Shown here piece by piece: positions 1-35,642 of a DNA stretch of 35,642 nt (the first letter of the stretch is position 1; each line of letters opens with the position of its first letter). Below the pieces are notes generated by a model. The model was given only the letters and a program-made list of their open reading frames with translations. It did no database searches and had not been told where the DNA came from. The DNA is taken from IMG/VR virus record IMGVR_UViG_3300046703_000032, positions 1-35,642 of that record. One strand, given 5' to 3'. Position numbers and translations under genes: made by a program. The DNA comes from a virus.

Positions 1-27
1 ATTCTACCCCCAATATTGCCAAGATGC
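1..27. repeat. Terminal direct repeat, left copy
   Basis: These 27 bases match positions 35595-35621 at 25 of 27 positions; the differences are at repeat positions 9 and 13. Both copies are followed within a few bases by a long C tract. If the window is a circularly closed or permuted genome, the two copies become a tandem imperfect repeat between the end of the early genes and the start of the late genes. The left copy also contains the palindrome CAATATTG. A role as packaging site, regulator binding site or assembly boundary cannot be decided from sequence alone. Confidence 0.7.
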
Positions 28-30
28 AAG

Positions 31-43
31 CCCCCCCCCCCCC
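31..43. repeat. Poly-C tract (C13), left end
   Basis: Thirteen C in a row, that is G13 on the coding strand, directly after the stop codon of the leftmost gene. A matching C11 tract lies at the right end. Runs this long are rare here; the only other run of ten or more found is C10 at 13782-13791. G-quadruplex formation on the minus strand is plausible. Exact length may be a sequencing artefact. Confidence 0.75.
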
Positions 44-459
44 TACCGCGTCGCCTGCCATGCCCTAACCTCGTCCAGCCGCACCCTCACCCTTTTGGCT
101 TCCGCACCCGTCCCATAACTGTGAGCGCTCTTGACCATGCCGCACTCAATAGCGAACATCATCCAGCGCGGATCAATGTGAAGTATCTCCGCCACCCTGG
201 CAGTACGATACCATCCCAAGGCTTCCTGTCGCTGATCGTATCGTTCCTCATAGGACAACGGCTCGCGTATCGGCTCCAGCACGCACTTGTCAATGTCCCG
301 GCCCTTGCCAATGTGTTCTTCCTGAGCAATGCTCTGCGTCCTTCCTTCTTGCCAGCGCCAGTAATCCGCGCCGACACCGCCCCGCATGTTTACCTCTTCG
401 GTCAGCCCACCAGCCATACCAATGTTCCGGACCATGTCGTGTAGTGCTGAGCTTGGCAT
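43..459 (-). CDS. Helix-turn-helix DNA-binding protein
   Basis: 138 residues. The C-terminal half (about residues 80-138) reads as a MerR/excisionase-type helix-turn-helix: WYRTARVAEILHIDPRWMM, a turn, then a wing and a closing RLDEVRAWQ helix that is typical of small phage excisionase-like or regulatory proteins. The N-terminal 80 residues are not recognised. A GGAGGTGG ribosome binding site stands 4-5 bases before the ATG. It is the last early gene on the left. There is no integrase in the window, so a true excisionase role is doubtful; a regulator of late transcription is an alternative. The fold is a moderately confident reading and the role is inferred. Confidence 0.6.
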   Translation of the reverse strand: MPSSALHDMVRNIGMAGGLTEEVNMRGGVGADYWRWQEGRTQSIAQEEHIGKGRDIDKCVLEPIREPLSYEERYDQRQEALGWYRTARVAEILHIDPRWMMFAIECGMVKSAHSYGTGAEAKRVRVRLDEVRAWQATR

Positions 460-471
460 CTGACCACCTCC

Positions 472-1584
472 TCACCTTGGATGTCGGTATCTGAAATCCG
501 CGCACGGTTCCGGTTTTGCCTCGTGTTTGCAGTCCGCCTCAGCACATTCGGTACAGGCTGTTGGGGAATCGTTGCTGCCAAGGCCGTGTGGATCGTGATG
601 GGCGCGGACGTGCTTGGCAATGACCTCTTCGACGGCGACCGTAGCGAATCCGTGAATGCGCCCCCGTGTCCAGGACATCATCCGTCCCCAGGACATCATC
701 CGTCCCTCTATGGTGGATATGTTCTGAATCCACTCATCCAGCACCTTTTTGGTGGCTTCTGCCTCACCAAGTTGCGCCGCTCTAAGTAAGTCCACATCAT
801 CAGACAGCGCCGTCAGCTCCGCCTTATATTCCTTCCGCATGGCAATCATTTCGTCTTGCAGATACCGCCGCACCTCTATCAGTTCCTTCGTGACGTGCGG
901 CTGTTGGCAGTGCATCCCAATATGGTCAGAGAGGGCGGCATTCTCGCACTGGACCTCCTCATACTTGGCTTGTAGCCGTGCTATCGCCGCGTCCAGTTCC
1001 GCCTTCGTGGCATATTCCTCCTCGCCGTCGTCTACAACCGCTTTTGTGGATGAGTTTTCTAACTTCACTATGCGCTCATAGACGGCCACGAGATGTTTAT
1101 CAAGTGTGTACTTCGTGACCAGTTCCGGCATTTGGTAGTTGTTCCAATCGTGGGTTGCCGGTTCCGGCGCAGGGACAGGGGTCGGCGTCTCTGTTGTCAA
1201 CGTAAGCCTGAGTGGGTTAGTCGTGATGTTGCACTGACCCTGCCCAACATAAAGACCGGGCGTCGAAGTCACGAACTTCTCGTTGGCGGTCGTGTAACTG
1301 CCGGGATTGCGTTCTGGCGTCACGGCCTTCCCAGCCTTCATTATGCAGCCGCCTGGCAGGGCGTCCTCGTTGCAGTTGCCCCGATGCTCACACGTCTGGC
1401 AAAGCCACTCCCGCACCGGTACCTCTTTCCTCTCCGCCGCCTTGCCAATCATGGCGTTTACCATCGCCATAGCGGACTGCCAATCTTGTGGCGCTGGTAC
1501 CCGAAAGAGTACCTCGGCCACCACCAGATGCTGCCGAAGCCGACGCAAGTCATCCCGCTTCACGAGTACCATATCTGTGTTCAT
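472..1584 (-). CDS. Coiled-coil protein with Cys clusters
   Basis: 370 residues from the ATG at 1584, chosen over an upstream ATG because GGAGGTGTGCGGG precedes it directly. An N-terminal Cys cluster (CQTCEHRGNC and a following Cys) and a C-terminal Cys/His-rich tail (CTECAEADCKHE) suggest metal binding. The middle, about residues 160-310, is rich in Glu, Lys and Leu heptads and probably forms a coiled coil. A tandem 18-base duplication gives RMMSWG-RMMSWT near residue 310. No family is recognised. It lies between a small zinc-ribbon-like gene and the HTH gene, in the distal part of the early operon. Confidence 0.7.
   Translation of the reverse strand: MNTDMVLVKRDDLRRLRQHLVVAEVLFRVPAPQDWQSAMAMVNAMIGKAAERKEVPVREWLCQTCEHRGNCNEDALPGGCIMKAGKAVTPERNPGSYTTANEKFVTSTPGLYVGQGQCNITTNPLRLTLTTETPTPVPAPEPATHDWNNYQMPELVTKYTLDKHLVAVYERIVKLENSSTKAVVDDGEEEYATKAELDAAIARLQAKYEEVQCENAALSDHIGMHCQQPHVTKELIEVRRYLQDEMIAMRKEYKAELTALSDDVDLLRAAQLGEAEATKKVLDEWIQNISTIEGRMMSWGRMMSWTRGRIHGFATVAVEEVIAKHVRAHHDPHGLGSNDSPTACTECAEADCKHEAKPEPCADFRYRHPR
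671..706. repeat. Tandem 2 x 18 bp repeat inside a gene
   Basis: Two perfect copies of an 18-base unit starting CAGGACATCATCC (671-688 and 689-706). It is in frame with the minus-strand gene and duplicates six residues (RMMSWG, RMMSWT). The identity of the copies suggests a recent duplication by slippage. Confidence 0.9.
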
Positions 1585-1615
1585 CCCGCACACCTCCCCA
1601 ACAGTATTCCTAGAA

Positions 1616-1912
1616 TCAGACAAGCCGCACTAATGGTAAAGTACCGCCAGAATGTGTCCTCGCCCATTTCCAGCCTCCCTCGCTTTCGCACCAACATGGT
1701 GTCGGCCCACTAACGACCGTCCAAGAATGGCCATTGCTACAGGTATAACAAGTAACAATAGAGTTCCGGTCATGGTCATGGTATCGCCCTTGCTCATCAT
1801 AAAACGGGGGATAGTATACCAATGTTTGTGAGCTTCCCCCAGGATAAACTCGGCTAGTCATTCCTAGATTTACACACTCTGGGCACATCACTACATTGTA
1901 CACATCACTCAT
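1616..1912 (-). CDS. Small zinc-ribbon-like protein
   Basis: 98 residues. Two Cys pairs, CPEC near residue 9 and CYTC near residue 55 followed by a HSW motif, resemble a zinc ribbon; the middle is rich in Tyr, Gly and Pro. A GGGAGGTGAGAG ribosome binding site precedes the ATG. Its start overlaps the end of the upstream gene by four bases (1909-1912), so translation is probably coupled. The specific function is not recognised. Confidence 0.72.
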   Translation of the reverse strand: MSDVYNVVMCPECVNLGMTSRVYPGGSSQTLVYYPPFYDEQGRYHDHDRNSIVTCYTCSNGHSWTVVSGPTPCWCESEGGWKWARTHSGGTLPLVRLV

Positions 1913-2262
1913 CTCTCACCTCCCATAAGCCCCACAACAATAACGGAGCGGGTTGTCCTTTCAAGCGCCCACGCCTCTGCCTCTGTCGGCTGCCAAACGT
2001 CCACATGTCTATCGGTTATCTCACTGCCTGTATCGGCACAGCGCACCCAGCCGACGCCCTCCACGTAGAGGATTGCCCGTTGAGAAAACAGCATGGGACC
2101 ACAAGCGGCAACGCCATCCCTTGTGTATTCTCCGCTGGCCATCTGCCCCTGGTATGGCGGGGCGCCAGAGCCGTTCCAATAGCCACTGACCGAAACCGTG
2201 ACAATCTGACACGGTATGCCCATAAGGTGCAAGGCCAAGAGGACCGAGAGGGCTGCGGTCAT
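1909..2262 (-). CDS. 3D-domain (double-psi barrel) secreted protein
   Basis: 117 residues from an ATG that overlaps the upstream stop as ATGA (2259-2262); a longer reading frame exists upstream but lacks this coupling. The N-terminus (MTAALSVLLALHLMG) is hydrophobic and looks like a signal peptide or membrane anchor. The rest matches the 3D domain (named for three Asp): YTRDGVAACGP, then GVGWVRCADTGSEI, then RHVDVWQPTEAEA. The domain occurs in MltA- and RlpA-like cell-wall enzymes and in phage proteins. Peptidoglycan binding or cleavage is likely. It sits in the early operon, away from the lysis genes, which is unusual. Confidence 0.78.
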   Translation of the reverse strand: MTAALSVLLALHLMGIPCQIVTVSVSGYWNGSGAPPYQGQMASGEYTRDGVAACGPMLFSQRAILYVEGVGWVRCADTGSEITDRHVDVWQPTEAEAWALERTTRSVIVVGLMGGER

Positions 2263-2657
2263 GGCACCACCAGTCCGGCGGACTTGGCATGAGCAAGGGC
2301 GGCTAACAATTCCGCCGCTGGCTTCAGACACTCCGCGTCACAGTCCCTAAACGCTGCCTGGGGAGCCTTGCAACCAGAGCAGATGTGGTCGTGCATTTGG
2401 CTCACCAACACCGTCGCCAGCTTCTGCGCCAATCCCCTCCATACCAACGCCTTGTCGTACAGCGCCAGCACGGCGGATTCGGCGGCGGCTACGGGAACAT
2501 CCATTTCTGGGGTAGATAGCACTCCCACGCCAGTTCCAACGCGACGCGCCATCTGCCAACCCTCTTCCCGACACGCCATTTCCAAACCGTCCAGCCTTGC
2601 GCGGTATTGGCTTGCCTCCTCGTTTGCTCGTACCAAGTCAAACTTCTTGTAGCTCAT
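2259..2657 (-). CDS. Hypothetical phage protein with Cys motif
   Basis: 132 residues from the ATG at 2657, preceded by GGAGGGAGC. It is largely helical, with CSGCKAPQAAFRDCDAEC near residue 100 as a possible metal-binding cluster and an Ala/Leu-rich helix at the C-terminus. Its stop overlaps the next start by ATGA. The family is not recognised. It lies among accessory genes downstream of the replication genes. Confidence 0.7.
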   Translation of the reverse strand: MSYKKFDLVRANEEASQYRARLDGLEMACREEGWQMARRVGTGVGVLSTPEMDVPVAAAESAVLALYDKALVWRGLAQKLATVLVSQMHDHICSGCKAPQAAFRDCDAECLKPAAELLAALAHAKSAGLVVP

Positions 2658-2674
2658 GCTCCCTCCTCTCCGAA

Positions 2675-2785
2675 TTACAACGGCCACCGGCCCCACGGCC
2701 AGTGTTTTCCTATCCACACACCAAGGCGCCATCCGCCGACAATGGCTGCGAACGACAGCACCAAAACGAGAATCGCATCGGTCAT
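2675..2785 (-). CDS. 36-residue single-pass membrane miniprotein
   Basis: A short frame whose ATG overlaps the upstream DUF5131 stop as ATGA (2782-2785) and whose TAA at 2675 falls 18 bases before the next start. The product begins MTDAILVLVLSFAAIVGGW, a clear transmembrane helix, and ends in a Trp-rich basic tail (WIGKHWPWGRWPL). Coupling by overlap, correct spacing to the next gene and a clean helix support a real gene. The function is unknown; small phage membrane proteins often act in superinfection exclusion or host takeover, but nothing here is specific. Confidence 0.7.
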   Translation of the reverse strand: MTDAILVLVLSFAAIVGGWRLGVWIGKHWPWGRWPL

Positions 2786-3522
2786 GACGTTAGTCCCCCC
2801 TTCCTGAATACCATCGCCAATTCCGCTGGCATCTGCCGCACCGGCGGCTGCAACGGCAGACCGGCCTTCTCAAAGAGGGGGATGGCGATGTCCTTACAGG
2901 CTGCTCGAATCCTCTCCTGGGAAATCGCCTTCGGTTTTACTGCCCCTGGGCCACTCTGAGGACCAACGATAACCCACTCTGGCATTAGGTGCCCAGTGCG
3001 ATAGCCGAAGTGCATCTTGCCGCCCACCTCCCCTCCCAGCAGCGGCTCCACGCTTATCATCTTGTGGATGTGCCCCGGCAACTTCGCCAGGGCCTCCCAC
3101 CGCCACCAGTCCGCGCCGGAGGTGATGGACACGCCGAGCCAGGCGTTCGAGGGCCACCACCCGCCGGTCATCGGATGGATGAGGTCAGGGCGCTTAGTGA
3201 GAACCACGAAGCGATGCGCATTATCGTCTCTCATGGCCTGCATAGCCAAAGACCGCCACTTCACTTCCACGCCAGGGCTCCACCAGTCGCTCATGCTGTC
3301 GGCGAATATAACCCGCGGCCTCCCCCTGCCGAGTAGGTCCAGCCGCTCAGGGTGAAAGTGCGGCGTGAAGTCAGAACACGCCTGACAGAACTTCTCTGGA
3401 TTCCCCCGTGCCATCAATCGGGCAACTCGCGGCGCCATGCGCTTCGCATAGCACCAGGGGCACGCATTCAGACAGCCAAAGATCGGATTAATCGTATCGT
3501 CACACCACTCAATACTAGTCAT
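2782..3522 (-). CDS. DUF5131 (phage Gp37/Gp68) family protein
   Basis: 246 residues, a normal length for this family. The N-terminus has the signature IEWCDDTINPIFGC followed by CLNACPWCYA, a C-x3-C-x2-C cluster of the radical-SAM type. Later segments (VIFADSMSDWW, VVLTKRPD, WLGVSIT, SVEPLLG) are the conserved blocks of DUF5131. The family is common in phages and is predicted to bind an iron-sulfur cluster; its reaction is not established to my knowledge. A GGGAGGGAGAG site precedes the ATG. It sits between a 54-residue gene and a membrane miniprotein. Confidence 0.9.
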   Translation of the reverse strand: MTSIEWCDDTINPIFGCLNACPWCYAKRMAPRVARLMARGNPEKFCQACSDFTPHFHPERLDLLGRGRPRVIFADSMSDWWSPGVEVKWRSLAMQAMRDDNAHRFVVLTKRPDLIHPMTGGWWPSNAWLGVSITSGADWWRWEALAKLPGHIHKMISVEPLLGGEVGGKMHFGYRTGHLMPEWVIVGPQSGPGAVKPKAISQERIRAACKDIAIPLFEKAGLPLQPPVRQMPAELAMVFRKGGLTS

Positions 3523-3546
3523 CTCTCCCTCCCGTCCCCCTGTGCA

Positions 3547-3711
3547 TCACTCGCATGGCTTCACAACGATGACCGTGCGTGTGCGCCTCTCCAGCGTCGC
3601 CGCTTCTCGTCTCTCCGCACCCGTAGGCCAGCGCGTGGGCGGGATGTACGCCCGAAACACCTTGCCAACCGCGTTCTCAAAGCGCACTATGAAGCCGTCA
3701 AACTCTTGCAT
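3547..3711 (-). CDS. 54-residue hypothetical protein
   Basis: A short frame starting MQEFDGFIVRFENAVGKVF and ending in a TVIVVKPCE strand, rich in Arg in the second half. The ATG at 3711 lies 1 base after the helicase stop (3713-3715), with a G-rich stretch (GGGGGAATTGAG) as ribosome binding site. It fills exactly the gap between helicase and DUF5131 gene. No family is recognised. Confidence 0.65.
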   Translation of the reverse strand: MQEFDGFIVRFENAVGKVFRAYIPPTRWPTGAERREAATLERRTRTVIVVKPCE

Positions 3712-3712
3712 C

Positions 3713-5050
3713 TCAATTCCCCCACCAAGGCCGTTTCGCTTCTGGTTCGTCCCATTGCCGCCGGAACCTGCTCGTGGTTAGGTCCAGATACCGCACGAAG
3801 CTGCACCCGCTGGGCCCTACCTGGGACTTCATCACCGAAAATGTCACCTGGGCTTGAACCATCGGATCAAGCGCCCAGGCGTCGCGGTTCAACTGGGTGA
3901 ACGTAGTCGCCGCGCTGCCCCACTCCCCGGCGCCCTTCGCGCTGATTATGCCGCCGTGATCCGCACCGGCCCGGGCACCCTCGTTGCTGATCTGGCTGAA
4001 GCACACCACGCAGACGTTTTCCAGCTTCGCCAGGGCTTGCAGCTTCTCCGCCGCGCTGGCGTTCTTGTCGTACCGCTCACCCTTCTCGGTGGCCGCCACC
4101 AACTGCCCATAGTCCACGATTGCCACGTCCAGATCGTGCGCCACGGCCTGCAAGGTGATCTGGTCCACTCGCCGCTGGCGGTCGAAAAGCCAGAGGTTCG
4201 GCATGCTGGTTAGCATCTCCACCGCCATCCGCCGCGACTCGGCCCTGGGACCGTCTTCCGCCGTGCTCGCCATGAGTAACCGCCAGTCGATCCCGCTCAC
4301 GTGCCCGGCCAGGCGCCAGAACAGATCCCGCTTGCCCACCTCCAAAGAGAAATAGCCGACTCTCGCGCCGGCGCAGGCCGCCGCCCATGCAATGCTGATT
4401 CCGAGGTGAGTCTTGCCCGTGGAGGTGTAGCCGCTGATCACGTGAAAGTCGCCGTGACAGAGACCGCCGTTTGTCCAAGTGTCCAGCTCGTCAATGCCCC
4501 ATGTCCAGGTCTTGCCGCGCCCAGCCAACGCCACATCGGCAACCGAGCGCATGTCCGCCGCCTCGCACTTGGCGTGCGCCGCATGGAGGTCCGCCAGGAG
4601 CGTGTCCGCCATCTGAAGCGCCTTGCTGCCATCGGGAATCGCGTAGGTGGCCCGAACGCCATCCGAGAGAGCCTGAATCAGCTTCCGCCGCGTGGAGGTG
4701 TCGAAGACGATCCGGGCGTAATGCGCCATGTGCAAATAGGTCGGGGTGTCCAGCATCAGTTGCGATATTTGGGCGGGGCTTATAATCCCAGGGCGATTCG
4801 CGTCAAGCCAACTGCATAGAGTCAGCACGTCAACCGGCGTTCCCTGGTCCGCAAGCGCACACATGGCCTCAAATGCCACCCGCCCGCGTTCGCCGTAGAA
4901 GTCATCGGGCTCGATGATGGTCCGCGCCCGGCGCACGTGATCCGGCGAGCCCTCCAGGAGCAGGCTTCCGATTACCGCCCGTTCCGCATCGTCATCATTC
5001 GGGGGCGGCGGGTCCGTCGCGACTGCGCGCTTTTGTCCGTTCGTTCTCAC
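3713..5050 (-). CDS. dnaB: Replicative DNA helicase, DnaB-like
   Basis: 445 residues with a GTG start preceded by GAGGTGAAAC. Residues about 18-165 match the DnaB N-terminal helical domain (AERAVIGSLLLEG, YARIVFDTSTRRKLI). The RecA-like ATPase domain has Walker A GYTSTGKT at 207-214, a Walker B-like strand DVAIVDYGQLV, and CFSQIS. It unwinds the replication fork as a hexamer and travels on the lagging strand. Its start lies 56 bases inside the upstream initiator gene, the usual initiator-helicase order in phages with theta-type replication. Confidence 0.95.
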   Translation of the reverse strand: MRTNGQKRAVATDPPPPNDDDAERAVIGSLLLEGSPDHVRRARTIIEPDDFYGERGRVAFEAMCALADQGTPVDVLTLCSWLDANRPGIISPAQISQLMLDTPTYLHMAHYARIVFDTSTRRKLIQALSDGVRATYAIPDGSKALQMADTLLADLHAAHAKCEAADMRSVADVALAGRGKTWTWGIDELDTWTNGGLCHGDFHVISGYTSTGKTHLGISIAWAAACAGARVGYFSLEVGKRDLFWRLAGHVSGIDWRLLMASTAEDGPRAESRRMAVEMLTSMPNLWLFDRQRRVDQITLQAVAHDLDVAIVDYGQLVAATEKGERYDKNASAAEKLQALAKLENVCVVCFSQISNEGARAGADHGGIISAKGAGEWGSAATTFTQLNRDAWALDPMVQAQVTFSVMKSQVGPSGCSFVRYLDLTTSRFRRQWDEPEAKRPWWGN

Positions 5051-5813
5051 GTTTCACCTCAAGATCGGCTTCGCTCAGGCCAGTAATGCGCGAAAGGACA
5101 GCGCCAGGCGGACCGTGGCCGTTGCTGGGAGGCATCTTGCCGAGGCGGATGTTCTTAGTCAGTGTAGCCGGAACATTGGGGATGTTCGGATGCGCGTCTG
5201 CATAGTCCAGCCAGGCCGTTGCCAACACATCTTTGCCCGCCACGAGAGGAACGGCTTGCGAATAGGGTACGTCGTGCTGCATCATACGTTCCAGGAGCGG
5301 GTCGTCGTCGTTTCTTGGTTGTGGTGGCAACGACGACGGTGACGAAACCCGTTTCTTGTCTGTTCCCGTCTCCGTTCCTGTATCCGTTCCTGTTCCCGTC
5401 TCCGTCTCCGTCTCTGTGCGGCAAGGTATTGATACACTATCGATACCATATGCGCGAAGGTATTCCCGCTTGACTACGGTATCCGGCGTGGCCTCTATGT
5501 CCTTGTCGATGCGGACTTTCACCTTATCGCTCTTGGTAGCCTGATAGTTGCGCATCTTGTGAATCCAGATCACTGTCCCGTCCCAGGATACCTTGCCAGC
5601 TCGCACGAAGTCGGCTAATGACAACCGCACCCTCTCTTGACTCAGGCCCGTTTCGTTCGCCGCCACCCGGACTGAAAGCGGGTACATGCCACAGACTGAC
5701 GCCGATGGATTGGTGAACAGGTACATCCACAGCATCTTTCGCTCGGCGTCCAACGATGCAAACCAATCATCTTCGCGCCACATCCGAGTGAATACGAAAC
5801 GGTACTCCGCCAT
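4995..5813 (-). CDS. Phage replication initiator / helicase loader-like
   Basis: 272 residues. The N-terminal 115 residues resemble a winged-helix replisome organiser: MWREDDWFASLDAERKMLW, LSVRVAANETGLSQERVR, then VIWIHKMRNYQ. A low-complexity Thr/Glu/Gly/Asp linker follows at about 132-152, coded by a short degenerate DNA repeat, and then a C-terminal segment with YADAHPNIPNVPATLTKNIR, like the C-terminal region of DnaD/O-type initiators. The position directly before the helicase supports origin binding and helicase loading. The origin may lie inside this gene, as in lambda O; the repeat at 5357-5418 is a candidate but is not shown. Confidence 0.75.
   Translation of the reverse strand: MAEYRFVFTRMWREDDWFASLDAERKMLWMYLFTNPSASVCGMYPLSVRVAANETGLSQERVRLSLADFVRAGKVSWDGTVIWIHKMRNYQATKSDKVKVRIDKDIEATPDTVVKREYLRAYGIDSVSIPCRTETETETGTGTDTGTETGTDKKRVSSPSSLPPQPRNDDDPLLERMMQHDVPYSQAVPLVAGKDVLATAWLDYADAHPNIPNVPATLTKNIRLGKMPPSNGHGPPGAVLSRITGLSEADLEVKRENERTKARSRDGPAAPE
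5357..5418. repeat. Short-unit repeat inside the initiator gene
   Basis: Imperfect iterations of a hexamer related to GTCTCC/GTTCCT, coding the alternating Thr-Glu and Thr-Gly/Asp linker of the initiator. Lambdoid initiators carry origin iterons in the equivalent place, so origin function is possible. The strong coding periodicity is the simpler explanation. Confidence 0.6.
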
Positions 5814-5816
5814 ACC

Positions 5817-6281
5817 CTACCCCCACATCATCTGCGCTTGCACCGCCGCCGGCCTGGCGGCCTCTTTCTCTGCCTTTCGGAGCGCGTCCATTCGCGCGTT
5901 GACCGTCTCGCTGCCGGATACCCACTTCAACTCCACGGTGTCCCCCTCCGTCACCCACTGATACGTCTGCCGATCCTCGGTCTTGTGCCAGTCGGGCAGA
6001 CGAACGTAAAGGTGACCGTCCCGGTTGAAGTCGCGAAAGCCTCTCGCAAGCGCCTCGTCCAGAGTGAGCCACCAGGTCTTGCTCTCATAACGGTAGTGGA
6101 TCTGCTGGTACCCGCATTTCAGCATCTCGGCCAGCACGGCCTCGGCGATCCCAAAGGCATTGAGACGCCGGTAGACAACGGGGGAATCATAGGTGAATAC
6201 CCCCACCGTGCCCTGGCAAATGAATTTGCCAAGTCGTTGCCGGGCGCGCCCGGGCGGCGTAGAGTAGACGAGTCCGAGCAT
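5817..6281 (-). CDS. Hypothetical protein
   Basis: 154 residues from the ATG at 6281, which has GGAGGCAAGC just before it; the reading frame extends much further upstream but only as antisense to the HNH gene. The start MLGLVYSTPPGRARQRLG is basic. Later parts contain Trp-rich strands (YRYESKTWWLTLDEALARGF, RLPDWHKTEDRQTYQW) and a charged C-terminal helix. No family is recognised. It lies four bases upstream of the initiator gene, so it is probably part of the replication operon. Confidence 0.72.
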   Translation of the reverse strand: MLGLVYSTPPGRARQRLGKFICQGTVGVFTYDSPVVYRRLNAFGIAEAVLAEMLKCGYQQIHYRYESKTWWLTLDEALARGFRDFNRDGHLYVRLPDWHKTEDRQTYQWVTEGDTVELKWVSGSETVNARMDALRKAEKEAARPAAVQAQMMWG

Positions 6282-6342
6282 GCTTGCCTCCATACAAAAA
6301 AGCCTTGACGCCGCCCACCCCATACCACGGTTGCTGAGGCGA

Positions 6343-6846
6343 TCACGTGCCGATGGTGTTGAGTCGCGCAAACTCGCCATAATGCTCAAGCGCGAAAGCG
6401 TTGTAGGCGAGCGCGGCTTCTTGTTCGTTGTGGGAAGACCCAAGATAGATACACTTCCCATTGAGGTTGCCATTAGCCACCCAGTGTTCTCGTCTGGGTT
6501 CCCAAGTAACACCCTTGAACCGGCTGCGGGTGGGTATCCCACCATAAGTCAGTCTCTTCGGGGTGTTATGATTGTTCTGGGTCTGTGTTGCCACTCGCAT
6601 ATTATGCCGCTGGCAGTCTAGTCCATTACCGTTCTTGTGGTCCACATGAATTCCGGATGGCGCGCCCATGATGAGGCGATGTAAGTAAATGTTGCGCTGA
6701 GGCCGTGTTCCTGGTATGTTGGCCATCGCATAACTCGTACGACGGCGCGGATGGGTAATGCCACACCATGCATAGCCCACTACCACTTCGTAATCCTCAT
6801 CGTCCACAAGCGCCACCAGTCCACCGCTTACCGGAATCTCTTTCAT
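6343..6846 (-). CDS. HNH homing endonuclease with AP2 domain
   Basis: 167 residues from the ATG at 6846, preceded by GGGGGAAAG. The N-terminal part holds the HNH nuclease: NIYLHRLIMGAP, then HVDHKNGNGLDCQRHNMR and TQTQNNHN. The C-terminal part (about residues 105-165) is an AP2/ERF-like DNA-binding domain: SRFKGVTWEPRREHWVA, IYLGSSHNEQEAALAYN, HYGEFARLN. This pairing is typical of free-standing homing endonucleases that copy themselves by double-strand-break repair. It has its own promoter and an elaborate RNA leader (6862-6973). It interrupts no gene: both neighbours look intact. It is best seen as a mobile cassette inside the early operon. Confidence 0.93.
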   Translation of the reverse strand: MKEIPVSGGLVALVDDEDYEVVVGYAWCGITHPRRRTSYAMANIPGTRPQRNIYLHRLIMGAPSGIHVDHKNGNGLDCQRHNMRVATQTQNNHNTPKRLTYGGIPTRSRFKGVTWEPRREHWVANGNLNGKCIYLGSSHNEQEAALAYNAFALEHYGEFARLNTIGT

Positions 6847-6861
6847 CTTTCCCCCATACAC

Positions 6862-6973
6862 GCAAGAACCCGCCATCCTGCTCTTTACCAGTTCTTGTCG
6901 AGGGAACATGGAGCGCACAGAATGGCGGGTTGCTGCGGGTAAAAGAAAAGCGCTCTTGCATGAATCCCTCGAC
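6862..6973 (-). ncRNA. Pseudoknot-like 5' leader of the HNH-AP2 gene
   Basis: Read on the minus strand, the leader has four blocks in the order A, B, A', B'. A (6973-6950) pairs with A' (6916-6897): 9 bp, a 2x1 internal loop, 4 bp, a 3-base bulge and 6 bp. B (6936-6918) pairs with B' (6880-6862): 18 of 19 positions, with one C-C mismatch and two wobbles. The blocks interleave, giving H-type pseudoknot topology with only one base between B and A'. Both wobbles are G-U in the minus-strand RNA and would be A-C on the other strand. Predicted +1 (6973) is the first base of A, and the ribosome binding site follows B' closely. Confidence 0.75.
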
Positions 6974-6979
6974 GCCTAT

Positions 6980-7008
6980 AGATTACCACAAACGGACGTA
7001 CCTGTCAA
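6980..7008 (-). promoter_or_regulatory. Sigma70-type promoter of the HNH-AP2 gene
   Basis: A perfect -35 TTGACA (7008-7003), a 17-base spacer and a -10 TAATCT (6985-6980) that keeps the key T, A and final T. The start point seven bases downstream is 6973, the first base of leader stem A. It lies just after the stop of the upstream membrane-protein gene, so the endonuclease can be expressed independently of the operon. Confidence 0.7.
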
Positions 7009-7014
7009 TAGGGG

Positions 7015-7194
7015 TCAGTGCTTGCCCACCAGTGCCACGAACAGCGCCATCGCTAGGGCGCTGCATACGAAGAGCACCAGCGCCGCCACCGCTGTAGAAA
7101 TCCAGAACTTGACGACCAGACCTACCATAGCCATGAAGGGCATGTTCACGTTGACGATTTGCACCTGCCGGACTGGCCTCTCACTCTCTGTCAT
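7015..7194 (-). CDS. 59-residue membrane protein
   Basis: A short frame starting MTESERPVRQVQIVNVNM. Two hydrophobic stretches follow, about residues 18-35 and 33-56 (FWISTAVAALVLFVCSALAM), so one or two membrane passes. GGAGAGAACC precedes the ATG. It is followed by the promoter of the HNH cassette. No family is recognised; possible roles include exclusion or holin-like activity, without specific evidence. Confidence 0.72.
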   Translation of the reverse strand: MTESERPVRQVQIVNVNMPFMAMVGLVVKFWISTAVAALVLFVCSALAMALFVALVGKH

Positions 7195-7217
7195 GGTTCT
7201 CTCCTCTCCCTAGCCTC

Positions 7218-7409
7218 TTACCATCCTGCCGGGAGCATCCCGCTTCTTGCCCATGCCCCGATCTGCCAGACCATGTAAAAGCAGAACGCGAACAACACCA
7301 GGTTGCAGATCGTGAAGTGGGGGCCCAGCCACCAGAGGAAGCGGCGCCACAGGCTAGGGCGCTTGTACCGCCGGATGCGCGAATACAGCACTTCGTTCAG
7401 ATCACTCAT
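7218..7409 (-). CDS. 63-residue membrane protein
   Basis: The N-terminal half is basic and aromatic (SRIRRYKRPSLWRRFLWWL). A single transmembrane helix follows (ICNLVLFAFCFYMVWQIGAWA). A GAGGAGAGACC ribosome binding site precedes the ATG. It pairs with the next 59-residue membrane protein; the two may form one functional unit. The function is not recognised. Confidence 0.75.
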   Translation of the reverse strand: MSDLNEVLYSRIRRYKRPSLWRRFLWWLGPHFTICNLVLFAFCFYMVWQIGAWARSGMLPAGW

Positions 7410-7424
7410 GGTCTCTCCTCTAGG

Positions 7425-7492
7425 ACTGCCCTGCCGGATGGGAACCGCTTTTACGGGCTGGCATGAGGCCAGTGTTCACCCGGAAGGGCAGT
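7425..7492 (-). promoter_or_regulatory. Structured intergenic RNA, possible three-way junction
   Basis: The spacer between the RecT-partner gene and the 63-residue membrane gene folds back on itself. An outer stem of 8 bp (7425-7432 with 7485-7492) continues after one mismatch with 4 bp (7434-7437 with 7480-7483). It encloses a 5 bp hairpin (7458-7462 with 7468-7472) and a weak 3 bp hairpin. There is no T tract, so it is not a classic terminator. The ribosome binding site of the next gene follows directly, so it could regulate translation or protect the message. Confidence 0.5.
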
Positions 7493-7497
7493 GGGTT

Positions 7498-8028
7498 CTA
7501 TTGCGCCAGATAGGCCGTCAGGTCCGTAGCAATTTGCACTCTGGCTTCCTTGCTCACCACGATCGGCGCATTCTCCAGAACACCAGCCGCCGCGGCCTTC
7601 TCTGTGCGCTTCGTGTCCAAGGTGAGCAGTCCGAATACCTTCTGCTCTATGGCCCAGGCGCGAAGTTGCGCGGCGTCGTAGTCAAAGCGCGTGTACATCT
7701 TCACGCTCACGCCCGCGAAGACGGCTTTCTCCCCATTGGCCTTGAACTCATCCAGAGCCGCCTTGCGGACCGCGGCGTCGAGGGCCATCAGGGTCGCAGA
7801 TGTCTCAGTTTGCAACTGCTTGGCAGCCGCCAGGTTCTTGTACGCCAGTGTCTCCTCCAGAATCGCCTGTGCGCTTTTTACCACTTGGTCGGCGTCAGCC
7901 ACGTTCTGCCGTTGGACAGCAAGCGCCTTCATCAGTTGGGGCAGTCCCTTCAGGGCTGTCCACCAGGGCGCCTCGGGGGCAACCGGCTCCATCATGGTCT
8001 CAATGGCGCCTGTGGGTGTCTCGCTCAT
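7498..8028 (-). CDS. RecT-adjacent conserved phage protein
   Basis: 176 residues, mostly helical. A charged coiled-coil-like middle part (residues 40-95) is followed by a small domain with VKMYTRFDYDAAQLRAWAI, FGLLTLDTKRTEKAAAAG and PIVVSKEARVQI. The YD...A..WA...L.LD motif recurs in phage proteins beside recombinases, but I do not know an assigned activity. The start overlaps the RecT stop by ATGA (8025-8028). By context it may assist single-strand annealing or protect DNA ends; that is inference. Confidence 0.7.
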   Translation of the reverse strand: MSETPTGAIETMMEPVAPEAPWWTALKGLPQLMKALAVQRQNVADADQVVKSAQAILEETLAYKNLAAAKQLQTETSATLMALDAAVRKAALDEFKANGEKAVFAGVSVKMYTRFDYDAAQLRAWAIEQKVFGLLTLDTKRTEKAAAAGVLENAPIVVSKEARVQIATDLTAYLAQ

Positions 8029-9065
8029 GCTGGTTTCCCCCCTTCAGCGTCATTCCGCATGCACAGATGTGGCCATACGCGCGGGTCACTGAGGCTGGGT
8101 ATCTTCACCCTGGCGATGCTAGCCCGAATGGCGAACGCATTGCCCACGGTCTTGCTGTCTGGCATTCTATACCTGGGCAGCCACCGCGCCGCCAGGTCGC
8201 ATAATTCCTGCTCGCTGTGGTAGGTGACGGTGGCGGGGCGCTCGCTCGCGGGAATGACCGCTGTATCAAAGGGAATGTTCGCCGCCACTACAACCGGCAT
8301 TCCTTCCGGCTGATAGGGGGTCTCAGGGACGGGTTTGCGGATGATGTTCTCCCCGAACACCGGCGCTGCCTCCGTGAACTCGGCCGGTTGCGCCTCGTCC
8401 TGCCGTGGCGCCTGCAGTTGTACCGTGGGCTCCGATTCCTTGCCGGGTTCGTGCCCGTTGCCTAGCACCTCTCCGGTCTCCTCGTCTACCACCTGCATCT
8501 GCATCTGTGCGCCATCCATCTGAGGCACGATCATGGGGAACGCATTGCGGAGCGCATCCACGAAGGCCCGCTTGCGCGCGAGCTGGAAGTGGTTCATCTT
8601 GGACTTCTCGTCCGCTCCCACCACGCCGAAGCCACTGACGCGGTAGTTGCCGCTGTGGCGCACCGACGAAACCGCCTTGAAGACATTGCAGCACATGGCC
8701 ACGTCGCCTTTCTGCACACCCATGGCCGCCCCTTCCTCTGGCGTGCAGAAGCGGAACTCGTTACCCTGATAGAGCCCGCTGCGTTCCGCGTTCCGCAGCC
8801 ACCCGCCGCGCCCGATCCCCAGGGCATAGCCCGTGATAGACCACACGCCCGTCCGGTCGTCCTTGCGCTTCTGCGGTACGGCGTAGACCTCACCGAGGAA
8901 GGGGTCCAGGCCGTTGTGGACAGCTAACATACTCATGGCGCGCCGCGTAGGCTCCGGGAGCGTATTGCCACCCGACAGAAACTCCATCATGGCCTTCGCC
9001 ATCTCGTCTATTTGCGCCGCCACCTCTCCCGGCGTTGGTTTCGTGATTAGCGCTCTCTCGTCCAT
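8025..9065 (-). CDS. recT: RecT family single-strand annealing protein
   Basis: 346 residues. The core has the RecT signatures: AVHNGLDPFLGEVYAVPQ, WSITGYALGIGRGGWLRNAE, YRVSGFGVV and QLARKRAFVDALRNAFP. A Pro/Glu-rich linker and a small C-terminal domain follow from about residue 200. RecT proteins anneal complementary single strands for phage recombination and concatemer formation, usually with a RecE-type exonuclease; no such exonuclease is recognisable next to it, so an alternative nuclease or a host enzyme would be needed. GGAGAGGAGGAGAGAC precedes the ATG. It is translationally coupled to the next gene. Confidence 0.92.
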   Translation of the reverse strand: MDERALITKPTPGEVAAQIDEMAKAMMEFLSGGNTLPEPTRRAMSMLAVHNGLDPFLGEVYAVPQKRKDDRTGVWSITGYALGIGRGGWLRNAERSGLYQGNEFRFCTPEEGAAMGVQKGDVAMCCNVFKAVSSVRHSGNYRVSGFGVVGADEKSKMNHFQLARKRAFVDALRNAFPMIVPQMDGAQMQMQVVDEETGEVLGNGHEPGKESEPTVQLQAPRQDEAQPAEFTEAAPVFGENIIRKPVPETPYQPEGMPVVVAANIPFDTAVIPASERPATVTYHSEQELCDLAARWLPRYRMPDSKTVGNAFAIRASIARVKIPSLSDPRVWPHLCMRNDAEGGKPA

Positions 9066-9082
9066 GTCTCTCCTCCTCTCCG

Positions 9083-9172
9083 TTATCGATCCCTGCCCGG
9101 CATTTGGTCCTCGTCTGGCTCCTCGTCTTCCTCCGGCTCGTCAGGCGGCTCGTAGTACCAATCTTCGTTCAT
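9083..9172 (-). CDS. 29-residue acidic miniprotein
   Basis: A very short frame beginning MNEDWYYEPPDEPEEDEEP, with about half its residues Asp or Glu. Its ATG overlaps the upstream stop by ATGA (9169-9172) and it ends 18 bases before the RecT start, the spacing expected of a real gene in this operon. Highly acidic phage miniproteins can mimic DNA and inhibit host nucleases or nucleoid proteins; this is only a possibility here. Confidence 0.55.
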   Translation of the reverse strand: MNEDWYYEPPDEPEEDEEPDEDQMPGRDR

Positions 9173-9468
9173 CGCCGCACCACCTTGGCCTGTTCCAGGC
9201 AGTAGCTCGGCCACTCTGCCCGATACATGCCACACACCAGCCCCGCGTCCTTCGCCGCTTTCGCGCTGGCGAAGCTGCGCAACAGATCCTGGCATTCCAC
9301 GCAGCTGCTCGTCTGCCGTCCGTTCGGTAGGCAACTGGCGAAGACGCCTTCCGGCAGGTCTGTGCGCCGCCCGGGCCGCGCTCGATAATCCACCTTGCCA
9401 TGCCCTCCTGTCCAGGGATGTGCGAACTCCGTCGGGTCGATCTGGTACTGCCCGTCTACGATTGGCAT
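9169..9468 (-). CDS. Small Cys-containing hypothetical protein
   Basis: 99 residues from the ATG at 9468, which has GGAGGCGAG before it. Four Cys lie at regular spacings (FASCLPNGRQTSSCVECQDLL, later LVCGMYRAEWPSYCLEQ), so it may bind a metal. The N-terminus reads MPIVDGQYQIDPTEFAHPW. The family is not recognised. It overlaps both neighbours. Confidence 0.68.
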   Translation of the reverse strand: MPIVDGQYQIDPTEFAHPWTGGHGKVDYRARPGRRTDLPEGVFASCLPNGRQTSSCVECQDLLRSFASAKAAKDAGLVCGMYRAEWPSYCLEQAKVVRR

Positions 9469-9698
9469 CTCGCCTCCTGCTTCTCTACCCATACTCCCAG
9501 GGCCGCCACGATCTCCAGAAGCATAACCTCTCCCAGCCCGTTGTGATGGGCCGCCGGGTTGTGCGCCGAGACGTTGACGCTGATTGTCTCGCACATCTGC
9601 TTGATGTGCGCCTGCTCTTCCGGCGTCATTGCCTTCAGTACGGCGGCCTGCGCTTCTCTCCGGCAGGCGGCGAAGGCGTCGCTGGTCTTTGTAATCAT
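9456..9698 (-). CDS. Small helical hypothetical protein
   Basis: 80 residues from the ATG at 9698, preceded by GAGGAGAGGAC. It looks all-helical (SDAFAACRREAQAAVLKAM, PEEQAHIKQMCETI, GEVMLLEIVAALGVW). It overlaps the next gene by 13 bases. It is the second gene of the early operon; no family is recognised. Confidence 0.68.
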   Translation of the reverse strand: MITKTSDAFAACRREAQAAVLKAMTPEEQAHIKQMCETISVNVSAHNPAAHHNGLGEVMLLEIVAALGVWVEKQEARCQS

Positions 9699-9760
9699 GT
9701 CCTCTCCTCTATGCTTCCATGATACACCAGGACCGCCTGGGATGCAATACCCCAAAGGTA

Positions 9761-9961
9761 TTAGAGCCGCGCCGTGAACTCCTCTGTCGTCATTGGCTCA
9801 ATGGGCATCTGCCCGGCCAGCCACTCATAGACGATGGCCCGGAGTGCGTCGCTGATGCGCCCGCCTATCCGCGTTCCCTCGGTGTCCAGCGCCTCGTATG
9901 CTTCTCGTGACACCCTGGCGCACACCACCAGCCCGTACCCGTCATCTCTCTGCTTGATCAT
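9761..9961 (-). CDS. Ribbon-helix-helix-like DNA-binding protein
   Basis: 66 residues from the ATG at 9961. A predicted strand (YGLVVCARVS) is followed by two helices (REAYEALDTEGTRIG and RISDALRAIVYEWLA), the order of a ribbon-helix-helix repressor. There is no ribosome binding site; the predicted transcription start falls on the A of the ATG, so the mRNA is probably leaderless. As the first gene behind a near-consensus promoter it is a likely early autoregulator. An alternative longer start (9988) would lie inside the promoter. Confidence 0.7.
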   Translation of the reverse strand: MIKQRDDGYGLVVCARVSREAYEALDTEGTRIGGRISDALRAIVYEWLAGQMPIEPMTTEEFTARL

Positions 9962-9967
9962 GGCGTC

Positions 9968-9996
9968 ATTGTATACGATAGCCGCCAATCTGTCAA
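9968..9996 (-). promoter_or_regulatory. Main early promoter, near-consensus sigma70
   Basis: -35 TTGACA (9996-9991), a 17-base spacer (9990-9974) and -10 TACAAT (9973-9968), 11 of 12 consensus bases. The predicted +1 is 9961, the first base of the start codon. It drives the leftward early operon. Confidence 0.82.
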
Positions 9997-10092
9997 GGCC
10001 ATCCCAGGACGTATTGGTGGCAGATAGTCGCGCCGTTTGTGCCCGTTCTCATGCATGCTCGCTGTTTTGCCCTGTTTTGCTTTCCCGACAGA

Positions 10093-10120
10093 GACGCCCC
10101 CGGCTTTCACCGAGGGCGTC
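10093..10120 (-). terminator. GC-rich hairpin between late and early operons
   Basis: An 11 bp stem (10093-10103 with 10110-10120; one wobble) with a 6-base loop. It lies 22 bases after the holin-like gene stop and before the early promoter, where late transcription should end. The bases after the stem in the minus sense are TCTCTGTC, poor in T, so termination may be weak or factor-assisted. Confidence 0.6.
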
Positions 10121-10124
10121 AACC

Positions 10125-10141
10125 TGTGACAGTCTGTCACA
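10125..10141. promoter_or_regulatory. Perfect 8+1+8 palindrome, possible operator
   Basis: TGTGACAG-T-CTGTCACA is a perfect inverted repeat with a single central base. It lies just after the holin-like gene and about 130 bases upstream of the early promoter. A one-base loop cannot form an RNA hairpin at full length, so a dimeric DNA-binding protein site is likelier. No second copy was noticed. Confidence 0.5.
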
Positions 10142-10142
10142 C

Positions 10143-10490
10143 CTACTTCGTCGCTTCCTTCGCGGCCTTCTCGGTCAACGTAGTCGGCACTTCCGCCACC
10201 AGCTCCACATTGGCTAGGCTGGGCTTCGCCGTGACGCTGGCCGCGGACACAACCGCCGCAGATTCGATCCTAGCGATCTCCAGCTTGGCCGCCATTGATG
10301 TTGACCCCACTTCCCGCGCCGCGTCGTTCACACAATACGTCACGATGAGGACGCCGAGCAGCAGGTCAATATTTTGCCAGATAGCCGGTGGGAAGTTCGG
10401 CCACAATCCGAAGATGATAGACTGGCTCAAGGCCAGGACCGCAAGCCACCATTTCCTCGAAGAGAGGAGTTGCCGAAGTACTTCGGGCAT
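10143..10490 (-). CDS. Holin-like membrane protein
   Basis: 115 residues. Two hydrophobic segments lie at about 14-30 (WWLAVLALSQSIIFGLW) and 36-53 (IWQNIDLLLGVLIVTYCV), followed by a charged, helical tail of about 55 residues. Size, topology and its place right after the lysin suggest a class II holin or a similar lysis membrane protein. GGGGGTAACTTGCA precedes the ATG. The plus-strand HNH cassette separates it from the lysin gene; its own start codon overlaps the -35 of the HNH promoter. Confidence 0.65.
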   Translation of the reverse strand: MPEVLRQLLSSRKWWLAVLALSQSIIFGLWPNFPPAIWQNIDLLLGVLIVTYCVNDAAREVGSTSMAAKLEIARIESAAVVSAASVTAKPSLANVELVAEVPTTLTEKAAKEATK

Positions 10491-10518
10491 TGCAAGTTAC
10501 CCCCTTTTGTGCTATAAT
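10490..10518 (+). promoter_or_regulatory. Plus-strand promoter of the NUMOD4-HNH gene
   Basis: -35 TTGCAA (10490-10495), a 17-base spacer and a perfect -10 TATAAT (10513-10518). The predicted +1 is 10525, the first base of leader stem A. It is the only convincing plus-strand promoter seen in the window. Confidence 0.75.
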
Positions 10519-10524
10519 GTGTCC

Positions 10525-10613
10525 GCTTGGACGACACGACAACGCTATATTGCGGGTTCCTACGGCTCATGCTGCGTGTTGTCCAAGCAACAATCGCGTT
10601 CAGCATGGGCCGT
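10525..10613 (+). ncRNA. Pseudoknot-like 5' leader of the NUMOD4-HNH gene
   Basis: Four blocks in the order A, B, A', B'. A (10525-10538) pairs with A' (10575-10588) over 14 bp with one wobble. B (10562-10574) pairs with B' (10601-10613) over 13 bp with one wobble. No base separates B from A', so the stems can stack coaxially. Both wobbles are G-U in the plus-strand RNA and would be A-C mismatches in the opposite strand. The transcript should start exactly at A, and GGAGGTG follows B' by ten bases. The topology is the same as in the leader at 6862-6973, without sequence similarity. Confidence 0.78.
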
Positions 10614-10634
10614 TTCATTTTGTGGAGGTGTGAC

Positions 10635-11369
10635 ATGGAAACCGAAACGTGGAAACCAATCCCCGGCCATGACGGGTACGAAGCTAGCGACCTTGGGCGG
10701 ATACGGTCACTCTATTATGGAGATAGGGGACATGGCAGGATACGACGGAGGATTCCACGGATACTGTCTTCGCACCCAAACAAACACGGTTATATCAGGG
10801 TTTGCCTTAGCACCCCGACTCGCGATAGCTATTCCGCACATGCGCTTGTTCTCCTAACTTTCGTTGGTCCATGCCCCGCTGGCCTAGAAGCATGTCATTG
10901 GGATGGCAACGGAACAAACAACCGCCTTGATAACTTGCGTTGGGACACCCGACTTCATAATCACGCGGACCAGAAAAGACATGGTACCCGCATCGCTGGA
11001 GAGCATCACCCAAATACTACGCTGACGGAACAGGAAGTGCTGGAGATAAGACGCCTGTGGGCAGCAGGGACAAATAGCCCAACGCTAGCCGCTATGTTTC
11101 ATGTTTCCTACCAAACCACGTGGAGAATCGCCGTTGGGAAGTCCTGGACCGAAACGGCCAGTGGATCGCCCTATCGCCGCCGCCCCTCACTGTCAGACGA
11201 AACGATATTGTCCCTCTACCAACAGTATGAGGCCGGCACTACGGTAAGAGAACTCACCCAACTGTATCACATTCCTGAATCATCGATGTATTCTCTACTC
11301 AACAGGAACCGACCGTTAGGAAAGGCGCGTGGAGAGCGATGGCATAAGTCTCATCTCACGGCCAAGTAA
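10635..11369 (+). CDS. HNH homing endonuclease with NUMOD4 and HTH repeats
   Basis: 244 residues from the ATG at 10635, preceded by GGAGGTGTGAC; the frame stays open upstream, but that part is the structured leader. Residues 5-35 match NUMOD4 (WKPIPGHDGYEASDLGRIRS). The HNH nuclease core follows at about 70-115 (SAHALVLLTFVGP, ACHWDGNGTNNRLDNLRW). Two helix-turn-helix repeats follow (LTEQEVLEIRRLWAAG with WRIAVGKSW; LSDETILSLYQQYEAG with SMYSLLNRN), typical DNA-recognition tails. It is one of only two plus-strand genes found and lies between lysin and holin-like genes without interrupting either. Confidence 0.93.
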   Translation: METETWKPIPGHDGYEASDLGRIRSLYYGDRGHGRIRRRIPRILSSHPNKHGYIRVCLSTPTRDSYSAHALVLLTFVGPCPAGLEACHWDGNGTNNRLDNLRWDTRLHNHADQKRHGTRIAGEHHPNTTLTEQEVLEIRRLWAAGTNSPTLAAMFHVSYQTTWRIAVGKSWTETASGSPYRRRPSLSDETILSLYQQYEAGTTVRELTQLYHIPESSMYSLLNRNRPLGKARGERWHKSHLTAK

Positions 11370-11416
11370 GCATTGCTTATACCAGTTACGGAAGTGGTTT
11401 GTCAAACCCCCCTTTT

Positions 11417-11443
11417 CAGTTGTCTACGTTTGGTAGATGACTG
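11417..11443 (+). promoter_or_regulatory. Hairpin after the HNH gene
   Basis: An 11 bp stem (11417-11427 with 11433-11443) with loop GTTTG. Two pairs are wobbles that are G-U only in plus-strand RNA. It stands 47 bases after the HNH stop and just before the end of the convergent lysin gene. There is no T tract after it, so it may be a 3'-end stabiliser or part of the cassette boundary rather than a terminator. Confidence 0.5.
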
Positions 11444-11445
11444 CC

Positions 11446-13545
11446 CTATAGTGCAATGTGCTTGACGTTACCCCAATCGTTCATCCTAGTATAGACGAAC
11501 GTCGCTCCGGCCCCGATGTACACCTGGCCTCGGTAGAAAGCGCAATCGATCGTGAAGTCAAACGTCTCTCGGATAGGAACCCCCAACCCGTGTGCCAGCG
11601 CATATTTGGGGAAGGCGAAGTCCGCGTTGTATGCCACCCCCATGCTATTCCATGCCGCGTTCTTGAGCTGCTCGAATGTCGGCAACTGTGTGGCGCAAAC
11701 CGCACGCGCCCGATCCATGTATTGCAGGTACGTACCTGCATTGAAGGTTGCCCAGTCGCCCCACGCTGTCCCCGAATGGCTGATAATGAACGCCGCCGCC
11801 GCATTCTTGGCCGGGTCGAATGCCTCGACGTCAGTGGGCACTAGCAACGGCCATGCCTTGTCATTGATCTGGAATAGCCCCCTATCCGTTGAATCATTCC
11901 AGGCGTTGTAGTTGGTCGCGTCTGCCTTGCCCCCACTCTCGGCCAGCGCCACGGCCACGGCGATAGTCAGCCCCTCCCCCGTGAATCCAGCACCCCGGCA
12001 CACAGCGGCGATCTGTGCGTCGGTCAGGATGGATGGTACTACAGGCGGTATCACGGTGGCAGGACGCGCCGTCTTTGGCAGGTCCTTGTATGCTTGCACC
12101 GCGTCGATCCACACGCCATCAGAGTTGAACCAGGTCTGATACTCGAAACTCATGTCCGGGTTGCCAAAGCCCCGGTTCGCCATGAGCCAGAAGCCGGTAC
12201 ACAGATACCAGCCCGGGTACTTCCCGGCCGCCATGTCCTTCGCAATCTGGACATACCCGTCAGATACGGACTGCTTTGTGTTGGCCGGGTATCGGCCATC
12301 CTGCTGGTCCCCTGGCCAGATACCGCCCTCGGTAGACAGCACCGGCAGGTCCAGCCCCGTCTCGCGCAACATCAGATCGTGTACCGCCTGGTACTTGAGC
12401 CAGCAATTCGAGGCGCCAGGGTCAAGAAGCTTCTGGCCGTGATTCTCAGCACTCTGATTGATAACGTCAAACGGGTAGTCCAGCGGATGGTTCAGCGCGG
12501 CGTTGTGCACAGCGATGGCGCACTTCGCCATCTTGGGCAATCCCCAGTTGTCCTTGAGATACCAGATCATCTTCTGGAGGTACTCAATATCGTCTCTATG
12601 GCCACCCGGCGACATGGCCGTAATCAGCGGAATGCCGCCACAGGCAATGATGTAGTCGGCGTCCACCATGAAGCCCTTAGCCGACTGAACCGGCGCGTCT
12701 GCTGGGATGGTCCCTGACTTCTGCTCCCAGTTTACGTTGTCCTCATTCGAACATTCGTAGTATTTGCACCCGGCGGCAATCAGCAACGGTACGGCCTCTT
12801 TCGTCTTCGGCGCATCGTTCAGCGTTCCCGGTTGTGGTGTGGGCCGGTAGAGCCGGACAATAGGCTCCATCCCCGCCGCCTTGACGGCCTTGACACAGGC
12901 CAGGCTGGAGCCCTCCACGTCAAGCAGCTTCACCCAGGAGAATCCCATCGCCTTGAGCTGGCCGATTGCCCAATCCGGGCCATCCTCTCCGAGTGGAAAG
13001 AACGCGTTGGCGCCCCCGTGGATCCCCAGTCCTGTGTCATTCGCCGGTCGCGGGTACTTGGAAAGGTCCGCGATGAACACCAGAAACCCGCCGATGATAC
13101 CGGCAATCATCATCAGCAACGGCGCGGAGATCCCCGACCGCCCCTTGTTCTCGTACTGACTCCGCTCCAACAGGGAGATGCGCTCCATCAGTTGTGATTG
13201 AGACGCCTGCAACTGCGTCGCCATCGTGGTCGCCGTCGTAGCCACGAGGGATCGCAGGGTCTCGGCGCTGACCACCACCTGATTCGCAAGTACAGTCGCT
13301 TGTGCGGCGGCTCGTTCATTGGCGATTGCAACCGCCCCCACGTCTACCGCCCTGATGGCGTCAATGCGCTTGGCCTCGGCTTGGGCGAGCTGCTGAGTGT
13401 AGACCGTGTGCATCGAGATTTGCTCTTCGATGCGCTTTAGCTCCGACCGCTGAACATCGTCGATGCGCTTGATGGCAGACTCGACCAAGGCAAGAACGTT
13501 AGCAGTTGGATCTATGGAAGGCTTCCCCCCATGATTGTCAGCCAT
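11446..13545 (-). CDS. Membrane-anchored multidomain lysin
   Basis: 699 residues from the ATG at 13545, preceded by GGAGGATCGTCAG. Residues 1-135 form a long coiled coil of the type seen in small phage membrane proteins (AQAEAKRIDAIRAVDVGAVA, LMERISLLERSQYENKGR). One transmembrane helix follows at about 141-161. A glycoside-hydrolase-like TIM-barrel region spans about 170-500 (LKAMGFSWVKLLDVEG, YYECSNEDN, VLSTEGGIW with a likely catalytic Glu). A lysozyme/SLT-like domain spans about 515-620 (VALAESGGKADATNYNAW with a catalytic-type Glu, and RGLFQIN). Cell-wall cleavage at lysis or entry is likely. The fusion of a membrane coiled-coil module to two hydrolase-like domains is unusual. Confidence 0.82.
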   Translation of the reverse strand: MADNHGGKPSIDPTANVLALVESAIKRIDDVQRSELKRIEEQISMHTVYTQQLAQAEAKRIDAIRAVDVGAVAIANERAAAQATVLANQVVVSAETLRSLVATTATTMATQLQASQSQLMERISLLERSQYENKGRSGISAPLLMMIAGIIGGFLVFIADLSKYPRPANDTGLGIHGGANAFFPLGEDGPDWAIGQLKAMGFSWVKLLDVEGSSLACVKAVKAAGMEPIVRLYRPTPQPGTLNDAPKTKEAVPLLIAAGCKYYECSNEDNVNWEQKSGTIPADAPVQSAKGFMVDADYIIACGGIPLITAMSPGGHRDDIEYLQKMIWYLKDNWGLPKMAKCAIAVHNAALNHPLDYPFDVINQSAENHGQKLLDPGASNCWLKYQAVHDLMLRETGLDLPVLSTEGGIWPGDQQDGRYPANTKQSVSDGYVQIAKDMAAGKYPGWYLCTGFWLMANRGFGNPDMSFEYQTWFNSDGVWIDAVQAYKDLPKTARPATVIPPVVPSILTDAQIAAVCRGAGFTGEGLTIAVAVALAESGGKADATNYNAWNDSTDRGLFQINDKAWPLLVPTDVEAFDPAKNAAAAFIISHSGTAWGDWATFNAGTYLQYMDRARAVCATQLPTFEQLKNAAWNSMGVAYNADFAFPKYALAHGLGVPIRETFDFTIDCAFYRGQVYIGAGATFVYTRMNDWGNVKHIAL

Positions 13546-13567
13546 CTGACGATCCTCCGTCACCTAT

Positions 13568-13774
13568 TCACACCACCACGATCGCCTGTATAGCGAGTAA
13601 AAGGTCCGTTTCCATTTCTATCTCCCCCTCCCGCACCATCTCCATGGCGCTGTCCGATAGTGTGCTCTCCGCCTCGGCGTCCAGCTTGCGCCGCGTGCCC
13701 AGCGCGGTGATCAGCGCCCCGATGCCAGTCACGAGGCCGGTCACGATGCCAATCATCCCCCAATCAATCGTCAC
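13568..13774 (-). CDS. Small single-pass membrane protein, possible holin
   Basis: 68 residues with a GTG start. One hydrophobic segment (GMIGIVTGLVTGIGALITALG) is followed by a charged helix. It overlaps the end of the upstream membrane-protein gene by 11 bases and precedes the lysin by 22 bases. A holin or pinholin-like role fits size, topology and place. The G-rich stretch upstream may act as a ribosome binding site but is not well spaced, so translation is probably coupled. Confidence 0.6.
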   Translation of the reverse strand: MTIDWGMIGIVTGLVTGIGALITALGTRRKLDAEAESTLSDSAMEMVREGEIEMETDLLLAIQAIVVV

Positions 13775-14096
13775 CTATTTGCCCCCCCCCCGCCGGGTTT
13801 ATGGGTCTCCGCAGGATCGCATCAGCCGCCATGAAGGCCAGCAGTCCCAACATCAGGCCACGCGCCATCACGGGCGGCGGCGCTGGGCCCAACACGTTGA
13901 CAAGCGAGGCCAGATAGGTGGCGCCCACCAGTAGGGAGAACAAGCCCTTCAGCGCCATGTAGGGCCGCAGTGCTTTGGGCCTGCCCCTTAGTGCAAAGCG
14001 GATGTTGGATACCGCCGCCAGGAGCGCCAGCACCATGCACAGCGCCGCCATGGCGTCCATGTAGAACAGATCGAAGAACGGCCTCAATGGCTCCAT
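13764..14096 (-). CDS. Three-pass membrane protein, holin candidate
   Basis: 110 residues with hydrophobic stretches at about 14-32 (AMAALCMVLALLAAVSNIRF), 48-68 (LKGLFSLLVGATYLASLVNV) and 76-93 (ARGLMLGLLAFMAADAIL). GGGAGGCTGAC precedes the ATG. A G10 run codes for the Gly repeat near the C-terminus (NPAGGGQIGDD). Three passes, about 110 residues and the place before the lysin fit a class I holin. Three small membrane proteins flank the lysin, so which one is the true holin is open. Confidence 0.62.
   Translation of the reverse strand: MEPLRPFFDLFYMDAMAALCMVLALLAAVSNIRFALRGRPKALRPYMALKGLFSLLVGATYLASLVNVLGPAPPPVMARGLMLGLLAFMAADAILRRPINPAGGGQIGDD
13782..13791. repeat. C10/G10 homopolymer inside a membrane-protein gene
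   Basis: Ten C on the plus strand, coding Gly-Gly-Gly at the C-terminus of the three-pass membrane protein. Slippage would change only the last few residues before a nearby stop in any frame, so a strong phase-variation effect is unlikely. Confidence 0.85.
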
Positions 14097-14106
14097 GTCA
14101 GCCTCC

Positions 14107-14334
14107 CTACTCCGCCGCCAACATCTCTGCCAGGTCGTCAGGAATGCCCGTCAACAGCCACACCAGCGCCGCCATGACGTTACCCGGAATGGTCAGCTTG
14201 GCATCCTGCGCCAGCAAGTCGCCCCATGCCAGGCCCGGGACGTGGACCGTCACCGGCTCGGCCCGCAACTTCGCCCACTCCGCATCTCGGTCGCGTTCCA
14301 ACTTGGCAACCGCATCGGCCGTGGGCGCGGCCAA
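14107..14334 (-). CDS. Small hypothetical protein, start uncertain
   Basis: 75 residues if it starts at TTG (14334), which has AGGCGGGA before it; an in-frame TAG lies three codons further upstream. The product has a charged N-terminal helix (KLERDRDAEWAKL) and a hydrophobic helix (GNVMAALVWLLTGI). The stop is 10 bases before the holin candidate. The gene may have lost its original 5' end when the plus-strand HNH sequence entered here. Confidence 0.55.
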   Translation of the reverse strand: MAAPTADAVAKLERDRDAEWAKLRAEPVTVHVPGLAWGDLLAQDAKLTIPGNVMAALVWLLTGIPDDLAEMLAAE

Positions 14335-14566
14335 TCCCGCCTACACAGACGGCAGGGCAAGCGAACGTGAACCCTATCGCCCAAACTGGTGGCATCGTGG
14401 CAAGTTACGCAAACAGGTCCTTGAGCGTGACGGCAACAAGTGTACGCTCTGCGACAGTACCAAGCGTTTGCACGCCCACCACGTAGATGGCAACCTGGCA
14501 AACAATGACCTGAGTAACCTACAAACGCTCTGCCCAACTTGCCACTGGAAACTCACTCACCGCTAG
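14321..14566 (+). CDS. Small HNH endonuclease, 5' end uncertain
   Basis: About 81 residues if read from the GTG at 14321; no ATG or ribosome binding site is visible nearby. The body is a complete HNH fold: KQVLERDGNKCTLCDSTKRL, HAHHVDGNLANNDLSNL, TLCPTCHWKLTHR, with two CxxC metal pairs and the HH catalytic motif. Its stop overlaps the convergent tropism-protein stop by three bases. Unlike the other two HNH genes it lacks a recognisable promoter and leader, so it may be a truncated or silent insertion. It sits directly at the 3' end of the variable-region-like sequence. Confidence 0.65.
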   Translation: MGAANPAYTDGRASEREPYRPNWWHRGKLRKQVLERDGNKCTLCDSTKRLHAHHVDGNLANNDLSNLQTLCPTCHWKLTHR

Positions 14567-14676
14567 ACGCTTCTGCACGCACGAAAACCGAGAGGGACGT
14601 ACGCACCAGACGGAGCAAAATACAGATGCAATGCAAAGACACCCGCAGCCGCCCCATTGCTCCAATCACCACCACG
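14563..14676 (-). other. Variable-region-like C-terminal segment
   Basis: 38 codons from RGGDW to the stop. Known retroelement targets of this fold keep RGGxWxNGxxAGVFALxLxxAPSxxxxxxGFR, with Asn codons (AAC/AAT) of the template changed at adenines. Here the x positions are GAT, AGC, GCT, CAT, TAT, TTT, GGT, GCG, TAC, GTC and CCT. Most of these fit AAC/AAT codons altered at one or both adenines. The template repeat and reverse transcriptase were not found, so activity is unproven. Confidence 0.55.
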
Positions 14677-15636
14677 AACCGTGGCCCGCAAAGCTCCAAT
14701 ATCGTAGTAGTATACGTCGTTCCCGTAGGTCGCCACGCCCGTGCCGTCTGTTGATGCCGGAATGGCAAACGCCTTCAGATCGGCGGATGCCTGCATGGTG
14801 ACGATCTTCTGGCCGCTGGTTGAGCCGCTGGTGATGTTTGTGGCGACACTGCGCATGATGACATAGGGGCCAGCCGCTGGCGTTCCGCTGGCCAGCGTGA
14901 GGTCTGTGCCGGTGTTGGAGTTGATTGTGAAGAACGTCCCCGCCGAGTCCATGAGGGACATCGTAGCGAATTCATTCGTCGTCCAGCCCTTGGTGCTATC
15001 CAGTAGGTGGACGGAGGCTACGGAGGTGGACACGCCGTAGGGTGCTGCCTTGTGGTCCGTATTGAGCGACGCCAGTATCCACGGATAGCCCGTGGTTTGC
15101 GCCATCATCAACCCCATGTTCCATTCCCAGACGTTCCCGTTCAGGTCGAAGATTCCGTCGGCGCGGTGGTTGTGCGCCCAGGTGTTCGGCCCGCTGCCAC
15201 ACAGAGAGCGATAGTTCGTCGCGCCCCGCGCAATCGCCGCCCGGTCAATCACCCCTACCTCGGTGGTGTAAGTGGCGTCCGCTGGTGGGTTCGTGTTGCG
15301 GTTGTTGCCATGCGGCATCGTGCCATTGAGCCTGCTCCACTCGGCGGCCACCGCCCATTCGTGACCGGTGCAGAGATGGAAGCCCACTCCCCGGTTGGTG
15401 CACGCCTTCATGGCTCTGTATAGGTTGATCACCGTCCACGGTGGCACCCCAGCCTGGCTGATGCCGGGGATCGCCGCCGGATCCGCGTTGTCGGCCACGT
15501 CGGGGATGTCGTTGTCGCCGGTGGCGTTGGGCTGGCTGCACTGGTACTTGTCCATCCAGAAACCACCCACCGTGAGCGCCCATCCGGCATGATAGAACTT
15601 GGGAATCCAGACCATAGAACTCAGAGCACTTCCCAC
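14563..15636 (-). CDS. C-type-lectin/FGE-fold tropism protein
   Basis: 357 residues from a GTG at 15636 with GGAGGCAAC before it and a 9-base gap to the previous gene. The sequence matches the formylglycine-generating-enzyme/C-type lectin fold used by phage receptor-binding proteins: MVWIPKFYHAG, GFWMDKYQCSQ, FHLCTGHEWAVAAEW, GIFDLNGNVWEW. An inserted strand-rich segment follows (about residues 190-300), and the C-terminus RGGDWSNGAAAGVFAL...LGFRACRSV. That last segment is the form taken by variable regions of diversity-generating retroelements. It is the last gene of the tail-fibre cluster and probably the host-recognition tip. No reverse transcriptase is in the window. Confidence 0.85.
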   Translation of the reverse strand: MGSALSSMVWIPKFYHAGWALTVGGFWMDKYQCSQPNATGDNDIPDVADNADPAAIPGISQAGVPPWTVINLYRAMKACTNRGVGFHLCTGHEWAVAAEWSRLNGTMPHGNNRNTNPPADATYTTEVGVIDRAAIARGATNYRSLCGSGPNTWAHNHRADGIFDLNGNVWEWNMGLMMAQTTGYPWILASLNTDHKAAPYGVSTSVASVHLLDSTKGWTTNEFATMSLMDSAGTFFTINSNTGTDLTLASGTPAAGPYVIMRSVATNITSGSTSGQKIVTMQASADLKAFAIPASTDGTGVATYGNDVYYYDIGALRATVRGGDWSNGAAAGVFALHLYFAPSGAYVPLGFRACRSV

Positions 15637-15644
15637 GTTGCCTC

Positions 15645-16109
15645 CTACGCCAGATTCTTCCTTATCCACTCTAGCGCCGCGCCATACTTGGCCTCGTTTG
15701 CCAACAGTTGTGCGGGTGCTATGTCGGTGACGTCGCTAACCACAGTGGACAACTGGACCAACTCCGTGGCTAGGCCCACGTGCGTATAGTTGGCCAGCAC
15801 TTCAAGCGGTCGGGCTATCAAAAGCGTAAGTTCCCCAGTGTCCGGCGCCAGCTCATATGCCGCCTTCAACAAGATCACCCCATTCGCCTTTAGCACGACG
15901 CTTTTCACGGGCGGGTGACTAAGCCTGCCCTTGCCATTCTCCACATCCACACGTTCGGCTACAACCGGTGTATCCACATTTGCGCGGACCTGTTGTGCCA
16001 ACAGAAGTGCGCTCTGGAGGGTGTCGGCTAGCCGATTAGCTTCTCCTTTGATGCGCTCCTGAGTCTCAAGCAGTTGCCTCATCATGTTGAGAGTCTGTCT
16101 TGTTGCCAT
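15645..16109 (-). CDS. Hypothetical tail-region protein
   Basis: 154 residues. An N-terminal coiled coil (residues 5-45, TLNMMRQLLETQERIKGEAN) is followed by a strand-rich part (KSVVLKANGVILLKAAYE) and a helical C-terminus (LLANEAKYGAALEWIRKNL). AGGAGGACATAGA precedes the ATG. It lies between a tail-fibre protein and the tropism protein, so it may help attach or fold the latter. No family is recognised. Confidence 0.68.
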   Translation of the reverse strand: MATRQTLNMMRQLLETQERIKGEANRLADTLQSALLLAQQVRANVDTPVVAERVDVENGKGRLSHPPVKSVVLKANGVILLKAAYELAPDTGELTLLIARPLEVLANYTHVGLATELVQLSTVVSDVTDIAPAQLLANEAKYGAALEWIRKNLA

Positions 16110-16120
16110 TCTATGTCCTC

Positions 16121-17023
16121 CTACGCCCAGGTAACCAGAAAATCCCTATTCTGGCAACTGTCCTCGCTGCCGAGATTACGCCACATCCCATTCAGATATT
16201 GTTTTCGCCGAACAAAGCCGGTGTTTGCATTGTCCACACCCATCATGCCCTCAGTAGCCGGGTGTCCCCCCGCTTGAGGCACAGATACCTGCCCGCCGCC
16301 ATCTGCCGCGTACCAGGTAACCGTGCCGCTATCTTTAGCCTCTAGGATGGCAGCCGCCCCGGCCTGGTTGAAGCTGCCCGCCGCCCGTGTTGCATCAGTC
16401 TCGGTGACAGTCAGCCCGCCAGTCAGCGCATGCTCATTCGTTCCAGCAACGGCGCCAGCCACAAGATTGCCCTCGGCGTCGATGTTACGAGCAACGAGAA
16501 GGTCGCGTTTTACGTAATCGTCCTGGGCGGGAAAATCGCGGTTCTGCGCGCCAGTTATGCGCTCGGCGGACACGTGGTCCGTTGCTTCAGTGTTCCCAAC
16601 CCCGGCGGCGTCAAAGAAGGCATCCGCGTGAAAGGCCGAAGCACCGAGGCCGTGGGCCGTGGTAGTCAGCCCGGCATGGGTACTCACCGAGGTCGCCAGG
16701 GCAGACACATCCACCCCATCCAGGGTCATGGTGTGGGGGTCCGCCGTGTGGCGCGCGGCATTGAGGTACTGGCTGTGGTCGTCGTCACCCAGCCCGGTCA
16801 GCGCAAGCCCATGGTCCAGGATACCGCCAGCCGGGTCCGCCTGGTGGTTGTGTGTGCTGATGACGGTCGTGCCGACGAACTCGTCGACGTAAATCTTGCG
16901 GAACTTCTTGGCGGCGCTGCCCAGGTCGTAGAGCTTATTTCCTTCGGGCAGGATGGTACCCCCGATGGTATTCTCGCCCTTCCGCTTCAGATAGCTTTCC
17001 AGCAGGTCGTTGATGCTCGGCAT
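16121..17023 (-). CDS. Tail fibre-like protein
   Basis: 300 residues. The N-terminal 35 residues (LGSAAKKFRKIYVDEFVGT) resemble fibre heads. The motif LGDDDHSQYLNAARH, frequent in phage fibre shafts, is at about residue 80. Gly/Ala/Thr-rich strands fill the rest. The ATG follows the upstream TAA directly, so translation is likely coupled. It probably forms a trimeric side or tip fibre. Confidence 0.75.
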   Translation of the reverse strand: MPSINDLLESYLKRKGENTIGGTILPEGNKLYDLGSAAKKFRKIYVDEFVGTTVISTHNHQADPAGGILDHGLALTGLGDDDHSQYLNAARHTADPHTMTLDGVDVSALATSVSTHAGLTTTAHGLGASAFHADAFFDAAGVGNTEATDHVSAERITGAQNRDFPAQDDYVKRDLLVARNIDAEGNLVAGAVAGTNEHALTGGLTVTETDATRAAGSFNQAGAAAILEAKDSGTVTWYAADGGGQVSVPQAGGHPATEGMMGVDNANTGFVRRKQYLNGMWRNLGSEDSCQNRDFLVTWA

Positions 17024-17458
17024 TTACGTTCCTATGGCGATGACGCGCAGTGTGTACGTATGGCCGTTTGGCACATAGGCATGGACCGTGACCGCCGTGA
17101 CAGAGGACCGCCAGTTGCTCTGGTCGAATCCGTGACTTGGCTCTAAATTGCCCCCATCCATCGTGATCACCGGCACGTAGCCCAGTAGCACGGTGAATGC
17201 CACCGGGAAGGTGGCCACGATGTCATAGTAGGCTCCTGCGCCGGACTCATACGCGCTGCCCGTAGCAATCTGAATGAACTGCCCCGCCGCCGCTCGGTTG
17301 CCCAGGACGTTGACATTAGCAGGCAGGCCATGCACCACCGCCGACAGGTCTACGTGGGCCGTCTTCAGAAACGCCATGTTGTCGCGCAGGTAGGTGTTCT
17401 GGCTGGCCGCTGTCCAAAGGTCTCCTGTAGCCACCGTAATTACTGCCGTGAATGCCAT
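17024..17458 (-). CDS. Tail fibre/tip accessory protein
   Basis: 144 residues. The N-terminus (TVATGDLWTAASQNTYLRDNM) is a motif I associate with phage fibre attachment proteins; a strand-rich C-terminal domain follows (VTVHAYVPNGHTYTLRVIAIG). GGAGGTCAGATAG precedes the ATG. It probably belongs to the fibre complex with the following gene. Confidence 0.68.
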   Translation of the reverse strand: MAFTAVITVATGDLWTAASQNTYLRDNMAFLKTAHVDLSAVVHGLPANVNVLGNRAAAGQFIQIATGSAYESGAGAYYDIVATFPVAFTVLLGYVPVITMDGGNLEPSHGFDQSNWRSSVTAVTVHAYVPNGHTYTLRVIAIGT

Positions 17459-17914
17459 CTATCTGACCTCCAATCCGGCGCTAGCATTAGCTGTGGCAAG
17501 GTGCTTCGCGCTGATCCCCGGTGACCAGGAGCGCGGCAACCCGGCCGGCGCTGCCCTCATGGCCTGCTCTATCATCCCCTTCCCGCCGCGTAGTGTGACC
17601 GGTCGGACTAGTAACGCGTTCTCGATGGCCACCCTTGTTCTTGGGAACGCGACCGGCCGCAAGCTGGACTTGTTACCAGCATTTCCACATGAGAAGCAAA
17701 AGAAGATCGGTTCGCCCGGGTCTACGTACTCGGCCCCGCCACACTCGCAGTCGGCGATCCACCGGCCGGCGTCAATGCGAGCGGTTACGGCGTTTCCCTC
17801 TACCGAACTTCTGATGGTGAAACCACGGAGGGACACCAAGCGCATAATCCACTCATGCAGATTGAGCGCCCCGTCGCGTTCTGTTATGTCCTTTGCCGTG
17901 ATAATGTGGTCCAT
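17459..17914 (-). CDS. Small protein with zinc-ribbon-like Cys cluster
   Basis: 151 residues from the ATG at 17914, preceded by AGGAGGGGAC. A Cys cluster at about residues 65-90 (CECGG and CFSCGN) looks like a zinc ribbon. The N-terminal part (HIITAKDITERDGALNLHEW) and the C-terminal part are not recognised. It lies between the tail-tip protein and fibre genes, so a structural role is likely. Metal binding inside a tail module is uncommon. Confidence 0.68.
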   Translation of the reverse strand: MDHIITAKDITERDGALNLHEWIMRLVSLRGFTIRSSVEGNAVTARIDAGRWIADCECGGAEYVDPGEPIFFCFSCGNAGNKSSLRPVAFPRTRVAIENALLVRPVTLRGGKGMIEQAMRAAPAGLPRSWSPGISAKHLATANASAGLEVR

Positions 17915-17922
17915 GTCCCCTC

Positions 17923-19668
17923 CTAGTATGCGAATATACTCGTGGTCCCGATGGCCGTCGTAAACTGCCAATATCCTCTCATGTCCACCGGCTCCAGAAA
18001 CCACTTGGTCTTGATCATGCGCCGGGCGTTCTGTATGTCATGGGTGATGCCCGCAATGCGGAAATCTGCACCGATGCCCACGCTAGGAACGGTCAGGGTG
18101 AGACGGGTACCGATCTCCTTGCTCAGTTGCAATATGTCCTGTCCCAGCAGTACTACGGTAGGAAATGCCAGCGGGTCCTTGAGCCAGAACTTCAGCCAGT
18201 TGGCGAAGTCGGTCGTCTCCCAAAGCGATTGCTGCCAGGGAAGATCAAGTGTGAACACGCGCGGCCCATACTCCGCTTTGCTCGTGGCGTCCTCTACCTC
18301 GATGCTGGCCGCTCCGCTGTTGTCAAGAGCATCCCCGCGCAGCCGCATCTCGGTGATATAGCAATCCACGGTGCCGGTATTGGTCACAACGACCTTGGAC
18401 GTCTCAGCGTAAAGCGTCACCACCACGGTTATGGCCGGGGTGCAATCCGTTCCGCTTTCATCCTCGGCCGTGTTGGCTCGGAAGTCGTAGACCGCTGGCG
18501 TCGTCCCCTCAACCGGGACAACCCAACCAACCGCTGCCGTGATGGCCGTCGCTGCCAGAGGGTTGCCATCGTAGCTCGTGAAGTCGGCGTATAGGGTAAG
18601 ACTCTGCCCCGATGCGATCAGTGGAGTGTCGCCCAGCCGCCAAATCTCCACCCCTATCAGCGCCTTGGCCGGGTGGCATTTCGCCCTCACCACGTTACGC
18701 AGCACTTCCCATGGACGGGGCAGCACCATGTCAAATAGGTCCGTGTTGGTGAGCGTAAAGGAAGCGCTGCCGTTGTAGTCACCCAACCGTCCGACGAAAG
18801 TCAGCTTGCCGTCCGCCGCCACGAATACCCGCCCCAGTTCACTCTCGACCAGGTTATGGATAGCATCAAACCCTGTTGCCGTTTCTGTCCACCAGTAGGG
18901 AAGCACGTCGGAACCCGCGCCCAGCGTGCGCCCCATGGCCGCCGGCCAGTCTGCCGCATCCAGGATATGCCCGATGGCATTATCAGTGGCCACATTGGTC
19001 AGGATCGCGTGCACCGGTTTGCGGTCCAGGAGCCAGCGCCAGCCGTCCCTCGCCTCTAGTCTGACTTGCCGATCTTCTCCTGCCCCCGCTGGGATAATGT
19101 CGTCTAGCCAGCCATGAAACAGCCAGTAGGTGTCTATGCCAATGACGGTCCAGATCTCCACTCGCCGACCGGGCTTGATATGACCATAGTTTGGGCCGCT
19201 GGCGTTGTAGGGGTCAAAGCGCCCATCGGCGTTGTCCAACATGATAGTGGCCTTCCCTGGCTCCTGCCGCTCGAAGCCATCCCCTCCGGGCTGGATGTAG
19301 TTGAAACGCCCGCGGCTGATCGTGAGTCCCTGCATCCGAGGGGCCTCGTTGCTCTCGCAGACGCCGTCCCCGTCCCAATCCACGACGACGAAATAAACAG
19401 GAATTGTGGACACGTACTCTACCTCAAGCGCGGCCTGAGACACCCGCGCCCAGGACGGGCCGTACTCCACCATGAGCGCGACTTGGGTGGCCCGCACGCC
19501 CAGGTCACCGTACTCCACCATGAGCGCGACTTGGGTGGTAAGCAGACCAATGAAGACGTTGGTGGCCGGCTGTGCCTGGGTGGCATTGCTAACTACCAGG
19601 ATACGATGCCGTACCAGCGTTATGGTGTCTGCGGTTTGCGCTTGTACTGCGCTCTGGACTTCTAACAT
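17923..19668 (-). CDS. Large tail-tip/baseplate-like protein
   Basis: 581 residues, strand-rich. Three 16-residue repeats near the N-terminus (TQVALMVEYG twice, SQAALEVEYV once) are followed by a segment typical of tail-tip hub proteins (RGRFNYIQPGGDGFERQEPG, ATIMLDNADGRFDPYNASGP, GRRVEIWTVIG, WLFHGWLDDI). The C-terminal 70 residues (LTVPSVGIGADFRIAGITHD) also fit hub-domain proteins. It comes after the tape measure and two small tail genes, the right place for a hub. The start overlaps the upstream stop region and lacks a clear ribosome binding site, so it is probably coupled. Confidence 0.75.
   Translation of the reverse strand: MLEVQSAVQAQTADTITLVRHRILVVSNATQAQPATNVFIGLLTTQVALMVEYGDLGVRATQVALMVEYGPSWARVSQAALEVEYVSTIPVYFVVVDWDGDGVCESNEAPRMQGLTISRGRFNYIQPGGDGFERQEPGKATIMLDNADGRFDPYNASGPNYGHIKPGRRVEIWTVIGIDTYWLFHGWLDDIIPAGAGEDRQVRLEARDGWRWLLDRKPVHAILTNVATDNAIGHILDAADWPAAMGRTLGAGSDVLPYWWTETATGFDAIHNLVESELGRVFVAADGKLTFVGRLGDYNGSASFTLTNTDLFDMVLPRPWEVLRNVVRAKCHPAKALIGVEIWRLGDTPLIASGQSLTLYADFTSYDGNPLAATAITAAVGWVVPVEGTTPAVYDFRANTAEDESGTDCTPAITVVVTLYAETSKVVVTNTGTVDCYITEMRLRGDALDNSGAASIEVEDATSKAEYGPRVFTLDLPWQQSLWETTDFANWLKFWLKDPLAFPTVVLLGQDILQLSKEIGTRLTLTVPSVGIGADFRIAGITHDIQNARRMIKTKWFLEPVDMRGYWQFTTAIGTTSIFAY
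19413..19538. repeat. Three 48-bp tandem repeats in the tail-tip gene
   Basis: Two copies of a 30-base core are identical (19461-19490 and 19509-19538), and a third, degenerate copy begins at 19413. The period is 48 bases, that is 16 residues, in frame with the tail-tip gene. The identical copies indicate recent duplication. Confidence 0.88.
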
Positions 19669-20040
19669 CTAAGTCGGATCGCTTATCTGAATGGTCCAGG
19701 CGGGGACGTCCGCTGTCTCTCCCGCTGTCACCGCCGCACTGGTCACAGTCGTGATATATCGGAGTGTGGTATCACCTACCTTGCAAAGCGCGATATGCGT
19801 AATGGTTCCGCTGTGGTCAATTGGCACGGCGTTCTTGGCGGCAATCGTAATCTTCCGCCCGCTCGCGCCATCTGCTATCACCAGGTCAGCCGGCGTGGCC
19901 AGCGCGACATCAGCAATATCAACCGTTGCCGTAGCATCGGCATAACTGGACGGCTGCGCCGAGCAGAGCACCATCAGGTCACATGCCTGGATGTATGTCA
20001 ACGCGGCATCCATAACCGCATCGGGAGCAACCTTCGCCAT
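19669..20040 (-). CDS. Small tail structural protein
   Basis: 123 residues. A helical N-terminus (DAVMDAALTYIQACDLMVLC) is followed by strand-rich segments (GRKITIAAKNAVPIDHSGT, IALCKVGDTTLRYIT). GGAGGCAGAG precedes the ATG. The pattern is common in small phage fibre or tip proteins placed between the tape measure and tip genes. The exact role is not recognised. Confidence 0.65.
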   Translation of the reverse strand: MAKVAPDAVMDAALTYIQACDLMVLCSAQPSSYADATATVDIADVALATPADLVIADGASGRKITIAAKNAVPIDHSGTITHIALCKVGDTTLRYITTVTSAAVTAGETADVPAWTIQISDPT

Positions 20041-20049
20041 CTCTGCCTC

Positions 20050-21108
20050 CTAGATAACCGCTTGCACGCCGACTTCTAACGCGTCCAGCGCTGCCACTGT
20101 CCAGGGCAAACCCGTATTGGGGTCCGTTGCGTAATCCACACTCACCACACGAGCATAACTGGAGGCAAGGTTCTTCGCCGTGTCAATCGTCTCTGTCGCG
20201 CCCGATATGAGAATGGGCTTGATTTGATTCGTGCCATCTGCAGACGACTTCTTTGCCGTCAATTCTGCCCACACACGCGTAATTTCCACATTTGAGAGCC
20301 CGGAGGCCGCCACGCCATACGAGTCCTTGAAATCGTTGGACGCCGCGATTACAAAGGTGCTATCATCATCGGCTGGACGCTCGTCAACCTCATCGTGATG
20401 GAGCCCGGCGTTTATCGGCGTCCATTGCGTGTAAGTGCCATCAGCGGCGGCTATCCCACAAACTACCCGCTTGTCTCCGATGCGCCCATTATCGGGCGGA
20501 TCTCCCGTGGTGTCGTTCAGCATGAGGTTGTCTACGGTTAGCCCCATGCCGCCATATCCGCCTGGTGTTGCGCATACAAATGACCGCAAAAAGTCTATCG
20601 TGGTGTCTGCACCTGGCTTTGTGTCACCAGAGAAATCTATCACCAGGAGACCGTCTGCCCACAACTGAATCCTGCCGGTAAGGGCGGGGTTGGCATTCGC
20701 ATCGGCAATCTTGACGCGGACATCAAGGCGCACTACGACATCAACAGGGACAGCATTTGGGGCTACGCTCCACGCGACAGCCGTATTCCCAACGTATGCC
20801 GCCCATAACCTTGTAGTAGGGGTAGGACGTATAGAACCCAACATAGTCGACCCGTGTTGCCACGCTACAAACGCATTCTCATCAAGGTAATTAGGCCCAT
20901 AACCAGCGATAGCGTGTTCGGCAAAATAGATTTCAGATACGGGCGTGATGTTTTTTGTCCAAAACTCGGCACCGTAAAAGGCGTATGGGTCGCCCCTAAT
21001 CGCATAACTGCTACCAAGCAGACCTGGTGTGACGCGCGCTCCGACGAACGAAGTCAAATCATGTTCTGGGTTGCCAAGTTCGAAGCCGGTATGCCAGACG
21101 CGTGCCAT
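20050..21108 (-). CDS. Tail protein with lectin-like (LamG-type) fold
   Basis: 352 residues. The first 210 residues resemble a concanavalin/LamG jellyroll: WHTGFELGNPEHD, then strand-rich segments through RIQLWADGLLVIDFSG and YGGMGLTVDNLMLND. The C-terminal 130 residues (FVIAASNDFKDSYGVAASGL, TDPNTGLPWTVAALDALEVG) match a domain seen in phage virion proteins. Sugar binding at the tail tip is plausible. GGGGGTAGGATT precedes the ATG. Confidence 0.7.
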   Translation of the reverse strand: MARVWHTGFELGNPEHDLTSFVGARVTPGLLGSSYAIRGDPYAFYGAEFWTKNITPVSEIYFAEHAIAGYGPNYLDENAFVAWQHGSTMLGSIRPTPTTRLWAAYVGNTAVAWSVAPNAVPVDVVVRLDVRVKIADANANPALTGRIQLWADGLLVIDFSGDTKPGADTTIDFLRSFVCATPGGYGGMGLTVDNLMLNDTTGDPPDNGRIGDKRVVCGIAAADGTYTQWTPINAGLHHDEVDERPADDDSTFVIAASNDFKDSYGVAASGLSNVEITRVWAELTAKKSSADGTNQIKPILISGATETIDTAKNLASSYARVVSVDYATDPNTGLPWTVAALDALEVGVQAVI

Positions 21109-21112
21109 AATC

Positions 21113-23107
21113 CTACCCCCTGCCCTCCATTGCCTGCCGCACCCCGTCCCGAATGAACGGCTGCAACCGGTCTCGTGCCTCGTACTCGTCAGCCAATGAC
21201 ACCACCGGCGAATAGACCAGGGTGAGGTTCATGCCGCCGCCGAAGCCGCCGCCGTCCGGCCCCTGTCCATTCGGCCACACCCGGCTGCCGCGAGGCACAT
21301 ACATCAGTTCCGGCCCACTCTCCCCTACCATTGCCAACCCGCCAGTAGCGTAGGGCGTGCCAGATGCGAAACCGGGAAACTTCGGCAGTTGCATACCGAG
21401 TGCATTCAGCCCCCGTGCTGCATCATAGGAAGCGGTAATGGCATTTGTAATGCTCCACAGGATGTCATCAATCGCCTTTAGTAGATCAAGGAACCCCTGG
21501 ACCGGAGCAACGAAATCAATCAACGTGAGTTTTAGACCCTCAACAGAGCCCTGTGCCCCCTCCTTCCCAAATGCCTTATTGAATTCTTTGATGGCAAGCG
21601 GGACGGTCACACTCAGCCAATCCCCTATTAGCTTGAACGCCGGCATCAGCCCGGTCTTGGGGTCGCTGATAGAGTCCCAAAGGTTCTGGAATGGGGGCAT
21701 GAGGGTCTCTGTCCAAAACACGCTGAATCCCAGGATGGCTGCCGGGAGGGTGGCATCCAGCCATACCTTGAACTTGCCCAACTCCAGTTGTACCTTGGCC
21801 ATGGCACTCTCTATCTGACCATAGAACCCAGCGATTGTGCCCGCCTGCTCGGCAGTAAGCGCCCCGGACTCAAGACCAATCGTGAGCGCCGTGCCCACCC
21901 CCGCCTTGACTCCGCCACCCGCCGTGGCCGTAACGATGCGCTCAATCGCGCCGGCGCCCTTCAAGGCCGAATCTACCAGGGTATCCGCAAACTTCTTGAA
22001 CCCATCGGACTGCACCAGGGTCAGGAAACCCGTTGCCAGGTCTTTCAACTTGGGAAGCAGCTTCAACCCCGCATCCTCGGCCACTGACCCGATGCTATTC
22101 TTGAGAATATCCAGTTGCCCGGCAAAGGTCTGACCGGCTGCCTTGGCGCTGCCCCCGAACTCGGTCTGCAATTCCTTCAAGATGGCCGCCTGCGCCCCGG
22201 CCGCGTCGCCGGTCTCCACCATCTTCTTGATAACCTCTGTCTGCGCCTCGTTGAAGTTGACACCGACACGCCGCAAGGCCGTGATGCCCAGGATAGGGTC
22301 CTGCAACGCCTTGCCGACCTGTGTGATACTGCCTTGCAAGTCAGTTCCGAATACCGTGGACATGTCCATAGCAATGTCCATGGCCGCCGGAAATATATCC
22401 TTGCCGATGCTCGTGAAGGTCAACAGGAGGGACTCGCCGCCCAGGATCACCTCATCGTCAAACCGGGTGACCTTCTGCATGGCCTCGGCGTACTTGATCA
22501 ACTCGGCGCGGGTCAGTTGCAGTGCTGGCTTGACCATGTTCAGCATGTCGGCCTGCGACCGGGTGACTATCTCGGCCCCGCTGGCGATCTTCTGTTGCAG
22601 GGAGCCAATAGACGCGCCCATCTTGGCGTGTTGCGCCTCGGCAACCTTGAGCTCTGCTGTGTCTGTCCGTACATTCAGCGCATTGGCGCCCCACTGTGCA
22701 GTCAGGGCTATCAGCTTCTGTCTCTGCTCCTGAAGCTGCGCCCCGTCCACCTCGTAGGCCAGGGTGAGACTGTCCAGCTCGGCACGATAACCGGCTACTG
22801 CCTCGGCGCTATCCCGCGTGCCTGTAATCTTGACCGCGTCGGCGGCGGCCCAATCAGCCGATGCCTTGGCCGTAGACCGCAGCGTAGCGTCAAGTTGTGC
22901 CACGGCAAGCTCGGACTCCATGGCACCTTTGAGCATGAAGCCAAGCGCCGCCGTTGCTGCGGCCAGGGCAGCCGTCCCGGCCATGAGACCAAGCTTCATG
23001 GCGCCGCCAGCGATTGACCCCAACCCACCCAGGCTCTTGCTAACCGAATCGATCGGTCCGCTGGCCTTGTTATCCGCGTCCAGGATGATCTTGACTATAT
23101 CTGCCAT
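21113..23107 (-). CDS. Tail tape measure protein
   Basis: 664 residues, short for this family, implying a tail of very roughly 100 nm. It has a Gly/Ala-rich hydrophobic region (about 25-60), coiled-coil segments (120-230), conserved tape-measure blocks (LTFTSIGKDIFPAAMDIA, LQGSITQVGKALQDPI, AGQTFAGQLDILKNSIGS) and the common C-terminal motif FASGTPYATGGLAMVGESGP. It sets tail length and is ejected during infection. GGAGGCTAGTCTG precedes the ATG, which overlaps the chaperone stop by one base (TGATG). Confidence 0.95.
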   Translation of the reverse strand: MADIVKIILDADNKASGPIDSVSKSLGGLGSIAGGAMKLGLMAGTAALAAATAALGFMLKGAMESELAVAQLDATLRSTAKASADWAAADAVKITGTRDSAEAVAGYRAELDSLTLAYEVDGAQLQEQRQKLIALTAQWGANALNVRTDTAELKVAEAQHAKMGASIGSLQQKIASGAEIVTRSQADMLNMVKPALQLTRAELIKYAEAMQKVTRFDDEVILGGESLLLTFTSIGKDIFPAAMDIAMDMSTVFGTDLQGSITQVGKALQDPILGITALRRVGVNFNEAQTEVIKKMVETGDAAGAQAAILKELQTEFGGSAKAAGQTFAGQLDILKNSIGSVAEDAGLKLLPKLKDLATGFLTLVQSDGFKKFADTLVDSALKGAGAIERIVTATAGGGVKAGVGTALTIGLESGALTAEQAGTIAGFYGQIESAMAKVQLELGKFKVWLDATLPAAILGFSVFWTETLMPPFQNLWDSISDPKTGLMPAFKLIGDWLSVTVPLAIKEFNKAFGKEGAQGSVEGLKLTLIDFVAPVQGFLDLLKAIDDILWSITNAITASYDAARGLNALGMQLPKFPGFASGTPYATGGLAMVGESGPELMYVPRGSRVWPNGQGPDGGGFGGGMNLTLVYSPVVSLADEYEARDRLQPFIRDGVRQAMEGRG

Positions 23108-23271
23108 CAGACTAGCCTCCGGTGTCCCGGCGTCAATGCCCGTGACGGCATCTTATGGGCCGCACCTTCTGCGTTCTGCAAGGTCAGCCACCTGGCCATC
23201 CACAACTCGCTCACCTGTTCCTCTATCTCCCATGGTGGCAATCCCCATTCCCGCGCCATGAGCAGCGGCAT
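23107..23271 (-). CDS. Tail assembly chaperone, second frame (GT-like)
   Basis: An open frame just before the tape measure, ending TGATG at its start. From the first ATG it gives 54 residues (MPLLMAREWGLPPWEIEEQV, LWMARWLTLQN), the form of the C-terminal part of siphovirus tail chaperones. The frame is open up to 23349, overlapping the previous chaperone gene in the -1 frame, as expected for G/GT programmed frameshifting. No canonical slippery heptamer is seen in the overlap, so expression could instead use re-initiation. A hairpin (CCGGAGG/CCTCCGG, 10-base loop) lies just after the first frame's stop. Confidence 0.7.
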   Translation of the reverse strand: MPLLMAREWGLPPWEIEEQVSELWMARWLTLQNAEGAAHKMPSRALTPGHRRLV

Positions 23272-23315
23272 AACCCAGTCCGGAGGCTCGTCACCACCTC
23301 CGGAGGTCCAGGCTG

Positions 23316-23711
23316 TTAACTGCCGCTGCTCTTGGTAGGGACCGGCGCGTCACCAAGCATGGCTCGTAATAGTTTGTCAAAGTCGTCCGCGCTGATGACG
23401 TCCAGCACCGCATCCACAGGACTGCCATCATCCGTTCGCACGTGGATGACCACTATATCTTCCAGGTCCAGCATAGAACTCATCACCTTGCCGGACAGCA
23501 AGGCGATTTCACGCTGCATGGCCTCCGCGCCAGGCATGGCCTCGGCGTTGCCCTCACTGACGGCCTTATCCAGCGCTTCGCTCTGCGCTCGCAACTGCTC
23601 TATGCGGCCACTGGTCTCGCGAACTACGCTCAGCGCCCGGCGTATCTTGCGTCGCTCCGCATAGGAGCCAGGCACGGCTGTGTCAATCGGCTTGACTATC
23701 AGGGTTGGCAT
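23316..23711 (-). CDS. Tail assembly chaperone, first frame (G-like)
   Basis: 131 residues from the ATG at 23711, preceded by AAGGAGGAAT; a longer frame upstream is antisense noise over the tail tube gene. The start MPTLIVKPIDTAVPGSYAER and the helical middle fit the small, acidic tail chaperones encoded between tail tube and tape measure. It coats the tape measure during tail assembly. The end of the gene overlaps the second frame. Confidence 0.8.
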   Translation of the reverse strand: MPTLIVKPIDTAVPGSYAERRKIRRALSVVRETSGRIEQLRAQSEALDKAVSEGNAEAMPGAEAMQREIALLSGKVMSSMLDLEDIVVIHVRTDDGSPVDAVLDVISADDFDKLLRAMLGDAPVPTKSSGS

Positions 23712-23719
23712 ATTCCTCC

Positions 23720-24700
23720 TTACACCAGCGCCGTGAGCGCGTTCTGCAAGATGATGATCAGGTAGTTGGTCAGGGTCGAATTGTACTGTGCCTTCCAGGT
23801 TAGATCCATGGTGGCGTTGCCGTCTGCATCCGCGCCCACCGGGCCCACCTTGCCGGACAGCACACCGGCGAAGTTGATGGTCGCACTCTTTAGCGCAGCA
23901 GCTGCACCAGAGGTCGCCTTGATTTGGATCTGTTTCTGTTGCATCGCCGGCGCCAACATGGCGTCCACCCAGCCCGCGCTCATGGCGTTCAATTCCACCG
24001 TGGTCTTGAGCTCCACTTCCCACCGCTGGCAGCCGTGAGATAGCGGCCCCAGTCCGCCCGCGAAGAACTTGGTATGGCGCTTGGCGTCGATGCTCAGCTC
24101 GAACGAGCGAAGTGTAATCGGCGCTGGGGTGGTCCCTATCGTGCCAGCCCAGGTATCCACCGAGAAGATTGAGTCGGCCATGCGAATGCCATTGACCGTG
24201 GTATCCGCCAGGGTGGTCTGTACCGCCTTGAGCGCCGTCTTGGCAATGAAGTCGGTGCTGGCCGTCCACATGCCCTTGGCCTCTCCCTTGATGGTCAGCT
24301 TGTTCAACAGGAAGCCGCCCACGTTGTAGGAGAATCCCGGCATCCCGATCTGCGCCGACTGCTTGAACGGCGTGGCAGCGGCCTGCAAGGGAGCCGGATA
24401 CGTCCAGGTGAATGGCGCCGTGGTCTGCGTCTTGGTCCCTGCCCCAAAGAGACTGTGAAGCAGGTACATGAGATCCTCGTAGGAAGCCTCACAATCCAGC
24501 GACCCCGCCGGCTCCTGGTAGACTTCGGTCATCATGGTGGGCGCGCCCATGTTACCGAGTTGCGCGCTGCCCTGAATGCCCTCGTCAATGTCCAGGTTGA
24601 TGTTGGTCAACCCCTGAAACCGGTGCGTCGCGGCAGTGACGATGGTCCCCCACTCGGACTCAGCGACGAACTGCAAGTGTTTGGTGGCTACTTCTGGCAT
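23720..24700 (-). CDS. Major tail (tube) protein
   Basis: 326 residues from the ATG at 24700, preceded by GGAGGTTTGTACC. Strand-rich, with blocks typical of large siphovirus tube proteins: LQFVAESEWGTIVTAATHRF, INLDIDEGIQG, EASYEDLMYLLHSLFGAG, ELSIDAKRHTKFFAGGL. The position before the chaperones and tape measure fixes the assignment. It polymerises into the tail tube. Its start overlaps the glycosyltransferase end by 13 bases. Confidence 0.88.
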   Translation of the reverse strand: MPEVATKHLQFVAESEWGTIVTAATHRFQGLTNINLDIDEGIQGSAQLGNMGAPTMMTEVYQEPAGSLDCEASYEDLMYLLHSLFGAGTKTQTTAPFTWTYPAPLQAAATPFKQSAQIGMPGFSYNVGGFLLNKLTIKGEAKGMWTASTDFIAKTALKAVQTTLADTTVNGIRMADSIFSVDTWAGTIGTTPAPITLRSFELSIDAKRHTKFFAGGLGPLSHGCQRWEVELKTTVELNAMSAGWVDAMLAPAMQQKQIQIKATSGAAAALKSATINFAGVLSGKVGPVGADADGNATMDLTWKAQYNSTLTNYLIIILQNALTALV

Positions 24701-25494
24701 GGTACAAACCTCCTGTCTAGTGCCCAATCCGTGGGCTTCGGTATGATGCGCCGGAACACGCCCAGGCTTTCAGCCCACTCGCGTAGTTCTTCCGGCTGTT
24801 GCGCCCATTCTTCCGGCGACAAGTCCCGCGTTGGCAGCCCTGGGAGGTAGTCGCCTTGCCCGATGTAGGCGTAGAGTTCTTGCTCGCTTGAAACCGTGGC
24901 CCATGCGCCGCCGTCCGCCGCTGGCCACCAGATATGCCCGTCCCGTTCTTTGTGCCCAACAGCGGCCCCGCAATGCACCACCACCCCGATTCCCTTGGCC
25001 GCACAGTCCTCAGCGAAGTACCAATCCGGGTGACATTCATTCTCAATCCGGAAGGGTACGGCCTCCAGAGCGTCTCGGCGGATCAGCGTGCAGCCGAAGC
25101 CAAGACCCCGCGCCGGCAGGACACGGCCCCAAGCATTCTGGCAACCCGCCTTGTCCGCATACTGCCCGCCCACGTCCAGCAGGTTCCAGGCATGGCCCCG
25201 GCCCCGGAAGCAGTAGAGTGCATGAGACACCGGCGCCCCGGTCCGCATCAGCTTCACCAGGGTATCCGGCGGCGCCACCATGTCACTCTCCAGTGTCAGC
25301 ATGGCGTCATAGCCGCCAGTCAAGGCCCACTCCCGGCCCCGGTTGTAGTTGTAGAGCACGTCCGCCTTGCTCTCCCCATGCGGGTTGTCGTGCGTGTAGA
25401 GAATGTCCACCGGCCCGGGCCAGTCCTGTGTGAACGCCGATTGAACCGCTTCCGGGTCCAACCCCAGGGTCGGGGTGAATATGAGGACCTTCAT
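24688..25494 (-). CDS. GT-A glycosyltransferase in the tail module
   Basis: 268 residues. The N-terminus MKVLIFTPTLGLDPEAVQS, the acceptor-side segment YNRGREWAL and the metal-binding-type motif LTLESDMVAPPDTLVKLM are those of family-2-like GT-A enzymes. FGCTLIRRDALEAV and HPDWYFAEDCAAKGIGVVVH complete the fold. It transfers a sugar from a nucleotide-sugar. The start overlaps the tail terminator stop by ATGA and the end overlaps the tail tube start, so all three are co-translated. Phage enzymes in this position are known to glycosylate virion proteins in some phages; the tube is the natural candidate here. Confidence 0.88.
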   Translation of the reverse strand: MKVLIFTPTLGLDPEAVQSAFTQDWPGPVDILYTHDNPHGESKADVLYNYNRGREWALTGGYDAMLTLESDMVAPPDTLVKLMRTGAPVSHALYCFRGRGHAWNLLDVGGQYADKAGCQNAWGRVLPARGLGFGCTLIRRDALEAVPFRIENECHPDWYFAEDCAAKGIGVVVHCGAAVGHKERDGHIWWPAADGGAWATVSSEQELYAYIGQGDYLPGLPTRDLSPEEWAQQPEELREWAESLGVFRRIIPKPTDWALDRRFVPCQK

Positions 25495-25928
25495 TCCGCC
25501 GCCTTCTCTTTGACCGTGACGGTGTAGACGAAACCCTGATAGGCAGTCCCACCAAACATGACATTGCCCGACAGCCCGGTATCCGTCGCGCCCATAACCT
25601 CGTTCACACCCAGAACACCCGGCAGGGTAGACTTGCAGTAGGCAATGCCGAACCGATCCAGCAGGACCAGCGCCTCTTGGTACGTCTCATCCACGCCCAT
25701 TCCCTGCGCCACCGGACCGACATAGACAGCAACCTCAAAAGCACGCACCACCTTGCGCATCCCGACAAGCGCGTGTTCCCCATCCCATGTTGTCGCGACC
25801 GGTCGCACCAGTACCAGGGGCATGTCCGAGGTATTGATGCTGGCAGGCCGCACGGTCGGCGCTTTGGTCACCCCGGTGATAGCTGCATGGACGGTCTGCA
25901 ATGCGTCGTGTATACTCTTGGCGCTCAT
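25491..25928 (-). CDS. Tail terminator-like protein
   Basis: 145 residues. An N-terminal helix (IHDALQTVHAAITGV) is followed by strand-rich segments (PLVLVRPVATTWD, FEVAVYVGPVAQG, YQGFVYTVTVKEK), the general pattern of siphovirus tail terminators. The order connector, terminator, tube supports it. GGAGGATGGC precedes the ATG; ATGA overlaps exist on both sides. Confidence 0.72.
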   Translation of the reverse strand: MSAKSIHDALQTVHAAITGVTKAPTVRPASINTSDMPLVLVRPVATTWDGEHALVGMRKVVRAFEVAVYVGPVAQGMGVDETYQEALVLLDRFGIAYCKSTLPGVLGVNEVMGATDTGLSGNVMFGGTAYQGFVYTVTVKEKAAE

Positions 25929-26815
25929 GCCATCCTCCGGTAGGGCTGCAATATCTGCTTCACGTCAGCCGGAATTCCCTTCGGGATGATCAGCTGCCCG
26001 GTCTCCGCGTCCGCCGTCACGTCGAAGACTTGGGAATCCTTCTGCCGGTACATGTAGGCTGCCAGGCGCTCAGTCGCCTGCACAATGTCGGCAGGCGCTG
26101 CTAGACCATACGCCCATTTGCCTGTGATGCTGATTGCGCCTTCCGGGTCGGTGAGATAGGTCCAGTATTTGGCCTTGCTTCTCAGGAGGCGAATGCGGTG
26201 ATAGGGAATGTGGTTGCGAGGCTCGGTCACATACTCGGTAGAGGCCACGGCCACGCCGTCGCCGTTGGTGATGCTGGTGATGGCCGCCAGTGGGTAGTCC
26301 AGATAGAGCACGTCGCCCTCAACATCAGCGCGGGAGTCAAACTTGCGCGTCGAATCGGCCGCCGCCTCGAATATCTGGCCACAGTAACTCTCGACCCATG
26401 CCTGTGCGCGGGCGATGAACGCCGTGAGTAGCGCGTCATCTGTAGCCAGCGTGGCGCCCAGAACGGCCTTGACTGAGGCGAGCGTGGTATAGGCGCCGGA
26501 GCCCGCTGGGACAGCCACCGCCGTGCCAGTCCATTCTATTGCCCCGCTGCCCACTACCGTGTCTGTAGTGGCAGGAGCGCCCCCGGCTCGCAGCCGGTAG
26601 CTGGCATGATAGGCCCCCGCACTGAGCGCCGGGAAAGTCCCTACATAGACGCCGGTGGTACTGCCTTCCACCATGGCAATGTCATAGGTGGCCCAGTTGG
26701 CAGCGTTCAGCGCCTCGAATGTCGCGCCGTTGTAGACCTTGCCCGTGCTGTCAAACACAAGAGCGTAGACCGTCGCCCCGGTTGTGCCATAGTCTAGGAG
26801 TAGCTCACCTGCCAT
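25925..26815 (-). CDS. Head-tail connector with N-terminal Ig-like domain
   Basis: 296 residues. The C-terminal 190 residues match gp6-like head-tail adaptors: TTLASVKAVLGATLATDDAL, FIARAQAWVESYCGQIFEA, LDYPLAAITSITNGDG, AAPADIVQATERLAAYMYR. The first 100 residues form a separate strand-rich, Ig-like domain (LLLDYGTTGATVYALVFDS, GVYVGTFPALSAGAYHASYR), not part of the usual adaptor. The ring it forms connects portal and tail. AAGAGG six bases before the ATG is a modest ribosome binding site. Confidence 0.8.
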   Translation of the reverse strand: MAGELLLDYGTTGATVYALVFDSTGKVYNGATFEALNAANWATYDIAMVEGSTTGVYVGTFPALSAGAYHASYRLRAGGAPATTDTVVGSGAIEWTGTAVAVPAGSGAYTTLASVKAVLGATLATDDALLTAFIARAQAWVESYCGQIFEAAADSTRKFDSRADVEGDVLYLDYPLAAITSITNGDGVAVASTEYVTEPRNHIPYHRIRLLRSKAKYWTYLTDPEGAISITGKWAYGLAAPADIVQATERLAAYMYRQKDSQVFDVTADAETGQLIIPKGIPADVKQILQPYRRMA

Positions 26816-26827
26816 TTATAGCCTCTT

Positions 26828-26850
26828 GGGGGCGATGGTTGGTCGCCCCC
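26828..26850 (-). promoter_or_regulatory. Intergenic hairpin before the connector gene
   Basis: A perfect 8 bp stem (26828-26835 with 26843-26850) with a 7-base loop, between the beta-helix gene and the connector gene. No T tract follows. It is one of three similar hairpins in the head module. Confidence 0.65.
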
Positions 26851-26859
26851 GTCAGTCAC

Positions 26860-27789
26860 CTAGTCAGCGTCCAGAGCAGGGCTTCCGCCCGCGCCCTTGA
26901 TGATCGGGATTGTGCCGGTGGTATTGCCCACGTAGTTCTCTACGTGAACCATGGCGTCAGCCACCGCATTGGCCGCGATAGTTGCACCCGCCGCGCAGCC
27001 CCGCGTTCCGGCGATGATGCCCGTGGTGCCGGAGAACACTTCCAGGTACGGCTCGGCGGCATTCGTGGTGTACACCAGGTTGTCCAGTACCATGAGGTGC
27101 TGGCTTATCGTGGTGATGCCATTGATGGCGGCGGGGTCATAGTCGCCCACGAACTCATTGCCCTGGATGCGCACGTTGTGGACCGCGCCGGTCAGCTTGA
27201 TGGCAGAAGCGCACCCAGCTACGGCAGGCTCACCCAGGAATCGGTTGCCTATGATGGTGGCCCGATCCGCACCTACCATCAACTGAAGCGCCAGCACGAA
27301 GTCCCAGGTCGTGGTCCCACCGTAATAGAACTCGCAATTCTTGATGGTGAACCCGGTCCCCGCTGCCTCAACGTCCACCCCTACCACCACGGCAGAGATG
27401 CCAGCGAGGAAGCGAAGATTCTCCACGGTCACCCCAGCCGCGCCAATGGCAAAGGTCGAATCGGTTGCCGTGAAGTGGAAGTGCGGCCGGTTGTCCCCGA
27501 TGCCAAGCCCCACAACCCGCACGCCAGCCACGTCCACATCCACGCCGTTGGCAGCCGCCAGAACCTCGGAGTGGCCGGGCATGACATAGATGATGTCGCC
27601 CGCGTCCGCCGTGCACTTACCCACGGCGTAGTCCAACGTCTTGAATGGGCTGCCCGGAGCGGAGCCAAACCCAGCGCCATCCGTGCCGGTGGCGTTGTGA
27701 ACGAAGAACCGCGCTCCAGTGGAAAAGCCCTCGTCGGTGATCACCAGAGAGCCTTGCGCCCACTGCCCAAATAGTTGTGTCTTAGCCAT
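26860..27789 (-). CDS. Right-handed beta-helix virion protein
   Basis: 309 residues. After a short N-terminal segment with TGTDGAGFGSAPGSPFKTLD, the sequence runs as successive parallel-beta-helix coils (GVTVENLRFLAGISAVVVGV, GFTIKNCEFYYGG, RATIIGNRFLGE, NVRIQGNEFVGD, LMVLDNLVYTT), the pectate-lyase-like pattern. The gene lies between head decoration and connector, so it is probably a head fibre or surface decoration that may bind or cleave sugars. AAGGAGGCTATC precedes the ATG. Confidence 0.78.
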   Translation of the reverse strand: MAKTQLFGQWAQGSLVITDEGFSTGARFFVHNATGTDGAGFGSAPGSPFKTLDYAVGKCTADAGDIIYVMPGHSEVLAAANGVDVDVAGVRVVGLGIGDNRPHFHFTATDSTFAIGAAGVTVENLRFLAGISAVVVGVDVEAAGTGFTIKNCEFYYGGTTTWDFVLALQLMVGADRATIIGNRFLGEPAVAGCASAIKLTGAVHNVRIQGNEFVGDYDPAAINGITTISQHLMVLDNLVYTTNAAEPYLEVFSGTTGIIAGTRGCAAGATIAANAVADAMVHVENYVGNTTGTIPIIKGAGGSPALDAD

Positions 27790-27819
27790 GATAGCCTCCT
27801 TGCAGGGTTGACCTGCGTA

Positions 27820-27845
27820 GGGGCCGCCGGTTGTCCAACGGCCCC
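27820..27845 (-). promoter_or_regulatory. Intergenic hairpin before the beta-helix gene
   Basis: A 7 bp GC stem (27820-27826 with 27839-27845) with inner complementarity, six bases after the stop of the upstream gene and before the next ribosome binding site. No T tract follows. It is the second of three hairpins placed stop, hairpin, start. Confidence 0.62.
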
Positions 27846-27851
27846 GCCTTA

Positions 27852-28364
27852 CTAGTCAGCTTCCACCAGGGGCTGGTTCGCGACGGCCATGCCGTACTTC
27901 ATCTGCACCAGCCAGGTAGCCGAAATGAAGTTAGTCGCCTCGCCGCTGGACGCGATGGTGAAGCCGACTACATCGTAGCCGGAGCCCAGGGCATCCAGGA
28001 CAAACTCCACCAGGTGTATCTGCGGGGTAGCGCCCGCGGTCAACGTGACTGCCACCGCGGGAGTCCGCGCGGCCATGGTCTCCAGGGTCGCGCAGTCAAC
28101 GTCGCTCCACCACCGCATCATCGGAGCGGTGATGGCTACATTGCCGGTGGGGGCCGTGCCCATCTTGCCAACGCCGGTCGCCCGTTCCAGGGTGATTACG
28201 GTGGCATGGGACGCGGCCTGGTTGAACGACATCAGCAGGTAGACCTTGACCGCGTTCTTGACGCTGATGTAGTTGGCCAGGGTCGCGGTCACGGCGCCGG
28301 TCGTAGTCCGGGGCTGCAGCGCCATGATCGGCTTGAGCATCTCGGGCATAAACAGATTTGGCAC
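27852..28364 (-). CDS. Probable head decoration protein
   Basis: 170 residues with a GTG start preceded by AGGAGGACCGAC. Strand-rich: LANYISVKNAVKVYLLMSFN, ATVITLERATGVGKMG, GATPQIHLVEFVLDALGSGY, NFISATWLVQMKYGMAV. It is directly downstream of the capsid gene, the usual place of decoration or stabilising proteins, and the hairpins on both sides suggest its dose is tuned. No specific family is recognised. Confidence 0.68.
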   Translation of the reverse strand: MPNLFMPEMLKPIMALQPRTTTGAVTATLANYISVKNAVKVYLLMSFNQAASHATVITLERATGVGKMGTAPTGNVAITAPMMRWWSDVDCATLETMAARTPAVAVTLTAGATPQIHLVEFVLDALGSGYDVVGFTIASSGEATNFISATWLVQMKYGMAVANQPLVEAD

Positions 28365-28389
28365 GTCGGTCCTCCTAGAGCAGTATTCT

Positions 28390-28414
28390 GGCCGCCCGAT
28401 TGGTTCAGGCGGCC
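28390..28414 (-). promoter_or_regulatory. Intergenic hairpin after the capsid gene
   Basis: A 7 bp GC stem (28390-28396 with 28408-28414) with an 11-base loop, seven bases after the capsid stop. No T tract follows, so mRNA 3'-end protection or partial termination is likelier than full termination. Confidence 0.65.
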
Positions 28415-28421
28415 CTCAATG

Positions 28422-30320
28422 TTACGCCCTGGCCGCCAGGGTCACATACGGGGAGGTCGTAGTCGAGCCCTTGTACGGGGTCAGGGCAGACGACCAGGAC
28501 GGCATCCCGTCGCAGCGATAGACGAACCGGAAGACGGTCTCATCCGTCAGGAACTGAACGTGAATGCTGGACGCGGACTGCACCCCGCCCTTCTCCCAGA
28601 ACAGATACTCGGAAGGGTCGAAGAGCACGATGTCACCCAGGTCGCCCAGTGTGGCGTTGAACTCGGTGACCACCACTGGCCGTCCGTAGATCGAGATCAG
28701 CCCGTCGTTGCCGTACTGGACGAACCGCGCGGGGATCGCGCCCAGGCCGGCCTGCTGGATCAGGGAGTCAAGCTGCCCCTGAGCATCCGCGTTGATGTAC
28801 CAGACCGCCGACGCCCGCGAGCGCGGAGCCAGGCGGCCCCACATGCCAGTGACGTTGGTATAGCTGATAGTGTCCGCTGCCTGGTTTGCGTCCTTGGCCA
28901 CGGTGATCAGCGCGGGGCTTGCCAGAACCCCCAGCGGCCCAGCCGCGCCGAGACCGTTGATGATGTCGTCATTGGCCATGAAGTCCAGTTCCTCACCGGC
29001 TCCCTGGCGAATGACCGCCTCCAACTGTGCAGCATCCTGCAAGAGCTCGTCCGTGGCGTAGCAGAGCACTGCGTACTTTTTGAGCTTCCAGGTCAACTGC
29101 TTGAAAGTTGGCTTGCTCGCCGTCTTGGTGTCGGCCTCGGCCAGGCGATAGCCACGGATGCCGCCCCAGCGGGAACCTGTGGCCCGGCTGGTCTCGTCCA
29201 CGCCGTTGATCGTGCCGCTGTTGCTGTTGGTGCCCACGGGCAGGGGGCGAATCCTGCTGGTGAAGACGCCCTGAGCGTGCAGGGGGAGAAGTAGGCTAGT
29301 CGAGAAATCGGGCTGGAGCAAGAAACCGCCTTCGGAGCCCGCGCCCTCGTTGTTGCCCAGCGGCGCCTTGATGGATGCAAGGCGAGGGTCCATGACCGTA
29401 TTGCCGCTCACGTAGAAGGTCTTGACCGCCTGGAGCTGGTCGCCAAAGCACTTGAAAGACTGGTCTTCGGCGGCCTTGGTGACGCTTAGCCCGCCGGTTA
29501 CGGGTGGCAGGCTGGCCTTGAATGCCTCCACCGCCTTGGTAGCCGCAGCATCGGCAGCGGTGGCCACCAGGGCCTTGATCTCGTTCTCATCCATGATGTG
29601 TTGTACCTCCGTTTTCGTTTGCGTTGTAACGGCCTCTGTCTCTCCCTTGTTCGCGTCCGCCGCCAACTCACCGTCGGCCTCTGGCAAGAACGCCTTGAAC
29701 GTAGGATCAACTTCAGCCATAGCCTTGATACGCTCTACTCCCAGGGTTCTGGGTTCGCACGGCGTCGGCGTCAATGAGAACTCCACGACGGGCCAGGTCT
29801 TGATGACCCCGCCCTCCCGCCGTACCAGGTGAGGCACGCTGCCAGATGACCAGCCCAGCACGCCTTTCTCGATCAGCTTCAGCACCTCGTTGACGTACTG
29901 CTTGGAGCGCTGTAGCTCGGCCTCGATCCAAACGCCAATCTCGTCTACCACGACCTTGACTACGTTTCCGAGGCTATGTTTCACGGTGCCCAGGGTATGG
30001 TCATAGAAGACGCGCTTGGCAGGCACCAGGCCCAGGTCCAGGTCGGTCTCGCCGCTGAATGTCTCACCGTCCAGGTCTTGGTCCCCAAATACAACGCCGT
30101 AGCCGGCGATGGTGGCGGTCTCGTCTGTCATGCTCTTGATAGTCACGACAGACTTGCTAGGCAGCGACGGTTGCGGCCCGTCAGGGGCCGGTGGTTCACC
30201 TTCACAGGAAGCGCCGTTCTCCACAGCCAAGTCGTGAATCTGCTGCAAACGCGCTATGTCGGTCCCGCTATTCCGTGCGCCGACCTTCAGCGCGTCCAAT
30301 GCCTCGTCTAATGTGTCCAT
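28422..30320 (-). CDS. Prohead protease-major capsid protein fusion
   Basis: 632 residues in one frame. Residues about 55-205 are an HK97-type prohead protease (S78): TIAGYGVVFGDQDLDGETF, a likely catalytic His in FYDHTLG, a likely Ser in GWSSGS, and VVEFSLTPTPCEPRT. A charged, helical delta/scaffold-like stretch spans about 210-290. The HK97-fold capsid domain fills the rest (GGFLLQPDFSTSLLLPL, KKYAVLCYATDELLQDA, GRPVVVTEFNATLGDLGDI, FRFVYRCDGMP). Usually these are separate genes. AGGAGGTAAGC precedes the ATG. A strong internal ribosome binding site at 29605-29610 could also give capsid protein alone. Confidence 0.92.
   Translation of the reverse strand: MDTLDEALDALKVGARNSGTDIARLQQIHDLAVENGASCEGEPPAPDGPQPSLPSKSVVTIKSMTDETATIAGYGVVFGDQDLDGETFSGETDLDLGLVPAKRVFYDHTLGTVKHSLGNVVKVVVDEIGVWIEAELQRSKQYVNEVLKLIEKGVLGWSSGSVPHLVRREGGVIKTWPVVEFSLTPTPCEPRTLGVERIKAMAEVDPTFKAFLPEADGELAADANKGETEAVTTQTKTEVQHIMDENEIKALVATAADAAATKAVEAFKASLPPVTGGLSVTKAAEDQSFKCFGDQLQAVKTFYVSGNTVMDPRLASIKAPLGNNEGAGSEGGFLLQPDFSTSLLLPLHAQGVFTSRIRPLPVGTNSNSGTINGVDETSRATGSRWGGIRGYRLAEADTKTASKPTFKQLTWKLKKYAVLCYATDELLQDAAQLEAVIRQGAGEELDFMANDDIINGLGAAGPLGVLASPALITVAKDANQAADTISYTNVTGMWGRLAPRSRASAVWYINADAQGQLDSLIQQAGLGAIPARFVQYGNDGLISIYGRPVVVTEFNATLGDLGDIVLFDPSEYLFWEKGGVQSASSIHVQFLTDETVFRFVYRCDGMPSWSSALTPYKGSTTTSPYVTLAARA
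29592..29610 (-). promoter_or_regulatory. Internal RBS and start for capsid alone
   Basis: GGAGGT (29610-29605) lies 10 bases before an in-frame ATG (29594-29592) that starts MDENEIKALV. This would give a 390-residue protein with scaffold segment and capsid but no protease, the size of a normal HK97-type capsid precursor. A full Shine-Dalgarno at this exact domain border is unlikely to be chance, because capsid is needed in large excess over protease. Confidence 0.7.
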
Positions 30321-30329
30321 GCTTACCTC

Positions 30330-30863
30330 CTAGTGCTTTGCCACCACGGCCTTGACCAACTGGCGCAACCGGGTCCCCGCCCATTTGCTGACCTTCTCTT
30401 GCACTTTGTCCATGAACTTGCGTGCCTTGGTCCCCGGATGATGCACGTGCATGGCGTAGACCATGCTGCCAAACGCCCCGCCCTTGTATGCTCGCAAGAT
30501 GCCCGGCGCGCTCTTGGCCTTGTAGCCGCTTTGGAATGCCAGCGGATAGCCCTCGCGCTTGGGGGCGATTATGTGCGGCTTCGTACCCTGGTCCACGTAA
30601 ATGAAGGTCTGGTCACCGGTGCTAACCTTCGTCGTGAACTCAGACCCACGATGCCAGACCGTCCCCTTGAATGCAGGCTGATGCGTCCATGTGGACGTCG
30701 CATATTGCAGTTCCCGAATCGCTTCGGCCCTAGCGCCGTTCTGCGTTTCCACAAGCGCGGCGTCCAACTGCTTCGCCGTCATCTGCATGGCTTTGGAGAC
30801 GTCTTCGGCGTGGACATGCACCCGGATGGTCAGACCGCCAGCGGCGAAGGTCGCTTCTGTCAT
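30330..30863 (-). CDS. HK97 gp10-like head-tail protein
   Basis: 177 residues. Family blocks include AAIRELQYAT-like helix then TFIYVDQGTKPHIIAPKREG and AMHVHHPGTKARKFMDKVQE, the TKPH and HPG signatures of gp10-like proteins. It takes part in head-tail joining. The start overlaps the MuF-like gene stop by ATGA. Its place before the protease-capsid gene, rather than after the connector, is a rearranged order. Confidence 0.85.
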   Translation of the reverse strand: MTEATFAAGGLTIRVHVHAEDVSKAMQMTAKQLDAALVETQNGARAEAIRELQYATSTWTHQPAFKGTVWHRGSEFTTKVSTGDQTFIYVDQGTKPHIIAPKREGYPLAFQSGYKAKSAPGILRAYKGGAFGSMVYAMHVHHPGTKARKFMDKVQEKVSKWAGTRLRQLVKAVVAKH

Positions 30864-31486
30864 GGTTTGTCAACATGCAACGGATTCCAGTTGGCGGCAT
30901 TGTCCACACAGTCCGGGCAGTGCTCGGCTGCCCCCAAAGACCAAGTACAGTCCCAGCCGGTCTCTGTTGACACGATCTCCCAAGAACAGGCACAGTTGCT
31001 TTTGCAGACCGTGGACCCATCGCCAGGATAGGCGGGCAGGTCCGGCGTCCCCAGGTTCTCGGCATTGCCTTTCTCGTATGCGGCCTTGCTCGCGCCGGCG
31101 TACATCGCCGCCCTCACCTGCGCTTGCGCAGCCGATAGGTCCCCGGCGTATAGGTCAGCGGCGAATCCCCGCAAGAATGTGTTCTGCCCCTTGACCATCT
31201 GCCCGATCTTGCCCCAATCCGCTGGCGTCATCATGTTGCGCCCGCCACGAGCCAAAACGTACTGGTCAATGAAGCTGGTCCGGATGGCCTCGCGCATATC
31301 CCTCTGCCAACGCCCCAGGCCGAACTTGCCGTCCGTGAACTGCCCGGTGACGGCCACCATGCGCGCCTTCTGCACTGCTACAAACTTGTCACGCAAGGGC
31401 AGCATGTCCTTGGCTCCCAGGAAGCGCCCGGTCGCCGTGTTGCGGTATCGATGCAGCTTCTCTTGCCATACCCACGGACTAGGCAT
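30860..31486 (-). CDS. Phage head morphogenesis protein (MuF-like)
   Basis: 208 residues. It starts MPSPWVWQEKLHRYRNTATG; the helical middle leads to the typical C-terminal Cys block of minor head proteins (VCKSNCACSWEIVSTET, then AEHCPDCVDNAANWNPLHV). A few copies are usually packaged with the portal and some are ejected with the DNA. It overlaps the membrane-protein gene upstream by eight bases and the gp10-like gene by four. Confidence 0.82.
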   Translation of the reverse strand: MPSPWVWQEKLHRYRNTATGRFLGAKDMLPLRDKFVAVQKARMVAVTGQFTDGKFGLGRWQRDMREAIRTSFIDQYVLARGGRNMMTPADWGKIGQMVKGQNTFLRGFAADLYAGDLSAAQAQVRAAMYAGASKAAYEKGNAENLGTPDLPAYPGDGSTVCKSNCACSWEIVSTETGWDCTWSLGAAEHCPDCVDNAANWNPLHVDKP

Positions 31487-31649
31487 GGGGGAGCCTCACC
31501 AGGAAGTCCGCTAATATCACGAAGAAGGACGCGACCACCATCAGCGTCAGAACTACACAAGCCAATACGGTCATGTAATCCTCAACCGTCAACACAGGGC
31601 CTACCACAAACGGTTTGGGGGCCTCAGGCCAGATAGTCTTCGGTTTCAC
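31479..31649 (-). CDS. 56-residue single-pass membrane protein
   Basis: GTG start at 31649, preceded by GGAGGTGGAGGC and overlapping the portal stop as GTGA. It begins VKPKTIWPEAPKP-like residues and has one transmembrane helix (MTVLACVVLTLMVVASFFVI). A membrane protein between portal and head morphogenesis gene is unusual; it may act at DNA entry or be a misplaced early-type gene. The function is unknown. Confidence 0.68.
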   Translation of the reverse strand: MKPKTIWPEAPKPFVVGPVLTVEDYMTVLACVVLTLMVVASFFVILADFLVRLPHA

Positions 31650-33244
31650 GCCTCCACCTCCGCATCCAGCAATCCGGCTAGATCGGGAAAGGTACGGTCC
31701 CAATCCGCCAACGCCCTTTCTATGTCCCCCTCGCTGATCGTCACGTCCCCCACGGGCAGCACCGAGTCATTCCCCGCCGGCGTGAACAGGTCGATCTTGC
31801 CCACCAGGAAGGGCGCGAAGATGGCTTTCACATCATCAGCACAGGAAGCACCCTGCAGTGCCCCTGCTAGTCGCTCATGGATTGATACCGGGATCACGTC
31901 GCTTTCAAACTCCACCGGCCCGCCCTTCTTAGACGCCTTGCGCTGCCATCGCTCCAGGTCCGCCTTCATCAAGGGATTGAGTCCGGGCGTTGTATCGGGC
32001 GGCGTCACGTCCGTCGGCTTCTGGTCCGCGGCAGGCTGCCCCGTGAACGGCGCCAGCGCGGGAGGGATGGGCGCTTTGGGTTCCGGCTTCCAATTCTTGT
32101 CCAGCGCTGGCAGTCCCATGCCCACGAAGACGCTATTCGCCACAGCACGCATCTCCAGATCAGTCACCACGCCCGCGTCATAGGCGACCTTGGCGGCGTC
32201 CAGCGTTGCCTTGGCAGCAGTCGCCTTGTCAGCCTCGTCTTCCTGGACTACCTCCAGTTCCTCTGGCCGGAAGCGCAGTTCCAGGTTCATAGCACCCAGC
32301 CACTGCTCATTCCATCGCTCGGCGTGCCACTGACATTGAGGGACAACCGTGTCCAGGACGAACGACTGCTTGTGCTCCTTGGCCGTGGCGTATGAAGCCG
32401 CGTCGGTCAGCATCGTCTCCGGCACGCCACACGCGCTGCATATCTGCCCGCGCACCTGTTGCATCAGATCCGGCATAGCCATGTCCTTGACCGGTTGCCC
32501 CACGACCTGCATCTTGACGCCGGAGTGGAGTATCAAGGTATTGAATGCCCGCTTGACGCCCTCGGCCAATCTGCTGAACTGCCCCTTCAACTCGTCCCGC
32601 TGTTCCTCTGACAGCATCTGATCCGACATAAGCACCATGGCCGGGAAGGCGGAATTGCGGAAGAAGGATGATGCCCAGATGTTGGCGTTCTGCGCCAGGC
32701 CAGCCGCCTCCAATGCCACCCGCGCTGGCGCGATGCCAGGTCCCAGATCGTCCAGGGGATTGAACAGCGCGTAATAGATCACGTCTTCCGGCGCGTAATA
32801 CACCGGGGTTATGCCAACGGTCTGCGTGAATCCGGTGATGCCCTTGGCGCCTGACTCGACCTTCATACTCATGGGGTTGAGCCATTGGAGGCCAGCGACC
32901 TTCCCGGCGACGTTCTTGCGCTTCAAGATGTAGTTGGCGCCATATAGGCAGATGGCCGTCTCTGAGCGCCACAGCAGGTCTTTCAGCGGATAGGGCCACT
33001 TGGATTCCTTGGCATCTTTGTCGCCGCCCTTGGGGTAGATGCCAAATGGAACGTTGGCGACGCCACTGGCGCGCAGGTTTACACACCGGTAGAGCCAGGC
33101 GACCGAGGCATAAGCGCTGGTTGGTGATTGTGTCCCGTCACCGCCCGCCTGTTGTGTGGCGCGCCAGTCCATGAAGTTGTCCAGGTCACTGAGCGTCACA
33201 CTGGCTTTGAGGCCGCCACCAAAGAGCTGTATCTGTTGCTTCAT
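31646..33244 (-). CDS. Portal protein, HK97-type
   Basis: 532 residues from the ATG at 33244; a GTG two codons upstream is an alternative. Signatures: SVAWLYRCVNLRASGVANVP, LYGANYILKRKN, YAPEDVIYYALFNPLDDLGP, GQICSACGVPETMLTDAASY and LDTVVPQCQWHAERWNEQW. The C-terminal 130 residues beyond the core (Pro-rich linker and a helical part from about 400) are longer than in small portals. A dodecameric ring at the packaging vertex is the known role. It follows the large terminase directly. Confidence 0.94.
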   Translation of the reverse strand: MKQQIQLFGGGLKASVTLSDLDNFMDWRATQQAGGDGTQSPTSAYASVAWLYRCVNLRASGVANVPFGIYPKGGDKDAKESKWPYPLKDLLWRSETAICLYGANYILKRKNVAGKVAGLQWLNPMSMKVESGAKGITGFTQTVGITPVYYAPEDVIYYALFNPLDDLGPGIAPARVALEAAGLAQNANIWASSFFRNSAFPAMVLMSDQMLSEEQRDELKGQFSRLAEGVKRAFNTLILHSGVKMQVVGQPVKDMAMPDLMQQVRGQICSACGVPETMLTDAASYATAKEHKQSFVLDTVVPQCQWHAERWNEQWLGAMNLELRFRPEELEVVQEDEADKATAAKATLDAAKVAYDAGVVTDLEMRAVANSVFVGMGLPALDKNWKPEPKAPIPPALAPFTGQPAADQKPTDVTPPDTTPGLNPLMKADLERWQRKASKKGGPVEFESDVIPVSIHERLAGALQGASCADDVKAIFAPFLVGKIDLFTPAGNDSVLPVGDVTISEGDIERALADWDRTFPDLAGLLDAEVEA

Positions 33245-33250
33245 GTGCAC

Positions 33251-34552
33251 CTACAATACCATCGCCAACGGTCCCGAATAGCCGCTCACCTTCTCGAATG
33301 CCCCGCTCAGCGCGTCCACCTGGTCGTCATGGCTGCCCGCTGGGAATGCCTCTATCTCGTCCAGGAATGCGCCTATCCAGGGCCCGGCCACCAGCTTGAC
33401 GTTTCCTGCTTCTGCCTGGCTTGACACCGGCGCCGCGCGTTCGCTCTTGCTGCCAGTCACCCGGTTACCCCGGAATGCCCAGCCCGGCAGGACCGTGTCC
33501 CGATAGTGGTCGATGCTGTCCTTGCCGCTGGAGCCGCCTTCCTCTTCCGCCCAGACCGGAACCGCCTTGCCGTCAAGCTCCGCCGTCTGCCGGATCAGCC
33601 GCTCGTTATCGCCAGGTGTGCCCCGGAAGCGCCGCATGTCCACCAGGTAGTATTGCCTCTCATGGACACCGAGCAGGCATCCGCAGGTATAATCTGGATC
33701 GGTGTTTGCCTTCGCTGTGGTCGCTGCCCGGTCCCAGTACCTGACCTTGCGCATACCCGCCGGAGCCGTGGGCACGATCTGAAACCACTCACGCTTGAAC
33801 ATGCTCCCAGCGTTGCGCACTTCCCAGTCGCCTTGCTCCAGTTGCGCCCGCGTCACCGGGTCCAGGTTGGCAAGGCTCTGCCGGTACTCTGCTGCGTCCA
33901 GGTACGGATTGTCCGCCAGCCGCGCCGGCACGAACGGTCTACCCTGTGCCTTGCCCTCTGTCAGGAACCGTTGCTTGACCCACTCATGGCCCATGCCGCC
34001 GGGGTTGCTGCCTGCCCTCATGCGGATCGGAACGTCCGCGCCTTTCAGCCGCCGGAGCCGGGAAAACAGATAGCGATACGTCTTCTCGGTGAACTGGGTC
34101 AACTCGTCGAAGGCCACCAACTGGACCGCCGCTCCCTGATAGCGGCAAACGTCGGCTTCCGTGTCACAGTACCCGAAGGTCAGCGTCGCACCGCTGGGAA
34201 ATGTCCACCGTTTGTCTTGCCCGTTCCATTTGGCCGCTGTACCCCTGAGCCATTGGTCCGCCCGGTCCATAAGCGCATCGGGCAGACTGAGATCAGCATA
34301 GGTCCGGCGGAGCAACAGAGCCGCGTAACCCGGAACGTCAGCATATTGCAATCCTGCCATGAGGAGAGCTGAGCTTTTCCCGCCGCCGCACGCCCCGCCA
34401 TAGAATGCCTCACGAGTTGGCAGCACCAGGAATGTTGCCTGCTTCGGCGTCGGCGTCTGTGGTATCCACCGATTCTCCAACACCGTCCGGCGAAGCATCT
34501 CCAATGCCTGCAGTGCCAAGGCAGGCGGCGAAGGCCGCTGCGAATCCGGCAT
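33251..34552 (-). CDS. terL: Terminase large subunit
   Basis: 433 residues from the ATG at 34552; GTG or TTG codons slightly upstream are alternatives because no clear ribosome binding site is present. ATPase: Walker A GGACGGGKSS (about 52-61) and Walker B LVAFDELTQF. Nuclease: RYWDRAATT, WAEEEGGSSGKDSIDHY and HDDQVDALSGAF carry the acidic metal-binding residues. It pumps and cuts the DNA during packaging. It begins 143 bases inside the small-terminase-like gene. Confidence 0.95.
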   Translation of the reverse strand: MPDSQRPSPPALALQALEMLRRTVLENRWIPQTPTPKQATFLVLPTREAFYGGACGGGKSSALLMAGLQYADVPGYAALLLRRTYADLSLPDALMDRADQWLRGTAAKWNGQDKRWTFPSGATLTFGYCDTEADVCRYQGAAVQLVAFDELTQFTEKTYRYLFSRLRRLKGADVPIRMRAGSNPGGMGHEWVKQRFLTEGKAQGRPFVPARLADNPYLDAAEYRQSLANLDPVTRAQLEQGDWEVRNAGSMFKREWFQIVPTAPAGMRKVRYWDRAATTAKANTDPDYTCGCLLGVHERQYYLVDMRRFRGTPGDNERLIRQTAELDGKAVPVWAEEEGGSSGKDSIDHYRDTVLPGWAFRGNRVTGSKSERAAPVSSQAEAGNVKLVAGPWIGAFLDEIEAFPAGSHDDQVDALSGAFEKVSGYSGPLAMVL

Positions 34553-34907
34553 AGTCAAATACACTACCCTTTGGCACAAGCGCCGCGCCGTCCTTCCCCG
34601 TCATCTCTATGCCCTGCTTCGGCGGCCCGTCGATCTGCGCATAGATGAACTTGACAACATCAAACCACGCATCCGCCTCCGGGGTTATTGTCCGTCCATC
34701 CGGGAGCGTCACGTGCATCGTCGTGACAAGTTCCCACAGTGCACCCGCTAGCCAGCGCTTGCCCGCGATCTTCTTGCCATCAGGAAGCGTCAGCGTCCGG
34801 CTACCCGCTTTCTCCAGGAGCGCCGTCAATGCTCTGTTTTTCGGTGGTCCGCCAGCGGGGTTTCCGCTTTGCCCCTTCTGCCAACTTGTCTTTGTCTGTC
34901 CGCCCAT
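34410..34907 (-). CDS. Small terminase-like protein (DUF5681-type N-terminus)
   Basis: 165 residues. The start TSWQKGQSGNPAGGPPKNRA is the GQSGNPxGxPK motif of DUF5681-type proteins found directly upstream of large terminases, followed by a helical domain and a Gly/Asp/Ala-rich tail. DNA recognition for packaging is likely by position. The unusually long overlap with the large terminase (143 bases) covers the low-complexity tail. AGGCA just before the ATG is a modest ribosome binding site. Confidence 0.75.
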   Translation of the reverse strand: MGGQTKTSWQKGQSGNPAGGPPKNRALTALLEKAGSRTLTLPDGKKIAGKRWLAGALWELVTTMHVTLPDGRTITPEADAWFDVVKFIYAQIDGPPKQGIEMTGKDGAALVPKGSVFDYAGFAAAFAACLGTAGIGDASPDGVGESVDTTDADAEAGNIPGAANS

Positions 34908-35097
34908 TGCCTGCCCCTGCCTGTCCTTCAGGCTCCACCGTTACCTTGAGTACTACGTCTCTCCACAAGACGAGCTTCAATGCTTCCGGCAATTCCGTTT
35001 CGGGGATCTCCAACTGCAACCGCATCCCGTCCTTACCGATCTTCATCTGTGAGAGTACGTCGGGCAGGCAGGCCAAGAACGTGATCGGCTCAGTCAT
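34801..35097 (-). CDS. Conserved hypothetical protein before the terminase
   Basis: 98 residues. SQMKIGKDGMRLQLEIPETE and LPEALKLVLWRDVVLKVTVE form a compact strand-helix unit that I associate with phage proteins near terminases; the tail is basic. GGAGATAG precedes the ATG. It overlaps the previous gene by eight bases and the small-terminase gene by 107 bases. Confidence 0.7.
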   Translation of the reverse strand: MTEPITFLACLPDVLSQMKIGKDGMRLQLEIPETELPEALKLVLWRDVVLKVTVEPEGQAGAGNGRTDKDKLAEGAKRKPRWRTTEKQSIDGAPGESG

Positions 35098-35302
35098 CTA
35101 TCTCCACGGCCTCTTTTAGCCTTTTGCTCTCGATCCATGCCGGGCCGCCGTTCAGGCGCACCTCGACCATCCTGTGTCGCGGCTTGCGCTTGGCCTTGAT
35201 GGCCTCAGCGCCCTCGCGTCCGAGAATGAACGCCGCGTGCTCCATGCCGTTCTGCCTGCACAAATGCGCCGCCCTGATGAGTTCCGATACTTCGTCTGCC
35301 AT
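35090..35302 (-). CDS. Small hypothetical protein, first after the terminator
   Basis: 70 residues from the ATG at 35302. A helical N-terminus (MADEVSELIRAAHLCRQNG) is followed by a basic part and a short strand-rich end (HRMVEVRLNGGPAWIES). No ribosome binding site is visible: the T tract of the terminator ends three bases before the ATG. Expression therefore depends on read-through or on coupling not seen here. No family is recognised. Confidence 0.65.
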   Translation of the reverse strand: MADEVSELIRAAHLCRQNGMEHAAFILGREGAEAIKAKRKPRHRMVEVRLNGGPAWIESKRLKEAVEIDD

Positions 35303-35305
35303 GGA

Positions 35306-35359
35306 CAAACAAAAAGGCCGTCAAAGGCGTCCACGGTTTGTGGACAACTTCGACGGCCT
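35306..35359 (-). terminator. Strong intrinsic terminator before the late operon
   Basis: On the minus strand a 12 bp stem (35315-35326 with 35348-35359, one wobble), a small internal loop, an inner 6 bp stem (35329-35334 with 35340-35345) and a 5-base loop are followed by TTTTTGTTTG. It is the clearest rho-independent terminator in the window. It stands 24 bases after the small Cys protein gene and directly before the late genes, so late expression needs a promoter just after it, read-through or antitermination. Confidence 0.85.
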
Positions 35360-35383
35360 ATTTCAGCCCGCTCTCCCGACGTA

Positions 35384-35596
35384 TCAGCCAGGAGCCTGTT
35401 TGGATATGAGAGCCACCCGTTCCCAGCACTCCGGGCAGCCGTTTTTCACTGTGACCGTGACCTCTCCATCGCCGATGCGATCCATGAAGCGAATCAGCTT
35501 CCGGCGGCGTCTCTGCCGATGGCCTGCCGCCTGCCGGGGTGGAGGAGTACACCCCGGCTTGTCAGGAGAGAGAGGACGTGAATCGTCTACATCCAT
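35384..35596 (-). CDS. Small basic CxxC protein upstream of the terminator
   Basis: 70 residues. A Pro/Arg-rich N-terminus (CTPPPRQAAGHRQRRRRKLI) is followed by GDGEVTVTVKNGCPECWERV, with one CxxC pair that could bind zinc as a dimer. GGTGGTAGA before the ATG is a weak ribosome binding site. It lies between the right terminal repeat and the strong terminator. By position it might act on late transcription, but no antiterminator family is recognised. Confidence 0.55.
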   Translation of the reverse strand: MDVDDSRPLSPDKPGCTPPPRQAAGHRQRRRRKLIRFMDRIGDGEVTVTVKNGCPECWERVALISKQAPG

Positions 35597-35621
35597 TCTA
35601 CCACCATTATTGCCAAGATGC
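35595..35621. repeat. Terminal direct repeat, right copy
   Basis: This copy matches positions 1-27 at 25 of 27 bases. It covers the start codon region of the small CxxC gene and is followed by GTGGGGCG and the right-hand C tract. Confidence 0.7.
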
Positions 35622-35629
35622 GTGGGGCG

Positions 35630-35640
35630 CCCCCCCCCCC
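35630..35640. repeat. Poly-C tract (C11), right end
   Basis: Eleven C in a row two bases before the end of the window, mirroring the C13 at the left end. The window ending here may reflect difficulty in sequencing or assembly through the tract. Confidence 0.75.
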
Positions 35641-35642
35641 GC

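Follow-up and report, generated by a model that had tools for sequence, protein, structure and literature searches.

The window, that is, the whole 35,642-nucleotide stretch of the viral record IMGVR_UViG_3300046703_000032, carries a gene that is best read, with a probability of roughly 70%, as an orphaned and frozen target of a diversity-generating retroelement (DGR). The gene ends in a variable region (VR) and is homologous to targets borne within DGR cassettes, and the reverse transcriptase (RT) and template repeat (TR) are absent from a record that is probably near complete. A frozen orphan is favoured because RT, Avd and TR are all absent, because the CTG repeats of related targets are gone, because no template was found, and because relatives show graded losses of the cassette. 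Against it, ten of ten scored VR codons end in C or T, as in RT-bearing relatives, and the same would be expected from an active system working in trans.

The target protein and its variable region

The target gene (14563-15669, minus strand, with its stop codon at 14563-14565) is an open reading frame (ORF) of 368 amino acids, and its product belongs to the FGE/C-type-lectin, DGR variable-protein family. As aligned to the TR/VR pairs of close relatives, the VR comprises the last 41 codons (14566-14688, minus) and contains the core RGG...GFR, which at 14581-14676 on the same strand codes for RGGDWSNGAAAGVFALHLYFAPSGAYVPLGFR. A sequence-only reading of this DNA had taken 14563-14676 as the C-terminal end of a tropism protein with a C-type-lectin/FGE fold; the interval proved exact, and the fold was borne out. 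In fact, the protein matches Pfam FGE-sulfatase at E 4e-6, a profile of 32 relatives retrieves PDB 5VF4 (TaqVP) at E 7e-71, and the top three Foldseek matches of its AlphaFold model (mean pLDDT 73, pTM 0.79, the VR being among the weaker stretches) are chains of 5VF4, with PvdO and Mtd next. EgtB is also found, together with PvdO, among the PDB matches from profile or Foldseek. By Pfam, profile and Foldseek, the protein has the FGE-type C-lectin fold. Furthermore, it matches phrog_2889, and its C-terminus matches a family annotated as tail protein. In reading order, tail genes come before the target gene and a lysozyme-like gene comes after it; family and gene position make it a probable receptor-binding protein.

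Ten VR positions are AAY (AAC or AAT) in the templates of relatives, and these positions were scored for codons ending in C or T (NNY). The window VR reads GAT AGC AAT GCT CAT TAT TTT GGT TAC CCT there, which is NNY at ten of ten. With C/T-ending codons at 50% in the window's genes, the chance of this score is about 0.001, and at the target gene's own rate of 0.56 it is about 0.003. The earlier impression that the variable codons look like AAC/AAT changed at adenines agrees with these figures and with the range of 8 to 10 seen in relatives: among the 90 VRs with an RT in the examined stretch, 69 score 10/10, 20 score 9, and one scores 8. VRs lacking both RT and TR whose downstream sequence runs to 3 kb or more (n=17, window included) are more scattered: ten score 10, one scores 9, and six (L191, L193, L197, L198, L202 and L168) score 5-8, as expected of decayed relics. 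The C-terminus of the window protein is a DGR VR with its variable codons at the template-AAY positions, and since it scores with the intact VRs, it is either a VR still in service or an orphan of fairly recent date.

Missing machinery and graded losses among relatives

The absence of a visible RT or template repeat, remarked on from the sequence alone, was sustained by every search of the 35.6-kb record. RVT_1 and a DGR-RT profile built from 30 relatives gave no match, tblastn of RTs and Avd gave nothing below E 0.5 (the Avd of relative L126 reached a best E of 2.2), and neither strand of the window holds a segment matching the VR with mismatches only at template A. On these searches, a diverged RT or TR hidden inside the window was rejected. 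Of a complete cassette, the window lacks the DGR-type RT, Avd and the post-VR recognition element, be it hairpin or CTG repeats.

Immediately behind the target lies an antisense HNH endonuclease coding region (14357-14566, plus; PF01844 above cut-off and HNH families of PHROGs), which sits within the ORF 13970-14566 with an ambiguous start codon and whose stop overlaps the target stop inside CTAG at 14563-14566. In relatives, this place is taken by the CTG motif, avd and TR. Between it and the lysozyme-like gene come three small ORFs on the minus strand (14107-14334, 13764-14096 and 13568-13774); their stretch, 13568-14334, corresponds to the TR and RT space of relatives, and template scan, RT profile and tblastn found no remnant of RT, Avd or TR in it. 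The window holds three HNH-type endonuclease genes, the other two at 6343-6918 (minus) and 10527-11369 (plus). The idea that an HNH gene generally replaces the cassette was rejected, as the ORFs examined after the targets of relatives L127 and L129 contain no HNH; for this reason, and because of the three HNH genes here, no causal link between HNH gene and cassette is claimed.

Many RT-bearing relatives carry short spaced CTG repeats after the VR stop, for example TAATCTGGAATCTGCAATCTG, in the first 70 bases past the stop. In 57 of 89 RT-bearing relatives the VR stop is followed by a GC-rich hairpin, whose loop is often GATA- or GAAA-like and which agrees with the GRNA hairpins published for DGR targets (PMC3240598). 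By the criteria used, none was found in the window's own clade, intact members included, and the hairpin was dropped as a discriminator within it. The CTG repeats, a motif defined only after the relatives had been inspected, are kept in ten readable clade members, including the RT-less L123, L127 and L129, and none follow the window VR stop. Their conservation suggests that they may have a role in target recognition. Across the family, the repeats are widespread past the VR stop, often with the GC-rich hairpin after them, and are possibly an undescribed part of that recognition.

Relatives supplied the templates for comparison. Among the 80 best IMG/VR relatives, 49 targets proved to have a TR of the form RGGNWNNGANAGVFALNLNN.RSNANTNIGFR, lying a few hundred bases further downstream; an RT is present in 31 of 49 records searched, the 49 including the window's own RT-less record. 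Searching for templates that share the window's unusual "AP" motif (NLNNAP) led to the closer relatives L107-L111, and an alignment-based scan widened this clade, also returning the more distant L131 (35%). Target identity between window and clade is about 45-48%. The TR/VR pairs of five clade members differ almost only at template adenines (ten adenine and no other differences in L110, 14 and one in L107), and by alignment the window's variable codons coincide with the positions variable in these pairs. Downstream of the cassette, L126 (15518-16144) and L111 (12213-13097) hold a second, partly shortened target copy; in L126 this copy shows 18 differences from the single TR, all of them at adenines.

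Within the clade, six members (L109, L122, L126, L128, L130 and L132) have an intact target-avd-TR-RT arrangement, and four are broken, each differently. L121 keeps the RT, with the start of avd fused in frame upstream of it (4614-5010), and has lost the TR and the rest of avd. L123 keeps avd and TR, with an HNH (HNH/AP2) ORF, called by its similarity to window 6343-6918, after the TR in the RT's place; no RT is found in its whole 50.7-kb record, and 14 adenines and one further base separate its VR from its TR. L127 retains 13 avd codons before diverging, with no RT in its 72.9-kb record and no TR in the stretch examined, which ends 0.7 kb past the target. In L129 about nine codons of avd remain, and the 8 kb downstream contain neither TR nor RT. 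L124 and L125 were left out of this comparison, as their sequence ends too soon. The window is a fifth broken state, in which everything past the target stop codon is lost. Among terminase relatives of the whole phage (25 loci, the best at 59% identity), none of 17 records searched has an RT or a similar target.

Whether absence from the record means absence from the phage depends on completeness. Bases 1-43 repeat imperfectly at 35595-35637 (25 of the first 27 bases matching), and genes for packaging, head, tail, lysis and replication are all present; from end overlap and gene content, the record is probably nearly the whole genome. Poly-C tracts adjoin the end repeat, and together they suggest a nearly closed circle, or a terminal repeat with assembly errors. 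Elsewhere in the record, a DUF5131 protein is encoded at 2782-3522 (minus), with a weak likeness to the radical SAM mobile pair protein A family. It is unlikely that the phage encodes a DGR RT and TR away from the target in sequence missing from the record: this is a metagenomic contig whose end overlap is short, imperfect and beside poly-C tracts, but in intact relatives TR and RT follow the target at no more than about 2 kb, the same stretch is present here with other genes, and gene set and end overlap point to near completeness.

Templates elsewhere and diversification in trans

The sequence-only reading had offered two fates for the target, diversification in trans or a relic, and had proposed looking for a near-identical template in relatives or host. 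Exact-pattern scanning covered 2.9 million viral contigs and, in one run, 84,980 prokaryote genomes; with three degenerate patterns that miss templates with a few non-adenine differences, and with records very near the window perhaps excluded, it gave no template for the window VR. Four hits to one pattern (L213-L216) were rejected as distant family members, and of 109 TR copies compared with the window VR the closest has 14 non-adenine mismatches.

Elsewhere in the family, several RT-less VRs do match a TR of another locus. L189 and L134 lie on one Paenibacillus sanguinis contig, and the VR of the former differs from the TR of the latter at eight adenines and no other base; the corresponding counts are ten and zero for L203 against L133 in P. 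popilliae, 11 and zero for L144 against L175 on the same contig, and 14 and one for L127 against L126 (the same record as L110) in the same metagenome. Pairs free of non-adenine differences also include L053/L054, L149/L155, L016/L011 and L039/L158; in pairs of the L189/L134 type, the VR has no TR or RT nearby and the TR lies in another locus, several in the same genome or contig. On these matches, such VRs are plausible candidates for diversification in trans. Roux et al. point out that remote targets would escape the approach of their survey (PMC8144416). Around the target, L126 (7886-9179) and L127 (7889-9182), both IMG/VR sequences of metagenome 3300002220, are 95% identical over 1.3 kb; outside it they are dissimilar in the stretches compared, and TR and RT occur in L126 only. 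Of the 28 template-adenine sites in their VRs, 17 differ between the two, compared with 46 of the 1177 sites lying outside the VR (Fisher p 2e-16). Since only the target region is shared and the VRs differ at template adenines, a target appears able to move or be diversified without its cassette, which suggests either gene transfer without the cassette or diversification in trans.

For the window, continued rewriting of the VR in trans, by the RT and template of a host or of a co-resident phage or prophage, is improbable. It would be consistent with the VR/TR matches just described (zero to one non-adenine difference), with the ten of ten NNY codons kept here, and with BPP-1, in which loss of the downstream hairpin impairs homing severely but not completely, leaving residual homing (PMC3240598, PMC12875486). 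Against it, no template matched in the scans, the closest TR copy is 14 non-adenine mismatches away, and the CTG-repeat motif is absent here though kept in other RT-less clade members. It is doubtful, in particular, that a phage devoid of its own machinery has its receptor-binding protein rewritten by the DGR of a host or co-infecting phage without a landing motif. Of the two fates proposed earlier, the relic is favoured by the missing template, the lost motif and the graded losses, and diversification in trans found no support here. FGE-fold proteins unrelated to DGRs exist, and PvdO and EgtB are among the PDB matches. At the chances of about 0.001 or 0.003 given above, however, it is very improbable that the window protein is simply an FGE/C-lectin phage protein with no past as a DGR target and owes its codon pattern to coincidence; this reading is largely refuted by the close relatives' TR/VR pairs, which vary almost only at template adenines and at the same positions as the window's codons.

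A history for the frozen orphan can be proposed from codon pattern and homology. In an ancestor, an Avd-TR-RT cassette resembling that of close relatives would have changed the VR at template adenines; cassette and CTG-repeat motif would then have been lost, or the target acquired without them, and the sequence fits in-place loss and acquisition of the target alone equally well. An HNH endonuclease gene now adjoins the target stop codon, as read from the junction, and rewriting in the window phage has most likely stopped. The intact protein presumably still serves as a receptor-binding tip with one fixed binding surface. Cassette loss was probably fairly recent, because the C/T-ending codon pattern is still complete.

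Significance and comparison with known systems

On the favoured reading, the window shows how a hypermutation cassette is shed while its target survives, and one small clade allows intact cassettes to be compared directly with four differently broken ones and a fully stripped one. Among the RT-less VRs in databases, fresh orphans, old relics and in-trans candidates might be separated by two simple markers, the third-codon-position test and the post-VR motif. If diversification in trans were true here, phages could borrow the hypermutation machinery of a host or a competitor.

The closest solved structure is TaqVP of a Thermus aquaticus prophage (PDB 5VF4, PMC6328139), which shares with the window protein the FGE-type C-lectin fold and a C-terminal VR of roughly 40 residues; TaqVP lies within a DGR cassette, whereas the window gene is without TR, Avd and RT. 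Similarly, the phage tropism protein Mtd of BPP-1 (Foldseek 1yu0-1yu4) is of the FGE/C-lectin type and has its VR at the C-terminus, but in BPP-1 avd-TR-brt is present and a GRNA hairpin follows the VR (PMC3240598, PMC12875486), all of which the window lacks, and the window's clade has CTG repeats in place of a GC-rich hairpin. Treponema denticola isolates without RT and TR keep VR-bearing targets, read by the authors as remnants (PMC4891356); those targets are bacterial lipoproteins, the present one is a phage protein, and both lack core DGR components. Epsilonunovirus crAss-like phages keep a VR-bearing receptor-binding protein, and in some of them the RT is fragmented or has been deleted (PMC11054128); they are a different phage lineage, and the window has additionally lost TR, Avd and the post-VR motif. 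In conclusion, phages in which the receptor protein carries a VR and the RT is broken or deleted are already published. The window is a further example, and it adds the completeness of the loss and intermediate states readable within one clade.
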